From Lachnospiraceae bacterium (lineage in GTDB: Bacteria > Bacillota > Clostridia > Lachnospirales > Lachnospiraceae): a stretch of 59,373 nucleotides of DNA. Of the stretch, positions 1 to 59,373 are shown piece after piece. The position numbers and the translations under genes were made by a program. Numbering within the stretch: the first letter of the stretch is position 1; every line of letters starts with the position of its first letter. Below the pieces are notes generated by a model. It saw only the letters and a list, made by a program, of their open reading frames with translations, had not been told where the DNA came from and made no database searches. The stretch is taken from the NCBI GenBank assembly GCA_024683645.1, contig JAIKYA010000159.1, positions 1-59,373 of the forward strand. Reading direction: 5' to 3'.

Positions 1-678
1 CGTGACATTTTTATAGACGGAGCCGTAGTATCCTGTGATGTTTATCCGATAACGGCTAAGGAAGAGGATATCAATAAACTTCTCGCTGAAATGGGGATTA
101 CAGGAGTGAGTGCGCAGGGCGACTGTCTGCTTGAGGCGGCGCTTACGCCAAAGGGGAACCTGGCATATCTCGGAGGCGGGTATGCGGGCTTTGTTTTTGA
201 CATGGAGATACGTTCCGAAGAGTGTGCAAGGAACGATATGAATATTTCTTTCGGAAAGACCGGCGGCGTAATGGCAGAGATCATCTGCAACGGTACGGAG
301 AATGATAACGAAAGACATGATGACATGGAGTTTAAGCTGTCTTCGGGTAAGAAGGAGATAAGCTTAAAGGCGGTATTTGACAGTACCATGTCCAGGGACG
401 GTATACTGGTCGAGGCTCCGGAGATAAATCTGGATGCAGGGATCATAAATCTTACCCTTTCCGGAGATGCGGATATCATGTTTGATGCTGACGAAGCGGA
501 AGAGATACCAGAACCCAGACGGGAGATACTGAAGATGAGCGAGGCTGATTTTGACAAGCTGGGTGTGGAGATATATGACCATCTGATGCAGAACAGCATA
601 ATAGGGATGGTGCTGACGCAGTTTGGCGGAAATTCAGCGATCGGTGACCTGGTCGACCTGATGAACAGCGGTAGATAA
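1..678 (+). CDS. C-terminal part of an exported-type hypothetical protein (5' truncated by window)
   Basis: The frame is open from base 1 to the TAA at 676-678, so the true start lies upstream; the internal ATG at 91 is not needed as a start. About 225 residues are visible. They are rich in alternating hydrophobic and polar residues, suggesting beta strands, and include a stretch (about residues 140-165 of the visible part) that reads like stacked strands ending in a short helical tail. No catalytic motif or membrane segment is visible. The stop overlaps the start of the next gene by one base (TAATG), so it is translationally coupled to two ABC-2 permeases and may be a solute-handling or accessory component of that transporter; this is inferred from context only. 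I do not recognise the family. Confidence 0.75.
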   Translation, partial: RDIFIDGAVVSCDVYPITAKEEDINKLLAEMGITGVSAQGDCLLEAALTPKGNLAYLGGGYAGFVFDMEIRSEECARNDMNISFGKTGGVMAEIICNGTENDNERHDDMEFKLSSGKKEISLKAVFDSTMSRDGILVEAPEINLDAGIINLTLSGDADIMFDADEAEEIPEPRREILKMSEADFDKLGVEIYDHLMQNSIIGMVLTQFGGNSAIGDLVDLMNSGR

Positions 679-1919
679 TGAAAAGAAGACTATTTGTCCT
701 TGAACTGAAAAAAAATCTGATGGCCCTGCCGGCCTTTTTCGGAGCTATGCTCTTTATGTCGCTGGTGGTATCTTTGCTTGTTTTTGCGGGAAGCAGCAGG
801 CTGTATAAAAACGGAAGCCCGCTGTCGGCAAAAATAGCTGTGGTAAGCTATGAGGCGGATTCATCCTATGTGGAAAGGCTGGCCTCTTATCTCGGAGAAC
901 TGTCGAGTGCCTCAAAAGGGCTCGAATTTGAGATAACGGACGAGGAGCGGGCAAGGGAGGAGCTTCGGAGCGGAAATGTATTTGCGATAATGCTGATACC
1001 GGACGGTATGATGGAAGGCATACTCTGGGGCAGCAACATACCCGCGACTATCATACTTCCGGATGAACCTGATACGGCTTCGCTGATCTTTGCCGAGCTG
1101 ACAAGGGCAGGCGCAGACCTGCTCTCGGCGGCGCAGGCAGGGACCTATACTGCTTCATATCTTTTTTCGGAGGCCGGCGAGAACGGAAAACTCGGAAATG
1201 CCTACGATCAGATAGATCTGATCAACTTCGGTTATGTACTTGAGAGGGAAAACTGTTTCAGGCGGGGGCTGATACTGCCGGGCTATGATGAGCTGAGCTA
1301 TGGAGGGACATCAGCGGATCCCGTACTGATATATTATATCTGCAGCGGAGTACTACTGTTTTTCTTCTTTTCCACCGTGGCATTTTCTCAGGCACTTGGG
1401 CGTGACGATCCCGGCTTCTATAATGTTTATCTTTCAAAAGGACGGCTGCTCTTTGGCAGCATACTGATAAAGACCGCTGCCCATTTCATAGTGCTTTTCT
1501 TGTCCGTGCTGGCACTATACCTGCTTTTTTTTGCCGGATCGCGGGCAGCCGGTAAGGAGCTGCTGCCCTCACCGTCTGAGGTATTTGTTTTCCTTCTGCT
1601 TTTATCGGCGGTGCTTTCGGCCTTTGATGTGTTCTGGCATATGCTTGCGGACAAAAAGCCGGGGGCGGTGCTGATGCAGCTTATTTTTTCGCTTTTTATG
1701 CTTTTTGCCGGCGGAACTTTTCTTCCTAAGGCTTTTCTGCCCAAAGCCCTTACCGGCTTAGGAGATAAACTGCCTGCAGCCATACTGCACCGGGATCTGC
1801 TTGGTATCATAAACGGAACGGAAACAAAAGATGCGGCAATATTGCTCATTTACGCAGGCCTTATTACAGTGCTTTCTGCGCTGCTGGCCCATATCAGATC
1901 GCGGGGTGACAGACTGTGA
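678..1919 (+). CDS. ABC-2 type transporter permease (first of a pair)
   Basis: Integral membrane subunit of an ABC exporter, 413 residues. The layout is the classic ABC-2/YhgE-like one: a hydrophobic helix near residues 15-37, a soluble outward domain of roughly 180 residues, then about five membrane helices (near 217-237, 258-284, 300-320, 328-347 and 388-406). The substrate cannot be read from the sequence. Its start codon overlaps the preceding stop (TAATG) and its TGA overlaps the GTG of the next permease. No ATP-binding subunit lies downstream in the run, so the partner ATPase is expected upstream of the window. ABC-2 class is confident, substrate unknown. Confidence 0.8.
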   Translation: MKRRLFVLELKKNLMALPAFFGAMLFMSLVVSLLVFAGSSRLYKNGSPLSAKIAVVSYEADSSYVERLASYLGELSSASKGLEFEITDEERAREELRSGNVFAIMLIPDGMMEGILWGSNIPATIILPDEPDTASLIFAELTRAGADLLSAAQAGTYTASYLFSEAGENGKLGNAYDQIDLINFGYVLERENCFRRGLILPGYDELSYGGTSADPVLIYYICSGVLLFFFFSTVAFSQALGRDDPGFYNVYLSKGRLLFGSILIKTAAHFIVLFLSVLALYLLFFAGSRAAGKELLPSPSEVFVFLLLLSAVLSAFDVFWHMLADKKPGAVLMQLIFSLFMLFAGGTFLPKAFLPKALTGLGDKLPAAILHRDLLGIINGTETKDAAILLIYAGLITVLSALLAHIRSRGDRL

Positions 1920-2965
1920 ACATGTTCAGGTTCTTTATGGCCCAGCTTAAACTGAGCTTCAAAAATCCCGTTAAACTGCTGATCCTTATGGCCATACCGC
2001 TTGCGGGCATTATCCTGGGGAACCGCGGTGCGGAAAGTGAAAAAGTATGCATCAGCATATCATACTGCATTACAGGGGGCGGTCAGGAGAGTGATATCCT
2101 GAGGCGTCTTCTGGATCGTGATGAGGGAATGTTCAGTTTTAAGGAAAAAGAAAATGAAGAAGAACTGACGGACGATGTTGCCGCCGGAAAGTCAGAATGC
2201 GCTTTTGTGATACCGGCATCCTTCTTTGAAGATATGAGAAGGGGAAAGACAAAGGGACTGATAACGCAGATCTCCTCTCCGGGAAGTACGCTGGGAGCTG
2301 TGGCAGCGGAAACGCTTTATGCAAGGCTTTATCCGGAGTGTGCTAAAAGACGCATGGGAGATTATTTCACAAAGGAGAGCGCAATAGCGGGATATTCGCC
2401 TGAGCTGTTTGATATAAATGATGTATATGAAACTTATGAGCGCATATATAACGGAGGCGGGACCTTTTCCTTTGATTATGAGGGGGGAAGGGAGTACTCG
2501 CGTCCCACTGTTTCGGATGTGGCACTTTCGCCGGTAAGGGGGCTGCTGGCTGTCCTTGTTATGCTTTCGGGACTCTGCGGGCTTATGACATATTATTCAT
2601 ACGCGGAAAACCCGGTATACGCGAAGATGAGCGTGCGCTTTGTGCTATGCCTAGCACCCATGCTCATAGCTGCGCTTGTATCATTCCTGACCCTTGCTTT
2701 TGTGAAGGGCATACCAGGAGTGGACAGAACGCCGGCTGGCTTGGGCGGGGAGCTTGCGAATATGATCCTTTATGTGGTAATATGCCTCTTGTTTATGATG
2801 ATACTCGGACTCGTACCCGGAATGGGAAGGATGCTTCCGGCATTTATACCCGTATATGTACTGTGCTGTCTGGTACTGACGCCCGTGTTCATCGATGTTA
2901 CGTCGATATCTCCTCTGTTTGAAAAAGTCTCGTACTTTTTACTGCCGGGCTGGTATCTGCGTTAA
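1916..2965 (+). CDS. ABC-2 type transporter permease (second of a pair)
   Basis: Second membrane subunit, 349 residues, with the same plan as its neighbour: one N-terminal helix (about residues 17-34), a soluble domain to about 205, then four predicted helices (near 207-230, 240-263, 279-302, 305-326). It starts at GTG 1916, whose GTGA overlaps the upstream stop; an ATG two codons later at 1922 is a possible alternative. The two permeases probably form a heterodimer with an ATPase encoded upstream of the window. It is separated from the HAD phosphatase by only nine bases, so the run continues. Confidence 0.78.
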   Translation: MNMFRFFMAQLKLSFKNPVKLLILMAIPLAGIILGNRGAESEKVCISISYCITGGGQESDILRRLLDRDEGMFSFKEKENEEELTDDVAAGKSECAFVIPASFFEDMRRGKTKGLITQISSPGSTLGAVAAETLYARLYPECAKRRMGDYFTKESAIAGYSPELFDINDVYETYERIYNGGGTFSFDYEGGREYSRPTVSDVALSPVRGLLAVLVMLSGLCGLMTYYSYAENPVYAKMSVRFVLCLAPMLIAALVSFLTLAFVKGIPGVDRTPAGLGGELANMILYVVICLLFMMILGLVPGMGRMLPAFIPVYVLCCLVLTPVFIDVTSISPLFEKVSYFLLPGWYLR

Positions 2966-2974
2966 GGAGGTTAT

Positions 2975-3604
2975 ATGAAAACAGATGCACTGATACTGGA
3001 TGTGGACGGCACTCTGTGGGATACCACGGAGCTCGTTAAGGATGCCTGGATGATGGCTGCTGCAGACGAGGGTGTGAATGTGAACATCACGGCCGCAGAC
3101 CTTAAGAACTATTTCGGAAAGCCGATGGATGAGATCGCGAGGCTTGTTTTTCCGGCACAGACCGAAGAACACAGGAAGCGGATAATGAAGCGCGGAGTCC
3201 GTTATGAGGAAGAGATACTGGAGACAAATATAAAAGATCTCTCATATCCGAAGGTGGCGCAGACCATAAAGGAGCTTTCGGAGCATATCGATATCTGTGT
3301 CGTGAGCAACTGTCAGAAGGGATATATAGAACTGGCCTGTGAGAAACTGGGAGTTTCAGATTTCATACACGATCATGAATGCTACGGTGACCACGGAAAG
3401 TATAAAGCGGAAAATATAAAACTTGTGGCAGAGAGGAACGGCTACAGAAATGCCGTCTACCTTGGCGATATACAGGGAGACTGCGACGCAGCCCATGAAG
3501 CGGGCATCAGGTTCATACATGCTGCCTACGGTTTCGGAACGGCGGATGATGCGGATGCAGTGATAAACAGATTTGACGAATTAAAGGAGCTGCTTGAAAT
3601 ATGA
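2975..3604 (+). CDS. HAD-superfamily hydrolase (phosphoglycolate phosphatase-like)
   Basis: Soluble 209-residue phosphatase of the haloacid dehalogenase superfamily, cap type I. Motif I is LDVDGTLWD near residues 8-16, giving the nucleophile and acid/base aspartates. Motif II is VVSNC near residue 110, a lysine in the KYKAEN segment is a candidate motif III residue, and motif IV is LGDIQGDCDA near residue 163. A strong AAGGAGG site six bases before ATG 2975 fixes the start. The substrate is not evident; small phosphorylated metabolites such as sugar phosphates, phosphoglycolate or nucleotides are typical. It overlaps cdd by ATGA, so both are co-translated. Confidence 0.85.
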   Translation: MKTDALILDVDGTLWDTTELVKDAWMMAAADEGVNVNITAADLKNYFGKPMDEIARLVFPAQTEEHRKRIMKRGVRYEEEILETNIKDLSYPKVAQTIKELSEHIDICVVSNCQKGYIELACEKLGVSDFIHDHECYGDHGKYKAENIKLVAERNGYRNAVYLGDIQGDCDAAHEAGIRFIHAAYGFGTADDADAVINRFDELKELLEI

Positions 3605-4008
3605 CGGAAAATGAACTTTTTGAACTGGCAATGGAAGCAAGATGGGGCGCTTATGCGCCGTATTCCTCTTATCAGGTGGGAGCTGCGCTCATCACAGAGG
3701 ACGGCAGTCTGTATACCGGCTGCAATATAGAGAATGCTTCCTACGGTGCTGCCAACTGCGCCGAGAGGACAGCCATTTTCAAAGCGGTAAGCGAGGGACA
3801 CCGTAAGATAGTGATGATAGCCATAGCCGGGGGCAGCGGGGAGCGGACAAATTATGCATACCCCTGCGGCATCTGCAGGCAGGTGATGAGAGAGTTTTCG
3901 GATCCGGAACAACTGAAGGTGATCGTCGGCGACGGCAGAGGGGAACTGAAGATACATACGCTGGAAGAACTGCTGCCGGAAAGTTTCGGACCGGATTTTA
4001 TGGAGTGA
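3601..4008 (+). CDS. cdd: cytidine deaminase
   Basis: Deaminates cytidine and deoxycytidine to uridine and deoxyuridine for pyrimidine salvage. At 135 residues it matches the short homotetrameric class. The zinc site is complete: Cys53 and catalytic Glu55 in the N-C-A-E segment, then Cys89 and Cys92 in PCGIC. The nucleoside-binding N-I-E-N stretch is at residues 42-45. The ATG overlaps the upstream HAD stop by four bases. The phosphatase and deaminase could act in sequence on nucleotides, but that pairing is inference from position. Confidence 0.95.
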   Translation: MTENELFELAMEARWGAYAPYSSYQVGAALITEDGSLYTGCNIENASYGAANCAERTAIFKAVSEGHRKIVMIAIAGGSGERTNYAYPCGICRQVMREFSDPEQLKVIVGDGRGELKIHTLEELLPESFGPDFME

Positions 4009-4011
4009 GTT

Positions 4012-5685
4012 ATGGATGTTTTACTGATAGCGTCGATCGCATTCGGAGTGGTCGCAGTGATCGTTCTGATGGGACTGGCAGAAAAAAAGAAATACCGTCT
4101 GTTTACGGAGAGAAAGATCAAAAGAGAATACGGACAGCTTAACGAGAAGGGGATTCCCGTTCTTCGTATGGAGTGCATACCGTCATATTATAAAAGGCAT
4201 GGTGCCGGTACGGGCATAGATGACATTACCTGGTCGGACCTTGATATGGACAGGCTGTTTGCGCTGATGGATGTTACCTATTCATCGGCGGGAGAAGAGT
4301 ATCTCTACCATACGCTGAGAACTCCGCTTAAGGACAGGGAGGCGTTGCTGGCGCGTGATGCCGAGATAGAGTATCTGAGAAAAGAAAAGGAGATACGACT
4401 TAAGCTGCAGATGCAGTTTGCTCAGATGGGAAAGAACGAGAGATATTCACTTTATGATTATCTGGATTTTGCAGAGACCTTAAAGAAGATACCTTCGCTT
4501 CCTTATCACTTTATAGCACCCATACTGGCAGCAATCGCCGTGGGTCTTGTATTCATCAATCCGGCTACGGGCATACTTGCAATAGTAGTCGTGCTGGTCG
4601 GGAACATGATCTGGTACTTTAAGACCATGAACGTGATCCAGCCCTATATGACCAGTCTCAAGTATGTGCTTAAGGATATGAAGGCAGCGGAAAAGATCCT
4701 GGCTGTAAATCCCAGGATATGCGGGGAGCTTCAGGATAAGATGAAGCAGTCCCTGAATGAACTTAAGATCTTTAAGAAGAGGGCGGCAATGGCCTTTGCC
4801 GAGAGCAGCGGGGACGGTAATCCGCTGACCATACTCGCGGATTATACAAACATGCTGCTGCATCCCAACATCATCGCATTTTATTCCATGTATGCGCAGA
4901 TGCAGAAGCACAAAGAGGACATAGATACCCTGCACGGGGCACTCGGATATATGGAGATGCTGATAGCCGCCGGCTCTTTCAAGGAAGCCATGGGTGAAGG
5001 CTGTGTGCCGGTATTTGACGGCGGGATGAAGGCTGTGGAGATTTATCACCCGCTGATAGAAGAGCCGGTAAAGAACTCCTTTGAAACAAAATCCTCGGTA
5101 TTGCTTACGGGCTCAAACGCATCGGGAAAGTCCACTTTCCTTAAAACTGTTGCTGTAAACATGCTGCTGTCACAGTGCTTTAACTATGCCTGCGCGGATG
5201 AATTCCATACAGACTTCTTCAGGCTTTATTCCTCGATGGCGCTTCGGGATGATCTGGAGCAGGGGGACAGCTATTTTATGGTGGAGATAAAAGCTTTAAG
5301 GCGTATACTGGAGGCTGCAAAAGAGGAGGGCGAGCGTATTGCCTGCTTCGTGGACGAGGTGCTGCGCGGTACAAATACTGTAGAGAGAATAGCGGCTTCC
5401 ACCCAGATACTCAGGTTTATGGAAGAGGGCGGAATGCTGTGTTTTGCAGCTACGCATGACATAGAGCTTACAGAGCTGTTAAAGGAGAGGTATGAAAACT
5501 ATCATTTTGAAGAAGAGATAGCAGACGGAGACGTGCTGTTCAACTATCGTCTGATGGAGGGAAAAGCTACCACAAGAAATGCCATCAGGCTGCTTAGTGT
5601 CATGGGCTATGATGAAGAAGTGATAAAGGATGCGGAGCACATGGCAGAGAACTTCATAAAGGAAGGTGTCTGGAAGAATGTCTAA
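4012..5685 (+). CDS. membrane-anchored MutS-family ATPase
   Basis: A 557-residue protein with a MutS-type C-terminal ATPase. The P-loop is GSNASGKST at residues 367-375, where canonical MutS has GPNMAGKST, Walker B is CFVDE near 445-449, and the T-H-D motif follows. Instead of MutS mismatch-reading domain I it has a membrane helix at residues 3-23, a charged lever-like region, and two more hydrophobic helices around 166-203. This fits the small membrane-associated MutS homologues annotated as MutS domain V proteins, not MutS1 or the nuclease-fused MutS2 (no Smr domain). Function is not established. Eight bases overlap rnhA. Confidence 0.8.
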   Translation: MDVLLIASIAFGVVAVIVLMGLAEKKKYRLFTERKIKREYGQLNEKGIPVLRMECIPSYYKRHGAGTGIDDITWSDLDMDRLFALMDVTYSSAGEEYLYHTLRTPLKDREALLARDAEIEYLRKEKEIRLKLQMQFAQMGKNERYSLYDYLDFAETLKKIPSLPYHFIAPILAAIAVGLVFINPATGILAIVVVLVGNMIWYFKTMNVIQPYMTSLKYVLKDMKAAEKILAVNPRICGELQDKMKQSLNELKIFKKRAAMAFAESSGDGNPLTILADYTNMLLHPNIIAFYSMYAQMQKHKEDIDTLHGALGYMEMLIAAGSFKEAMGEGCVPVFDGGMKAVEIYHPLIEEPVKNSFETKSSVLLTGSNASGKSTFLKTVAVNMLLSQCFNYACADEFHTDFFRLYSSMALRDDLEQGDSYFMVEIKALRRILEAAKEEGERIACFVDEVLRGTNTVERIAASTQILRFMEEGGMLCFAATHDIELTELLKERYENYHFEEEIADGDVLFNYRLMEGKATTRNAIRLLSVMGYDEEVIKDAEHMAENFIKEGVWKNV

Positions 5686-6160
5686 GGTCATCATTTATAC
5701 GGACGGTTCAGCCAGAGGGAATCCCGACGGTCCCGGCGGTTACGGCGTGGTGCTGCGTTTTACCGATTCAAAGGGTGTGCTGCATGAAAAGGAACTGTCT
5801 GCAGGCTATAAAAAGACCACTAACAACCGTATGGAACTGATGGGGGTGATAGCCGGGCTGGAAGCCCTGACGAGGCCCTGCGAGGTGGAAGTATATTCGG
5901 ATTCTAAATATATCGTGGATGCCTTCAATCAGCACTGGCTGGATTCATGGATAAAGAAAGGCTGGAAACGCAGCGGAAACGAAAAGGTTAAAAACGTGGA
6001 TCTGTGGAAGCGGCTGCTGGCGGCGAAAGATAAGCATAGGGTGAGCTTCATCTGGGTGAAAGGCCACGACGGAGAGGAACTGAACGAACGCTGTGATAAG
6101 CTTGCTACCTCGGCGGCGGATAATAATGCGGTTCTTGACGACCGGGGCGACTTAGAGTAA
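5678..6160 (+). CDS. rnhA: ribonuclease HI
   Basis: Degrades the RNA strand of RNA-DNA hybrids, removing primers and R-loops. All catalytic residues are present: Asp9 (YTDGSARGNP), Glu53 (RMELMG), Asp75 (YSDSKY) and Asp140 (ERCDKLA), with the catalytic-loop His130 in KGHDGEE. ATG 5678 gives the standard family N-terminus MSKVIIYTDG and 160 residues. A GTG twelve bases upstream (5666) is possible but adds residues absent from the family. The start lies inside the end of the MutS-like gene, so expression is coupled to it. Confidence 0.95.
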   Translation: MSKVIIYTDGSARGNPDGPGGYGVVLRFTDSKGVLHEKELSAGYKKTTNNRMELMGVIAGLEALTRPCEVEVYSDSKYIVDAFNQHWLDSWIKKGWKRSGNEKVKNVDLWKRLLAAKDKHRVSFIWVKGHDGEELNERCDKLATSAADNNAVLDDRGDLE

Positions 6161-6194
6161 AATCTATATAGTTTGTATGACGGAGGAAAGATAC

Positions 6195-6377
6195 ATGAAT
6201 GAACTTTCATTATTTGCAGACGGATTCATGAGATATCTCGTGACTTATATAGTTTTTATCGTAGCCATCGTGGCGGCATTTCTGATAGGCTTTGCCCTTA
6301 GAAAGAATAAGAATTCCAAAGAAGCAGCAGATGAACAGGAAGCTGTGACGGAAGAGGCAGCAGGCAAGTCGGCTTAA
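6195..6377 (+). CDS. small single-pass membrane protein
   Basis: A 60-residue protein with a short N-terminal segment, one hydrophobic helix (about residues 13-35), a basic stop-transfer R-K-N-K patch and an acidic alanine/glutamate-rich tail. The start at ATG 6195 is chosen because GGAGGAAAG at 6182-6190 sits five bases before it; an in-frame ATG at 6177 has no such site. Topology is probably N-out, tail in the cytoplasm. I do not recognise the family. It is the last gene before a clear terminator. Confidence 0.6.
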   Translation: MNELSLFADGFMRYLVTYIVFIVAIVAAFLIGFALRKNKNSKEAADEQEAVTEEAAGKSA

Positions 6378-6406
6378 AGACGTGTCCGGAGAGTAAAAAG
6401 CGGTAG

Positions 6407-6437
6407 ACGGAGGGGAAACAGTACCCTCCGTTTTTTT
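6407..6437 (+). terminator. Rho-independent terminator after the cdd-rnhA run
   Basis: Perfect 8-bp stem ACGGAGGG (6407-6414) and CCCTCCGT (6424-6431) with a 9-base loop, followed by a run of seven T. It separates the upstream operon from nrdD. Confidence 0.9.
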
Positions 6438-6504
6438 GCCTTACAGGAAATCCCTTCGGAATTTCCATAAAGCAAAAAGCCCTCCGGGTAACGATAAGTT
6501 TAGA

Positions 6505-6533
6505 TTGACAAGGGCGGATAATCATTTTATAAT
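6505..6533 (+). promoter_or_regulatory. consensus sigma-70 type promoter of nrdD
   Basis: TTGACA at 6505-6510, a 17-bp spacer and TATAAT at 6528-6533: a perfect consensus match. Predicted transcription start is near 6540, leaving about 62 bases of leader before the nrdD ATG. Such a strong promoter needs repression, which fits the NrdR-like boxes immediately downstream. Confidence 0.85.
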
Positions 6534-6542
6534 CATAGAGCG

Positions 6543-6589
6543 CCACAAGATGTTGTGGCACAGAAGAATATAAACACTAAGAATTGTTC
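6543..6589 (+). promoter_or_regulatory. two candidate NrdR boxes in the nrdD leader
   Basis: Box 1 is CCACAAGATGTTGTGG at 6543-6558; box 2 is ACACTAAGAATTGTTC at 6574-6589. Each is 16 bp and their starts are 31 bp apart, about three helical turns, as known for tandem NrdR operators. Compared with the NrdR consensus acaCwAtATaTwGtgt, box 1 keeps every strongly conserved core base while box 2 is weaker in the centre. Position just downstream of the promoter would allow NrdR to block transcription when dATP is high. Confidence 0.65.
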
Positions 6590-6601
6590 TGGAGGCGGGT
6601 T

Positions 6602-8764
6602 ATGTCAGAGATCGATTTCGGAAAAGAGTATAAGCCGAAAAGGGCCGTAAAGGTCATCAAAAAGGATAATACACTGGAGGAATTCAATGTCCAGAAGGTG
6701 ATCGATGCCGTGGGAAAGAGCGCATACAGGGCACTGACCGAGTTTACCGAGGAAGAAAAGCGGCGCATCTGTCAGTATGTCATAGAAAAAGTTGATGAGA
6801 TGGATGTGGATGAGATCCCCATTCCCATCATGCATAATGTTGTGGAAAGTGCACTGGAGCAGGTAAAACCCATAGTGGCAAAGAGCTACAGGGATTACCG
6901 CAATTACAAGCAGGACTTTGTGCGCATGCTGGATGATGTCTACAAGAAGAGCCAGTCCATCATGTATATAGGCGATAAGGAAAATGCCAATACAGATTCC
7001 GCTCTGGTGTCTACCAAGAGAAGTCTTATATTCAACCAGCTCAATAAGGAGCTGTATCAGAAATTCTTTTTAACGACAGAAGAACTGCAGGCCTGCCGTG
7101 ACGGATATATCTATGTGCATGATATGTCGGCAAGGCGCGATACGATGAACTGCTGTCTTTTTGATGTACAGAATGTTTTAAGCGGCGGCTTTGAGATGGG
7201 AAATATCTGGTATAACGAGCCGAAGACGCTGGATGTTGCTTTCGATGTCATAGGAGATATAGTGCTCAGTGCCGCTTCGCAGCAGTACGGCGGCTTTACC
7301 GTACCCGAGGTTGATAAGATACTGGAACCCTATGCGGAAAAGTCCTATGCGAAATATACAAAGAAATATGAGGCCATGGGTGTGGATAAGGCCACTGCCG
7401 AGGCTGAAGCTTATAAAGATGTGGTAAGGGATTTTGAACAGGGCTTCCAGGGCTGGGAGTACAAGTTCAATACCGTGGCATCAAGCCGCGGCGATTATCC
7501 TTTTATAACGGTGACTGCCGGTATAGGCAGGGGACGTTTTGCAAAACAGGCTACCATTGCGATGCTGAACGTGCGCCGCAAGGGACAGGGCAAGGCCGAT
7601 CACAAGAAGCCGGTGCTCTTCCCGAAGATAGTATTTCTCTACGATGAGAACCTTCACGGTCCCGGAGGGGAGCTGGTCGATGTGTTCAAGGCCGGTGTTG
7701 AATGTTCGGCCAGGACCATGTATCCCGACTGGCTGTCTCTCACCGGTAAAGGATATATAGCGAGCATGTACAAGCAGTACGGCAAGGTGATATCACCCAT
7801 GGGCTGCAGGGCTTTTCTCTCGCCCTGGTACGAGAGAGGCGGCATGCATCCTGCGGATGACAAGGACGAACCCATATTTGTAGGGCGTTTCAATATAGGT
7901 GCGGTCTCACTGCATCTGCCGATGATACTGGCCAAGTCAAGACAGGAGAGCAGGGATTTCTATGAAGTGCTGGATTACTACTTAAACCTGATACGTCAGC
8001 TCCATATACGTACTTACGCCTATCTCGGAGAGATGAGAGCATCCACCAACCCGCTGGCATACTGCGAAGGCGGTTTCCTCGGCGGTCATCTGGGACTTCA
8101 TGACAAGATAAAACCGCTGCTCAAGGCGGCAACCGCTTCTTTCGGCATCACGGCACTTAATGAGCTGCAGATGCTATATAACGGAAAGAGCCTTGTGCAG
8201 GACGGACAGTTTGCGCTGGATGTGATGGAACACATAAACAGGCGTATCGCGGAGTTTAAGGAAGAAGACGGCAATCTTTATGCCATCTACGGTACTCCGG
8301 CCGAGAGTCTCTGCGGACTGCAGGTCCAGCAGTTCAGAAAGAAATACGGCATAATCGAAGGTGTATCCGACAGGGAATATGTGAGCAATTCCTTCCACTG
8401 CCATGTAACCGAGGATATCACTCCGATCCAGAAGCAGGATCTTGAGAACCGTTTCTGGGAACTTTTAAACGGCGGAAAGATACAGTATGTAAAATATCCC
8501 GTAAGCTACAATACCGAAGCCGTGAGCACACTGGTGCGCCGTGCGATGGATATGGGCTTCTATGAGGGAGTAAATCTAAGCCTCGCATACTGCGATGACT
8601 GCGGTCACGAAGAACTGGAGATGGACGTATGCCCGAAATGCGGCAGCCGTAACCTGACCAAGATAGACCGCATGAACGGATACCTTTCCTACTCGCGTGT
8701 CCACGGTGATTCCAGGCTTAATGACGCCAAAATGGCCGAGATCGCGGAAAGGCGGTCCATGTGA
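6602..8764 (+). CDS. nrdD: anaerobic ribonucleoside-triphosphate reductase (class III)
   Basis: Reduces ribonucleoside triphosphates to deoxyribonucleotides without oxygen, using a glycyl radical made by NrdG. 720 residues. An N-terminal ATP-cone (about residues 10-100) provides dATP/ATP allosteric control. A zinc ribbon sits at Cys664, Cys667, Cys677 and Cys680, and the radical glycine is Gly693 in RMNGYLS, 28 residues from the end as expected. Start ATG 6602 is six bases after GGAGG; the frame extends to a TTG at 6584 inside the second candidate NrdR box, which is unlikely as a start. It is followed by a repeat array and then nrdG. Confidence 0.97.
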   Translation: MSEIDFGKEYKPKRAVKVIKKDNTLEEFNVQKVIDAVGKSAYRALTEFTEEEKRRICQYVIEKVDEMDVDEIPIPIMHNVVESALEQVKPIVAKSYRDYRNYKQDFVRMLDDVYKKSQSIMYIGDKENANTDSALVSTKRSLIFNQLNKELYQKFFLTTEELQACRDGYIYVHDMSARRDTMNCCLFDVQNVLSGGFEMGNIWYNEPKTLDVAFDVIGDIVLSAASQQYGGFTVPEVDKILEPYAEKSYAKYTKKYEAMGVDKATAEAEAYKDVVRDFEQGFQGWEYKFNTVASSRGDYPFITVTAGIGRGRFAKQATIAMLNVRRKGQGKADHKKPVLFPKIVFLYDENLHGPGGELVDVFKAGVECSARTMYPDWLSLTGKGYIASMYKQYGKVISPMGCRAFLSPWYERGGMHPADDKDEPIFVGRFNIGAVSLHLPMILAKSRQESRDFYEVLDYYLNLIRQLHIRTYAYLGEMRASTNPLAYCEGGFLGGHLGLHDKIKPLLKAATASFGITALNELQMLYNGKSLVQDGQFALDVMEHINRRIAEFKEEDGNLYAIYGTPAESLCGLQVQQFRKKYGIIEGVSDREYVSNSFHCHVTEDITPIQKQDLENRFWELLNGGKIQYVKYPVSYNTEAVSTLVRRAMDMGFYEGVNLSLAYCDDCGHEELEMDVCPKCGSRNLTKIDRMNGYLSYSRVHGDSRLNDAKMAEIAERRSM

Positions 8765-8846
8765 GCGATAAGCGACGAGCATGGATGCGTATCGACAGAT
8801 TACGGCAGAAAACTTGTTTTCATGCCGGAAGCTGTAGAGACGCAGA
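8765..8846 (+). other. divergent leading part of the nrdD-nrdG intergenic structure
   Basis: Begins directly after the nrdD stop with GCGATAAGCGAC (8765-8776), the exact reverse complement of GTCGCTTATCGC present in each downstream repeat (8903-8914, 9034-9045, 9165-9176). It also holds an imperfect hairpin (about 8804-8827, arms CGGCAGAAAAC and GTTTTCATGCCG) resembling the second hairpin of the repeat unit. It looks like a degraded or founder copy. No coding frame. Confidence 0.55.
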
Positions 8847-9180
8847 CATGTGAGTGCAACGGTCATCCGATAGATCTTCGGAGAAGATCAATCGGATGAG
8901 GAGTCGCTTATCGCGGAGAAGAAAAGAACCGCAGATCAGCCGGAAAACAAGTTTTCCGGGTGGCAACGATGCGGATGCATGTGAGTGCAACGGTCATCCG
9001 ATAGATCTTCGGAGAAGATCAATCGGATGAGGAGTCGCTTATCGCGGAGAAGAAAAGAACCGCAGATCAGCCGGAAAACAAGTTTTCCGGGTGACAACGA
9101 TGCGGATGCATGTGAGTGCAACGGTCATCCGATGGATCTTCGGAGAAGATCAATCGGATGAGGAGTCGCTTATCGCGGAG
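8847..9180 (+). repeat. 131-bp tandem repeat, 2.5 copies, hairpin-rich
   Basis: Copies start at 8847, 8978 and 9109 (period 131); the third stops after about 72 bases. The copies are near identical: one base differs between copies 1 and 2 (TGGCAACG against TGACAACG), and copy 3 differs once (GATGGATC). Each full unit has two hairpins: a 15-bp stem with one A-A mismatch (CATCCGAT plus GATCTTC, loop GGA) and a 9-bp stem CCGGAAAAC/GTTTTCCGG. The array ends just before a T-run (9183-9189). It fills most of the 454-base gap between nrdD and nrdG and holds no gene. Confidence 0.95.
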
Positions 9181-9218
9181 TGTTTTTTTGATAATTGTGA
9201 AAGGAACGAATATCTGTA

Positions 9219-9725
9219 ATGCGCTACCATAATATTACTCACGATGATATGTTAAACGGTGACGGCCTGCGCGTAGTTCTGTGGGTAGCGGGCTGTGAGC
9301 ATTGCTGCAAGGGCTGCCAGAATCCGCAGACCTGGGATGCCGAAGGCGGGCTGCCTTTTGATGAGGCTGCGAAAGCCGAGATCTTTGAGCAGCTGGATAA
9401 GTCTTATATCTCGGGACTCACTTTTTCCGGCGGAGATCCGCTTTTTCCGGGGAACAGGGTGGATGTGCGGAAACTGGCTCAGGAAGTAAAGGAAAAATAT
9501 CCGGACAAGACTATCTGGCTTTATACGGGATATCTCTGGGAACAGGTGCTGCATTATCCGGTGATGCAGTACGTGGACGTACTTGTCGACGGAGAGTTCG
9601 AACAGGATAAATTTGATGCAAATCTGCGCTGGAAGGGGAGCGCCAACCAGCGGGTCATCGATGTACAGAAGAGCCTTAAGCTTACGGATCCCACGGATCC
9701 GGTAATTTTCTGCGAGGATTATTGA
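9219..9725 (+). CDS. nrdG: anaerobic ribonucleotide reductase activating protein (radical SAM)
   Basis: Generates the glycyl radical on NrdD from S-adenosylmethionine. 168 residues, the usual size. The radical SAM cluster motif CX3CX2C is Cys26, Cys30 and Cys33 (CEHCCKGC), followed by Q-N-P typical of NrdG, and the SAM-binding GGDP is at residues 71-74. AAAGGA about 15 bases upstream is a modest ribosome site. Separated from nrdD by the tandem repeat array, which could change the NrdD to NrdG ratio. Four bases precede dut, so these two are co-translated. Confidence 0.96.
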
Positions 9726-9729
9726 GAAT

Positions 9730-10164
9730 ATGGAAAAGATAAAGATCAAATATTTTACGGACAGGATAGAGAAGCTGCGTTATATTGACGGAAAGTCGGA
9801 CTGGATAGATCTGCGCTGTGCCGAGGATATAGTGCTTAAGAAGGGAGAATTTAAGCTGATCCCTCTCGGCGTTGCCATGCAGCTGCCGAAAGGCTATGAA
9901 GCCCATGTGGTGCCGAGGAGTTCAACATTTAAAAACTTCGGCGTGATACAGACAAACCATTGCGGGGTGATAGACGAGAGTTATTCGGGCGATAACGACC
10001 AGTGGTTTATGCCGGTGTATGCCGTGAGAGATACGGAGATACATGTAAATGACCGTGTATGCCAGTTCAGGATCATGGAGCATCAGCCGGCCATCGATTT
10101 TGAAGAAACGGACCGGCTGGGGGATACCGACCGCGGCGGTTTCGGCAGCACCGGAAAGGCATAG
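9730..10164 (+). CDS. dut: deoxyuridine 5'-triphosphate nucleotidohydrolase
   Basis: Hydrolyses dUTP to dUMP, keeping uracil out of DNA and feeding dTMP synthesis. 144 residues, trimeric type. Motif 2 is PRSS at residues 62-65, motif 3 [10 protein letters not shown] at 79-88 with catalytic Asp82, motif 4 RVCQFRI at 109-115, and the C-terminal RGGFGSTG at 135-142 that closes on the substrate. Motif 1 is divergent ([10 protein letters not shown]). Its place behind nrdD-nrdG makes a deoxynucleotide supply operon. A terminator follows. Confidence 0.95.
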
Positions 10165-10205
10165 CAAAATAAGCCCTGAGCTGTTGAATTTTTTAAGGTA
10201 CAGTT

Positions 10206-10238
10206 AAAGCGGAAATCTTGTGTTTTTCGCTTTTTTTT
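10206..10238 (+). terminator. Rho-independent terminator after dut
   Basis: Stem AAAGCGGAAA (10206-10215) pairs with TTTTCGCTTT (10224-10233) with one G-T wobble and an 8-base loop, then an uninterrupted T-run to 10238. Confidence 0.8.
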
Positions 10239-10246
10239 GTTAAAAT
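10218..10246 (+). promoter_or_regulatory. possible promoter of the GS[FY]-repeat operon
   Basis: TTGTGT (10218-10223), 17-bp spacer, TAAAAT (10241-10246). It overlaps the dut terminator. Predicted start near 10253 would leave about 70 bases of leader before ATG 10322. Match to consensus is moderate. Confidence 0.4.
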
Positions 10247-10321
10247 GTTATGCGTAATTTTATGTGCAAAGCCGGTTTGTCAAAGCGAACCGACGATGAT
10301 ACCGGTTTTCGCGGAGCTCAA

Positions 10322-11227
10322 ATGGGAAGAGTTTTTGACTGGCTGGACAGGAAGACGTACGAGCCTGTCCGGGAATATGACATTCGGATAAACTCTTTGG
10401 CGGCATTCCATGCAGGGTATGCCTTTTTCTCGTTGATCAATTATGAAGATGATATAAATGCCTTCCATGTATACAATGTCTGGAACGGAGAGTTTAATTC
10501 AAAGCTTGTGAGCGCTCTGCCATCGGGCGGTTTTATGCTGCATTGCGACAGGGAGCTGGCGGAGCGGCTTTCGGAAGGCAATACCGGTTATCCGGTTTTC
10601 GTCAGGTTAAAGTCAAAGCGCGGACGGCTCTATGTGATGAGCTTCTGTGTTACCTATTCCGATATGGTCATGGATATGTATTTCAACGGCTGCGAGGTGA
10701 TCCCGCCCGAATATGTATGGTTCTTCAGAAATGAAGCACCGGACGATGCTCATATGAACGAGAGCATGATAAGCCGGGAAGTCCCGGCACTTGCCGGCAG
10801 CCGTATACCTTCTTTATTCGGACCGCGTACAAGCTACAGGGGCAGTTACGGCAGCGGTCTGTTTATGCGCGGAAGCTACCGCAGGACGGGAAGTTTCAGA
10901 AACAGCCTGCGATCTTCATACAGTTTCGGCAAAGGTTTCGGAGCAGTCAGCGGCATCGGAGGCGCCGGCAGTTTTGCAAGAGGCAGTTTTCTTTTGGGCT
11001 ACGGTTACGGGAGCTTTCTGAGAGGGAGTTTTCCGGCAAGGCTCTATAACGGCAGTTATTATTCCGGAAGCTATCACAGGGGGAGCTTTGTTTACGGCGG
11101 CGGTGACGGCGTATCAAGATATATGCGGGGTGAGAGCGGTGATACCGGTCTTGAAGGCAGAAAGGATGTACGCTTCGTAAACAGAAGGCTCATCGAAGAG
11201 CTGGGTTACGGATTGGATCTTATATGA
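10322..11227 (+). CDS. hypothetical protein with GS[FY] repeat region
   Basis: 301 residues from ATG 10322, which has GCGGAG five bases upstream; the frame is open to an ATG at 10250 that lacks any ribosome site. Residues 1-140 look like a folded alpha/beta domain of unknown family. Residues about 171-262 are low complexity, basic and rich in Gly, Ser, Tyr, Phe and Arg, with ten GS[FY] triplets. In the second half they fall at spacings 5, 9, 5, 9, 5, 5, i.e. a roughly 14-residue unit of the form GSFxRGSFxxxxYx. Codons for the triplet vary freely, so the peptide rather than the DNA is being kept. The tail (about 263-301) is ordinary sequence. No signal peptide or membrane helix. The stop overlaps the next start (ATGA). 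Function unknown. Confidence 0.8.
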   Translation: MGRVFDWLDRKTYEPVREYDIRINSLAAFHAGYAFFSLINYEDDINAFHVYNVWNGEFNSKLVSALPSGGFMLHCDRELAERLSEGNTGYPVFVRLKSKRGRLYVMSFCVTYSDMVMDMYFNGCEVIPPEYVWFFRNEAPDDAHMNESMISREVPALAGSRIPSLFGPRTSYRGSYGSGLFMRGSYRRTGSFRNSLRSSYSFGKGFGAVSGIGGAGSFARGSFLLGYGYGSFLRGSFPARLYNGSYYSGSYHRGSFVYGGGDGVSRYMRGESGDTGLEGRKDVRFVNRRLIEELGYGLDLI

Positions 11228-12072
11228 AAGGCTTCTATTCACTCTGGACAGCACCATATTTCGTAAAAGGCGGGGAAAGCTTTCATCTGGAGGATTACGA
11301 GATCGCAACCCTTCTGCTCTCTGTTGCTGCCTATCAGGCTTATAACGGTCCCGTACGTATGTATGCCGATGATACCGCGTGCAGCTATCTGGAGGAAGAG
11401 GGGATAGCGGATATCTTTGAACGCGGCGTGGTAAGGATGGAAGTACCTGATGATATCGATCCGAAAGTATACTGGGCAGCGGGGAAAATGGTGGCACTTT
11501 CAATGGAGGATACCCCTGCCGTTATGATAGATACGGATCTCATCATCTGGAAAAATATAGAAAAAGAACTGAAAGACGCATATGTAAAGGTGATACACAG
11601 GGAGGAACTGAATCCCGAGATATACCCGGATCCCGGATGTTTCGAGATGAAAAAGGGTTATGAATTTCCCGCAGGCTGGGACTTTAAGGTGCTTCCGGCC
11701 AATACGGCGCTGCTCTATATCGCTGATGCGGATCTTAAGGATAAGTTTACCTGTGAGAGTCTTAAGTTTATGAAGATGAGTGAGCAGACCGATGACAAAC
11801 TCTGCCACATGGTTTTCGCAGAGCAGAGGATACTCCCGATGTGCGCGGCAGCAAAGGGGTACGGAGTTGAGGCCTTCTGCAGCGATCCGGGAAAACTCAG
11901 GGAACAGAGCCTGTTTACACATATATGGGGGCACAAGAACGTGTTTAAGTTCAATATGGACGAGCGCCGTGCTTTCTGCAGAAGATGTGTAAAGAGACTG
12001 GCGGGCGAGTTCCCGCTTATGTATGTAAAAGCCAGAGAAATAAAGGAACTGGAGGATATCCTTAATGCTTAA
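11224..12072 (+). CDS. glycosyltransferase-like (DxD) protein of unknown function
   Basis: 282 residues, soluble, starting at the ATGA shared with the repeat protein. The N-terminal half has a GT-A-like pattern: a beta-strand/helix layout and a hydrophobic strand ending in MIDTDLIIW (about residues 99-107) that supplies a DxD-type metal and nucleotide-sugar site. The C-terminal half has several Cys and His residues (H-I-W-G-H near 237-241) and ends in a helix. Predicted role: transfer of a sugar, acceptor unknown. The tight coupling suggests the neighbouring repeat protein as a candidate acceptor, which is inference. The family may be one known only as a DUF; exact assignment not verified. 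Confidence 0.7.
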   Translation: MKGFYSLWTAPYFVKGGESFHLEDYEIATLLLSVAAYQAYNGPVRMYADDTACSYLEEEGIADIFERGVVRMEVPDDIDPKVYWAAGKMVALSMEDTPAVMIDTDLIIWKNIEKELKDAYVKVIHREELNPEIYPDPGCFEMKKGYEFPAGWDFKVLPANTALLYIADADLKDKFTCESLKFMKMSEQTDDKLCHMVFAEQRILPMCAAAKGYGVEAFCSDPGKLREQSLFTHIWGHKNVFKFNMDERRAFCRRCVKRLAGEFPLMYVKAREIKELEDILNA

Positions 12073-13006
12073 GGTATCTCATATATATAAAAGCTACAGC
12101 GGCAGGGAAGTTATAAGCGACCTTGATTTTGAGACGGAAAAGGGCGGAATATACGGATTTCTCGGACCGAACGGTGCAGGCAAGAGCACTACGATGAACA
12201 TGCTGGCGGGCTACCTGAGACCGGATTCGGGAGATATTAAAATAGGCGGCATCTCGCTTTTGAAAAATCCGCTGAAAGCCAGAAAGCTGCTTGGCTATCT
12301 GCCGGAGCAGCCTCCGCTGTACCAGGATATGACGGTAAGGGAGTATCTTGAGTATACCGCTGAACTTAAGGGACTGCGTGGTGCGGATAAAAAAAGCGAA
12401 ACAAAGCGGGTTGCGGAGCTTGCCGATCTTGAACCTGTCCTGAACAGGCTGATAAGACAGATATCAAAAGGCTACAAACAGAGAACGGGACTCGCAGGAG
12501 CCATCTGCGGGGATCCCGAACTCCTGATACTTGATGAACCAACATCCGGGCTCGATCCCAAGCAGATCGTGGAGATGAGAGGGCTGATAAAAAAGCTCGG
12601 AGAAAAGAGGACCATCATCCTTTCAACTCATATACTCAGCGAAGTGAGTGCGGTGTGTGATCATGTGCTCATACTGTGCGGAGGAAAGCTTCTGGCTGAT
12701 TCGCCAAAGGATGAACTCCTTACGAAATACAATGACAGGCAGAGACTTAAGCTCGTGCTGAAAGGCAATGCTACTGCCGCAGAGAACGATGCTTCTAAGA
12801 TAGAGGGAGTGGAGAGTATCAGAACGCTGAGCGAGGATGAAAACTCGACGGTCATAGAACTGACCGCAACGCCCGGCGAGGACCTGCGGGAAGCGGTGGC
12901 GCAGATGTGCGTATCTGACGGCTTTACGCTGCTGGAACTTGCCGATAACAGGATCGGGCTTGAAGATGTGTATCTGAAACTGACACAGGGGGGTGAGGAA
13001 GAATGA
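12065..13006 (+). CDS. ABC transporter ATP-binding protein
   Basis: 313-residue ATPase of the CcmA/GldA/NatA type. Walker A is GPNGAGKST at residues 34-42, the ABC signature is ISKGYKQR near 138-145, Walker B is LLILDEPTSGLDP, and the switch histidine is in LSTHIL. A C-terminal extension of about 90 residues is typical of ATPases paired with ABC-2 permeases. The start overlaps the glycosyltransferase-like gene by eight bases and the end overlaps the permease by four, so it is translationally coupled to both. It energises the permease/GldG-type protein that follows. Confidence 0.92.
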   Translation: MLKVSHIYKSYSGREVISDLDFETEKGGIYGFLGPNGAGKSTTMNMLAGYLRPDSGDIKIGGISLLKNPLKARKLLGYLPEQPPLYQDMTVREYLEYTAELKGLRGADKKSETKRVAELADLEPVLNRLIRQISKGYKQRTGLAGAICGDPELLILDEPTSGLDPKQIVEMRGLIKKLGEKRTIILSTHILSEVSAVCDHVLILCGGKLLADSPKDELLTKYNDRQRLKLVLKGNATAAENDASKIEGVESIRTLSEDENSTVIELTATPGEDLREAVAQMCVSDGFTLLELADNRIGLEDVYLKLTQGGEEE

Positions 13007-15117
13007 TCCCTGTGCTGAAAAAAGAATGGAAATCCAATTTTAAGACCCTGACCGGCTGGCTGTTCCTTGCGATCACGCTGTTCTTCACGGGCTGGTATTT
13101 CAAAGCTTACGGACTGGATGAAGGATATCCTTACCTTTCGTATATCATAGGCGGGCTGAAGCTTATATTCATGTTTACTTTTCCGCTGCTTACCATGAGG
13201 AGCTTTGCGGAGGAGAAAAGATACAGGACCGATCAGCTGCTGTTTACCGCACCCGTCTCTGCCAGAGCCGTTGTAGCCGGAAAGTACCTGGCAGCGCTTA
13301 TGACCTTTCTTACGACAGTTCCCCTGCTGCTTGTATTCATGTTCATACTGTCGATATACGGGGACGTGCCTTTTAAGGAAAATGTCGTTGCGGTAATTTA
13401 TTTTGTGCTGTTTGGCATGGCCTGTATAGGTATAGGGATATTTATCTCTGCGCTTTCGGATAACCAGATAATCGCTGCCGTCCTGACTTTCTTTGTGCTC
13501 ATGTGCAGTGCCTCGGTATCGGGGATAGTGAGCTCGGCCGGGGTGAAGAATGAAGTGCTGCTTAAGATATTCGGGCTCTTTGACCTGGCCAGACCTTTTG
13601 ATAACGGTATGTACGGTACGCTTGACCTTGCCGATCCGGTATATTATATTTCCGTTACGATACTCATGCTCTATCTTACGGAATTTGTCCTGACTTCCCG
13701 CAGGCTTCATGTGAAGACCAGCGGTTTTCTGAATGCGGCGACAGGAGTTCTCAGGCTCGTACTGGTCCTGGCAGTGATGGCCGGCTGTAATCTGGCTGTC
13801 AGGGGGCTGGAGTCCGGAAAGCGGACCATAGATATGACCTACAATAAGATACGTTCTCTTTCGGAACAGGCAAAGGAAGCGATAGAGGGGCTGTCCGAAG
13901 ACGTTATGATCTATGTCTACTGTAATGAGAGTGAAAAGGATGATACCCTGGATTCAACCCTCAGCTATATGTCGGCATATAATGACAGGATAAAGACTGT
14001 ATATATCGACCCCGCGGCCAATCCGCAGTTTTACCGCCAGTACAGCGACAGGGAGCCTTCGACAGGCAGCCTGATAGTGACCGCCGGTGACAGGAGCAGG
14101 GTGATAGAATATGCAGACTGTTACAAGCTGAATTACAAATACGCTTACAACGCGGTGAGCGATACCTATGTGGTCAGCGGCTATGATGTGACGGGCTATG
14201 ACGGTGAGGGAAAGATAGTATCCGCCATAGATTATGTAACGGATGCGTCGCTTAAAAAGATATACTGTATAGGCGGGCATGATGAAGCGGAAGTTGATAC
14301 GGAACTGAAGATGCGTATAGAGAACGCTCATTTCGAGCTGGAGAACATAAACCTGCTGCAGTATGACGAAGTGCCGCAGGACTGCAGCGTGCTCTTCCTG
14401 CTCGGGCCGCTTACGGATCTGACGGATGATGAGCTGGGAAAACTGAAAAAATTCACGGGGCGGGATGCGGGTGCCGTGCTGCTTTGCGCATATACGGACG
14501 GTACCGTGCAGAAAAACTACGATTCACTGCTTGCAGGACTGGGGATAAAGGTGCTGGACGGAACGGTCTATGAGGTCAACGAGGCATATTATAACAACGA
14601 AGATTCCTATCTCCTGCCGGTCATAGCGGATACACCGTGGACGCAGGGGATATACACCGGGGACCGTACAAGGTATATTTATATGCCTTTTGCAAAAGGC
14701 CTGAAACTTACCGAAACACCGGGAGCCGAATGCAGGACATTCCTTTCTTCTTCCGAGAGTGCACGCTTAAACGGAACGGATGAGGATGAAGAAGGACCTT
14801 TTTCACTGGGTGTATATGTAAAAAAGTACCTTGATAAGGGAAGCTTCAGGGCTGCGGTCATCTCATCGGATTACTTCCTGGATCCGGGAATAAACCGCGC
14901 GGTCGGCGGCAGCAACCACAATCTGTTCATAAAACTGCTGACGTCGGTAGCCGAGACGGGAGAGGTAGCTGACATAGCGGTAAAGAATTACGAATATGAC
15001 CGCATACTGGTGCCGGGAGGCGTCAGGACCGTAATGGGCGGATTCTTCATGGCTGTTCTGCCGCTTATGATGATAGCGGTAGGCATGATCATCAGAGAGA
15101 TAAGGAAAAGAAAATAA
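13003..15117 (+). CDS. ABC-2 permease fused to a GldG-type auxiliary domain
   Basis: 704 residues. Residues 1-240 hold six predicted membrane helices of a GldF-like permease. A further helix near 243-266 leads into an extracytoplasmic region of about 400 residues of the GldG/ABC_transp_aux kind (segment starting near IRSLSEQAKEAI, with a periplasmic-binding-like LLGPLTDLTDDE region). A last helix (about 680-698) ends in a basic tail. In Bacteroidetes GldF and GldG are separate subunits of a gliding-associated transporter; in Firmicutes related transporters have no assigned substrate. Overlaps the ATPase stop (ATGA). In this operon it could export or anchor a modified product, but that is not shown. 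Confidence 0.85.
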   Translation: MIPVLKKEWKSNFKTLTGWLFLAITLFFTGWYFKAYGLDEGYPYLSYIIGGLKLIFMFTFPLLTMRSFAEEKRYRTDQLLFTAPVSARAVVAGKYLAALMTFLTTVPLLLVFMFILSIYGDVPFKENVVAVIYFVLFGMACIGIGIFISALSDNQIIAAVLTFFVLMCSASVSGIVSSAGVKNEVLLKIFGLFDLARPFDNGMYGTLDLADPVYYISVTILMLYLTEFVLTSRRLHVKTSGFLNAATGVLRLVLVLAVMAGCNLAVRGLESGKRTIDMTYNKIRSLSEQAKEAIEGLSEDVMIYVYCNESEKDDTLDSTLSYMSAYNDRIKTVYIDPAANPQFYRQYSDREPSTGSLIVTAGDRSRVIEYADCYKLNYKYAYNAVSDTYVVSGYDVTGYDGEGKIVSAIDYVTDASLKKIYCIGGHDEAEVDTELKMRIENAHFELENINLLQYDEVPQDCSVLFLLGPLTDLTDDELGKLKKFTGRDAGAVLLCAYTDGTVQKNYDSLLAGLGIKVLDGTVYEVNEAYYNNEDSYLLPVIADTPWTQGIYTGDRTRYIYMPFAKGLKLTETPGAECRTFLSSSESARLNGTDEDEEGPFSLGVYVKKYLDKGSFRAAVISSDYFLDPGINRAVGGSNHNLFIKLLTSVAETGEVADIAVKNYEYDRILVPGGVRTVMGGFFMAVLPLMMIAVGMIIREIRKRK

Positions 15118-15157
15118 AAGATCCAAAATACGGATCCCAGTATAAAGGAGAGAGATT

Positions 15158-16612
15158 ATGGAAAAGATCAGAACAAGGTATGCACCATCACCCACGGGAA
15201 AGATGCATGTGGGAAACTTAAGGACGGCACTTTACGAGTTTTTGATTGCGAAGCACGAAGGCGGTGACTTTATGCTCCGTATAGAGGATACGGATCAGGA
15301 ACGCTTTGTGGAAGGAGCCATCGATATAATAAACCGTACACTTGAAAAAACGGGACTTTATCATGATGAAGGACCCGATAAGGACGGCGGTTACGGACCT
15401 TATGTGCAGAGCGAGAGGGTAAAGACCGGCATATACATGAAGTATGCGAAGGAGCTCATAGATAAGGGCGAGGCATATTACTGCTTCTGCGATAAGGAGA
15501 GGCTGGCAACGCTTAAGACGGAAGTAGTCGAAGGCAAGGAGATAAGCATCTACGACAAGCACTGTCTCTCTCTTTCAAAAGAAGAGGTGGAAGCAAATCT
15601 GGCGGCGGGCAAACCCTTTGTAATACGTCAGAATATTCCGAATGAGGGAACGACCACATTCAGCGATGAGCTGTATGGGGATATAACGGTTGATAACGCG
15701 GAGCTTGATGATATGGTACTGATAAAGTCAGACGGTTATCCGACTTATAATTTTGCGAATGTTGTGGATGATCATACAATGAACATCACCCACGTTGTAA
15801 GAGGTAATGAGTATATATCTTCCTCGCCCAAGTACCAGAGACTCTATGATGCCTTCGGCTGGAAGAGTCCGGTATACATACATCTTCCGCTGATCACAGA
15901 TGAGACGCACAAGAAGCTTTCAAAGAGGAGCGGACATTCATCCTTTGAGGATCTTATAGAGCAGGGCTTCCTGACGGAAGCAATAGTGAACTTTATAGCG
16001 CTGCTTGGCTGGAGTCCGGAGGATAACCGCGAGATCTTTTCACTGGATGAGCTGATAAAGGAATTTGATTACCACCGTATCAGCAAGTCACCGGCTGTTT
16101 TTGATATCGTAAAGCTTAAGTGGATGAACGGCGAATACATAAAGGCCATGGATGAGGATAAATTCTTTGAACTTGCCGGACCTTATCTTGATAAATACCT
16201 GAAACCGGGACTTGATAAGCTTAAGATCGGCCGCATGGTAAAGACGAGGATCGAGATATTCCCGGATATCGAGGAACTGGTGGATTTCTTTAATGATCTG
16301 CCGGAATATGATCCGGAGATGTATGTTCACAAAAAGATGAAGACCACTAAGGAAACTTCACTTCCCGTACTCAAAGACATGCTTGAGATACTGCGGGCAC
16401 AGGATGACTGGTCAAACGATGCGCTTTATGCAAGACTGCTGGAGTATGTGACAGAACATGAGTACAAGAACGGTTACGTGATGTGGCCGTTGCGTACTGC
16501 TGTCAGCGGTAAGCAGATGACGCCGGCAGGAGCAACCGAGATAATGGAAGTGCTCGGTAAGGAAGAGAGTTTAAGGAGGATAAAAGCAGGAATAGAACTG
16601 CTTGAGAAATGA
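15158..16612 (+). CDS. gltX: glutamyl-tRNA synthetase
   Basis: Charges tRNA-Glu (and possibly tRNA-Gln in organisms using the amidotransferase route). 484 residues, class I. The HIGH-type motif is HVGN at residues 17-20 within [11 protein letters not shown], and the KMSKS-type motif is KKLSKRSG near residue 252. The anticodon-binding helical domain fills the last 150 residues. AAGGAGAGAG before ATG 15158 is the ribosome site. No T-box-like leader is present in the 40 bases separating it from the upstream ABC gene, so it may be read through from that operon or use an undetected promoter. Confidence 0.96.
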
Positions 16613-16634
16613 CCATTCCAGGGAGGGGAGGAAG

Positions 16635-17183
16635 ATGAGTGAGATCAAAGAGGAAGAAGTAAAGGACGGGGAGGATACTGCAGAGGAAGAAAAGACGGAT
16701 GCAAAAAGCACCGATGCAGACAGAGATGCCGAAAACGAAGACATCACGGGTTATATACGTACCGATGACGGTGTTGATGACACACCGGATATCTATGAGG
16801 ATCCGCTGGAGCCAAAGAGGCGCGCGGCCTTGTCGCACAGGCATGCAGCAGTGGCGGCCATAGATGCCGGTGAAGATGAGGCGGCATTCAATGAACTGGT
16901 AAAGGCCATGGATATCTACGAAGAGACCATAATGCTCGGCGGCAATGAGCAGGATATCTATGTGCTTCAGAAGACCAGCGGAGCACTGGTCAAACTGGCG
17001 ACCAGGCTTCAGAACCGCTATACCGACCGGAGCCAGGAAGCCTTCAGGAATATGGCTGCGGTTGGTGACGATCCCGGCATGAAGCAGGGATTTTTCAGGG
17101 AAGGCAATGACTGCAGAGACAAAGCGGAGCTTTACCTTCTGGCTATAAGAAAATATACGGATAAAGCCGCACAGTACGGCTGA
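16635..17183 (+). CDS. acidic hypothetical protein
   Basis: 182 residues. Residues 1-60 are highly acidic and probably disordered; residues 65-182 are helical, with a pattern like one or two TPR-type hairpins (segments around AFNELVKAMDIYEE and the KAELYLLAIRKY tail). No signal peptide or membrane helix. ATG 16635 follows GGGAGGGGAGGAAG and is preferred to the TTG at 16602 inside gltX. It ends in a terminator, so it closes the gltX unit. I do not recognise the family. Confidence 0.65.
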   Translation: MSEIKEEEVKDGEDTAEEEKTDAKSTDADRDAENEDITGYIRTDDGVDDTPDIYEDPLEPKRRAALSHRHAAVAAIDAGEDEAAFNELVKAMDIYEETIMLGGNEQDIYVLQKTSGALVKLATRLQNRYTDRSQEAFRNMAAVGDDPGMKQGFFREGNDCRDKAELYLLAIRKYTDKAAQYG

Positions 17184-17188
17184 TCACA

Positions 17189-17221
17189 GGGGGCTGCTTG
17201 ACAAAAGCAGGCCCCCTTTTT
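17189..17221 (+). terminator. Rho-independent terminator after the gltX unit
   Basis: GGGGGC plus TGCTT (17189-17199) pairs with AAGCA, a bulged G, and GCCCCC (17205-17216), followed by five T. Confidence 0.9.
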
Positions 17222-17269
17222 ATACTTAAACGCGTCTGAGTGGGGCCGCTGCTTGGAAAGGCAGGACCT

Positions 17270-19102
17270 ATGAAATCTGAAATCTGTGAAGGAGCCGATG
17301 CGCAGCAGGCTAAGGCTGTGCGTACGCAGAACGGACCGCTGATGGTGCTCGCGGGACCGGGGGCGGGGAAGACCTTCGTTATCACCAGAAGACTTAAATA
17401 CCTTATCGAAGAATGCGGGATACCCGCGGAGGAGATACTGGTCATCACTTTTACCAAGGCCGCGGCTGAGGAGATGGAGGCACGCTTTAACGCGCTTATG
17501 CCCGAAGCATACGGAGTTACTTTCGGTACGTTTCACGCGGTATACTTCAACATATTGAAAAGATTCTACAATCTGGACCGTTCGGGGATACTCGGCGAGG
17601 GTGAAAAGAAAAAATACTTAAGACTGGCCATGAACCGTGAGGGACTGACGGAAGCTGACGAAGAGACAGTGACGGCAGTGCTGGAAGCGGTTTCGAGGAT
17701 CAAGAATGCGGGCCTTGACATAAACGAGTGCAGATCCGATATCGCCGCGCTGGATACCGAAGCCTTCCGGAAGGCATGTAAGGCCTACGGCAGGCTTCTT
17801 AAGGAAAATAAAAAACTGGACTTTGACGATATGGTGCTCAGGTGCAGGGAGCTGTTTACGGAACGTGAAGACATACTGGATATGTGGAGGGAACAGTACA
17901 GATACATACTGATCGATGAATTCCAGGACATCAATCCTCTGCAATATCAGGTTGTGCGCATGCTTGCATATCCGCTCAACAACCTCTGCGTGGTAGGGGA
18001 TGATGACCAGTCGATATATGCCTTCCGCGGTTCCGATCCGGAGATAATGCTCGGCTTTAAAAAGGATTATCCGGATGCGTTAATGATAAAGCTTGAGAAA
18101 AACTACAGGAGCGGGAATACGATAGTCGATACCTCGCTTAAGCTTATCGGCTGCAATAAGAAGCGATTTAAGAAAAAGATAAGCAGCGGGAGGGGAGCCG
18201 GCAGCAGCGTGGCTGCGGTAGCGTGCAAAGACAGGAGCGATGAGGCAGAGAAGCTCTGTACGCTAATTAAGACCGCCTCGGCACACGGTATCGGATATAA
18301 GGATATGGCTGTGCTCTTTCGTACAAATGCGATGGCGGGTTTCTTTGCGGGAAGGCTGACAGCGGCGGGGATCCCCTTTTTCCTGAAAGACAGGGCGGAG
18401 AGCATTTTTGACAGCCGTGAGGGCAGGGATATAAGGGCCATGATGGATTTTTCCAGAGGAGATCACGGCCGGGATAATTTTCTGAGGTTTATGAACAGTC
18501 CGCTAAGATATATCAGCAGGGCAGATATCGGGAGAGGCGAGGTCGATCTTGAGGGCATGCTGGCACAATGCGGGACTGAAAAGTATATGTACGGACATCT
18601 GAAGAGACTCATCTATGATCTGGGAAAACTCGCAGCCATGCATCCGTTTGCTGCAGTCAATTATATACGCAAGGGAATGGGCTATGAAGCGCATGTAGTA
18701 AAAGAAGCGGAGAAAAGCGGAAGGGATATATCCGCTGTGACGGGACTCATGGACCTGATACAGGAGGCGGCGGGAGAATGTGATTCTTATGAGGAGTGGA
18801 AGGAGCGGATAAGAAAAGAACAGGACGGCATGGAAGCAATGAAGAAGAAAGCGGGCGAGGATGCGGTGCAGCTGATGACGATGCACAGCTCAAAGGGGCT
18901 GGAATTTGAAATGGTGATCATACCGGAGCTGAATGAGGGGCAGATGCCTTCGGGCAGATGTACAAAGATCTCGGAGATAGAAGAAGAACGGAGACTTCTG
19001 TATGTAGCGATGACAAGGGCAAAAGATAAACTGTTTATGCTCTATCGCGAAAAGAATACAGCAAAAAAGGTACAGCCCAGCAGATTCCTCGCTGAGATGT
19101 AA
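17270..19102 (+). CDS. UvrD/Rep-family DNA helicase, short form
   Basis: Superfamily 1A 3'-5' helicase of 610 residues. All motifs are present: I AGPGAGKT, Ia ITFTKAAAEEM, II LIDEFQD, III GDDDQSIYAFRG, IV NYRSG, V MTMHSSKGLEF, VI YVAMTRAKD. It is over 100 residues shorter than the second helicase in this window (46864) and lacks the C-terminal Tudor-like domain, with a reduced 2B region, so it is a paralogue with its own task in repair or recombination. ATG 17270 is chosen over GTG 17240 (GGAAAG sits nine bases before it and the family N-terminus begins close by). Flanked by a terminator upstream and a promoter downstream, so apparently monocistronic. Confidence 0.9.
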   Translation: MKSEICEGADAQQAKAVRTQNGPLMVLAGPGAGKTFVITRRLKYLIEECGIPAEEILVITFTKAAAEEMEARFNALMPEAYGVTFGTFHAVYFNILKRFYNLDRSGILGEGEKKKYLRLAMNREGLTEADEETVTAVLEAVSRIKNAGLDINECRSDIAALDTEAFRKACKAYGRLLKENKKLDFDDMVLRCRELFTEREDILDMWREQYRYILIDEFQDINPLQYQVVRMLAYPLNNLCVVGDDDQSIYAFRGSDPEIMLGFKKDYPDALMIKLEKNYRSGNTIVDTSLKLIGCNKKRFKKKISSGRGAGSSVAAVACKDRSDEAEKLCTLIKTASAHGIGYKDMAVLFRTNAMAGFFAGRLTAAGIPFFLKDRAESIFDSREGRDIRAMMDFSRGDHGRDNFLRFMNSPLRYISRADIGRGEVDLEGMLAQCGTEKYMYGHLKRLIYDLGKLAAMHPFAAVNYIRKGMGYEAHVVKEAEKSGRDISAVTGLMDLIQEAAGECDSYEEWKERIRKEQDGMEAMKKKAGEDAVQLMTMHSSKGLEFEMVIIPELNEGQMPSGRCTKISEIEEERRLLYVAMTRAKDKLFMLYREKNTAKKVQPSRFLAEM

Positions 19103-19135
19103 AAACGGAAAACAGAACAAAAGTTCGATTTGGAC

Positions 19136-19164
19136 TTGCAAGCACCGGGGATATATGGTATAAT
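19136..19164 (+). promoter_or_regulatory. promoter of the parE-like operon
   Basis: TTGCAA (19136-19141), 17-bp spacer, TATAAT (19159-19164) with an extended -10 TGG directly before it. Predicted start near 19171, about 41 bases before ATG 19212. Confidence 0.75.
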
Positions 19165-19211
19165 CCATTCGTTTGTGCTACAGCATATAGTAATCAAAAG
19201 GCAGGTAATAA

Positions 19212-21146
19212 ATGGCAGAAGATATTAAGAACAAAGACAGTTACGGCGCCGAGAACATAGTGGTGCTCGAGGGACTCGAAGCGGTCCGCATGAGACCCGG
19301 TATGTATATCGGCAGCGTATCTACCAAAGGACTCAATCATCTGATATATGAGATAGTCGACAACTCCGTGGATGAGCATCTGGCCGGGCATTGCAGCAAT
19401 ATATGGGTGACGCTTGAGAAAGACGGCTCGGCGACTGTTGAGGACGACGGCCGCGGCATGCCCGTAGAGATGCATGCCAAGGGAATAAGTGCCGAAAGAC
19501 TCGTGTTTACCACACTTCATGCGGGAGGTAAGTTCGACGACAGTGCATATAAGACCAGCGGCGGTCTTCACGGTGTGGGTTCGTCGGTAGTGAATGCGCT
19601 TTCTTCACATATGAAGGTTACGATAAAGCGTAACGGACACATATATGAGGATGAGTATGAAAGAGGAGAGCCGCTGATAGAGCTTGTGGACGGGCTCCTT
19701 CCGGAAAAGGGCAATACCAGAGGGACAGGTACGAAAGTCAATTTCACGCCCGACGATACGATCTTTGATAAGACCTATTTCAAGGCGGAGGACGTAAAGA
19801 GCAGGCTGCATGAAACAGCATATCTGAATCCGGAGCTGACGATATATTTTAAGGACTTAAGAACAGAACAGCCTGATGAGGAAGTATTCCACGAACCCGA
19901 AGGCATACAGGGCTTTGTAAAGGCACTTAATAAGGGAAAAGAGCCGATACACGACGTGGTCTATTACAAGGGTGAACAGGACGATGTGGAAGTGGAAGTG
20001 GCATTTCAGTACGTGAATGAATTTCACGAGATAGTACTCGGCTTCTGTAATAATATCTACAATGCCGAGGGCGGTACGCATATCACCGGTTTCAAGACCA
20101 TGTTCACTACGGTCATAAACAGCTATGCGAGACAACTGGGGAATCTCAAGGAGAAGGATGCAAATTTCACAGGTGCGGATGTCAGGAACGGCATGACAGC
20201 CGTGGTGTCGATCAAGCACAGAGATCCCAGATTTGAAGGGCAGACCAAGACCAAGCTTGACAATCAGGATGCGGCGAAGGCAGTCAGCAAGGTGACGGGC
20301 GATGAGACGGTACACTATTTCGACCGTAACCTTGAAGTCTTAAAGAATGTCATAGGCTGCGCGGAAAAAGCTGCCAAGATCAGAAAGACCGAAGAGAAGG
20401 TCAAGACCAACCTGCTTACAAAACAGAAGTATTCCTTTGATTCCAACGGCAAGCTTGCCAACTGCGGTTCGAGGGATGCATCCAAATGCGAGATATTCAT
20501 AGTCGAGGGTGATTCGGCAGGCGGCAGTGCAAAGACAGCCAGAAACCGGGAATTTCAGGCCATACTTCCCATCAGGGGTAAGACGCTTAATGTTGAGAAG
20601 GCTTCCATAGACAAGGTGCTTGCCAATGCCGAGATAAAGACCATGATAAACGCTTTCGGCTGCGGTTTTTCGGAGGGCTACGGCAACGATTTCGATATAA
20701 CAAAGCTCAGATACGACAAGATAATCATCATGGCAGATGCCGATGTGGACGGTGCGCATATATGTACGCTGCTGCTGACGCTGTTCTACCGCTTTATGCC
20801 GGAGCTGATACAGGAAGGGCATGTTTACATAGCCATGCCGCCGCTGTATAAGGCCATACCGGCTAAGGGCAAAGAAGAATATCTTTATGATGATTCGGCT
20901 CTGGCAAAATACAGAAAGACACACAAAGGGAATTTTACCCTGCAGCGATACAAAGGTCTCGGTGAGATGGACCCCGCACAGCTGTGGGAGACCACTCTTG
21001 ATCCGGAAAGAAGGATGCTTAAGAGGGTGGATATAGAGGATCCCATACTTGCGTCCGATACGACAGAGCTTCTTATGGGCAGCGAGGTGGCGCCCCGCAG
21101 GAGCTTCATACATGAGAATGCCACCGACGCGATGCTTGATATATAA
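19212..21146 (+). CDS. parE: type II topoisomerase subunit B (ParE/GyrB-like)
   Basis: ATPase subunit of a type IIA topoisomerase, 644 residues. GHKL ATPase motifs: VDNSVDE near residue 51, DDGRGMP near 77, GGLHGVGSSVVNA near 117. The TOPRIM domain has EGDSAGGSA and the metal-binding DADVDGAH. The GSVSTKGLNHLIYEIVDNS segment resembles Bacillus ParE. Clostridia often carry a paralogous pair in addition to gyrAB near dnaA, and this pair is not next to dnaA/recF, so a topoisomerase IV-like decatenase is preferred. A gyrase assignment is the alternative. Confidence 0.75.
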   Translation: MAEDIKNKDSYGAENIVVLEGLEAVRMRPGMYIGSVSTKGLNHLIYEIVDNSVDEHLAGHCSNIWVTLEKDGSATVEDDGRGMPVEMHAKGISAERLVFTTLHAGGKFDDSAYKTSGGLHGVGSSVVNALSSHMKVTIKRNGHIYEDEYERGEPLIELVDGLLPEKGNTRGTGTKVNFTPDDTIFDKTYFKAEDVKSRLHETAYLNPELTIYFKDLRTEQPDEEVFHEPEGIQGFVKALNKGKEPIHDVVYYKGEQDDVEVEVAFQYVNEFHEIVLGFCNNIYNAEGGTHITGFKTMFTTVINSYARQLGNLKEKDANFTGADVRNGMTAVVSIKHRDPRFEGQTKTKLDNQDAAKAVSKVTGDETVHYFDRNLEVLKNVIGCAEKAAKIRKTEEKVKTNLLTKQKYSFDSNGKLANCGSRDASKCEIFIVEGDSAGGSAKTARNREFQAILPIRGKTLNVEKASIDKVLANAEIKTMINAFGCGFSEGYGNDFDITKLRYDKIIIMADADVDGAHICTLLLTLFYRFMPELIQEGHVYIAMPPLYKAIPAKGKEEYLYDDSALAKYRKTHKGNFTLQRYKGLGEMDPAQLWETTLDPERRMLKRVDIEDPILASDTTELLMGSEVAPRRSFIHENATDAMLDI

Positions 21147-21205
21147 GCTTATGATCTGACTGAAGCAGTTGAGATCATCGGAACGACTATCTTTGAGAGG
21201 TATAT

Positions 21206-23449
21206 ATGGAACAGCAGGAGAGAGTACTTAAAACGGAATATTCCGAAGTGATGCAGAAGAGTTACATCGATTACGCAATGAGCGTTATCGTGAGCCGTGC
21301 GCTTCCGGATGTGCGTGACGGACTGAAACCGGTGCAGCGCCGTGTCTTATATGATATGTATGAACTGGGGGTAAGGTATGACAGACCCCACAGAAAGAGT
21401 GCGCGTATAGTCGGTGATACCATGGGTAAATATCACCCGCACGGTGACTCATCTATCTATGATGCACTCGTCGTCATGACTCAGGAATTCAAGAAGGGTG
21501 CAATACTTGTTGACGGGCACGGCAACTTCGGAAATATAGAAGGTGACGGGGCGGCAGCAATGCGATATACGGAAGCCAGACTTTCACGCATCGCACAGGA
21601 AGGACTGCTCGCAGATCTGGATAAGGATGTGGTGGATTTCGGCCCCAATTTTGACGAGACGGAAAAAGAACCGCTGGTATTGCCGGCGAGGTTTTCCAAT
21701 CTGCTCGTAAACGGTACCGAGGGTATAGCGGTCGGTATGGCGACAAAGATACCGCCCCACAATCTCGGTGAGGTGGTGGAAGCGACCAAGGCTTATATAA
21801 GGAATGAGAACATCTCTTCCGAAGGACTGATGAAATACCTTAAAGGCCCGGATTTTCCTACCGGAGGCATAGTCATCAATAAGGATGAGCTGCCGGAGAT
21901 ATATAAGAGCGGCAGCGGAAAGATAAAGATAAGGGGCAGGGTAGAGGTAGAGCAGGCCAAGGGCGGACATGTACTGCTTGTGATCACCGAGATACCCTTT
22001 ACCATGATAGGTACAGGCATCGCTAAGTTTTTGCAGGATGTGGCAGCACTGGCCGAGACGAAAAAGACAACGGATATAGTTGACATATCAAACCAGTCTT
22101 CGAAAGAAGGCATACGCATAGTCATTGAGCTGAAGAAGGATACGGATGTAGAGAACTTCAAGAACATGCTCTACAAAAAGACCCGCCTGGAGGATACCTT
22201 CGGCGTAAATATGCTGGCCATAGACAAGGGCAGGCCGGAAACGCTGGGGCTTAAGGAGATCATCGCTGCAAACGTGGATTTCCAGTTCGAGGTAAACCGC
22301 AGAAAGTATACAAACCTGTTGGCAAAGGAGCGTGACAGGAAGGAAGTGCAGGAAGGTCTTATCAAAGCCTGCAACGTGATAGATCTGATCATCGAGATAC
22401 TGAGAGGTTCGCATGACCGTGCCCAGGCAAAAAAATGTCTGGTCGAGGGTGTGACGGAAGGCATTAAATTCAAGAGCAAACAGTCCGAGATAATGGCGCA
22501 GATGCTGAAATTCACCGAGAAACAGGCAGATGCCATACTGGAACTGCGTCTGTACAGGCTGATAGGTCTGGAGATAGAGGCTCTGAAAAAAGAGTATGAG
22601 CAGACTACGGCGAATATATACAGATATGAGGATATACTGGACCGCAGGGAATCCATGGCTGCAGTCATCATCGATGATCTCGACGCGATAAAGAAGATGT
22701 ATGCCCAGGACAGACGGACAGTGATCGAGAATGCCGAAGAGGCGGTATTTGAGGAGAAGAAGATCGAGGAAATGGATGTGGTCTTCCTTATGGATCGTTT
22801 CGGCTACTGCAAGACCATAGACAATCCTACGCTTGAGAGAAACCGCGAAGCTATAGAGCAGGAGAGTGCATGGATAGTAAACTGTAAGAATACAGGCAAA
22901 CTGCTGGCTTTCACCAACAAGGGAAATCTGCATACGGTAAAGGTTTCGGATCTTCCTTACGGACGTTTCAGGGATAAGGGAATACCGATCGACAACGTGA
23001 GCAACTACAACTCCCAGGATGAAGATATCATTTTCGTGACTTCCCAGAATGATCTGGCGCTTCAGAGACTTGCATTTATCACAAAGAGCGGTATGATAAA
23101 GTATGTGGACGGAAGCGAGTTCGATGTGGCAAAGAGGACGGTGGCTGCCACGAAGCTCGCCGATAACGATGAGCTTAAGAGCGTAAACCTGATCTATGAC
23201 CAGATGATGGTGACACTCTGTTCGCACAAAGGCTTCATGCTTAAGTTTGACGTATCCGAAATACCCGAAAAGAAAAAGGCGGCAGTGGGTGTGCGCGGAA
23301 TGAAGCTGGGCACGGACGACTATGTTGAGGAAGTATTCTACATGAATGCTTTTGAAGAAAAGAAGATAATAGAATTCCATGACAAGAAGCTGGATCTGGC
23401 GCTGATAAGGCCGCAGAAGAGAGATGCAAAAGGAACAAAGATAAAATGA
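21206..23449 (+). CDS. parC: type II topoisomerase subunit A (ParC/GyrA-like)
   Basis: DNA breakage-reunion subunit, 747 residues. The catalytic tyrosine is Tyr121 in MRYTEARLSRIA. Quinolone-region positions are Ser82 and Asp86, the unmutated kind. The C-terminal beta-pinwheel (about residues 500-735) has KGNLHTVK and later blades, but no GyrA-box QRRGGRG; the equivalent site reads LPYGRFRDKG. Lack of the box argues for topoisomerase IV-like activity rather than negative supercoiling. The 59-base gap to parE contains an inverted repeat (21151-21157 with 21172-21178). Its stop overlaps rsmD. Confidence 0.75.
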   Translation: MEQQERVLKTEYSEVMQKSYIDYAMSVIVSRALPDVRDGLKPVQRRVLYDMYELGVRYDRPHRKSARIVGDTMGKYHPHGDSSIYDALVVMTQEFKKGAILVDGHGNFGNIEGDGAAAMRYTEARLSRIAQEGLLADLDKDVVDFGPNFDETEKEPLVLPARFSNLLVNGTEGIAVGMATKIPPHNLGEVVEATKAYIRNENISSEGLMKYLKGPDFPTGGIVINKDELPEIYKSGSGKIKIRGRVEVEQAKGGHVLLVITEIPFTMIGTGIAKFLQDVAALAETKKTTDIVDISNQSSKEGIRIVIELKKDTDVENFKNMLYKKTRLEDTFGVNMLAIDKGRPETLGLKEIIAANVDFQFEVNRRKYTNLLAKERDRKEVQEGLIKACNVIDLIIEILRGSHDRAQAKKCLVEGVTEGIKFKSKQSEIMAQMLKFTEKQADAILELRLYRLIGLEIEALKKEYEQTTANIYRYEDILDRRESMAAVIIDDLDAIKKMYAQDRRTVIENAEEAVFEEKKIEEMDVVFLMDRFGYCKTIDNPTLERNREAIEQESAWIVNCKNTGKLLAFTNKGNLHTVKVSDLPYGRFRDKGIPIDNVSNYNSQDEDIIFVTSQNDLALQRLAFITKSGMIKYVDGSEFDVAKRTVAATKLADNDELKSVNLIYDQMMVTLCSHKGFMLKFDVSEIPEKKKAAVGVRGMKLGTDDYVEEVFYMNAFEEKKIIEFHDKKLDLALIRPQKRDAKGTKIK

Positions 23450-24003
23450 TGAGAGTTATAGCAGGCAGTGCCCGCAGTGTGCCTCTTACGGCACCTAAAG
23501 GAGATAATGTAAGACCGACTACGGACCGCATAAAGGAAACTCTTTTTAACATGCTTCAGACTTACGTGCCCGATGCGGTATTTGTGGATCTGTTTTCCGG
23601 GAGCGGGGCGATAGGAATAGAAGCGCTCAGCCGCGGTGCCAGGAAGGCGTATTTTATTGATAATGACAGGGAGTCTGTAAACTGTATCGAGGCAAACCTG
23701 AAAAAGACAAAGCTTGAGGATGCTGCAATGGTGCTCAGACAGGACGGCGTGAGCGCACTCGGATACAGCATAAGAGAGACTGCAGACGTAATATTTGCAG
23801 ATCCGCCCTATGGGAAAGGCTACGACCGGATGCTTGTCGCTGCTGCTGCAAACAGCAAGGCAGTAGGCGAAGATACGCTGATCGTGATCGAAGAAGAAAA
23901 AGACAGGGATTTTTCCTTTGTATATGAGCACGGATTTGATATAATAAAGGAAAAGATCTATAAGACCAATAAGCATGTTTTTATAAGAAAGAGGCAGGCA
24001 TGA
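23446..24003 (+). CDS. rsmD: 16S rRNA (guanine966-N2)-methyltransferase
   Basis: Methylates G966 of 16S rRNA in the small subunit. 185 residues. It has the family N-terminus RVIAGSARS, the [11 protein letters not shown] segment at about residues 24-34, the SAM-binding [17 protein letters not shown] near 48-64, and the catalytic DPPYGKG near 124. Two adjacent ATGs (23446, 23449) are possible; the first overlaps the topoisomerase stop. It overlaps coaD by ATGA; rsmD-coaD adjacency is very common in bacteria. Confidence 0.95.
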
Positions 24004-24479
24004 AACACGCGATCTATCCCGGGAGCTTTGATCCCATGACTTTAGGACATCTGGATGTTATAGAGAGGGCAGCACAGATGTTTGATACGCTTACTGTGAG
24101 CGTTTTGAACAATATGGCTAAATCTCCATTGTTTTCTGTAGAAGAACGTGTTAAAATACTCGAAGAGGCTACGTCACATTTACAGAATGTAAAGATAGAT
24201 TCTTTCAGCGGACTGCTGATCGACTACTGTGCCGAGAAAGACGTGCATATAGTCATCAGAGGTCTCAGGGCTATAACGGATTTTGAATATGAACTGCAGA
24301 TAGCCCAGACAAACAGAAAGCTTTCAAAAGGATCAGTGGATACCATATTTTTAACTACAAGCCTGGAATATGCGTATCTGAGTTCATCCTCGGTAAAGGA
24401 GATCGCTTCCTTCCACGGGGATATAAGTCAGTGTGTTCCTGAATTCCTTGTAGACAGGATACATGAGAAATTCGCTTAA
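24000..24479 (+). CDS. coaD: phosphopantetheine adenylyltransferase
   Basis: Transfers AMP from ATP to 4'-phosphopantetheine, the fourth step of coenzyme A synthesis. 159 residues. The nucleotidyltransferase TxGH motif is TLGHLDV with His17, preceded by YPGSFDP; the second signature is in the SSSSVKEIA segment near 127-135. The start overlaps rsmD. Followed after 35 bases by the coiled-coil protein gene, a neighbour often seen in Clostridia. Confidence 0.96.
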
Positions 24480-24514
24480 TGAGCAGGCGGTTGCGAAAGG
24501 AGTAACAAGAGGTC

Positions 24515-25168
24515 ATGGCACGTACCAACAGTAAGATCGAAAGTGTGATCGATGAGATTGAGGCATTAGTCGAGCAGAGCAGACCTGTGAGATTTTCAGC
24601 CACCGACATAAGGGTCAACAGGGAAGAGATAGAAGCGCTTCTCAGGGATCTGAAGAGCAGTGTGCCCGAGGAGATCGAGCGTTACCGCAAGATACTCAGC
24701 AACAAGGAAGCCATCGAGCGCGAAGCAAAGCAGGAAGCAGACCGTATGCTCGAAGAAGTGCGGATGAAGACCAATGAGATGCTCTCCGAAAATGAGATCA
24801 GCATGAGGGCAAGAAAGCAGGCAGACGACCTGGTATCGGCAGCTGCAAGGGAAGCACAGGCTATAATAGAAGATGCACAGTCGCAGGCGGATCATTATAT
24901 GATGTCTGCCCAGAAGTATTTAAATGATATGCTTTCGAACTTAAGCGGCATGATCTATGACTGCATAGAGACAAGTACCAGAAATACCAACCGCTTCCTG
25001 GAATCGCTCAACAGTTTCGGTGAGACGGTGCAGGAGAACCTGAATGAACTGAACAGGGCTCCGGAGCAGGAAGAGGCATACGATAACAACTATTATGATG
25101 AACCGGAGGAACCAAAGTCCATATTTGATAATGCGGATGAGGGCGGCACAGATACTTTAGCTGAATGA
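24515..25168 (+). CDS. coiled-coil protein (ATP synthase b / DivIVA-like)
   Basis: 217 residues, soluble. Residues about 55-150 are a long charged helix rich in Ala, Glu, Lys and Gln with heptad spacing (AKQEADRMLEEV, ARKQADDLVSAAAREAQ), of the sort labelled vacuolar ATPase subunit H-like in Clostridia. The C-terminal 40 residues are acidic and disordered. No membrane helix, so it is not an ATP synthase b subunit itself. A role as a scaffold or cell-envelope/division factor is possible but unproven. Overlaps the next gene by ATGA. Confidence 0.7.
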   Translation: MARTNSKIESVIDEIEALVEQSRPVRFSATDIRVNREEIEALLRDLKSSVPEEIERYRKILSNKEAIEREAKQEADRMLEEVRMKTNEMLSENEISMRARKQADDLVSAAAREAQAIIEDAQSQADHYMMSAQKYLNDMLSNLSGMIYDCIETSTRNTNRFLESLNSFGETVQENLNELNRAPEQEEAYDNNYYDEPEEPKSIFDNADEGGTDTLAE

Positions 25169-25755
25169 AAAAAGGACATACGGTAAAAGGCGAATACGGA
25201 TATCTAAGGGCGCAGATGAAAAGAGAGATCTTTAAGACTGCGCTTTTCTTTGCGTTGGCAGCGCTTTTCCTGATACTCGGGATAGTGATAATGAAAAGGC
25301 GGGATCCCTCACTCAGCTTATCACAGAGCAGGAATAATCTGCTGACCATAGCTGCGGTGCTCTTTATACTGCCCGGAGCAAAGTTTATGGTATCGGTGAT
25401 AATGTTCGCAAAGGCTTTGAGATATTCGTGCCCGGAAGATCTAAAGGCTTTGGTCCTGGAAAGGAATGAAACTGCGGCATTTGATGTATATCTGACTTCA
25501 TACCGGAAGGATTTCCCTCTGTATGTGTTTGTTTGCGGTGAGAATGAAGTGGCCGGGCTGGCCGCCGATCAGGGGCTTGATGAGAACGAGGCCAGAGAGC
25601 ATATCCTGCAGATACTGAAAAAAGACGGGATAAAGAACGTGACGGTTAAGATATTCAAAGACAGGGATAAGTTTCTCGAGCGCATCGGAAGCATGGGCGG
25701 GGATGAGGAAAAGGTATTGAGACTTCGCAGCTTTGTTTTGGATGTTTCGTTATGA
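25165..25755 (+). CDS. two-helix membrane protein of unknown function
   Basis: 196 residues. Two membrane helices (about residues 25-43 and 61-86) separated by a short basic loop, then a soluble cytoplasmic domain of about 105 residues with an alpha/beta pattern. No known motif seen. It is locked between the coiled-coil gene and the pseudouridine synthase by four-base overlaps on both sides, so it is made with them. I do not recognise the family. Confidence 0.65.
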   Translation: MKKGHTVKGEYGYLRAQMKREIFKTALFFALAALFLILGIVIMKRRDPSLSLSQSRNNLLTIAAVLFILPGAKFMVSVIMFAKALRYSCPEDLKALVLERNETAAFDVYLTSYRKDFPLYVFVCGENEVAGLAADQGLDENEAREHILQILKKDGIKNVTVKIFKDRDKFLERIGSMGGDEEKVLRLRSFVLDVSL

Positions 25756-26681
25756 AAGAGATAGGGATAAGCGGGAAAGAAGCCGGTATCAGGCTTGATA
25801 AATATCTGAACAAACTGCTTCCGGCTGCCGGCAGCTCTTTTTTATATAAGATGCTGCGAAAAAAGAATATAGTCCTCTGCGAGGCCAAAGCAAGCGGCAG
25901 GGAGATACTGAAGGACGGGGATGTAATAAAGATATACTTTTCGGATGAGACCTACGAGAAGATGAGCGGACGCGGGGAAGCGGACGAACTGCGCCTTAAG
26001 CGGGGCAGGCAGGCTTACCGGGAGATAAGAAACGTAGGCATACTGTTTGAAAACGGGGATCTGCTTTTTGCGGACAAACCCGAGGGCCTGCTTACCCAGT
26101 CAGACGGAGGAGGAGAACTGTCGCTCAACGACTGGCTGCTTGGTTATGTACTTGAAAAAAAAGGAGAGCTCGATCCGAAACAGCTGCCTTCAGTCATGAA
26201 CAGACTGGACCGCAATACCTCCGGTATAGTCATGTGCGGGCTGAGTTATGCCGGTAGCCGCTTTCTGGCAGATACCATAAAGAGCGGCGGTCTAAAAAAG
26301 CTTTATCTGGCTCTTGCGGAAGGGGAGCTTCGCGGGGAAGCGGTCCTTAAGGGATACCTTATGAAAGATGAAGCGGTAAATAAGGTAAGTATAAGTGATA
26401 AAGCTGAGGGGAGCCCTGTTGTGACAAGGTACAGAGTACTGGAGAACAGAGAAGGCCATACGCTTTTAGAGGTTGAGCTTGAGAGCGGAAAGTCACATCA
26501 GATCAGGGCGCATCTGGCCCATATCGGACACCCGCTTGCCGGAGACATCAAGTACGGAGGCCATCCGTATAAAGGAAAAAGCACACAGAGACTGCATGCT
26601 TATAAGCTGGTATTTCCGATCATGGAAAATGATGTTATGGATATGAGCGGAAGAGTGATAGAAAGCCGCTGCAGTTTCTGA
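25752..26681 (+). CDS. RluA-family pseudouridine synthase
   Basis: Isomerises uridine to pseudouridine in rRNA (RluC/RluD type) or tRNA. 309 residues. An S4 RNA-binding domain covers residues 1-65 (GIRLDKYLNKLLP). The catalytic motif is NRLDRNTSG with Asp153. The family C-terminal GKSHQIRAHLAHIGHPLAGD segment is present. The exact target base cannot be read. The ATG overlaps the preceding stop. Its TGA ends at 26681, directly abutting the stop of a convergent gene at 26682, with no terminator between them. Confidence 0.92.
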   Translation: MKEIGISGKEAGIRLDKYLNKLLPAAGSSFLYKMLRKKNIVLCEAKASGREILKDGDVIKIYFSDETYEKMSGRGEADELRLKRGRQAYREIRNVGILFENGDLLFADKPEGLLTQSDGGGELSLNDWLLGYVLEKKGELDPKQLPSVMNRLDRNTSGIVMCGLSYAGSRFLADTIKSGGLKKLYLALAEGELRGEAVLKGYLMKDEAVNKVSISDKAEGSPVVTRYRVLENREGHTLLEVELESGKSHQIRAHLAHIGHPLAGDIKYGGHPYKGKSTQRLHAYKLVFPIMENDVMDMSGRVIESRCSF

Positions 26682-27872
26682 TCATTCTCCGTATTCTATA
26701 CCGGAGATCTTCCACTTTCCGTTTATCTTTACGAAGTAGAAACGCCCGTCGGTCGGGACCACTTCGGGTTCCGCGCTGCCGCGGTTCATCTGCATCCACT
26801 GTTCAAGATATACTTCACAGTAATACATGTCATCCGTATAGGAGATGAAATCCCTTACTTCCACATTTTTAAAATCCACATGTCCGTGTTTGGAATAGAA
26901 CTGCCTGCCGCCGTTATGCTCTATGTAATAGAGATAGATATTGTCAGGGGCAAAGTAATGGTCGATCGAGCCTTCGGGCAGGTCATGCGAGATATACTTT
27001 GCATAATCAGTTACGGCCTGTATGGCAAAATCCTTCATCGCTTCTTCATCAGGTGCGGATTTTGAAAAGCCGGCGGTATAGATATCGCCCGCCTCGTCAT
27101 ATTCAACATCGACCGGATTGCCGCTCTCGTCGTTCACCGTGATCTCGGGCTTGAAATACAGGCCTTCTCCGTGATACTCTGATCCCTTGGGAATGGTACA
27201 ATAGGGATCGAAATACAGATCCTTGTCGCTGATCGTGATATCGGTGGCGGTCAGATAACTGTCTGAAAGGGGCTTTCCGTTAACACAGACCTGATAGTTG
27301 GACGGTGCTTTTACGGTAAAGCCTTCAAGAGCCGTCGTATAGAATTCGAGGCTTTTGAGCTTCCAGGTGGGGAAGGAATATTTAAGCATGGTGCCGGCCT
27401 TGGCGAAGGAGACCTTGGCGATGATATAGGAATCGGCGGTGATGATGTATTCGGGCGATTCCTGATTGCTGTTTTCGGTCTCCTTGTAGTCAAGTTCTTT
27501 TCCGACGACCATATATTTCATATATGAGACGGCAGAGTCAGCGGTCTCAAACTCGGTGAACGAAGGCTTTTCATCAAGTAGTTCGTAAACGGTACGCATA
27601 TCGTTGGACTTAAAATACTCCATGAGCCTGTCGATCTCGTGTACCGGAAGAGATGCCTGGTAGACCGATTCGTAATCCACAAGGAAATCATAAAAATATC
27701 TCAGTCCGAAATACATCGCTATTATCAGCGCGCTGCTCCAAAGGAGCATGAATATGCCGAAAGCTGCGGAACGTTTTTTCTTCTTCTTTTTCCTGCGGGG
27801 TTTTTGCTCCTCAGGCTCGGGAAAGTTTTCGGGAAGCTTATTTGTGAGGCTTAAGAATTCAAGCTCGCTCAT
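26682..27872 (-). CDS. single-pass membrane protein of unknown function
   Basis: 396 residues on the minus strand. A 37-residue cytoplasmic head ends in a dense lysine/arginine run, followed by one membrane helix (about residues 38-62) and a large extracytoplasmic domain of over 300 residues. That domain seems to hold a helical segment near 75-130, a beta-rich central part with a YQVCVNGKPL strand typical of TcaA-like carbohydrate or wall-interaction folds, and a C-terminal NTF2-like part ending KINGKWKISGIEYGE. The start overlaps the upstream glycosidase-like gene by four bases. Likely a cell-envelope protein; the family is not identified with certainty. Confidence 0.75.
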   Translation of the reverse strand: MSELEFLSLTNKLPENFPEPEEQKPRRKKKKKKRSAAFGIFMLLWSSALIIAMYFGLRYFYDFLVDYESVYQASLPVHEIDRLMEYFKSNDMRTVYELLDEKPSFTEFETADSAVSYMKYMVVGKELDYKETENSNQESPEYIITADSYIIAKVSFAKAGTMLKYSFPTWKLKSLEFYTTALEGFTVKAPSNYQVCVNGKPLSDSYLTATDITISDKDLYFDPYCTIPKGSEYHGEGLYFKPEITVNDESGNPVDVEYDEAGDIYTAGFSKSAPDEEAMKDFAIQAVTDYAKYISHDLPEGSIDHYFAPDNIYLYYIEHNGGRQFYSKHGHVDFKNVEVRDFISYTDDMYYCEVYLEQWMQMNRGSAEPEVVPTDGRFYFVKINGKWKISGIEYGE

Positions 27873-28969
27873 TGGGCGCCTCCTTCCGCAGAGGGGGGCA
27901 TAACGATAAAGGCGGTGGGTATGCGCCTTGAATCCCTTATCTGGCAGTTGTCTACCAGCTTTTCGTCATAAAGTATCATTGAGGAAGACATGCCGCCGTC
28001 AAGATTTGCTGCATTTACGGCTCCGTATTCTTCCATTACTTCTATAAGATCCGACATGGCCGCACCGAGCGAAGTGCTGCGGCGCCCCTCTATGACCAGA
28101 AGGAGCACGGCACCGTCTGCGCGCTGGCCGATGGCTGTACGTGGATTGAGTCCGCCGCCGACGCCTTTATAGGATGCACTTTTTCCGTTTACTATAAGGG
28201 CGGGGCCGAAGGATACGGCATCGCGTACACCCATGTTGATGGCCTGCTGTGCGGTCATATTGCCGACGACCAGAACGTTGTCATTGGTAAAACCGTATAC
28301 TCCGTAGGTGCCTCCGGGGCTGCCCATGCGCAGTTCTCCGCCGGAGAGTACTATGCCTTCGGGCATGCCTCCCATACCCAGACCGCTCTCATCTTCATAT
28401 TTACCGCCGTTGATACCGCCAACGGCTCCGTTTTTCTCTATATGCTGTGCCAGAGTCCAGCCGCCTCCGCCGCTGGTGAAGGTAGGGATACAGGACACCT
28501 TTACTCTGGAAGGATCGAGTACTATCATCATCTTGCCGCGGTACATGGCACCCTTTATATCGTGTACTTCGATGCCGTCACCGTCGGGATCATCAGAGAC
28601 CAGCATTTCTCCGCTTTCATTGGAAGAAACGGCCTGCTGTGCTCTTTTTTCGGCGGTCATGACGCTTACAAGCGTAGTATCGGTGATCTCAGTGTTCTCT
28701 TTCATGCTGTTTTTCTTAAGGATAGCTTCTATCTCTTCATCGCTTAAGTAGATCTTGGCCAGTATGCCGCCGGCGCTCGATTCCATGGCCGAAACCACGA
28801 AGAGATCACGGAGATGGGGAGAAGGCCCTTTGTTCACGAAATAGAAAAAGCCGTAGGCTCCTCCGAGTAAAAGCAGCAGTGAGACAAAGAACCATATGAA
28901 GAACCGGCCGACGAATCTCAGTATCTTTGAAGACAGCCGTTCTTTTTTTCTGTGTTTTTTTCTGCTCAT
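27869..28969 (-). CDS. phosphodiester glycosidase (NAGPA) domain membrane protein
   Basis: 366 residues from ATG 28969 (minus strand). A basic head and one membrane helix (about residues 20-45) anchor an extracellular NAGPA domain. Family marks are G-G-I-N-G-G-K near the start, GGLNPRTAIGQ in the centre and NLDGGMSSSM near the end. Such domains cleave GlcNAc-1-phosphodiesters or similar linkages and are tied to exopolysaccharide or wall-polymer turnover. The TTG at 28978 is a weaker start because the predicted transcript begins near 28974. There is almost no leader and no Shine-Dalgarno site. Translationally coupled to the next membrane protein. Confidence 0.88.
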   Translation of the reverse strand: MSRKKHRKKERLSSKILRFVGRFFIWFFVSLLLLLGGAYGFFYFVNKGPSPHLRDLFVVSAMESSAGGILAKIYLSDEEIEAILKKNSMKENTEITDTTLVSVMTAEKRAQQAVSSNESGEMLVSDDPDGDGIEVHDIKGAMYRGKMMIVLDPSRVKVSCIPTFTSGGGGWTLAQHIEKNGAVGGINGGKYEDESGLGMGGMPEGIVLSGGELRMGSPGGTYGVYGFTNDNVLVVGNMTAQQAINMGVRDAVSFGPALIVNGKSASYKGVGGGLNPRTAIGQRADGAVLLLVIEGRRSTSLGAAMSDLIEVMEEYGAVNAANLDGGMSSSMILYDEKLVDNCQIRDSRRIPTAFIVMPPSAEGGAQ

Positions 28970-28980
28970 GACAATCAATT

Positions 28981-29009
28981 ATGATACCACAGCATGCAAC
29001 GCGGGTCAA
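28981..29009 (-). promoter_or_regulatory. promoter of the minus-strand glycosidase operon
   Basis: On the minus strand: TTGACC (29009-29004), 17-bp spacer, TATCAT (28986-28981) with extended -10 TGG. The predicted start near 28974 is only about five bases before ATG 28969, implying an almost leaderless mRNA. Confidence 0.7.
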
Positions 29010-29035
29010 ATCCCCATAAGCCCGATTTACAAGAC

Positions 29036-29064
29036 TTGTTTGATGAGGATTATTGTGATATACT
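29036..29064 (+). promoter_or_regulatory. promoter of the four-gene operon 29110-35982
   Basis: TTGTTT (29036-29041), 17-bp spacer, TATACT (29059-29064) with extended -10 TGA. Divergent from the minus-strand promoter, 27 bp away. Leader of about 39 bases to the TTG start. Confidence 0.65.
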
Positions 29065-29109
29065 TATCTGCGTTGTTTACATAAAGATACCTTATGCGGG
29101 GACAGACAG

Positions 29110-32100
29110 TTGCGCGAGATCGTACAGAGTATCATAAACGGAGAATATGATTTTTCGGGGAACGTAAAGCCGCTTGTTTTTTCAGTGGAGCAGATCGTTG
29201 TCGATGTGCTTCCGGGGCAGGTGACGTACGGTTCTTTTTATGTGATGTGCGAAGACGGCGAGACAAAAGGTTATGTTTATTCAAAGGACCTGAGGCTTAA
29301 GCTTAAAGAGGAAAACTTTGAAGGAAGGCAGCCGGAGATACTCTACGAGATGGATTCCACCGGACTGAGTGCAGGGGAAGTGCATAGCGGTGTGCTCGAT
29401 ATTGTTTCGGATCATGGAGAATATGAACTGCCTTATACCATGCGCGTACTCGGAGATACTCCCTACAGTTCCATGGGAGAGGTAAGGAATCTGTTCCATT
29501 TTGCCAATCTTGCCAAATCCGACTGGGATGAGGCACAGGAACTGTTCTATTCCGAGCAGTTTAAGAAAATACTGGAAGGCCAGGATCCTGAGGTCAGAAC
29601 CGCGTATCGCGGCTACAGGTCCGTATACGGCAATCCCCGGAATATGGAGAGCTTTCTCGAGATAACAAGAAAGAAAGTGGTACCTGTATATACGACGGAT
29701 GTCAGCGAGGTTTCGCTTGAATACAGGGGCGAGCTCAAAGATATCAATATAAAGATAAAACGTGAAGGCTGGGGGTATACCTGCCTCTATGTATACAGTA
29801 CTGCTGATTTTGCCATTCCGGAAAAAGATGTGATCTGCGATGCTGATTTTGACGGAAATACCACAGGTCTCCATATCGACATAGATACTGAGCTTTTGGT
29901 CCGCGGGCTGAATGAGGCAGAGATAGTCATATATGACAGGAACGGACGTATAGAGGTACCGGTCAGGATAAACTGTCCCGTTGCACATTATGAAGATGAG
30001 GACAGGGGACGGCTTAAGAAACTGATGGACCGGTATCTTGCCTTCAGAACGGGAAGGCTTTCAAGAGCTGATTTTGCGGGACAGTGTGAACAGCTTCTTT
30101 CGGAAGTGCTCTCAAAGGATCCCGACTGTATAGAATACAGACTGTATCAGGTGCAGCTGATGCTCACCCAGAAGAGGCTGAATGAGGCAAAGACCATCTG
30201 CGACAGGATAGGCGTACTCATGGAAGAGCGGGAGTGCAGCATCGAGATGAGGGCCTATCATCTGTATCTTAAGAGTCTGTGCGAGAATAATGCTGATGCT
30301 ACCGAGGAGTATGCGGAGCAGATAGAAAAGTGGTTTGCCGATGACGAGTCGAACTGGCGTCTTGCCTGGCTTATGATGTATATGGATGAGAGTTATTCCC
30401 AGAGCGACCGGAAGAAGTGGAAACTTCTCAAGGAACAGTATGAGTACGGGAATACCAGTCCTCTGCTTTATATAGAGGCTCTGCATCTGCTTTCGCAGAA
30501 TTCCAGACTTATGGAAGAGACGGGAGACTATGAGAGAGCCGTATATACCTTTGCCATGCGCAGGGACCTCACCGATGCGCAGCTGAGAGGAAGGTTTACC
30601 CTGCTCGCAGGAGAGGAGAGAAGCTATTCCGATGAGATGTTCAGACTTCTTAAGTATTCCTACGAACAGGAGCCGGAAGATCTGATACTCGAGTCTATCT
30701 GCAAGCTGCTGATCAAGGGCAACTGCATAGGAAAAGAATATTTCGAATGGTATGAGAAGGCTGTAAAAGCCGAGATAAGATTACCCAGGCTCTATGAATA
30801 CTATATCATGTCCGTTGACCCCGAATACACGGGGACTCTGCCCAGACTGCTGCTCATGTATTTTGCATACCGTTCGGGACTTGATGCAACGAGAAATGCC
30901 TTTCTGTATGCAAACGTGATAAAACATAAAGATGATTATCAGGAGCTGTATGAGCAGTACCTGCCGGCTATAGAGGAATTCACCAGAGAACAGCTGATAA
31001 AGCGGAATCTTAACGATAACCTGGCCTTCCTCTACAGTGAACTTCTCAAAAAGCCCGGTACAGAGACTGAATTTGCCGAAGCCTTTGCAGAGCTGCTCTA
31101 CGTGGAAAAACTCTGTGTTACGGATGATTGTTTTACTTCGGTGATAGTGGTATACGAGCATCTGAAAAATGAACAGGTTTACCCGGTATACAACGGTGAG
31201 ACCTATGTATCGCTCTATGGCAATAAATACAGCATACTTGTCGAGACAGCAGACGGAGACCGTTTCGGAAACGAAGAGTTCTATACAAGGACGAAGATGA
31301 TAAAAGGCGGTATGGCAAAGCCGGATCTTCTGCATCCGATACTCGGCGTGTTTCTTTCCTGTGCCGAGGAAGGCAGCGAGAATCCGGTCATAACGCCTGA
31401 AAATGAAGCTATCTTTTCCTGGCTGTCGGTACAGGATGATCTGACGGAGGATTACCGGCTGCGCATCAGGCTTGCGCTTTTGGAATACTATTTTGACAAT
31501 GACATGGTTTCCGAGACCGATACGATACTTTCGGAACTGGATCCGGTACTGATGTCTGCTTCCGACCGCGAACAGTGCGTGCGGATAATGGTAGCGTCGG
31601 GAATGTATGACCAGGCCTTCGAATGGGTACAGAAATGCGGTATCGAAAGTATAGACATAAAGATACAGGTGCGTCTGTGCGACCGCCTGCTGGCCAGGAG
31701 TGATCAGGAGTATTCACCCGAGATGCTGAAGATATGCGAAGGGATACTGTTCTCCGGTAAATATGACGGTGATATCCTTAATTATCTGATCAGATATTCG
31801 AGAGCGGGCATAAAGGGGCTGAAAGAACTCTGGCGTGCAGCCGTGGCATTTGAACTGTCTGCGGCTGAACTGCTTTCGCGCATGATGAGACAGATACTCT
31901 ATACGGGAACTTACGTACCTGAGATCGGTGATATATATCAGGAAGGAGTAAAGGCGGGTATACCGCATGATCTTGATAAGGCATATCTTTCGATGCTTTC
32001 CTACCAGTATCTGATAGAACAGCGCAAACTGGATGAGAGTATTTTCGACAGAGTCTTATATATACACAGGCTGGGAGAGGAACTTATGCCCGTCTGCAAG

Positions 32101-32655
32101 CTGGCATATCTGCTTGTGGCATCGGAGCGTTTTGATAAAGGACTGTCGGAAGAAGAGAGGAACGAGGCCGCTGTGTTCCTTGATGAGATGCACGAAGCGG
32201 ATATCTTTCTGCCTTACTTTATGAAGTTTTCGTCAATGAGGCCTTATCTTAAGCTCTTTGACGGCTGGAGCTATATAGAATACAGGGGAGATGCGGGATC
32301 GAAGGTGGTGCTGCATTATGTGTTCGAACGTGAAGACGGTGTGGAGAGCGAATATCTGAGCGAAGAGATGAAGCATATCTACGGCGGGATATTCGTGAAA
32401 TCCTTCCTCCTGTTTTTCGGTGAGAAGATAAGATATTACATAACGGAAGAGGACGGTCGTCAGGAAAAACTGACCAAGTCCAGCGTGCTGGAGTGTGCCG
32501 GGATGCAGGGCGCCGTAGAGAGCAGCAGATATGAGCTCATAAATAATCTGGCCATAGCCAGAAATATGGGGGATGAGAAAACCTTTATAAAGCTCGTGCA
32601 GGAATATGACAGAAAGAAACATATGGCGGAAAGTCTGTTTGGAGGCGGTGAATAA
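29110..32655 (+). CDS. giant cytoplasmic protein: N-terminal beta domains plus helical repeats (DUF5717-like)
   Basis: 1181 residues with no signal peptide or membrane helix. Residues 1-290 look like two all-beta, immunoglobulin-like domains (strands such as SVEQIVVDVLPGQVTYGSFY and GWGYTCLYVYST). From about 300 onward the protein is a long helical solenoid of TPR-like hairpins. The last 80 residues regain beta character and end in a helix. From memory it matches an unstudied Lachnospiraceae family called DUF5717; not verified. The start is TTG 29110 with GGGGA seven bases upstream; no in-frame ATG fits. The TAA overlaps the next ATG (TAATG). It is probably a scaffold that binds protein partners, by analogy with other solenoids. 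Confidence 0.85.
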   Translation: MREIVQSIINGEYDFSGNVKPLVFSVEQIVVDVLPGQVTYGSFYVMCEDGETKGYVYSKDLRLKLKEENFEGRQPEILYEMDSTGLSAGEVHSGVLDIVSDHGEYELPYTMRVLGDTPYSSMGEVRNLFHFANLAKSDWDEAQELFYSEQFKKILEGQDPEVRTAYRGYRSVYGNPRNMESFLEITRKKVVPVYTTDVSEVSLEYRGELKDINIKIKREGWGYTCLYVYSTADFAIPEKDVICDADFDGNTTGLHIDIDTELLVRGLNEAEIVIYDRNGRIEVPVRINCPVAHYEDEDRGRLKKLMDRYLAFRTGRLSRADFAGQCEQLLSEVLSKDPDCIEYRLYQVQLMLTQKRLNEAKTICDRIGVLMEERECSIEMRAYHLYLKSLCENNADATEEYAEQIEKWFADDESNWRLAWLMMYMDESYSQSDRKKWKLLKEQYEYGNTSPLLYIEALHLLSQNSRLMEETGDYERAVYTFAMRRDLTDAQLRGRFTLLAGEERSYSDEMFRLLKYSYEQEPEDLILESICKLLIKGNCIGKEYFEWYEKAVKAEIRLPRLYEYYIMSVDPEYTGTLPRLLLMYFAYRSGLDATRNAFLYANVIKHKDDYQELYEQYLPAIEEFTREQLIKRNLNDNLAFLYSELLKKPGTETEFAEAFAELLYVEKLCVTDDCFTSVIVVYEHLKNEQVYPVYNGETYVSLYGNKYSILVETADGDRFGNEEFYTRTKMIKGGMAKPDLLHPILGVFLSCAEEGSENPVITPENEAIFSWLSVQDDLTEDYRLRIRLALLEYYFDNDMVSETDTILSELDPVLMSASDREQCVRIMVASGMYDQAFEWVQKCGIESIDIKIQVRLCDRLLARSDQEYSPEMLKICEGILFSGKYDGDILNYLIRYSRAGIKGLKELWRAAVAFELSAAELLSRMMRQILYTGTYVPEIGDIYQEGVKAGIPHDLDKAYLSMLSYQYLIEQRKLDESIFDRVLYIHRLGEELMPVCKLAYLLVASERFDKGLSEEERNEAAVFLDEMHEADIFLPYFMKFSSMRPYLKLFDGWSYIEYRGDAGSKVVLHYVFEREDGVESEYLSEEMKHIYGGIFVKSFLLFFGEKIRYYITEEDGRQEKLTKSSVLECAGMQGAVESSRYELINNLAIARNMGDEKTFIKLVQEYDRKKHMAESLFGGGE

Positions 32656-33959
32656 TGGAAGCCTTTAAGAATACAACAGGCAGAGGGATAAAAGACCGTG
32701 TGGTCATCGGAATGGACTTAAATGACGAGTTTGCCCAGATAAGCTATGCTTCACCGGGAATGGAACCGAAAACGCTTGTCATAGATGCCGATGAAGACAG
32801 TATGCGCATACCGGCCGTTCTTGCCAGACTGTATGGGGAGAATGTATGGCTGAGCGGGGCGGAAGCACGTGTACGCGCGGAGGCCAATGAAGCATTTCTG
32901 ATAGATCATCTGGTATCGAAAGCGCTTGGGGGCGGCAGAGTGGAGGTGGAGACTTCCGACTACGACCCCTGTGACCTGCTGGCACTGTTTATCAAAAAAT
33001 GCCTGGGACGGCTGACCCCGGTGGCGGCCGTTGAGAAAGCGGCACTGATAGTGATCAGTGTCGAGGACCCTGATGAGAGGATGATAGAGGTTCTTACACA
33101 GGCTATAAAAACTCTGAGGATAAGGCAGGAAAAGGTATTTTTCTTAAGCCACGCTGAGAGTGCATTTCATTACATACTTCATCAGCCCAGGGAACTGTGG
33201 AGTCATGATGTCTGCGTATTTGATATGAAAGAACGCGGAACGGGGCTGTGGAGTTTTCACCAGAATATAAGGACTTCACCGGCGGTGATGATGGCGGAAG
33301 AAAAGTCTTACCCCGATCTGAAGCCCGTAAAGTTCTACGGTAAGCCGGGTGAATCCGGAAAGAAGAACAAACTCGATACAGAGTTTTATAATATACTTTA
33401 CACAAATATCGAGGACAGGATGGTCTCGAGTGTTTACCTTCTGGGTGACGGCTTTGCGGGAGACTGGCTCAAGGATTCACTGAAGTATATCTGCCGCGGG
33501 AGGAGAGCTTTTACAGGTAACAACCTCTTCAGTAAAGGAGCCTGCTACAGCGGTATGGAAAAGCTGGAAGAAAGCGGGCTTGAAAAGGGTATCGTATTCC
33601 TGGGGAAAGACAAGATACGTGCCAATCTGGGAATGAAGGTGATGAGGGAAGGCCGGGAATCATATATGGCGCTTCTGGATGCGGGCAGGAACTGGTATGA
33701 CTGTTCGAAGGAATGCGACCTGATAAGCGATTACGTCAATCCCATCAATATAATCGTGACACCGATAGACGGCAAGGGAGTAAGGGAGGAACAGGTATAT
33801 CTTCCGGGAGCCCCGGTCAGACCGGCCCGCGCCACAAGGATACATTTTGAGATAAGGATGCTGTCGGTCAACCGCGTGCAGGTGGTAGTCCGGGATATGG
33901 GATTCGGAGAGTTTTATGCACCCAGCGGAATGGTCTGGGAAAGCGAGTTCAGAATATAG
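32655..33959 (+). CDS. divergent actin/Hsp70-fold-like protein (DUF5716-like)
   Basis: 434 residues, cytoplasmic. Its order of motifs follows the actin/Hsp70 ATPase fold: a phosphate-1-like GMDLNDEFAQIS near residues 19-30, a connecting helix around HAESAFHYILH, a phosphate-2-like strand VCVFDMKERGTGLWSF near 190-205, and an adenosine-loop-like LLGDGFAGDWL near 262-272. Glycines of the phosphate loops are partly missing, so nucleotide binding may be lost. The last 110 residues form a separate beta-rich domain. From memory, related to the family named DUF5716. Coupled by TAATG to the giant protein. Role unknown. Confidence 0.75.
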   Translation: MEAFKNTTGRGIKDRVVIGMDLNDEFAQISYASPGMEPKTLVIDADEDSMRIPAVLARLYGENVWLSGAEARVRAEANEAFLIDHLVSKALGGGRVEVETSDYDPCDLLALFIKKCLGRLTPVAAVEKAALIVISVEDPDERMIEVLTQAIKTLRIRQEKVFFLSHAESAFHYILHQPRELWSHDVCVFDMKERGTGLWSFHQNIRTSPAVMMAEEKSYPDLKPVKFYGKPGESGKKNKLDTEFYNILYTNIEDRMVSSVYLLGDGFAGDWLKDSLKYICRGRRAFTGNNLFSKGACYSGMEKLEESGLEKGIVFLGKDKIRANLGMKVMREGRESYMALLDAGRNWYDCSKECDLISDYVNPINIIVTPIDGKGVREEQVYLPGAPVRPARATRIHFEIRMLSVNRVQVVVRDMGFGEFYAPSGMVWESEFRI

Positions 33960-33968
33960 GAGCCGTAA

Positions 33969-34802
33969 ATGGGAAATATATATCAGTGCGTGGGCAGATA
34001 CGCACAGGAACCGTATATCTTTAAGATGACCATGACCAGGGTGTACTGTATAGAAGAACTGTGTTTCTATATAGTACAGAATGCGGACATCCTTGATGAA
34101 CACTTTGCCAGCATGGAACTGGTAAACTGGATCGAAGACGAGTGTGCACTGCCGGAGCTCGCCAAAAAACTTAAAGGGGTGCTCAGGACCAGCATAAAGC
34201 CCGAGTCCTTTGTGAGGACCATACTTGAAGAGATCTGTTATATAGATGAAAAGGAAATGAAGGAACTTGAGAGGGTGATCCGCTCGGGCCGCCTGCTTTC
34301 CAGACCGCAGCGGGAAAAGGTGCTTGCGGACTATTTCTTCCATAACAGGCATTATGCACTGGCCTTCAGGGCATATGAGGAGTGGCTGAAAAACAACGAC
34401 GATGCGCAGGATCACGAGAAGGCTGCGGTATACAAATGCCTGGGGGCGGTCTATGCGAGACTGTTTTATTTCAGCGATGCTGCAGGGATGTATGACAGGG
34501 CCTATCAGATGACCGGAGATGAAGATGCGCTGCTGCATTTTCTGCTGGCAAAGAGGCTGGAACTGGATGAGGCAGGCTATCTCAGATTCGTAAATACACT
34601 GCCCGAAGACTTTCCGATCCTCGTGGATGCCGAAAAGCTGATGGAGAAAGCAGGAGAGGAATACAAAAAGACCGAGACATACGGACAGCTTGCAGGGCTT
34701 GAAAAGATGAAACTTAGTTCCAAAAGGCAGGAATTTGACGAGATCTCCGTCTGGTATATTGATTCGGAGATGGATGCTTTCAGAGACTGTATGATCGAGT
34801 GA
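33969..34802 (+). CDS. TPR-like helical protein of unknown function
   Basis: 277 residues, soluble and mostly helical. Residues 115-200 resemble two or three TPR hairpins (YHALAFRAYEEW-type helices and KCLGAVYARLFYFSDAAGMYDRAY). The first 110 residues are a distinct helical domain containing an ELCFYIVQNADILD segment. No signal peptide. Nine bases separate it from the actin/Hsp70-like gene and only one base from the membrane coiled-coil gene, so it belongs to the same operon and probably the same complex. Confidence 0.7.
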   Translation: MGNIYQCVGRYAQEPYIFKMTMTRVYCIEELCFYIVQNADILDEHFASMELVNWIEDECALPELAKKLKGVLRTSIKPESFVRTILEEICYIDEKEMKELERVIRSGRLLSRPQREKVLADYFFHNRHYALAFRAYEEWLKNNDDAQDHEKAAVYKCLGAVYARLFYFSDAAGMYDRAYQMTGDEDALLHFLLAKRLELDEAGYLRFVNTLPEDFPILVDAEKLMEKAGEEYKKTETYGQLAGLEKMKLSSKRQEFDEISVWYIDSEMDAFRDCMIE

Positions 34803-34803
34803 T

Positions 34804-35982
34804 ATGGGTTTATTCGCAAAAATCAAGGAAAAATTCAATAAGTGGTATTATCATGAGCCTGATCTTGAAGAAAACTGGGATGATGAGGATGAGGCAAACG
34901 ACGAAAAAAGCTTTGAAGATCCCGACATAAGAACTGTTTATGTCCTGGAGGCATTGGGACGAATGGCTGAAGCTGCCGATAAGATGGAGCAGTGTCAGGA
35001 CGAATACAGTGCGGTCACAAGCCTGCTTGTGGATATGGAGGAGATAGAGGGCCTCCCGGCCGATGTGCGCGGACTCATTTCAGACCAGGCCGGCAAGATC
35101 GCTAACCTTGAAAAAGAGAGACGGAGCATATATGCCGAATGCGGAAAACTTTCCGAGGCACGCATGAGATTCCTTGAGCGCTTCGAGGATGATATACCGG
35201 GCGGTATAAAGAAGATGCGTGAGGCCGAGGAATACCGGCGGCTTGTAAAGATGGATATGCGCAAGCTCGAAGCCGAGAAGAGTTCCTATAAACTGCAGAT
35301 GCATGAAACAAAAGGGACCATCGTAAACAGCAGAGGGATAGCGCTTATCTGCGGTATCGCGATGTTTCTGGCCATAATACTTTTGCTTGTACTGCAGTTT
35401 GGCATGGGAATGGATGTGGCTATAGGCTATATCATAATCTGCGGGGCCGGAGCTTTGGCACTGACCGTCATATTTGTAAGATATCAGGATGCCGTAAGGG
35501 AGATGAAACGTCTGGAAAAACTCAGAAACAAACTTACGGGTGTCCATAATACCGTAAAGATACGCTATGTGAACAATACCAATCTGCTGTCCTACCTTTA
35601 CATGAAATATGATGTGGACTCGGCGGATGATCTGGAAACCGAATGGGAGATCTACGCCGAAGAAGTGGGGGCGAGGGCACGCGATGAAAAGCTGCGGGAA
35701 GAACTTGAGTATTATTACGGAAAGCTCACCAAGACCCTGAAAGAGCAGAGTATAAAGGATCCCGAGATATGGACCAAGCAGACGGGAGCTCTTATAGATT
35801 CGAGAGAAATGGTAGAAGTAAGACATGCGCTGATCGGACGCAGGCAGAAGCTCCGGGAGCGAATGGAATATAACAAGGAAGTTGCGGAGGTGTCGCAGAA
35901 GAAAATAAAAGAACTGGCACAGAAGTATCCGCAGTATTCCCAGGAAATAGCAGGTATATTAAACAGATTTGAAGGAACATAA
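34804..35982 (+). CDS. coiled-coil protein with central membrane hairpin
   Basis: 392 residues. An acidic N-terminus and a long coiled coil (about residues 45-175) lead to two membrane helices (about 179-199 and 205-226), followed by a second coiled coil (230-390). Both coiled-coil halves are therefore on the same, probably cytoplasmic, side. Such a hairpin would tether the operon's cytoplasmic partners to the membrane. No known family recognised. It is the last gene before purC, eleven bases away, with no terminator between, so purC may be partly read from the same transcript. Confidence 0.72.
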   Translation: MGLFAKIKEKFNKWYYHEPDLEENWDDEDEANDEKSFEDPDIRTVYVLEALGRMAEAADKMEQCQDEYSAVTSLLVDMEEIEGLPADVRGLISDQAGKIANLEKERRSIYAECGKLSEARMRFLERFEDDIPGGIKKMREAEEYRRLVKMDMRKLEAEKSSYKLQMHETKGTIVNSRGIALICGIAMFLAIILLLVLQFGMGMDVAIGYIIICGAGALALTVIFVRYQDAVREMKRLEKLRNKLTGVHNTVKIRYVNNTNLLSYLYMKYDVDSADDLETEWEIYAEEVGARARDEKLREELEYYYGKLTKTLKEQSIKDPEIWTKQTGALIDSREMVEVRHALIGRRQKLRERMEYNKEVAEVSQKKIKELAQKYPQYSQEIAGILNRFEGT

Positions 35983-35993
35983 GGAGGAGAAAA

Positions 35994-36854
35994 ATGAAAC
36001 CAATCAAAGAAGGAAAAGTCCGTGAGATCTATGACAACGGGGATTCACTTATCATGGTAGCTACCGACAGGATCAGCTGCTTTGACGTGATACTCAAGAA
36101 CATCATAAGGAAAAAGGGAACCGTACTCACACAGATGTCGAGATTCTGGTTTGATATGACGAAGGATATCGTGCCCAACCACATGATCTCCACCGATGTA
36201 AATGAAATGCCCGAATATTTCAGAAAGCCGGAATTTACCGGCAACAGCATGAAGTGCAAAAAGCTGCGCATGCTTCCCATCGAGTGCATAGTAAGAGGCT
36301 ATATCACCGGCAGCGGCTGGGCAAGCTATCAGAAGGACGGTTCGGTATGCGGTATAAAGCTGCCCGAGGGGTTAAAGGAATCCGAAAAGCTGCCTGAGCC
36401 GATCTACACTCCGAGCACCAAAGCCGAGATAGGCGACCATGACGAGAATATCTCCTATGAGAGATCTATAGAAGTTCTCGAGAAAGAGTTTCCGGGGCAC
36501 GGCGAGGAATATGCAAAAAAGCTCAGGGACTATACACTCACGCTTTATAAAAAATGTGCGGATTACGCTTATTCCAAAGGCATAATCATAGCCGATACCA
36601 AGTTCGAGTTCGGCCTTGACGAGGATGGCAACATGGTCATCGGTGATGAGATGCTCACTCCCGACAGTTCGCGTTTCTGGCCGCTGGAAGGCTACGAGGC
36701 CGGAAAGAGCCAGCCTTCTTTTGACAAGCAGTTTGCAAGAGACTGGCTTAAGAGTAACGAACATGACTGGAAACTTCCCGTCGAAGTAGAGGAGAAGACC
36801 ATCGAAAAGTATCTTCAGGCATACAGAATGCTCACAGGCACGGAACTTCAATGA
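35994..36854 (+). CDS. purC: phosphoribosylaminoimidazole-succinocarboxamide synthase
   Basis: Joins aspartate to CAIR with ATP to form SAICAR, in de novo purine synthesis. 286 residues. Family marks are the N-terminal KEGKVREIYD, ATDRISCFDVI near 24-34, and the two signatures PIECIVRGYITGSGW and IIADTKFEFG. AAGGAGGAG just upstream is a strong ribosome site. The stop codon lies at the edge of a dispersed palindrome that begins at 36853. purB follows behind its own promoter. Confidence 0.97.
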   Translation: MKPIKEGKVREIYDNGDSLIMVATDRISCFDVILKNIIRKKGTVLTQMSRFWFDMTKDIVPNHMISTDVNEMPEYFRKPEFTGNSMKCKKLRMLPIECIVRGYITGSGWASYQKDGSVCGIKLPEGLKESEKLPEPIYTPSTKAEIGDHDENISYERSIEVLEKEFPGHGEEYAKKLRDYTLTLYKKCADYAYSKGIIIADTKFEFGLDEDGNMVIGDEMLTPDSSRFWPLEGYEAGKSQPSFDKQFARDWLKSNEHDWKLPVEVEEKTIEKYLQAYRMLTGTELQ

Positions 36855-36891
36855 GGACACGGGGACGGTCCTGTTGTCCTCACACAGTCCT
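36853..36891 (+). repeat. dispersed palindromic repeat, copy 1
   Basis: GAGGACA (36853-36859) and TGTCCTC (36875-36881) form the ends of a palindrome around CGGGGACGG; the element runs on into CACACAGTCCTG. It starts inside the purC stop codon. A second, diverged copy in reverse orientation lies at 40837-40876. It resembles REP-type elements linked to IS200/IS605 or RAYT-type transposases, but no transposase is present. The rest of this gap (to 36980) holds a small hairpin GCTCAT/ATGAGC (36894-36908) and no gene. Confidence 0.6.
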
Positions 36892-36980
36892 GTGCTCATT
36901 ACATGAGCGGTACCGGCTGACATGCTTTGATGACAGAGAGAATGGTTCTTTTGGCATCTTTTACAACTAATTACAGGCTG

Positions 36981-37009
36981 TTGAGAAATGCAGGGGATTT
37001 GGGTATAAT
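36981..37009 (+). promoter_or_regulatory. promoter of purB
   Basis: TTGAGA (36981-36986), 17-bp spacer, TATAAT (37004-37009). Predicted start near 37016, a short leader of about 27 bases. No purine riboswitch-like structure fits in that space. Confidence 0.8.
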
Positions 37010-37042
37010 CCAATTTGAATAAAAAATCGGAGGTACATGAGA

Positions 37043-38479
37043 ATGGCAACAGATATATATCAGAGCCCGCTTTCAGAGCGTTATGCAAGCAGGGATATGC
37101 AGTATATCTTCTCACAGGATATGAAGTTTACGACCTGGAGAAGGCTGTGGATCGCTCTTGCCGAAACTGAGATGGAACTGGGTTTAAAGCAGATCACGCC
37201 CGAGATGATCGAGGAACTGAAAGCCCATAAAGATGATATAAACTATGAGGATGCAAGGAAGCGGGAGAAAGAGGTGCGTCACGATGTGATGAGCCACGTA
37301 TATGCTTACGGTCTGCAGTGTCCGAAAGCAAAGGGCATCATACATCTCGGAGCTACTTCCTGCTATGTCGGTGACAATACCGATATCATAGTTATGAAAG
37401 AAGCACTTAAGCTGGTAAAGAAGAAGCTGGTGTGCGTTATAGATGAGCTGGCTAAATTCGCTGATGCGCAGAAAAATACCCCGACTCTTGCGTTCACGCA
37501 TTTCCAGCCCGCCCAGCCCACTACGGTAGGCAAGCGTGCCACACTGTGGATCAATGAGTTCATGATGGATCTTGAAGATCTGGAATATATAAGCGGCTCG
37601 CTCAAACTCCTCGGTTCAAAAGGAACCACGGGTACCCAGGCAAGCTTCCTTGAACTTTTTAACGGGGATAACGAGACAATAGATAAGATAGATCCGATGA
37701 TAGCCGAAAAGATGGGCTTTGAGTCCTGCTATCCGGTATCCGGTCAGACCTATTCCAGAAAGGTTGATACCAGGGTGCTGAACATACTGGCGGGGATCGC
37801 TGCTTCAGCACATAAGATGAGCAATGACATACGTCTGCTGCAGCATCTTAAGGAAGTGGAGGAGCCGTTTGAAAAGAGTCAGATAGGTTCATCCGCCATG
37901 GCTTATAAGCGTAATCCCATGAGAAGCGAGCGTATCGCATCCCTTTCGCGCTACGTGATAATAGATGCGCTGAATCCCGCGATCACTTCGGCTACCCAGT
38001 GGTTTGAGAGAACGCTTGATGATTCCGCAAACAAGCGCATCTCCATAGCCGAAGCATTTCTGGCTACGGACGGCATACTGGAGCTGTGCCTCAATGTCGT
38101 AGACGGTCTGGTTGTAAATGAGAAGGTGATCGAAAAGCATCTGATGGCAGAACTGCCTTTTATGGCCACCGAAAACATCATGATGGATGCGGTAAAAGCC
38201 GGAGGCGACCGTCAGGAGCTCCATGAAGAGATAAGGAAGCTCTCTATGGAAGCAGGAAAACATATAAAGAAAGACGGCCGTGACAATGATCTTCTTGATC
38301 TGATCGCTGCGGATGCTGCATTCAATCTCAGCAAGGAAGAACTCGAAGCGAGAATGATACCTGCGGATTATGTCGGACGTTCACCCAGGCAGGTTGAAGT
38401 ATATCTGCGCGATCATGTCCGCCCGGTGCTTGAGGCAAACAGGGAACTGCTCGGCGCCACCGGAGTGGTAAACGTTTAG
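37043..38479 (+). CDS. purB: adenylosuccinate lyase
   Basis: Splits fumarate from SAICAR and from adenylosuccinate, acting twice in purine synthesis. 478 residues. The fumarase-superfamily signature [15 protein letters not shown] is present near residue 280, with the catalytic His/Ser loop before it, and [10 protein letters not shown] near 155. Start ATG 37043 is nine bases after CGGAGG; ATG 37037 is only three bases away and less likely. Together with purC here and purA at 44676, three purine steps lie within 9 kb but in separate transcription units. Confidence 0.97.
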
Positions 38480-38489
38480 AAAAAAGTTT

Positions 38490-38512
38490 TTACGGATGCT
38501 GCGCATCCGTAA
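38490..38512 (+). repeat. perfect inverted repeat between purB and the chemoreceptor gene
   Basis: TTACGGATGC, loop TGC, GCATCCGTAA: a perfect 10-bp stem. No T-run follows on the plus strand, so termination is uncertain; it may still end or stabilise the purB mRNA. Confidence 0.6.
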
Positions 38513-38544
38513 GTGATATGATGATCTATTCAAGGAGGATATGT

Positions 38545-40530
38545 ATGGAAACGGGAAAAAGTAATTTTCTATGGCATATAAAGGACAGGCTTTTAGCAAT
38601 ACTTATAGGTATTCTGCTTGCGATAATTGCTGTTTTAACGGTCTTAAATGCTGTCCGTTCTTCCGCTATCATGGGAGAAAACGAGAATAAAAGCATTATC
38701 ACCAATGCAAGCGATAATGCAAAACTCATAGGTGCGGTTCTCTCCGAACAGGGAGCTATAGTTAATGCGGCTGCGCTGGCAATATCAGGTATGGATTATG
38801 AGAATACGGACGAGATAGAGAATTTCCTGGAAAAATGCCTGAATAACAATCCGGCCGCACTTATGTACTATGCCTGCTATGACTATGACGGAGGCGTTTT
38901 TCCGGCTACGCATTTTGAGATAGACCTTGATCCGACCACCAGAAGCTGGTGGATCGACTGTCAGAAAGCCGGTAAACTCATCTATACAGAGCCTTATGTT
39001 GATGCCGCAACAGGGCAGATGATCATTTCGGCCTGTACTCCTTTCACCTGCGAAGGACATACCTGCGCGGTCCTGGCGGATATCTCAATAGAGTCGCTTA
39101 TAGAAATAGTAAACGGCATCAGTAACGATGCGGATCTGTCGGCTTTCCTTCTTACCGCTTCCGGGGATGTGATAGTTCATCCCAATGCGGATTTTCTTCC
39201 CAATGAGAACGGGAATACAAATTTACAGAGCGTAGTGGATCTGAAGATAGACGAAACAGAAGTACAGAATGTCGTTGATCACGACGGAGAGAAGAAACTT
39301 GTCGCCATCGCCGATATTGCTACAACAGGATGGAAACTGGGTGTCATGGAGAAGACCTCGGTGATAGGAAATAAGATAATAAGTACTGTTTTAAGCAATA
39401 TAATTGCCGGGATCATCATTGCGATCGCATCCGTGGTCATTATCTCCCTCTTTATGAAAAAACAGCTTGAACCGCTTGACCACATGCGCCTGTTTGTCAA
39501 GGATAAGGTGATAGGCCGCGGAAATGTTGAGCTTAAAGAAAGCGAGTCAAAAGAGATCGAATATCTGATCGAAGAAACAGAAAACCGTTTTCTCAATACA
39601 ATCAGAAAAACATCTGTCGAATCCGGTACGATCAAGGCAGATATGGAATCGACCAGAGACAGGGTAGCGTCCATGACGCAGAATATCGGAAATATCAGCG
39701 AGGCAATGGAACGTGCCAACAACAATACCGAGGATCAGACTATAAACACCGAAAGCATAGCGGATCAGAGTTCACAGGTATACTCGGCGGCAGAAAGCCT
39801 TGCAAATGAGGCTCAGAATATGGCGGAAAAGGCAAGTGAGATCATCTGCCGTATCGAGTCAGAGCTACCCGGTATCATGGCAAATATGGCAAGAGCCAAC
39901 AGCATTGCAGAGGACAGCAGGGCAAAGCTTACGGAAGCCATTGAAGAAACAAAGGTTATAGAGCAGATATTTGAGGTTTCCGATGCGATAAAAGCTATTG
40001 CCAGCCAGACCAATCTCCTTGCGTTAAATGCTTCCATAGAAGCGGCCAGAGCAGGAGAGGCCGGGAGGGGCTTTGCGGTAGTTGCGAGCGAGATCAATAC
40101 ACTTTCCGAAACAACCAGAAAAGAGATAGATAAGGTAAATGAGCTCACCCAGAAAGTGACTTCTTCCGTAACCAAACTTTCTGATGAGGCAAGCGATATA
40201 ATCGGATTTCTGGATGGAGAGGTACTGAAGGACTACCGTATGCTTGCTGAAATGGCACAGAGTTACAAAGATGACGCAGCTTATTATGCTGATGAGACAT
40301 CGAGTATCGGAGCCAGTTCAGAGGAGCTGCTTGCATCATTTACCAATATCAATGATCTGCTTGAGCGCTTAAATGCCTCACAAAAGGAATTGAGTGATGC
40401 GGTAAACGAAGTGACAAATAATATACATGAGATCTCCGAAAACTCAGCGGAAGTGACACACGGGACAGATGAAGTATTATCACGAGTGGAAAGTCTGCGG
40501 GAGACGATGAAGACTTTCAATATCGACTGA
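38545..40530 (+). CDS. methyl-accepting chemotaxis protein
   Basis: Transmembrane chemoreceptor of 661 residues. Membrane helix 1 is at residues 16-37. A dCache-like sensor domain of about 235 residues faces outside (segments [19 protein letters not shown] and [14 protein letters not shown] are typical small-ligand Cache marks). Helix 2 is near 280-305. Then come a HAMP-like linker and a long signalling coiled coil whose hairpin tip reads [30 protein letters not shown] in part, binding CheA and CheW. AAGGAGG six bases before ATG 38545 fixes the start over ATG 38518. It implies a chemotactic relative; ligand unknown. No che genes are in the window. Confidence 0.93.
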
Positions 40531-40593
40531 CCGGGGGATTGCCGGACAGTCGATAGTTTCGTGTGTTATTTCCGGAAAAGATACTTAAATACC

Positions 40594-40753
40594 ATGGATT
40601 CCTTCAACAGCCGTAACGACGCATTTACTTACCTGATACATGTAGGTTATCTTGCATATAAACTACAAGGGCGGTCTTATGTTTGTGGGTGTAAACTATG
40701 ATGAGAAGGACAAGACTCACGAATGCAGGATAGAGAGGTTTACGAAAGAGTAG
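40594..40753 (+). pseudogene. remnant of an AAA-ATPase/PD-(D/E)XK-type protein gene, frameshifted
   Basis: In one frame 40594-40678 reads MDSFNSRNDAFTYLIHVGYL and on to AYKLQ. In the next frame 40679-40753 reads MFVGVNYDEKDKTHECRIERF up to a stop. The first part recalls the SRDDVLTLLIHLGYLAY stretch, and the second the extreme C-terminus, of the AAA-ATPase-like proteins with a C-terminal PD-(D/E)XK nuclease domain that are abundant in Clostridia and Bacteroidetes. The two pieces are closer together than in a full protein, so there is an internal deletion as well as a frameshift, and most of the gene is gone. The family link is from memory. Confidence 0.5.
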
Positions 40754-40779
40754 GAACATAAAAAATATGAAATGAGAAA

Positions 40780-40807
40780 GGCTGCGGACGCTTGTTCGCA
40801 GCCTTTT
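40780..40807 (+). terminator. Rho-independent terminator
   Basis: GGCTGCGGA (40780-40788), loop CGCTTG, TTCGCAGCC (40795-40803) with one G-T pair, then four T. It ends whatever transcript crosses the decayed gene and the chemoreceptor. Confidence 0.85.
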
Positions 40808-40836
40808 AAAATGTCCGCTAAAGGAACTGTCCCAAA

Positions 40837-40876
40837 CAAGCCTGTGTGATGACAGAAGGACCGTCACCGGATCCTC
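40837..40876 (-). repeat. dispersed palindromic repeat, copy 2 (reverse orientation)
   Basis: Read on the minus strand, this copy begins GAGGATCCGGTGACGGTCCT and continues through CTGTCATCACACAGGCTTG. It aligns without gaps to the element at 36853-36891 with most positions identical. It lies between the terminator at 40807 and the ABC exporter. The remaining bases of the 40531-40977 gap (40877-40977) are AT-rich and may hold the exporter promoter; I see no convincing -35/-10 pair. Confidence 0.6.
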
Positions 40877-40977
40877 ATAACAAAAATCGAAATATATATG
40901 ACAAAATATAAATAGTAACAAAAATAAGCACGGTGTATAGTGTAAAAAGTACAAAAGGAGTAATAGAGGGTAGTGTA

Positions 40978-42789
40978 ATGGATGTATTGAAATTCGGATT
41001 TAAATACTGGAAGAGGAATCTGCCGCTGTCGATACTGGCGAAGTGTATAAGCCTGCTGGCGCTGAGCGCGGACCTGACACTGCCGCTGATATCGGCAATG
41101 TTTATCAACTGCTGTCTGAAATCGGACGGGGTGGCCAAGGATAGTCCGCTGTACTTCCTTGTGGACGGGAGATTCGGGAAACTGCACAGCATGCGGCTTT
41201 TCTTAAGTCTGGCGGCCATATTTATGGGCCTGCTGCTGGCAAAGCTTGGACTGGTTTATGTAAGGAATCTGATAAACCAGCATCTGGGCCTTACACTGGA
41301 AGGGGACCTGAGATATGCGACCTTTGACAAGCTGATGGAGCTGGACAGTGAGACCCTGTCAAAGTACAACACAGGTGAGCTGCTGACGACGATCAACTCG
41401 GATACCATCATGTTCAAGGAACTTTTCTGCCGCATCATTCCCAATACTTTTGACAGTATCTTTGTGCTGACGGCATCCGTAGTGATCCTCGCAAAGATAA
41501 ATCTGAGCCTGCTCTGGATACCGCTGATGCTGTCGCCTGTATTTGCTGTGGCGCTGCTGCGTTTCAGAAAAAAAGCGAAACAGAACTTCATGAATATCAG
41601 AAGTTCGAATGCAAAGATGAGCCTGACTGTTTCCGAGAATGTGAGCGCGGTAAGACTGGTAAGGGCTTTTACAAATGAGGAAGTGGAAAAGAGGAAATTC
41701 AACGAGACCAATGAGGCGCTTAAGGATGCCTATCTTAAGCAGGTTGGTCTGTCGGCACGTTTTGAGGCGGCTTTTTCAATCATACGTCAGACAGCATATA
41801 TCGGAAGCATAGCGGTAAGCGCGGTACTGGTGATGCAGGGGAAACTGCTTGTGGGCTATCTGGTTTCAGCAACCGAGTATGTGAACCGTATCATGAATTA
41901 TGTGACACTGATCAATAACATGATCTTCCAGATGCAGCAGCAGCTGGTATCCGGACAGAAGATGATGAAATTCATGGATACCGACAGTAAGATACCCGAC
42001 GGAAGTGATACCGTTCCCGCAAGCGAGGGCGTTGATATCAGTATCAGGAATGCATCGATGGTACTGGATGACAGACAGATGCTGACAGACATTAATGTGG
42101 AGATACCCAGAGGGAAGCGTATAGGTATAGTGGGCGGAACCGGAAGCGGGAAGAGTCTTCTCCTGGAATCGCTCATACGTATACATGATATGACTTCCGG
42201 AAGTATAGAGCTTAACGGCAAAGATATCAGGGAATACACACTGGAGTCGCTGAGGGATAAGTTTTCCTATGTGTTCCAGGATGTCTTCCTGTTTTCAAAT
42301 ACGATCGACAGCAATATCTCCTTCCCGCGTCCGGGCATAGAGGATGAAAAGATAAAGGAGGCCGCATACCATGCACAGGCAGCCGGCTTTATCAAACGGC
42401 TGGAAGACGGCTACGATACGATAGTGGGAGAGAGAGGCTACGGACTTTCCGGCGGTCAGAAACAGAGGGTTTCGATCGCACGCGCCCTGCTTAAGAACTC
42501 ACCGGTACTGGTGCTGGATGATTCCACTTCCGCATTGGATGTCCAGACCGAGAGGGCTCTGCTAGCATCGATAAAGGAGCACTATCCGGATAAAACCCTC
42601 ATCATCTCGGCTCACCGCATGAGCTCGGTCGCAGATTGCGATGAGATACTGTATCTGCAGGACGGAAGGATCACCGAGAGAGGAAACTTTGATGAGCTGA
42701 TGAAACTTGACGGGCATTTTGCGGCGATCTGGCATTCACAGCAGGCCCTGCAGAAGGATATAGTGGATGAGAACGTGAAGAGAAACTGA
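40978..42789 (+). CDS. heterodimeric ABC exporter half-transporter A (degenerate site)
   Basis: 603 residues: six membrane helices (about residues 20-315) then an ATP-binding domain. Walker A is GGTGSGKSLLLE, signature LSGGQKQRVS. Walker B is VLVLDDSTSALD, with aspartate in place of the catalytic glutamate. This is the pattern of the degenerate half in heterodimers such as TM287/288 and BmrCD. It pairs with the next gene, which has the glutamate. ATG 40978 follows AGAGGG by seven bases; the GTG at 40933 is upstream of any ribosome site. Probable multidrug or lipid/peptide exporter; substrate unknown. Confidence 0.92.
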   Translation: MDVLKFGFKYWKRNLPLSILAKCISLLALSADLTLPLISAMFINCCLKSDGVAKDSPLYFLVDGRFGKLHSMRLFLSLAAIFMGLLLAKLGLVYVRNLINQHLGLTLEGDLRYATFDKLMELDSETLSKYNTGELLTTINSDTIMFKELFCRIIPNTFDSIFVLTASVVILAKINLSLLWIPLMLSPVFAVALLRFRKKAKQNFMNIRSSNAKMSLTVSENVSAVRLVRAFTNEEVEKRKFNETNEALKDAYLKQVGLSARFEAAFSIIRQTAYIGSIAVSAVLVMQGKLLVGYLVSATEYVNRIMNYVTLINNMIFQMQQQLVSGQKMMKFMDTDSKIPDGSDTVPASEGVDISIRNASMVLDDRQMLTDINVEIPRGKRIGIVGGTGSGKSLLLESLIRIHDMTSGSIELNGKDIREYTLESLRDKFSYVFQDVFLFSNTIDSNISFPRPGIEDEKIKEAAYHAQAAGFIKRLEDGYDTIVGERGYGLSGGQKQRVSIARALLKNSPVLVLDDSTSALDVQTERALLASIKEHYPDKTLIISAHRMSSVADCDEILYLQDGRITERGNFDELMKLDGHFAAIWHSQQALQKDIVDENVKRN

Positions 42790-42811
42790 GTGCGGAAACG
42801 GAGTTTTTATC

Positions 42812-44575
42812 ATGGCAAAGAGAAATACATATTTTGAAGACGAAAAGATTGAAAAGAAGATAGACTTAAAGCAGTTTGCGAGGGTGCTTAAGTATATACT
42901 CCCGCACAGGAAGATATTTATCCTGGTACTGTGTCTGATGGGTGTGTCTTCGGTGACAGGACTTATAAGTCCGCTGCTTTTGCGTACCATCATTAACAAA
43001 GTCACGGTTAATGAAGATATGCGCATGCTCGCGATGGTCATAGGAGCCATGGCCTTCATAGCGCTTACGGAGATAAGCATCACCTATCTTCACCAGACTC
43101 TGATGGGTAGGCTGGGACATAATATAATCGCGGTTGTAAGGCAGGATATATTCTATAAGCTGCAGGAGCTGCCCTTTGATTATTTTGATTCCAAGCCGGA
43201 CGGAAAGATCGTTGTAAGGGTTACGGACTACGTCAACGACCTGGCCAACTTCTTTACCAACTTTGTGCTGATGCTGATAACCTATTTCTTAAAGATCGCG
43301 GTAGTCACCTTCTTTATGCTGTCACTTTCGCCGCAGCTGACGCTGGTGGTATTTGCGACCGTGATCCCGATGATGATACTTGTGCTGCTCCTGCGGCGCG
43401 TGATAGGGAAGCTTTTTGCCAAGCTGCGTGCCAAAAACTCGAACCGTACGGCATTTCTTCTGGAGACCATTATGGGAGAGAAGATTATCAAGAGCAACAA
43501 CCGCAGCAGCTTAAACCACGACATATATGTGGATGTGCATACCCAGTGCGCCGACCAGTGGTTCGAGATATTTAAGAGAAACGAGCTGAATACCCCCATA
43601 GTGGAACTCTTCTGGAATATAGGAACCCTGGGACTATACGGCATGGCGCTGCTGCTCATGCTCAAGGGTAACAGTCTGATGAATGCCGGAACAGTGGTCG
43701 CTTTTTCGGCATATATGACGCAGTTTTCGGGACCGCTCACACAGATCGCGGTCATCATACAGCAGCTGGCCCAGGTGACATCCAACTTAGAGCAGGTCTT
43801 CGATACCATAGATCATCCCGTGGATATCGCCGATGAAAGCGATGCGGTAAGTCTTGGTGAAGTGAAGGGCAAGGTTGATTTCAATGACGTGAGCTTCTGC
43901 TATGAAGAGGGAGTGCCCATACTCGAGCATTTTGACCTGCATGTGGAACCCGGCCAGACCATAGCACTGGTAGGACCTACGGGGGCGGGAAAGACTACGG
44001 TCATCAATCTGCTTACAAGATTCTATGATGTAACAACGGGCAATGTTTCCATAGACGGCATGGATGTACGCAGCATAACCCTGAAATCTTTAAGGAACAA
44101 GGTCGGGGTACTTATGCAGGATCCTTTCCTGTTTAAGGGCAGCATCCTGGAAAACATCCGCTACGGAAGGCCTGAGGCCACGGATGAGGAATGCATGGAA
44201 GCGGCGCGGACCATACATGCGGACAAATTCATAGAATCTCTCCCCGAGGGCTATAATACCCTGCTTGAGGAGAGGGGCGGCGGACTTTCGGCCGGGCAGA
44301 GGCAGCTGGTGAGCTTTGCCAGGATAGTACTTAAAAATTCTCCTGTGGTGATACTGGATGAGGCCACAAGTGCGATAGATACCGAGACGGAGAAGCTGAT
44401 ACAGGAAGCACTGGAAACGCTGCTCAAGGGGAAGACAGCCTTTATAGTTGCACACAGGCTTTCAACTATCAGGAATGCCGACCGTATACTTTATATCGCA
44501 GATAAGGGCATAGCTGAGTCCGGGACCCATGAGGAACTGATGGCGAAAAAGGGGCTGTACTACGCTTTGAACTGA
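42812..44575 (+). CDS. heterodimeric ABC exporter half-transporter B (catalytic site)
   Basis: 587 residues with six membrane helices and an ATP-binding domain: Walker A GPTGAGKTT, Walker B VVILDEATSAID with catalytic glutamate, H-loop VAHRLST. The signature is LSAGQRQLVS, slightly off the LSGGQ consensus. It lies 22 bases after its partner with GGAG eight bases before ATG. Opposite asymmetry in the two halves (Asp in A, LSAGQ in B) supports one consensus and one degenerate composite ATP site. Confidence 0.93.
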   Translation: MAKRNTYFEDEKIEKKIDLKQFARVLKYILPHRKIFILVLCLMGVSSVTGLISPLLLRTIINKVTVNEDMRMLAMVIGAMAFIALTEISITYLHQTLMGRLGHNIIAVVRQDIFYKLQELPFDYFDSKPDGKIVVRVTDYVNDLANFFTNFVLMLITYFLKIAVVTFFMLSLSPQLTLVVFATVIPMMILVLLLRRVIGKLFAKLRAKNSNRTAFLLETIMGEKIIKSNNRSSLNHDIYVDVHTQCADQWFEIFKRNELNTPIVELFWNIGTLGLYGMALLLMLKGNSLMNAGTVVAFSAYMTQFSGPLTQIAVIIQQLAQVTSNLEQVFDTIDHPVDIADESDAVSLGEVKGKVDFNDVSFCYEEGVPILEHFDLHVEPGQTIALVGPTGAGKTTVINLLTRFYDVTTGNVSIDGMDVRSITLKSLRNKVGVLMQDPFLFKGSILENIRYGRPEATDEECMEAARTIHADKFIESLPEGYNTLLEERGGGLSAGQRQLVSFARIVLKNSPVVILDEATSAIDTETEKLIQEALETLLKGKTAFIVAHRLSTIRNADRILYIADKGIAESGTHEELMAKKGLYYALN

Positions 44576-44587
44576 AATATTTTACAC

Positions 44588-44616
44588 TTTACTTATGGCA
44601 GTTCAACCGTTATAAT
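44588..44616 (+). promoter_or_regulatory. promoter of purA
   Basis: TTTACT (44588-44593), 17-bp spacer, TATAAT (44611-44616). Predicted start near 44623, leader about 53 bases with a strong AAAGGAG before the ATG. Confidence 0.75.
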
Positions 44617-44675
44617 ATCTAAGTGTGTGCGAAAAGGGGCACATAGGCTGCGGTATAAGAGCGAAAGGAGAAACA

Positions 44676-45965
44676 ATGGTAAAGGCAGTTGTCGGAGCAA
44701 ACTGGGGTGATGAAGGAAAAGGCAAGATCACGGATATGCTGGCGCAGAACGCCGACATAGTGGTACGTTTTCAGGGCGGAGCCAATGCGGGCCATACCAT
44801 AAAGAACAAATACGGCAAATTTGCACTTCATTCACTTCCGTCGGGAGTTTTCTACGATCACACTACTTCGGTCATAGGTAACGGTGTGGCACTGAACGTT
44901 CCCATTTTTTTCAATGAGATAAAGTCGATCACGGAAAAGGGCGTACCCATGCCGAAGATAATGATCTCCGAGAGGGCACAGATCGTGATGCCTTATCATA
45001 TATTATTTGACCAGTACGAGGAGGAGAGGCTCGGAGGGAAGGCTTTCGGTTCTACCAAGTCGGGTATAGCTCCCTTCTACTCGGACAAGTTCGCAAAGAT
45101 AGGTTTTCAGGTAAATGAACTTTTTGACGATGAAGGCCTTAAGGATAAGTTAAAGAGCGTGGTGGCTACCAAGAACGTGCTGCTCGAGCATCTTTATCAT
45201 AAGCCCCTTCTGGATGTGGATGAGCTTTATGCCACCCTTATGGAGTATAAGGAAATGGTAAAACCTTATGTGGGAGATGTCAGCGCATTTCTTGATAAGG
45301 CACTTAAGGAAGGCAAGACAGTGCTGCTCGAAGGCCAGCTGGGTACACTTAAGGATACCGATCACGGTATCTATCCCATGGTCACTTCTTCCAATACGAT
45401 AGCTGCTTACGGTGCGGTAGGCGCAGGTGTACCGCCCTATGAGATAAAGGAAATCATCACGGTATGTAAGGCCTATTCGTCGGCAGTGGGCGGAGGTGCT
45501 TTTGTATCCGAGATCTTTGATGCGGAAGCGGAAGAGCTGAGAAACCGCGGCGGAGACGGCGGCGAGTACGGAGCAACCACCGGGCGTCCCAGACGTGTGG
45601 GCTGGTTTGACTGTGTGGCATCAAAATACGGCTGCAGGCTGCAGGGAACCACGGACGTGGCTTTCACGGTACTGGATGTGCTGGGATATCTTGATGAGAT
45701 ACCCGTGTGCGTGGCTTACGATATAGACGGGGAGCAGACGACGGACTTCCCCGTAACGTATAAGCTTGAAAAAGCAAAACCCGTGCTGAAGACTCTGCCC
45801 GGATGGAAGTGTGATATCACAGGAATCAGGGAATATGACCAGCTTCCCGAGAACTGCAGAAAGTATATAGAGTTCGTGGAACAGCAGATAGGCTATCCCA
45901 TAACCATGGTGAGCAACGGACCTTCCAGAGAGGATATAATCTACAGGAAGAGTGCATTGAAGTAA
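44676..45965 (+). CDS. purA: adenylosuccinate synthetase
   Basis: GTP-dependent condensation of IMP and aspartate to adenylosuccinate, the first step to AMP. 429 residues. The N-terminal phosphate loop GANWGDEGKGK (residues 7-17) holds the catalytic Asp and lysine; NAGHTI with the catalytic His follows near 37-42; the TGRPRRVGWFD segment is typical. ATG 44676 is five bases after AAAGGAG; a GTG at 44625 only extends into the leader. The next gene begins immediately after its stop. Confidence 0.97.
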   Translation: MVKAVVGANWGDEGKGKITDMLAQNADIVVRFQGGANAGHTIKNKYGKFALHSLPSGVFYDHTTSVIGNGVALNVPIFFNEIKSITEKGVPMPKIMISERAQIVMPYHILFDQYEEERLGGKAFGSTKSGIAPFYSDKFAKIGFQVNELFDDEGLKDKLKSVVATKNVLLEHLYHKPLLDVDELYATLMEYKEMVKPYVGDVSAFLDKALKEGKTVLLEGQLGTLKDTDHGIYPMVTSSNTIAAYGAVGAGVPPYEIKEIITVCKAYSSAVGGGAFVSEIFDAEAEELRNRGGDGGEYGATTGRPRRVGWFDCVASKYGCRLQGTTDVAFTVLDVLGYLDEIPVCVAYDIDGEQTTDFPVTYKLEKAKPVLKTLPGWKCDITGIREYDQLPENCRKYIEFVEQQIGYPITMVSNGPSREDIIYRKSALK

Positions 45966-46811
45966 ATGTGGACCTGGGTTCTGCTCACTCTCTTCTACGG
46001 CCTGACGAAAGGCGCCAGGGAGATCGTTAAAAAGAAAGCGTTAGAGATCAGCACCGTTATAGAGGTGCTGTTCTTCTATACTCTGATAGGATTTCTGATG
46101 CTGGTCTGGGATGCGGGAAATGCTGTGAGTGTCATACCGGGCAGGCTTCCGCTGATAGCACTCAAATCATTTGTTATCTTTGTGGCATGGATCTGCGGCT
46201 TTAAGGCACTGAAGAGTATCCCGCTCGGGATATACGGGATACTTGACGTATCAAGGATGCTTTTTGCGACACTGCTCGGTGTCATCATTATCGGAGAACG
46301 TCCCGGAGCTTTTCAGATAGCGGGTAACGCGATAGTGGCCTTAGGACTTTTTATGCTGGGGCTTCAGAAGAAGGACGGCGGCGGGGAAGCAAAGCCGCAT
46401 TATATAGTTCTTGCCTTTATCTCTGCATTTCTGAACGCGGTGAGCGGTACCATGGACAAGATACTCACAAAAGATGTGACATCATCGCAGCTGCAGTTCT
46501 GGTATATGCTCTTTCTTCTAATTTTTTACGGTCTGTATATACTGCTGGGCAGAACGAAGATGGATTTTAAAAAGACCGTGAAGAACTATTGGATATGGAT
46601 ACTCAGCCTGATGTTCATACTGGCAGACAGAGCGCTTTTCATGGCAAATGCCATACCGGATTCGAAGGTGACGGTAATGACGGTGATTAAGCAGTCGAGC
46701 GTGATAGTGACTGTCATTGCGGGGCGCCTTGTATTTAAGGAAAAAGGACTTGCATATAAACTTCTGTGTGCTGCCGTGGTGCTGGCAGGGATAGTAGTGA
46801 GTGTACTGTAA
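45966..46811 (+). CDS. EamA-family (DMT) transporter
   Basis: 281 residues with about ten membrane helices arranged as two EamA repeats (about residues 1-137 and 148-281). The end of each repeat has the proline-containing helix pattern (FATLLGVIIIGERPGA and VTVIAGRLVFKEKG). Drug/metabolite transporter superfamily; substrate unknown. ATG directly abuts the purA stop, so it must be translated by coupling. No ribosome site is visible apart from sequence inside purA. Confidence 0.88.
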   Translation: MWTWVLLTLFYGLTKGAREIVKKKALEISTVIEVLFFYTLIGFLMLVWDAGNAVSVIPGRLPLIALKSFVIFVAWICGFKALKSIPLGIYGILDVSRMLFATLLGVIIIGERPGAFQIAGNAIVALGLFMLGLQKKDGGGEAKPHYIVLAFISAFLNAVSGTMDKILTKDVTSSQLQFWYMLFLLIFYGLYILLGRTKMDFKKTVKNYWIWILSLMFILADRALFMANAIPDSKVTVMTVIKQSSVIVTVIAGRLVFKEKGLAYKLLCAAVVLAGIVVSVL

Positions 46812-46863
46812 GATGGTTGACGGGAGTGCCGATACAGGGGCTTTATACAGGAGAGGATGAAAA

Positions 46864-49152
46864 ATGTCAGATATACTTGAAGGACTTAATGACAGACAGT
46901 TTGAGGCGGCTTCGCATGTGAACGGACCGCTGCTCATAATCGCCGGAGCCGGTTCCGGAAAAACAAATGTGGTGACGAGACGAATCGCCTATCTGATAAA
47001 AGAGAAAGGGGTTGATCCGTACAATATCATGGCCATAACCTTTACTAACAAGGCGGCGGGAGAGATGCGCGAGCGTGTCGACCGTTATGTGGGCATGGGC
47101 TCGGAAGGCGTGTGGGTTGCGACCTTTCATTCGAGCTGCGTAAGGATACTGAGGCGGCATATCGACCAGATAGGCTATGACAATCATTTCACCATTTATG
47201 ATACCGATGATTCGAAGTCGGTGATGAAGGCAGTCATGAAAAAACTGCAGATAGACCCCAAGCAGATAAAGGAAGCAACGATACTGCGTGAGATATCAAA
47301 TGCGAAGAATGAGCTGCTGGGACCTGACGACTATGAAGAGCAGCACAGGATGGATTTCGGAAAGAGACAGATAGTACGTGCCTATCTTGAATATCAGGAT
47401 ACGCTGAGAAAGAGTAATGCTCTGGATTTTGATGATCTGATAAGGATGACGGTGTATCTGTTCAAGGCCTGCCCGGAGGTGCTTGAGAATTACAGGGACA
47501 GGTTTGAGTATATCTGTGTGGATGAGTACCAGGATACCAACACCGCCCAGTTTGAGCTCGTAAAGCTTCTCGCGGGGACACGGAAGAATATCTGTGTGGT
47601 AGGTGACGATGACCAGTCGATCTATAAATTCCGCGGTGCGAACATAATGAACATATTGAATTTCGAGAACGTGTTCAAGGGTGCAAAGGTGGTAAAACTC
47701 GAGCAGAATTACCGCTCTACGCAGAATATACTGAATGCGGCAAACGCCGTGATCGCACATAACCGCGGACGTAAGACAAAGAGGCTTTGGACCGAGCGCG
47801 AGTCCGATATACCCGTATATTTCAACCACTATGACAGTTCGCGTGAAGAAGCGGACAGCGTGGCGCTGGACATAGCGAGACTTCATGCAAAGGGACATGC
47901 GGAATATAATGACTGCGCGATACTGTACAGGACCAATGCCCAGTCGCGTGAGTTTGAGGAATCCTTTGTCAGGGAGAATATACCTTACTATATCGTAGGC
48001 GGTATCAACTTTTATGCCAGAAAAGAAATAAAGGATATACTGGCATATCTGAAGACAGTTGATAATGCATCGGACGATCTGGCTGTCAGGCGTATCATCA
48101 ATGTCCCGAAGAGGAGCATCGGAGCCACGACAGTACAGAAGGTATCCGAATATGCCGAGATGCGTATGATCTCATTCTTTGAAGCCTGCAAGAGGGCAAA
48201 GGAGATAGAGGGACTGGGCAAGACAGCTGCCAAGCTGGTGACCTTCGCTCAGATGATTGAAGGGTACAGGGAAGACGTAAAGACTCTCGGAATATCGGCT
48301 ATGGCAATAAAGCTCCTTGATGAGACCGGATATGTGGATGAGATAAAGGACGCCGATGAAGATGATGCACAGGAGCGTATAGAAAACATCGAGGAACTGA
48401 TGAACAGGATAACGGCCTATGAGGAGCAGGAGCCGGAAGGGACGCTGTCAGGTTTTCTCGAGGAAGTAGCGCTGGTCAGCGATGTGGACAATGCGGACCA
48501 GCGGATACCCAGAGTGTATATGATGACGGTGCATTCGGCAAAGGGACTCGAATTCGGAAGAGTATATCTCTGCGGTATGGAGGAAGGGGTATTTCCTTCA
48601 AACATGTCAATAAACAGCGGGCATCCAGAAGACATAGAAGAAGAGCGCAGGCTTGCTTATGTGGCGATAACAAGGGCCAAGGATGTATTGAAGATAAGTG
48701 CTGCGAGGAGCAGGCGGAGCTGGGGGGAGACCCAGTACAATGCCGTGAGCCGTTTTATAAAAGAGATACCGGAGGAATATCTTTCAGGCGATCTGAAGAG
48801 GATAGCGCGTGAAAGCTTTGAATATGAGGAGAGGCCGGCAGGCAGGAAGAGTTTTAATGAGGAGGTCCCGTTTGGCAGAGGCGATGATGACGGCTTTTTC
48901 GGAAACTTCGTGAAAGCCAGGAAAGAAAAGAAGGAAGCTCCGAAGGAGATACCTGTTCTGACAAAGGGAGCAGAGCTTGTTGCGGGCAGTCCGGACTATG
49001 TAGTGGGAGACAGGGTGGAACATGTGAAGTACGGCTGCGGTACGGTGACTGAGATGGAAAAGGGGCCGAAGGACTATAAGGTGACAGTGATGTTTGATGA
49101 AGCCGGGCAGAAGATAATGTATGCGGCTTTTGCAAAACTGAAAAAATTGTGA
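46864..49152 (+). CDS. pcrA: ATP-dependent DNA helicase PcrA/UvrD
   Basis: Essential 3'-5' helicase in Gram-positives for nucleotide excision repair and removal of RNA polymerase and RecA. 762 residues, the standard size. Motifs: I AGAGSGKT, Ia ITFTNKAAGEM, II CVDEYQDTN, III GDDDQSIYKFRG, IV NYRST, V MTVHSAKGLEF, VI YVAITRAKD. A C-terminal Tudor-like domain (about residues 712-762, VGDRVEHVKYGCGTV) is the RNA polymerase-contacting module. AGGAGAGG precedes ATG 46864. It is the full-length paralogue of the helicase at 17270. Confidence 0.95.
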   Translation: MSDILEGLNDRQFEAASHVNGPLLIIAGAGSGKTNVVTRRIAYLIKEKGVDPYNIMAITFTNKAAGEMRERVDRYVGMGSEGVWVATFHSSCVRILRRHIDQIGYDNHFTIYDTDDSKSVMKAVMKKLQIDPKQIKEATILREISNAKNELLGPDDYEEQHRMDFGKRQIVRAYLEYQDTLRKSNALDFDDLIRMTVYLFKACPEVLENYRDRFEYICVDEYQDTNTAQFELVKLLAGTRKNICVVGDDDQSIYKFRGANIMNILNFENVFKGAKVVKLEQNYRSTQNILNAANAVIAHNRGRKTKRLWTERESDIPVYFNHYDSSREEADSVALDIARLHAKGHAEYNDCAILYRTNAQSREFEESFVRENIPYYIVGGINFYARKEIKDILAYLKTVDNASDDLAVRRIINVPKRSIGATTVQKVSEYAEMRMISFFEACKRAKEIEGLGKTAAKLVTFAQMIEGYREDVKTLGISAMAIKLLDETGYVDEIKDADEDDAQERIENIEELMNRITAYEEQEPEGTLSGFLEEVALVSDVDNADQRIPRVYMMTVHSAKGLEFGRVYLCGMEEGVFPSNMSINSGHPEDIEEERRLAYVAITRAKDVLKISAARSRRSWGETQYNAVSRFIKEIPEEYLSGDLKRIARESFEYEERPAGRKSFNEEVPFGRGDDDGFFGNFVKARKEKKEAPKEIPVLTKGAELVAGSPDYVVGDRVEHVKYGCGTVTEMEKGPKDYKVTVMFDEAGQKIMYAAFAKLKKL

Positions 49153-49239
49153 GCTAAAGGGTGGAAATTCAGTGAAAGCTGTGATACAATATAGAACAAT
49201 GTGAGCAGGAGTATCCTGCGGAATAGGAGAGTTGCGGAC

Positions 49240-49521
49240 ATGAAGAATAAACTTGAAGATATTCTGGAAGCTATCAAGATAAGTGAACTCTTAAACAGAA
49301 AGGAGCCCGTTGTGGTGGAAGAAAAGAAGAATTCAACATTAAAAACAGTACTTATTATCATCGGCATAGTTGCGCTTGTTGCAGGCATAGCTTATGCGGT
49401 TTACAAGTTCATGACTCCCGATTATCTCGATGATTTTGATGATGATTTCGATGACGATTTCGATGATGATTTCTTCGATGACGACGATCTTGTCGTAGAC
49501 GAGAGCAAGAAAGAAGAATAA
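49240..49521 (+). CDS. small membrane protein with acidic DDFD-repeat tail
   Basis: 93 residues. A cytoplasmic N-terminal helix (about 1-33), one membrane helix (about 37-58), then an acidic tail with four 12-base, four-residue DDFD-type units (residues about 65-82). The start is ATG 49240, nine bases after AGGAGA; the frame extends upstream to GTG 49201 without a ribosome site. The DNA of the tail is a near-perfect trinucleotide/12-base repeat, so its length may vary. Similar small proteins with acidic tails are common in Lachnospiraceae; function unknown. Confidence 0.7.
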   Translation: MKNKLEDILEAIKISELLNRKEPVVVEEKKNSTLKTVLIIIGIVALVAGIAYAVYKFMTPDYLDDFDDDFDDDFDDDFFDDDDLVVDESKKEE

Positions 49522-49551
49522 GTTATCCCCTTCAGATTGAATTTATATATC

Positions 49552-49579
49552 AGGCAGGCGTAAGACCTGCCTTGTTTTA
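49552..49579 (+). terminator. Rho-independent terminator
   Basis: AGGCAGG (49552-49558), 7-base loop, CCTGCCT (49566-49572), then TGTTTT. It overlaps the leader of rlmD. Confidence 0.8.
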
Positions 49580-49591
49580 GTTGAGGTGCAT

Positions 49592-51055
49592 ATGGGTAAA
49601 CTGAAAAAAGGAATGATACTTGAAGGGAAAGTGATAAAAATGGACTTTCCCAACAAAGGAACAGTCGAGGTTGCGGGCGAAGAGGGAACAGAGCGGGTGA
49701 GTGTTAAAAATGCCCTGCCGGGACAGACTGTGTCATTTGTGATAAATAAGACCAGGGGCGGCAGATATGAGGGCAGGCTGCTGGAAGTAGTGCGAAAAGC
49801 AGACTGTGAGACAGCAGGCTGCAGCAATGCGGGCATCTGCGGAGGCTGTCTTTATCAGGGCTTTCCTTATGAAGAGACTCTTAAGATAAAGGAAGAACAG
49901 ATAAAGGGAATGCTGGAAGAGTATACAAAGGAGGCGGAATATGACGGCATACTTCCGAGTCCTGAGCATTCCGGCTACAGGAATAAAATGGAGTATACTT
50001 TCGGGGATGAAGAGAAGGGCGGAGCGCTTAAGCTGGGACTGCACAGGCGCGGAAGCTTTTATGATATCGTAAATGCCGGAAGCTGTATTATAGCAGACAG
50101 TGATTTCGGGATGATCGTCGATGCTACGGAGCGGTATTTTGCAGAGAGGAAGATACCGTATTATCACAGGCAGAGCCATGAAGGGATACTGAGGCATCTC
50201 CTGGTCAGAAAAGCTGCCAATACGGGAGAGCTCCTGGCAGCGCTGGTCACGACAGGGGATGAGTGCGGCGGACCGGATAGCGTAGGGGAGAACAGGGCCG
50301 CGAGAAAGCTGCTTACGGACGGGATACTCGAAGGATGGAAAGAAGAGATACTGAAACTTGAGCTTAAGGGGCATGTCAGAGGCCTTCTGCATATAGAAAA
50401 CAATGTGCTCGGGGACGTGGTCCGCTGCGACAGACAGCATGTGCTCTATGGTGAGGATCATTTTGAAGAAGAACTTCTGGGGCTTAAGTTTAAGATCAGT
50501 CCGTTTTCGTTTTTTCAGACCAATTCACATGGAGCGGAAGTGCTCTATGGCCTGGTGAGAAAATATATATCAGCCGAGTGCGAAGGGGCGGAGATTTATG
50601 ACCTCTACAGCGGTACAGGTACGATAGCGCAGCTGGCAGCTGCGGCGGCCGCACATGTGACCGGCGTGGAGATAGTGGAAGAGGCGGTGGAAGCGGCTAA
50701 AGAGAATGCGGCTTTTAACGGGCTTACGAACTGTGATTTTATCGCCGGGGATGTTCTTAAGGTTCTGGATGATATAGAGGAGAAGCCCGATGTGATCATA
50801 CTGGATCCGCCGCGTGACGGCATACATCCGAAGGCGCTGAAAAAGATACTTGATTACGGTGTCAAAAAGATGGTCTACGTATCCTGCAAACCGACGAGTC
50901 TGAAACGTGATATGGAAGAGATAGCAGGAGCAGGCTATGGGATAAAACGCTGGGGAATGGTAGACATGTTTCCCTTCACCGGAAACTGTGAGACAGTCTG
51001 CCTTCTCAGCAGGCCTTCCGGAGCAAAGCATGATATGACGGATAGCAAGAGTTGA
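49592..51055 (+). CDS. rlmD: 23S rRNA (uracil-5-)-methyltransferase, RlmD/RumA family
   Basis: SAM-dependent C5 methylation of a 23S rRNA uridine (U1939 in E. coli). 487 residues. An N-terminal TRAM domain (about 1-60) is followed by an iron-sulfur cysteine set (four Cys in the C-E-T-A-G-C to G-G-C-L-Y segment near residues 68-86), the SAM motif LYSGTGTIAQLAA, and the catalytic pair DPPRDGIHP and VSCKPTSLKRD, where the Cys is the nucleophile. Start ATG 49592 has GAGG five bases before it. Firmicutes have several paralogues (RlmCD, TrmFO partners), so the exact uridine is uncertain. Confidence 0.9.
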   Translation: MGKLKKGMILEGKVIKMDFPNKGTVEVAGEEGTERVSVKNALPGQTVSFVINKTRGGRYEGRLLEVVRKADCETAGCSNAGICGGCLYQGFPYEETLKIKEEQIKGMLEEYTKEAEYDGILPSPEHSGYRNKMEYTFGDEEKGGALKLGLHRRGSFYDIVNAGSCIIADSDFGMIVDATERYFAERKIPYYHRQSHEGILRHLLVRKAANTGELLAALVTTGDECGGPDSVGENRAARKLLTDGILEGWKEEILKLELKGHVRGLLHIENNVLGDVVRCDRQHVLYGEDHFEEELLGLKFKISPFSFFQTNSHGAEVLYGLVRKYISAECEGAEIYDLYSGTGTIAQLAAAAAAHVTGVEIVEEAVEAAKENAAFNGLTNCDFIAGDVLKVLDDIEEKPDVIILDPPRDGIHPKALKKILDYGVKKMVYVSCKPTSLKRDMEEIAGAGYGIKRWGMVDMFPFTGNCETVCLLSRPSGAKHDMTDSKS

Positions 51056-51088
51056 CTATACTTTAGGCGGGATATTTAATATGATTAA

Positions 51089-51110
51089 CAGGCGGCATAT
51101 GGGCCGCCTG
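51089..51110 (+). terminator. hairpin between rlmD and the GH43 gene
   Basis: Perfect 8-bp stem CAGGCGGC/GCCGCCTG with loop ATATGG, flanked by TTAA on both sides (an alternative pairing extends to TTAACAG/CTGTTAA). Only a short T/A tail follows, so it is a weak terminator or a leader structure. Confidence 0.55.
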
Positions 51111-51147
51111 CTGTTAAGTTGAGGAAAAGATCAGAGAGGGTTTGACT

Positions 51148-52596
51148 ATGACAAATGAAGAATTGTTTAAGAGCATTAAAACGGCAAAGAGCTATAAGGG
51201 GGACGGGAATGTTAATCCTGTCATAGAGCAGCATTACGGTGCAGATCCCTTTGCGCTCGTATACGGGGATACGGTGTATTTCTATATGACCGCAGATGCA
51301 TATGAATATGACGAAAAGGGTGAGATAAAGGAAAATACCTACAGCAAGATAAGAAGCCTGTATGTGATATCAACTAGGGACATGATCAACTTTACAGATC
51401 ACGGGGAGATCACCATTGCAGGCGAGGGCGGCGTAACGAAGTGGGCACATAATTCCTGGGCGCCCGCTGCAGCATGGAAGATGATCGACGGAAAGCCGAA
51501 GTTCTTTCTGTATTTCGCAGATAACGGCGGCGGAATAGGCGTGGTGTGCGCGGATTCGCCGGTGGGACCATTCAGGGACGAACTCGGACACGGCCTGATC
51601 CGCAGGGATATGGAGAACTGCGGGAATGTTGAGTGGCTCTTTGATCCTGCAGTACTTGTTGATGATGACGGAAGGGCGTATATCTACTTTGGCGGCGGAG
51701 TACCTAAAGGAAAAGCCGCTCACCCCATGACGGGAAGATGTGCGGAACTGGGCGAGGATATGATGAGCTTAAAGGACGTGCCTGAAGTGATAGATGCTCC
51801 TTATCTTTTTGAAGACTCGGGCATACATAAATACAAGGATACGTATTACTACACATATTGCAGCAATTTCAGCGTTGACGAGGCCGGAACGAAGGAATAC
51901 GGCTTTAATAACGGTGAGATCAATGTGATGGAGAGCAAATCACCTCTCGGACCCTTTACTTACAAAGAGAGGATACTTAAAAATCCGGAGTTTTTCTTCG
52001 GCGTCGGCGGCAATAACCATCACGCTGTATTTAAGTTTAAGGATAAGTGGTATATCACTTATCATGCGAGGATACTTGAGAAGGAGATGGGGATACTTCA
52101 CGGTTACCGTTCGACCTGCATAGAAGAGTTCACCATGGGCGAGGACGGTACCATCGGAGATATAGAAATGAAAAAGGATGCAAGGCAGCAGGTCGGAGCA
52201 CTTGATCCTTTCGGGAAGATAAACGGTGCGTGCTTTGCGCTGATGGGGGGTGTGGATACGGCGCCTGCCGATGAAGTAAGCAGGGCGTGCGGCTGCGGAA
52301 ATATGCTGCTTACGGGTATAGATGGCGGAGACTTTGTAAAACTTGCAGGCTTGGATTTCGCGGACGGTGCAGGCAGCGTAAAGGCTTATGTAAAGAGCAA
52401 CGGAAAGTTCGGTGTTATAAGGGTAAGTGCAGACAGTATCGATAATGCGGTCGCTTATATCGAAGTTGCAGCAGCCGGTGAAGAAGAGAGTGTATTCGAG
52501 GCAAAGCTTGATGAGAAGCTCACCGGTAAGAAAGACCTGTATTTTACCTTCAGCGGAAGCGGATACGAAGTGCTCGCATGGCAGTTTGAAAAGTAA
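51148..52596 (+). CDS. glycoside hydrolase family 43 (xylosidase/arabinofuranosidase-like), intracellular
   Basis: 482 residues with no signal peptide, so it acts on imported oligosaccharides. The five-blade GH43 catalytic domain covers residues 1-330: base Asp33 in ADPFALVYGD, the pKa-tuning Asp in WLFDPAVLVDDDG, and acid Glu222 in YLFEDSGIHKY. The last 130 residues form a CBM6-like beta domain ending DLYFTFSGSGYEVLAWQFE. Known activities in this group are beta-xylosidase and alpha-L-arabinofuranosidase; which one cannot be told. ATG 51148 follows GAGAGGG by seven bases. It stands without sugar transporters or other glycosidases around it. Confidence 0.9.
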   Translation: MTNEELFKSIKTAKSYKGDGNVNPVIEQHYGADPFALVYGDTVYFYMTADAYEYDEKGEIKENTYSKIRSLYVISTRDMINFTDHGEITIAGEGGVTKWAHNSWAPAAAWKMIDGKPKFFLYFADNGGGIGVVCADSPVGPFRDELGHGLIRRDMENCGNVEWLFDPAVLVDDDGRAYIYFGGGVPKGKAAHPMTGRCAELGEDMMSLKDVPEVIDAPYLFEDSGIHKYKDTYYYTYCSNFSVDEAGTKEYGFNNGEINVMESKSPLGPFTYKERILKNPEFFFGVGGNNHHAVFKFKDKWYITYHARILEKEMGILHGYRSTCIEEFTMGEDGTIGDIEMKKDARQQVGALDPFGKINGACFALMGGVDTAPADEVSRACGCGNMLLTGIDGGDFVKLAGLDFADGAGSVKAYVKSNGKFGVIRVSADSIDNAVAYIEVAAAGEEESVFEAKLDEKLTGKKDLYFTFSGSGYEVLAWQFEK

Positions 52597-52601
52597 GAGC
52601 C

Positions 52602-53288
52602 GTGGAGATAGAACCGATAGCATATATACATACGGGATACAGCGAGAAATTCGGCATTCCCAGACAGAGCGGACTTGTCTGGGAGACTGTGGGACGTATT
52701 GTTTTTGAACCGTCCTACAGACATCCCGATGCCGTAAGGGGGATAGAACAGTATTCGCATCTGTGGCTTATCTGGGATTTTTCGGAAAACCACAGAAACG
52801 GATGGAATGCGACGGTAACGCCGCCCAGGCTCGGAGGAAAGGAAAGGGTAGGGGTATTTGCTTCGCGTTCTCCGTTCAGGCCCAATCCGATAGGGCTTTC
52901 ATGTGTGAAACTGCTGGATGTTTTGGACGATGAGAAGTTCGGAAAAGTACTTATTGTAGGCGGAGCGGATATGCTGGATGGAACGCCCGTATATGATATA
53001 AAGCCTTATCTGCCTTATGCGGATTCCCACCCGGAGGCTGAGGGCGGTTTTGGCGAAGAACGCAAGGACAGGGAGCTTACAGTCACGGCCGGCGATGAAA
53101 TAAAGGCCGGGCTGGGTGAAGAATTTTATAATACCGTGAGCAGGCTGATAGCAATGGATCCGAGAACGGCCTTCATACATGATGATAAGCGGGTATGGGG
53201 GCTTTGCTATGAAGGGGTAAATGTCCGCTTCAGAGTAGAAGGAGATACGGCTGTGATCACGGAAATTGATAAAGAATATCAGGAATAA
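52602..53288 (+). CDS. trmO: tRNA (adenine37-N6)-methyltransferase TrmO family
   Basis: Methylates the threonylcarbamoyl group of t6A37 in some tRNAs, tuning decoding. 228 residues. The VirR/TsaA-type beta barrel has its signature FASRSPFRPNPIGLS near residues 86-100, preceded by WLIWDFSEN and followed by DMLDGTPVYDIKPYLPY. The C-terminal part (about 140-228) is the usual extension. The start is GTG 52602, six bases after the GH43 stop, with only a weak AAGTAAGAG behind it, so translation is probably coupled. Confidence 0.9.
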   Translation: MEIEPIAYIHTGYSEKFGIPRQSGLVWETVGRIVFEPSYRHPDAVRGIEQYSHLWLIWDFSENHRNGWNATVTPPRLGGKERVGVFASRSPFRPNPIGLSCVKLLDVLDDEKFGKVLIVGGADMLDGTPVYDIKPYLPYADSHPEAEGGFGEERKDRELTVTAGDEIKAGLGEEFYNTVSRLIAMDPRTAFIHDDKRVWGLCYEGVNVRFRVEGDTAVITEIDKEYQE

Positions 53289-53310
53289 AAAGAGGCCACC
53301 CGGATAGTAT

Positions 53311-53339
53311 TTGCGTATCATTGACAGTTGTGGTAATAT
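53311..53339 (+). promoter_or_regulatory. promoter giving a possible leaderless mRNA for the gene at 53346
   Basis: TTGCGT (53311-53316), 17-bp spacer, TAATAT (53334-53339) with extended -10 TGG. The expected start is seven bases on, at or next to the GTG start codon at 53346. The nearby TTGACA (53321) has no properly spaced -10. Confidence 0.55.
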
Positions 53340-53345
53340 ACTCGG

Positions 53346-55103
53346 GTGAAAAATTTCAGAAAGACAATATTAAAATACTGGTATCTATTCTTCTGCGGCG
53401 GTGTTTTGTTCTTACAGGCCGCGGTTTTTCTCGTATTCAGAGGAGAATCCTATCTGCAGGTGCATGATAATCTGGACCTTTTTATGGCTCATTACAAAGT
53501 GCTTACCGACAGAGGACTGTGGTTCAAACATGATGTGGATGTGCCGATACTGCACGGTGTCAGCAGGGATCTCTTCGGATCCGAGTTTTCGCTGTACAAC
53601 GCACTGTATTATATTTTTCCGGGAATATGGGCATATCTTCTTGGCTATGCACTGAAGATCGCGATAGGTATGAGCGGTTTTATACTGCTGTCGAAGGATC
53701 TGCTCGAGGAGCGATATGAGAGCGTTAAAGCGCCTGTGCTGCTGTGCGCCTGCGCCTTCGGGCTTATACCGGTATTCCCGACCTACGGCATAGCATTTAC
53801 GTCCGTACCGCTCATCACCCTGCTGATAAAAAAACTTTATGACAGGGATTTTGAAGACAGAAAACGGACATTGCTTCTTTATCTGGGTATATTCTGTTAT
53901 CCGCTCCTGTCATATTTTGCCTATCATGGCTTCTTTATCCTGGGATATATGGCGCTTGCGGTAATGATACTGTGGATAAAGCAGAAGAAGTTTCCGGACA
54001 GGCTGTTTATCGCTGTCATTGTACTGGCGCTCGGTTATGTATGCTTTGAATACAGGCTTTTTAAAGAGATGCTGTTTTCATCCGAAGTCACGATACGTTC
54101 TTCAATGGAACATGCGGCAGTTTCCTTCGGCGAGGTACTCGGCCTTGCGGCGGAAGAGTTTACGGTGGCATCCTTCCATAACCAGGACAGCCATACTTTT
54201 GTCGTACTGCCTGTGGTGCTTTTGGGTACGGTATTTATAAACGCATATTATATAAAGAACAAAAAGAAAGACAGGATCAGTAAAGAGCCTTTAAACGGCA
54301 TACTGCTGTGGATAGTGTTTAATGTGATCATTTACGGACTGTACCAGTATGAACCGTTCTGGAAGGCTTTTGAAACCCTGCTTCCGCCGCTTAAGGGATT
54401 TATCTTCTCAAGAACTGTCTTCTTTAATCCCATGCTGTGGTACTGTGCACTGCTCTGTGTCTTTGTGAAGATGTATGCCACGCAGAAGAGGCGGCTTAAG
54501 TACCTTGCAAATGCGCTGGCCATGCTTGCCGTCCTGGTAGTGATGATGGTACCGCAGGTTTATAATGATTTTTACTACACGATCTATAACCAGGCTTATA
54601 AGATCATAAAACAGAAAGATACTTATTATATGAATTATAATGAGTTCTATTCGACAGAGCTGTTTGATAAGATAAAGGCCGATCTGGATTATAATGATGA
54701 GTGGGCTGCGGCTTACGGAATGCATCCGGCAGTGCTCGATTATAACGGGATAGCAACTGTTGACGGGTATCTGGGAATGTATTCCCAGGAGTATAAGGAA
54801 AAGTGGGAAAAGGTCATCGCACCTGCGCTTGACGGATCCCCGTATCTTGACAATTATTTCAAAAACTGGGGAGCGAGGGTGTGCCTGTATTCAGGCTCTG
54901 ATGAGAATACCTATGCGCCTACCAGGAAAGTGAGATTTGAAGATCACAGGCTTGTGGCCGACCTGGATGCGCTGCGGGCACTGGACTGCAGATATATCTT
55001 TTCGAGGGTGCAGTTTACGAACGAGGCGGAGCTTGGGCTTGAAGCACCTGCGGTTTACGAAGACGACAGCAGTCCTTATACCATATATGTATATTCTTTA
55101 TAA
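53346..55103 (+). CDS. multi-pass membrane protein, GT-C-like (DUF6044-like)
   Basis: 585 residues. About eleven membrane helices lie in residues 12-420, beginning with one at 12-32. The loop after it carries HDNLDLFMAHYKV, an acidic first-loop motif of the kind GT-C glycosyltransferases use. A soluble outer domain (about 425-585) ends SSPYTIYVYSL. From memory it matches a Lachnospiraceae family named DUF6044; not verified. An in-frame TAA sits at 53334-53336, so GTG 53346 is the only usable start before the first helix; no Shine-Dalgarno precedes it. Possible role: transfer of lipid-linked sugars to the cell surface. Confidence 0.8.
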   Translation: MKNFRKTILKYWYLFFCGGVLFLQAAVFLVFRGESYLQVHDNLDLFMAHYKVLTDRGLWFKHDVDVPILHGVSRDLFGSEFSLYNALYYIFPGIWAYLLGYALKIAIGMSGFILLSKDLLEERYESVKAPVLLCACAFGLIPVFPTYGIAFTSVPLITLLIKKLYDRDFEDRKRTLLLYLGIFCYPLLSYFAYHGFFILGYMALAVMILWIKQKKFPDRLFIAVIVLALGYVCFEYRLFKEMLFSSEVTIRSSMEHAAVSFGEVLGLAAEEFTVASFHNQDSHTFVVLPVVLLGTVFINAYYIKNKKKDRISKEPLNGILLWIVFNVIIYGLYQYEPFWKAFETLLPPLKGFIFSRTVFFNPMLWYCALLCVFVKMYATQKRRLKYLANALAMLAVLVVMMVPQVYNDFYYTIYNQAYKIIKQKDTYYMNYNEFYSTELFDKIKADLDYNDEWAAAYGMHPAVLDYNGIATVDGYLGMYSQEYKEKWEKVIAPALDGSPYLDNYFKNWGARVCLYSGSDENTYAPTRKVRFEDHRLVADLDALRALDCRYIFSRVQFTNEAELGLEAPAVYEDDSSPYTIYVYSL

Positions 55104-55130
55104 AAGCTGATCCTGACAGGAGAGAGGAAA

Positions 55131-58100
55131 ATGATCAAAACCAGACTGTTAAAACTGCTGAAAGACGGCAGAAAGTATATATATCTTCAGGTTGTCTGCA
55201 ACTGGCTTTCGCTTTGCTGCCAGGTCGGCATCATATATGTGATAGCAAGATACCTGAGGGAGATCTGCGAAAGGCATTTTAAGATCGTCAGTATTCTGGA
55301 CTTAAGGTGGGCTCTCCTGGCAGTGATACTTGTGCTTATCAGGTACCTGCTGGACCGGTCGGCGGTCGTTGCTTCTTACAAAGCAGGAGAAAACGTCAAG
55401 TTTACACTGAGGAAGGAAATATTCAAAAAGCTCCTGCGTCTTTCAAATACGGGTGCAGGCAAGGGGAAGGAAGCAGGGATATCTCAGCTTATCAGCGACG
55501 GGGTGGAACAGCAGGAGGTCTATTTCGGCAAATATATACCCCAGTTCATCTACAGCCTGCTGGCACCGCTCACGCTCTTTGCGGTCCTTTTCCCGATGAA
55601 TGCCCGGGCAAGTATAGTCCTGCTCATCTGTGTCCCGCTGATCCCGCTGTCCATAGTTGTGGTACAGAAAGTAGCAAAGCGTCTGCTGAAACGCTACTGG
55701 GGTGTGTATGCCTCGCTGGGAGACAGCTTTCTTGAGAATCTGAAAGGAATGACAACGCTTAAGATCTACGGTGCAGACGGGATAAAGGCCGGAGAGATGG
55801 ACAGGGAATCGGAAACATTCAGAAAGATCACGATGAAAGTCCTGACCATGCAGCTTAATTCTACAGCTGTGATGGATATAATGGCCTACGGCGGAGCTGC
55901 TGTCGGGATAATCTTTACGCTTAAGGATTTCTTTGCCGGCAATATCGGCATACTGCCCGCAGTCATGACAGTTCTTCTGGCTACCGAATTCTTCCTGCCG
56001 CTGCGGAGACTCGGTTCGTATTTCCATATCGCGATGAACGGCATCGCCGCAAGTGACAGGATGTTTGAACTGCTCGACAGACCTGAAGAAAGCGGCGGAA
56101 AGGCTCATTTTCCGGAAGGATCCATAGATATCGAAGTAAGGGATCTTGAGTTCTCTTATAATGATGAAACAAAGGTTCTTAAAGGCATCAGCTTTGATCT
56201 GCCGCAGGGTGATATGATATCGGTCTCCGGCGTGTCAGGCTGCGGAAAGAGTACGCTCGCTGCTATAATGGCCGGAAGGCTTAAAGGATATAAGGGAAGC
56301 ATAAAGATAGGGGGCGTGGAGCTTCGGGACATACCGGAAGAGGAACTGTACCGGAAAGTAACAATGGTGGGATCGGACGGTTTTATCCTGAAGGGAACGA
56401 TAAGGGATAATCTGAAAATGGGCAACCCCGAAGTGGGTGAAGAAGAACTGAACCTTGCCCTGGAGCTTTTAAAGCTTAACCGTGAGTTCGGGCTCGATGA
56501 TATCGTAGCAGAGGGCGGCAGTAATATGAGCGGCGGACAGAAACAGAGGCTGGCGCTTGCAAGAGCCATACTGCATGATACTCCCATACTCATCATAGAC
56601 GAGGCTACGAGCAATATCGACATGGAGAGTGAGGAACGCATAATGGCGGTGATCCGCGTGATCTCCAAGAAAAAGACCGTGCTGCTGATCTCACACAGAC
56701 TGTCAAATCTGAAACCCGTAAAGCGGGTATACCATCTGAAGAACGGTGTGATAGCCGAGCAGGGAAGCTTTGAGGAGCTGGTAAGGTACGGACGCGAGTT
56801 TAGGGGGCTTTATCTGACGCAGAAAGCGCTGGAACGCTATGCATGGGATAAGGATAAGGAGTACGGCTGGAAGAAGGAGATAGAGGAGCCTGAGAGCCCG
56901 AAGGAAGCCGGAACAGCAGCTGAAAAGAAGGAAGAAGCAAAAGTTGTATCGAAGCTTTCGGCTCTTGAGGTGATGCTGAAACTGCTCGATATTGTAAAGC
57001 CGCTGACGCCCGTTATGATACTGGCGGTAGTCCTCGGCGTGACAGGTTTTATATGCGCGATAGCGATAGGCGCTATAGCGGGCTTTGGTATAGATTCGTA
57101 CAGGAGCCAGATCGAGGTGCTTGAATCTGTCGGCATCCCTCTGCGTCTTGCCGTACCGATCATCCCCGAGGGACTGATCAAAGCGCTGCTCATTGTTGCT
57201 GTACTCAGAGGTGTGCTGCATTACGGGGAACAGTTCTGTAACCATTTTATTGCATTCAAGCTGCTGGCGATAGTAAGGCACAGGGTATTTGATGCCCTGA
57301 GAAAGCTGTGTCCCGCAAAGCTGGATAATAAGGATAAAGGTGAAGTCATAAGCGCGCTTACTTCGGATATAGAGCAGCTGGAAGTTTTCTTTGCGCATAC
57401 CGTATCGCCGGTAGCGATCGCAACAGTGGTATGTCTTTGTCTGCTCGCGGTATTGTTTGACCTGTGCCCTCCGGCGGCAGCTGTCGCACTTGCGGGATTT
57501 GTTATCATAGGCATCGTGATACCGTATGTGAACGGGAAAAGAAATGAAAAATACGGAGCGGATTACAGAAAAGCGCTCCGTGAGATGAACGGGCTGTCAC
57601 TGGAATTCATGGAAGGGCTTGACGAGGTGGCGCAGTATGATTACGGTACCGAGATGATAGCGGAGATGGAGCAGGGAACAGCCGAGCTGAACGCGCTGCG
57701 TTATGAGCTGACGGGCGGGGAAGCCTTCGTGACATCAGCAACCGGACTGGTGATAGAGCTGTGTTCGATAATGATGACCGTTATATTCTGCGCGATGGGA
57801 AAGGTGAATTTCATGACCATTTTCCTTGTGATGGGATGTTTCGGACCGGTAGCGGCTCTGTCTGCTCTGTCAAATTTCCTTACACAGACGGCAGAATGCG
57901 CAAGACGTGTCCTCGACCTGCTGGCTGAAAAGCCGCAGACCGGGGAAGTGGAGGGGCGTAGCGAGATCGACTTCTCATATGGCATCGAAGCCGATGATGT
58001 CAGCTTTTCCTATGGCGGCATAGTGGACGTACTGGATCATTTTTCAGCAAAGCTGCCCAAAGGCGGTATAGTCGGTATACACGGCAGGAGCGGAAGCGGA

Positions 58101-58622
58101 AAGTCCACGCTCTTAAAACTGTTCATGCGTTTCTGGGATGCGGAGGAAGGCCGGATAAAGATCTCCGGCGCTGATGTGCGTGATATAAATACCGCAAACC
58201 TCCGCAATATGGAGAGTTACCTGACTCAGGATACTTTTATTTTCAATGATACGATCGCTGCTAATATAGCAATGGGAAGGCCTGATGCTTCGAGAGAAGA
58301 CATAGAGGAAGCAGCGAGATCGGCTGCGCTGCATGATTTCATAGTATCACTGCCCGATGGCTATGATACCGTACTGGGCCAGGGATCAAAACTTCTCTCG
58401 GGGGGAGAAAAGCAGAGGCTGGGACTGGCAAGAGCCTTCCTGCACTGCAAGGATATACTGCTGCTCGATGAGCCCAGCAGCAATCTGGATGCGATAAATG
58501 AAGGCATGATACTTAAAGCCATAAAGGAAAGCTCCGGCGACAGGACCGTGGTGCTCGTGTCACACAGACGATCTACTCTTCGTGTTGCTGACAGGGTAAT
58601 AGAAATGGAAGGGAATGCATAA
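55131..58622 (+). CDS. fused CydDC-like ABC exporter
   Basis: 1163 residues: two complete ABC exporter halves in one chain. Half 1 (about 1-570) has Walker A GVSGCGKST at 367-375, signature MSGGQKQR near 466 and Walker B LIIDEATSNID. A charged linker (about 575-615) precedes half 2 (about 616-1163) with Walker A GRSGSGKST at 985-993, signature LSGGEKQR near 1089 and Walker B LLLDEPSSNLD. Both sites look catalytic. CydDC exports cysteine/glutathione and supports cytochrome bd assembly, but no cydAB is near and an anaerobe may use it for other thiols or another substrate. Its TAA overlaps the next ATG. Confidence 0.85.
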   Translation: MIKTRLLKLLKDGRKYIYLQVVCNWLSLCCQVGIIYVIARYLREICERHFKIVSILDLRWALLAVILVLIRYLLDRSAVVASYKAGENVKFTLRKEIFKKLLRLSNTGAGKGKEAGISQLISDGVEQQEVYFGKYIPQFIYSLLAPLTLFAVLFPMNARASIVLLICVPLIPLSIVVVQKVAKRLLKRYWGVYASLGDSFLENLKGMTTLKIYGADGIKAGEMDRESETFRKITMKVLTMQLNSTAVMDIMAYGGAAVGIIFTLKDFFAGNIGILPAVMTVLLATEFFLPLRRLGSYFHIAMNGIAASDRMFELLDRPEESGGKAHFPEGSIDIEVRDLEFSYNDETKVLKGISFDLPQGDMISVSGVSGCGKSTLAAIMAGRLKGYKGSIKIGGVELRDIPEEELYRKVTMVGSDGFILKGTIRDNLKMGNPEVGEEELNLALELLKLNREFGLDDIVAEGGSNMSGGQKQRLALARAILHDTPILIIDEATSNIDMESEERIMAVIRVISKKKTVLLISHRLSNLKPVKRVYHLKNGVIAEQGSFEELVRYGREFRGLYLTQKALERYAWDKDKEYGWKKEIEEPESPKEAGTAAEKKEEAKVVSKLSALEVMLKLLDIVKPLTPVMILAVVLGVTGFICAIAIGAIAGFGIDSYRSQIEVLESVGIPLRLAVPIIPEGLIKALLIVAVLRGVLHYGEQFCNHFIAFKLLAIVRHRVFDALRKLCPAKLDNKDKGEVISALTSDIEQLEVFFAHTVSPVAIATVVCLCLLAVLFDLCPPAAAVALAGFVIIGIVIPYVNGKRNEKYGADYRKALREMNGLSLEFMEGLDEVAQYDYGTEMIAEMEQGTAELNALRYELTGGEAFVTSATGLVIELCSIMMTVIFCAMGKVNFMTIFLVMGCFGPVAALSALSNFLTQTAECARRVLDLLAEKPQTGEVEGRSEIDFSYGIEADDVSFSYGGIVDVLDHFSAKLPKGGIVGIHGRSGSGKSTLLKLFMRFWDAEEGRIKISGADVRDINTANLRNMESYLTQDTFIFNDTIAANIAMGRPDASREDIEEAARSAALHDFIVSLPDGYDTVLGQGSKLLSGGEKQRLGLARAFLHCKDILLLDEPSSNLDAINEGMILKAIKESSGDRTVVLVSHRRSTLRVADRVIEMEGNA

Positions 58623-58963
58623 TGAATCCTATGGAATTACTTAAGATACAGGGAGCGTGGATGAAGTTTACAATGAATCATCCGAAATTTCCTGCTTTTA
58701 TCAGCGCAGTATCAAAATGCGGGCTGCCGGAGGGCAGTCTGATCGAGATAGCTATAACACCGCCGGAAGGAGTAAAGCTGGAGACCAACCTGATGGTGCA
58801 GCAGTCCGATCTGGAACTGCTGGGGATAATCCGGGGCATGGCAGCCGGCAGACAGGCTGAGCGGAAGAAGGACAAGGACGGGGAAGCGGCAGCTTCTCAA
58901 GCAGAGGAGGTATCCGAAGAGGATAAGGCCGAAGCTGATGGCGAAGAGGGAAGTGCCGAATGA
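58622..58963 (+). CDS. small acidic hypothetical protein
   Basis: 113 residues. Residues 1-75 form a compact predicted domain starting MELLKIQGAWMKFTMNHPKF with a beta-strand pair around SLIEIAITPPEG; residues 76-113 are a charged, acidic, probably disordered tail. No signal peptide. Coupled to the ABC exporter by TAATG and to the following broken gene by ATGA. Short proteins of this kind occur downstream of ABC exporters in Lachnospiraceae, but the function is not known to me. Confidence 0.65.
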   Translation: MNPMELLKIQGAWMKFTMNHPKFPAFISAVSKCGLPEGSLIEIAITPPEGVKLETNLMVQQSDLELLGIIRGMAAGRQAERKKDKDGEAAASQAEEVSEEDKAEADGEEGSAE

Positions 58964-59197
58964 AAAACAAACCGTTTATGCGTATACTGAGCCTGCTGCT
59001 TGGCATGGCGCTTGTATGCTCCCGTTAAGTACAATGTGCTGTGGCTTGGCTTTACGCATGTGACCTACAATGATCTGGATTTCAGGATGACGGATTTTGA
59101 CAGGGAGTATCTGGAAGCTGTAGCGCTTAATTACGAAAAGAGTTTTTTAAAAAAATTGTTGCATTTATTATTGACATTTTCACATATAACTGGGTGA
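58960..59197 (+). pseudogene. broken gene for an exported protein
   Basis: ATG 58960 begins a lipoprotein-like signal (MKNKPFMRILSLLLGMALVC) that stops after 22 codons at 59026-59028. In the next frame, sequence from about 59019 reads PVKYNVLWLGFTHVTYNDLD and continues to ALNYEKS near 59143, like the mature start of a secreted protein. The remainder to the stop at 59197 is AT-rich and does not look like it belongs. The gene has therefore lost a piece after the signal peptide and all of its 3' part. It was co-translated with the upstream operon (ATGA overlap). Family not recognised. Confidence 0.6.
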
Positions 59198-59207
59198 TGA
59201 TGCATTA

Positions 59208-59235
59208 TTGAAAAAAGTATGAGAATGTATATAAT
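59208..59235 (+). promoter_or_regulatory. promoter-like sequence in the AT-rich tail
   Basis: TTGAAA (59208-59213), 16-bp spacer, TATAAT (59230-59235). A transcript would start near 59242, within the perfect inverted repeat that follows. Its gene, if any, lies beyond the window. Confidence 0.45.
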
Positions 59236-59270
59236 TATAGTAAGCGCAATAAATCATTGCGCTTACTATA
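59236..59270 (+). repeat. perfect 15-bp inverted repeat
   Basis: TATAGTAAGCGCAAT (59236-59250), loop AAATC, ATTGCGCTTACTATA (59256-59270), immediately downstream of the promoter-like sequence. Could be an operator, a 5' mRNA hairpin or an element end. Confidence 0.85.
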
Positions 59271-59284
59271 ACGCTCCGCGAGGA

Positions 59285-59339
59285 TGCGCACGGATTTTGT
59301 AAGGAAACATGCCGCTTTCAGCGCCCAAAATCCGGCGCA
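59285..59339 (+). repeat. long inverted repeat in the terminal hairpin-rich stretch
   Basis: TGCGC, bulged A, CGGATTTTG (59285-59299) pairs with CAAAATCCG GCGCA (59326-59339): 14 paired bases with one bulge. A further hairpin CAAACG/CGTTTG with AAAAC/GTTTT inside follows at 59341-59373, up to the window end. This looks like intergenic structured repeat DNA; no gene is visible from 59198 to the end. Confidence 0.65.
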
Positions 59340-59373
59340 GCAAACGCCAAAACGAAAAGAGTTTTGTCGTTTG

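Follow-up and report, generated by a model that had tools for sequence, protein, structure and literature searches.

Serine-rich proteins with a conserved C-terminal tag are encoded next to DUF6734, a putative glycosyltransferase, in seven bacterial families

The locus lies in contig JAIKYA010000159.1 of a Lachnospiraceae bacterium (assembly GCA_024683645.1); the whole stretch of 59,373 nucleotides that was analysed is referred to as the window. Four genes of the forward strand overlap end to start (Table 1), exactly as an earlier note on this DNA had claimed: the TGA stop of gene 1 extends to 11227 and overlaps the start of gene 2 in an ATGA at 11224; gene 2 runs to 12072 and shares eight bases with gene 3, which begins at 12065; and gene 3 (to 13006) meets gene 4 (from 13003) in another ATGA. 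The longest frame of gene 1 opens at 10250; position 10322 is the likelier start, because GGAG stands upstream of it at Shine-Dalgarno distance and relatives align from this point.

Table 1. Features of the locus (positions in the window)
Feature	Position	Strand	Remark
Tagged serine-rich protein, 301 aa: N-domain, GS[FY] region and C-terminal tag	10322..11227	+	gene 1
N-terminal domain of gene 1, genus-only by sequence similarity	10322..10762	+	
Gly/Ser/aromatic/Arg-rich repeat region of gene 1, ten GS[FY]	10823..11095	+	
C-terminal tag GYGLDLI of gene 1	11204..11224	+	
DUF6734 protein (gene 2), 282 aa, GT-A/GT8-like by motif order	11224..12072	+	PF20508 match
DTD (D103, D105), putative DxD of gene 2	11530..11538	+	both D invariant, 33 sequences
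N160-T161 (ANTALLY) of gene 2, position of GT8 NSGV-like motif	11701..11706	+	invariant
E200-Q201-R202 (FAEQR) of gene 2, position of GT8 DQ motif	11821..11829	+	invariant
FTHIWGHK of gene 2, candidate late H..K motif	11914..11937	+	T232, H233, W235, K238 invariant
Gene 3: ABC transporter ATPase, GldA-like	12065..13006	+	outside core unit
Gene 4: GldF/GldG-like fused permease	13003..15117	+	outside core unit

Homologues of gene 1 were found in 31 of the 34 other genomes of the window's genus. Its N-terminal domain matched no Pfam or NCBIfam model and produced only chance-level matches in the PDB, and among 250 genomes of the family it was matched in 2, both from the window's genus; judging from sequence similarity, the domain is restricted to that genus. 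For the following region, the earlier note had described ten GS[FY] triplets within about 90 residues, partly in a 14-residue register. The ten triplets are present (residues 174, 184, 190, 216, 221, 230, 235, 244, 249 and 254; spacings 10, 6, 26, 5, 9, 5, 9, 5 and 5), and the register is confined to the second half. The codons also vary as claimed, with eight different 9-base codings among the ten triplets. Composition-matched 90-residue stretches contained a mean of 0.9 and a maximum of 6 GS[FY] triplets in 20,000 shuffles, none of which reached ten.

The near-invariant C-terminus of gene 1, GYGLDLI, had been overlooked. In the window's own genome, it is the sole match to a degenerate tag pattern not covering Glu at position 5. 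Across 93 tagged genes, collected with a search pattern that fixed G at positions 1 and 3 and allowed more variation at the remaining ones, the consensus is G[YF]G[LI]x[LI][IV] (G93; Y92, F1; G93; L84, I9; x; L92, I1; I82, V11). The tag is encoded by 74 distinct DNA 21-mers in these 93 genes and is therefore conserved as a peptide. The same diversity rules out that the tag is a DNA-level effect of the start of the next gene, which is also contradicted by the variable distance between the stop of the tagged gene and the first aligned DUF6734 residue (-4 to 178 bases) and by the presence of three residues beyond the tag in L075 and L083. No membrane-like segment (19 residues above 1.6 on the Kyte-Doolittle scale) was found in any of the 93 proteins.

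The tagged gene immediately precedes DUF6734 in 95 of the 103 DUF6734-bearing genomes examined, which span seven families of one phylum. The pairing was observed for all 28 complete proteins of the window's genus (window not counted), in 48 of 48 fetched loci of f31, in 13 of the 18 new loci sampled across the class, and in L075, L076, L082 and L083. Viewed from the other side, all these loci contain 7,472 closed frames of 60 aa or more, of which 99 end in the tag: 96 stand immediately before DUF6734 (with four loci counted twice), two (L051 and L195) are followed by a DUF6734 gene truncated at the contig end, and one is a chance frame. Of the eight DUF6734 genomes that lack a tagged neighbour, five belong to genus g640 and the other three carry distant homologues; the DUF6734 tree, built from 51 chosen sequences, includes four of those from g640. 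The refuting condition set in the earlier note, that the two genes seldom adjoin, was not borne out: genes 1 and 2 are neighbours in every genus locus whose contig extends that far, and outside this family, too, DUF6734 comes after a tagged protein that is mostly serine-rich. These counts establish the two-gene pairing. The link between DUF6734 and its tagged upstream protein is new from this analysis, and no paper in the literature searched names DUF6734, PF20508, GYGLDLI, GYGLELI or GYGLNLI.

Ahead of the tag, the proteins, which reach about 460 aa, are diverse. Their N-termini fall into ten groups with no similarity detectable between groups by BLAST at E 1e-3, although some of the six singletons are short and may be relatives that the search missed. 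That ten unrelated kinds of protein end in almost the same peptide, and that their genes nearly always directly precede one for the same enzyme, points strongly to a recognition role of the tag. At least 7 Ser within some 40 residues occur in 91 of the 93 proteins (at least 8 in 89); the L178 and L083 proteins carry the tag and no serine-rich stretch. The repeats are of the GSY, TSY, SSF or plain (SG)n type, with registers that change (modes of 5, 7 and 10 in the genus, 4 and 6-8 in f31, 13 in L061, and (SG)n in f207).

Within the repeat regions, Ser is favoured before aromatic residues. S or T precedes 57% of 1,100 aromatics in the genus (shuffles: mean 21%, maximum 23.7%) and 79% of 435 in f31 (mean 44%, maximum 49.5%), Ser alone contributing 598 and 338 cases, respectively; in the genus N-domains, the count was 49 of 653, about the S+T background of 6.5% in that domain. 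Phe is nearly as frequent as Tyr, and six tagged proteins of f207 are of the (SG)n type and almost free of aromatics; therefore, Ser is the constant element. Tyr is disfavoured as an acceptor, given that Phe swaps freely for it and the (SG)n proteins are without Tyr.

Gene 2 matches PF20508 (DUF6734), an entry described only as of unknown function, at E 2.7e-6 and 27.4 bits, barely above the cut-off of 27; a six-frame search of the genome with the same model gave 25.7 bits, just under it. All 33 members of the DUF6734 alignment A5 match PF20508 at E values up to 10 (best 1.1e-19). The DTD motif noticed earlier is indeed found at residues 103-105, in the frame MIDTDLIIW. Over the 33 sequences, the other 32 of which are 25-60% identical to that of the window, D-x-D, N-T, E-Q-R and T-H-x-W-x-x-K are invariant and follow a GT8-like order. 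GT8 enzymes share the motifs DxD, N-[ST], [DE]-Q and a late H..K, the last being H-x-x-G-x-x-K-P-W. DUF6734 resembles GT8 (glycogenin/LgtC-like; PF01501) in the order of these motifs but differs in showing no significant sequence match and in its last motif, T-H-x-W-x-x-K rather than H-x-x-G-x-x-K-P-W.

A profile comparison with hhalign gave a score of 23.0 for A5 against nine GT8 sequences, reached by 2 of 200 column shuffles (95th percentile 17.9), and of 20.9 for 76 DUF6734 sequences against GT8, reached by 1 of 200, these counts including one outlying shuffle per query, which scored about 132. The reversed GT8 control scored 17.6-17.8, and a dUTPase control equalled GT8 in pairwise E-value (0.053 and 0.054). 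The GT8 set consisted of nine of ten fetched sequences, L165, without the DxD pattern, being left out; L159, among the nine, is without a true DxD. N160-T161 aligned with FNAGVLL of a GT8 protein and the FAEQR site with D-Q of the GT8 consensus; FTHIWGHK lies outside the match. Profile and PDB searches with DUF6734 yielded no significant match to any GT family or PDB chain: single members reached E 0.083 with Nucleotid_trans and E 0.071 with an arginine-GT model, both at chance level, and PDB searches returned chance matches only with alignments A1, A2 and A5, and likewise or nothing with single sequences. AlphaFold models of DUF6734 alone (pLDDT 31.2) and of the window protein with one relative (pLDDT 32.9) were unusable. 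The earlier guess of a GT-A enzyme thus has the ordered motifs and the weak profile match in its favour, and the missing database match and usable model against it. Going by the motifs and this weak profile signal, DUF6734 probably adopts a GT-A/GT8-like fold.

The functional link to the ABC/GldFG transporter that the earlier note had proposed is not supported. ABC genes adjoin the pair in 22 of the 28 genus loci and are not beside it in the other 6; among the 48 f31 loci, an ABC gene stands beside the pair in none and GldFG in one, and the window GldFG has no match in 5 of 13 genomes searched (G004, G027, G719, G760 and G633). An ABC exporter is therefore rejected as a necessary part: the transporter is a frequent neighbour in the genus and is dispensable. 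In the genus and f31 loci, the neighbours of the pair are mixed and mostly unrelated, with no GtfA/GtfB or SecA2/SecY2 among them, as judged by eye. DUF6734 had no matches in phages or plasmids, and neither gene 1 nor gene 2 was found in viral contigs; on these searches, a phage or plasmid origin is rejected. PADLOC gave no match to an anti-phage defence system, and PHROG nothing stronger than E 0.066.

The data suggest enzyme and substrate as the most natural reading of the gene pair, with glycosylation as the putative chemistry. We propose, with a probability of roughly one half, a two-gene modification module in which a tagged acceptor is served by DUF6734, a GT8-like glycosyltransferase acting on the repeat serines. 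Gene 1 would be the acceptor, in which an N-domain specific to each lineage is joined to a serine-rich region of low complexity and, at the C-terminus, the tag; DUF6734 would locate the upstream protein by binding G[YF]G[LI]x[LI][IV] and would move a sugar from a nucleotide-sugar onto Ser of the repeat region (O-glycosylation). We infer that Ser is the acceptor, the tag the docking site and the product cytosolic, perhaps a sugar-controlled condensate or a polysaccharide primer. More tentatively, DUF6734 may represent an undescribed tag-directed cytosolic O-glycosylation that densely modifies serine-rich regions of otherwise unrelated tagged proteins; the products would be soluble equivalents, in bacteria, of the core proteins of proteoglycans or of FG-type proteins modified with O-GlcNAc.

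The tagged protein could instead be a partner of DUF6734 or a subunit that targets it. In that case the tag would dock the enzyme to a protein rich in serine and aromatics, and possibly condensed, and DUF6734 would act on some other acceptor (a small molecule, a lipid or a glycan). In favour of this reading, the tag varies less than the serine-rich region and is present without it in L178 and L083; however, 91 of the 93 tagged proteins are serine-rich despite unrelated N-termini, and the pair lies among mixed, mostly unrelated neighbours, which makes such a scaffold somewhat unlikely. We consider it unlikely that DUF6734 is a non-glycosyltransferase enzyme or a binding protein that reads the tag: the invariant DxD in MIDTDLIIW, N-T, E-Q and H-x-W-x-x-K in GT8-like order argue otherwise, even though no database match to any GT was obtained and the hhalign signal is weak.

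A ribosomal natural product, in which gene 1 encodes a precursor recognised through a sequence at its C-terminus, DUF6734 modifies it and the ABC system exports it, would account for the conserved C-terminal element, the adjacent modifying-type enzyme and the frequent ABC neighbours in the genus. The large N-domain and the length of the proteins speak against it, as do the absence of ABC genes beside the pair in f31, the five genomes with no match to the window GldFG and the lack of any NCBIfam precursor model matching the window protein; we regard it as very unlikely. Hardly credible is a structural solenoid of pentapeptide or beta-roll type with DUF6734 incidental. Although repeats matched above cut-off to Pentapeptide_2 in L059 and L060 (E 1.9e-34 and 3.3e-37), to an ice-binding beta roll in L054 (9.6e-9) and to NigD_N in L061 (8e-8), one orthologous region would thereby be assigned to three dissimilar families, and 4 of the 8 scanned orthologues match none. 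The five-residue solenoid considered in the earlier note does not apply generally, since species differ in register, as seen between the genus, f31, L061 and f207.

Among known repeat proteins, the likeness to Pentapeptide_2 (MPTR-type) extends to 2 of the 8 scanned orthologues, with the register not kept among them. FG nucleoporins are O-glycosylated, and, like FET-type low-complexity proteins, contain dense [GST]S[FY] with Arg; gene 1 is alike in this respect, a resemblance in composition rather than demonstrated homology. Serglycin and other eukaryotic Ser-Gly acceptors have an (SG)n region in common with some tagged proteins (L182 protein against the Serglycin model, E 8.8e-4, below cut-off), but the tagged proteins are bacterial and share nothing beyond the dipeptide repeat. 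Serine-rich repeat glycoproteins, handled by GtfA/GtfB and accessory Sec, are reported to be glycosylated intracellularly on Ser in low-complexity repeats (PMC6973325, PMC5578698). To that extent the proposed module is alike, but the tagged proteins differ in having no membrane-like segment, another enzyme family and a C-terminal tag.

DUF6734, a domain of unknown function, thereby gains a concrete, testable role. If the proposed modification is true, these bacteria would possess a dedicated cytosolic O-glycosylation route, and a short transplantable genetic tag might direct sugars onto chosen proteins.

In every locus of the genus whose contig reaches that far, the gene with the GS[FY] repeats is followed by a gene of the family DUF6734 (PF20508). 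To see whether the two genes adjoin across genomes, as the earlier note had asked, we read the surroundings of DUF6734 in 103 genomes. The genus contributed 30 of these (window included) and family f31 contributed 49 (48 plus G633; G753 and a weak match in G794 were left out); 5 came from the family's other genera, one (G697) from family f92 and 18 new ones from the class sample. The same-strand gene directly upstream ended in a C-terminal heptapeptide, G[YF]G[LI]x[LI][IV] (the tag), in 95 of the 103 genomes (30, 49, 2, 1 and 13, respectively), so the adjacency was borne out; in G013 the pair is split over two contigs, with the tag end in locus L056. The tag-paired genomes belong to seven families (f1, f31, f32, f33, f92, f172 and f207). 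By profile search, DUF6734 was found in 7/250 genomes of the family, 3/398 of the phylum, 51/87 of f31, 1/17 of f92 and 20/391 of the class, samples that overlap in some genomes.

Coordinates of the genes and loci discussed
Feature	Location	Remarks
Tagged protein, 301 aa	window 10322-11227	N-domain (~147 aa), Gly/Ser/aromatic/Arg-rich region with ten GS[FY], C-terminus EELGYGLDLI
DUF6734 protein	window 11224-12072	
GldA-like ATPase and GldF/GldG-like fused permease	window 12065-15117	
Anaerobic ribonucleotide reductase-, activase- and dUTPase-like genes	window 6584-10164	just upstream of tagged gene; named by eye
Open frame of 1,111 codons	L053:8063-11395 (genome G007)	between dUTPase-like and tagged genes; none that size listed there in other loci
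Distant DUF6734 protein	L077:1643-4577 (with neighbouring gene or genes)	N-terminal extension containing GAVGM
Distant DUF6734 protein	L078:2291-8656 (with neighbouring genes)	N-terminal extension containing GAVGM

The end-to-start frame overlaps in the window are as the earlier note stated, but its hypothesis that the ABC/GldFG transporter is a working part of the system was not supported. Among 28 genus loci with a continuing contig, the ABC gene comes next after the pair in 22 and GldFG in 21 (the G032 contig ends before it); six (G002, G003, G004, G026, G027 and G034) have no ABC gene there. A GldFG-like gene lies elsewhere in G003, G026 and G034 (31-32% identity over most of its length), the match in G002 is partial and weak, and G004 and G027 have no match to the window GldFG. 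The 48 f31 loci, mostly 5-11 kb long, gave no match to the window ABC and one to GldFG. The transporter often adjoins the unit in this genus without belonging to it; the unit itself is a gene pair rather than a four-gene set. On the other side of the pair, activase, dUTPase and tagged genes stand in direct succession in 12 of 32 genus loci.

The eight genomes without a tagged neighbour comprise three distant homologues (L077, L078 and L079) and five genomes of genus g640, in which no tagged gene was found within the 11-19 kb of sequence around DUF6734. In a tree of 51 chosen DUF6734 sequences, the tag label requires two changes and g640 is nested in a tagged clade, so that g640 looks like one secondary separation. 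Where the flanking genes were read, its DUF6734 genes (L196-L200) line up with genes resembling those for methyltransferase, MltG and dihydroorotase. The distant DUF6734 proteins of L077 and L078 apparently belong to another system; their neighbours resemble RCC1-type-repeat proteins and, in L078, also Hsp70 and radical-SAM proteins (all these neighbours were named by eye).

The search pattern for the tag fixed G at the first and third positions and was elsewhere more permissive than the outcome. At codon level, 93 genes gave G(93) Y(92)F(1) G(93) L(84)I(9) x L(92)I(1) I(82)V(11), position 5 being E, D, N, H, G or R. The tag is encoded by 74 distinct 21-mers in these genes, so it is the peptide that is under selection. 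Of the 7,472 closed frames in the loci that are 60 aa or longer, 99 carry the tag at their end. DUF6734 follows directly on 96 of them, two (L051, L195) precede a DUF6734 gene that runs off the contig, and one is a chance frame in L053; this count includes four loci twice (L202, L203, L205 and L206, which repeat L178, L179, L187 and L182). The window's own genome holds one match to a degenerate pattern without Glu at position 5. In L009, a second tag-coding copy (M-G-Y-G-L-D-L-I) lies 33 bases past the stop of the tagged gene, perhaps a duplicated end.

Within the genus, the window protein is matched in 31 of 34 other genomes; the remaining three (G009, G012 and G017) are 72-81% complete. Of the 31 proteins, three are cut by contig ends; the other 28 and the window's all end in GYG[LI][DNG]LI (29/29), with an extra W in three. 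The N-domain was not found beyond the genus, as the two matching genomes among 250 of the family both belong to it. The repeat region changes completely from one orthologue to another: GSFNL-type pentapeptides (G014, G033), GSYRGIG/GSYRSLL heptads (G008, G019, G023), a 13-residue unit (G015) or GSG-rich stretches (G011, G028). Of eight orthologues scanned, two matched Pentapeptide_2, one an ice-binding beta roll and one NigD_N, three dissimilar families of repeat type, and four matched none, so such matches track the register and not a common fold. The noted GS[FY] density of the window protein is indeed far above composition (10 observed; mean 0.9, maximum 6 in 20,000 shuffles).

Across lineages, BLAST sorts the N-terminal parts into ten groups, none linked at E 1e-3 (48 proteins of f31, 29 of the genus, 6 of f207, 4 of f172 and six singletons, some short), and no N-domain of the scanned proteins exceeded a curated-family cut-off. 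Serine is constant across all types: 91 of 93 tagged proteins have at least seven Ser within some 40 residues (89 at least eight), and L178 and L083 have five. S or T precedes 57% of aromatics in the genus repeat region (shuffle maximum 23.7%; L055, which gave no region, excluded) and 79% in that of f31 (49.5%), as against 49/653 in the genus N-domain; the six f207 proteins carry (SG)n instead. Seven of the 93 (L061, L104, L110, L184, L187, L189, L195), from four families and with unrelated N-domains, have an alternating Tyr-Glu tract in the serine-rich region (MYEYEYEY in four), a peptide feature, since the five of them read at DNA level use varying codons. Three others, from two families (L040, L042, L116), carry runs of eight to ten Asn there in mixed AAT/AAC codons. 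None of the 93 has a membrane-like segment, so the tagged protein is probably cytosolic.

Residues invariant in 33 DUF6734 sequences, 32 of them 25-60% identical to the window's, include K88, D103, D105, N160, T161, E200, Q201, R202, T232, H233, W235 and K238, in the motif order of GT8 enzymes. With hhalign, the D-x-D, N-T and E-Q motifs were placed opposite those of GT8 proteins from the same genomes; the alignment of 33 scored 23.0 against GT8 (reached by 2/200 column shuffles; reversed, 17.8) and a larger set of 76 scored 20.9 (1/200; reversed, 17.6). A dUTPase control gave a pairwise E-value equal to that of GT8, and searches of PDB, Pfam and NCBIfam returned no glycosyltransferase above chance. 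DUF6734 likely adopts a GT-A fold (probability about 0.7).

The tagged-gene stop and DUF6734 start overlap or lie at most 3 bases apart in no fewer than 73 of 96 loci, with distances taken to the first aligned residue; DUF6734 would therefore be made beside the tagged protein. The tagged protein would be produced, and DUF6734, synthesised alongside, would dock on the tag and place sugar on serines of the flexible region, the repeat register being immaterial. No known defence or phage system was matched in the libraries used, and the DUF name, the Pfam number and three tag forms were absent from the literature searched, which covers few subscription papers. Our proposed scheme resembles the intracellular step of serine-rich repeat protein (SRRP) glycosylation (PMC6973325, PMC5578698), but the tagged proteins lack export-type segments and DUF6734 is another enzyme family. 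A role of the decorated protein as storage-polysaccharide primer, sugar-controlled condensate or matrix protein would be compatible with these data, and the variety of N-domains suggests that they take the decorated region to a range of partners.
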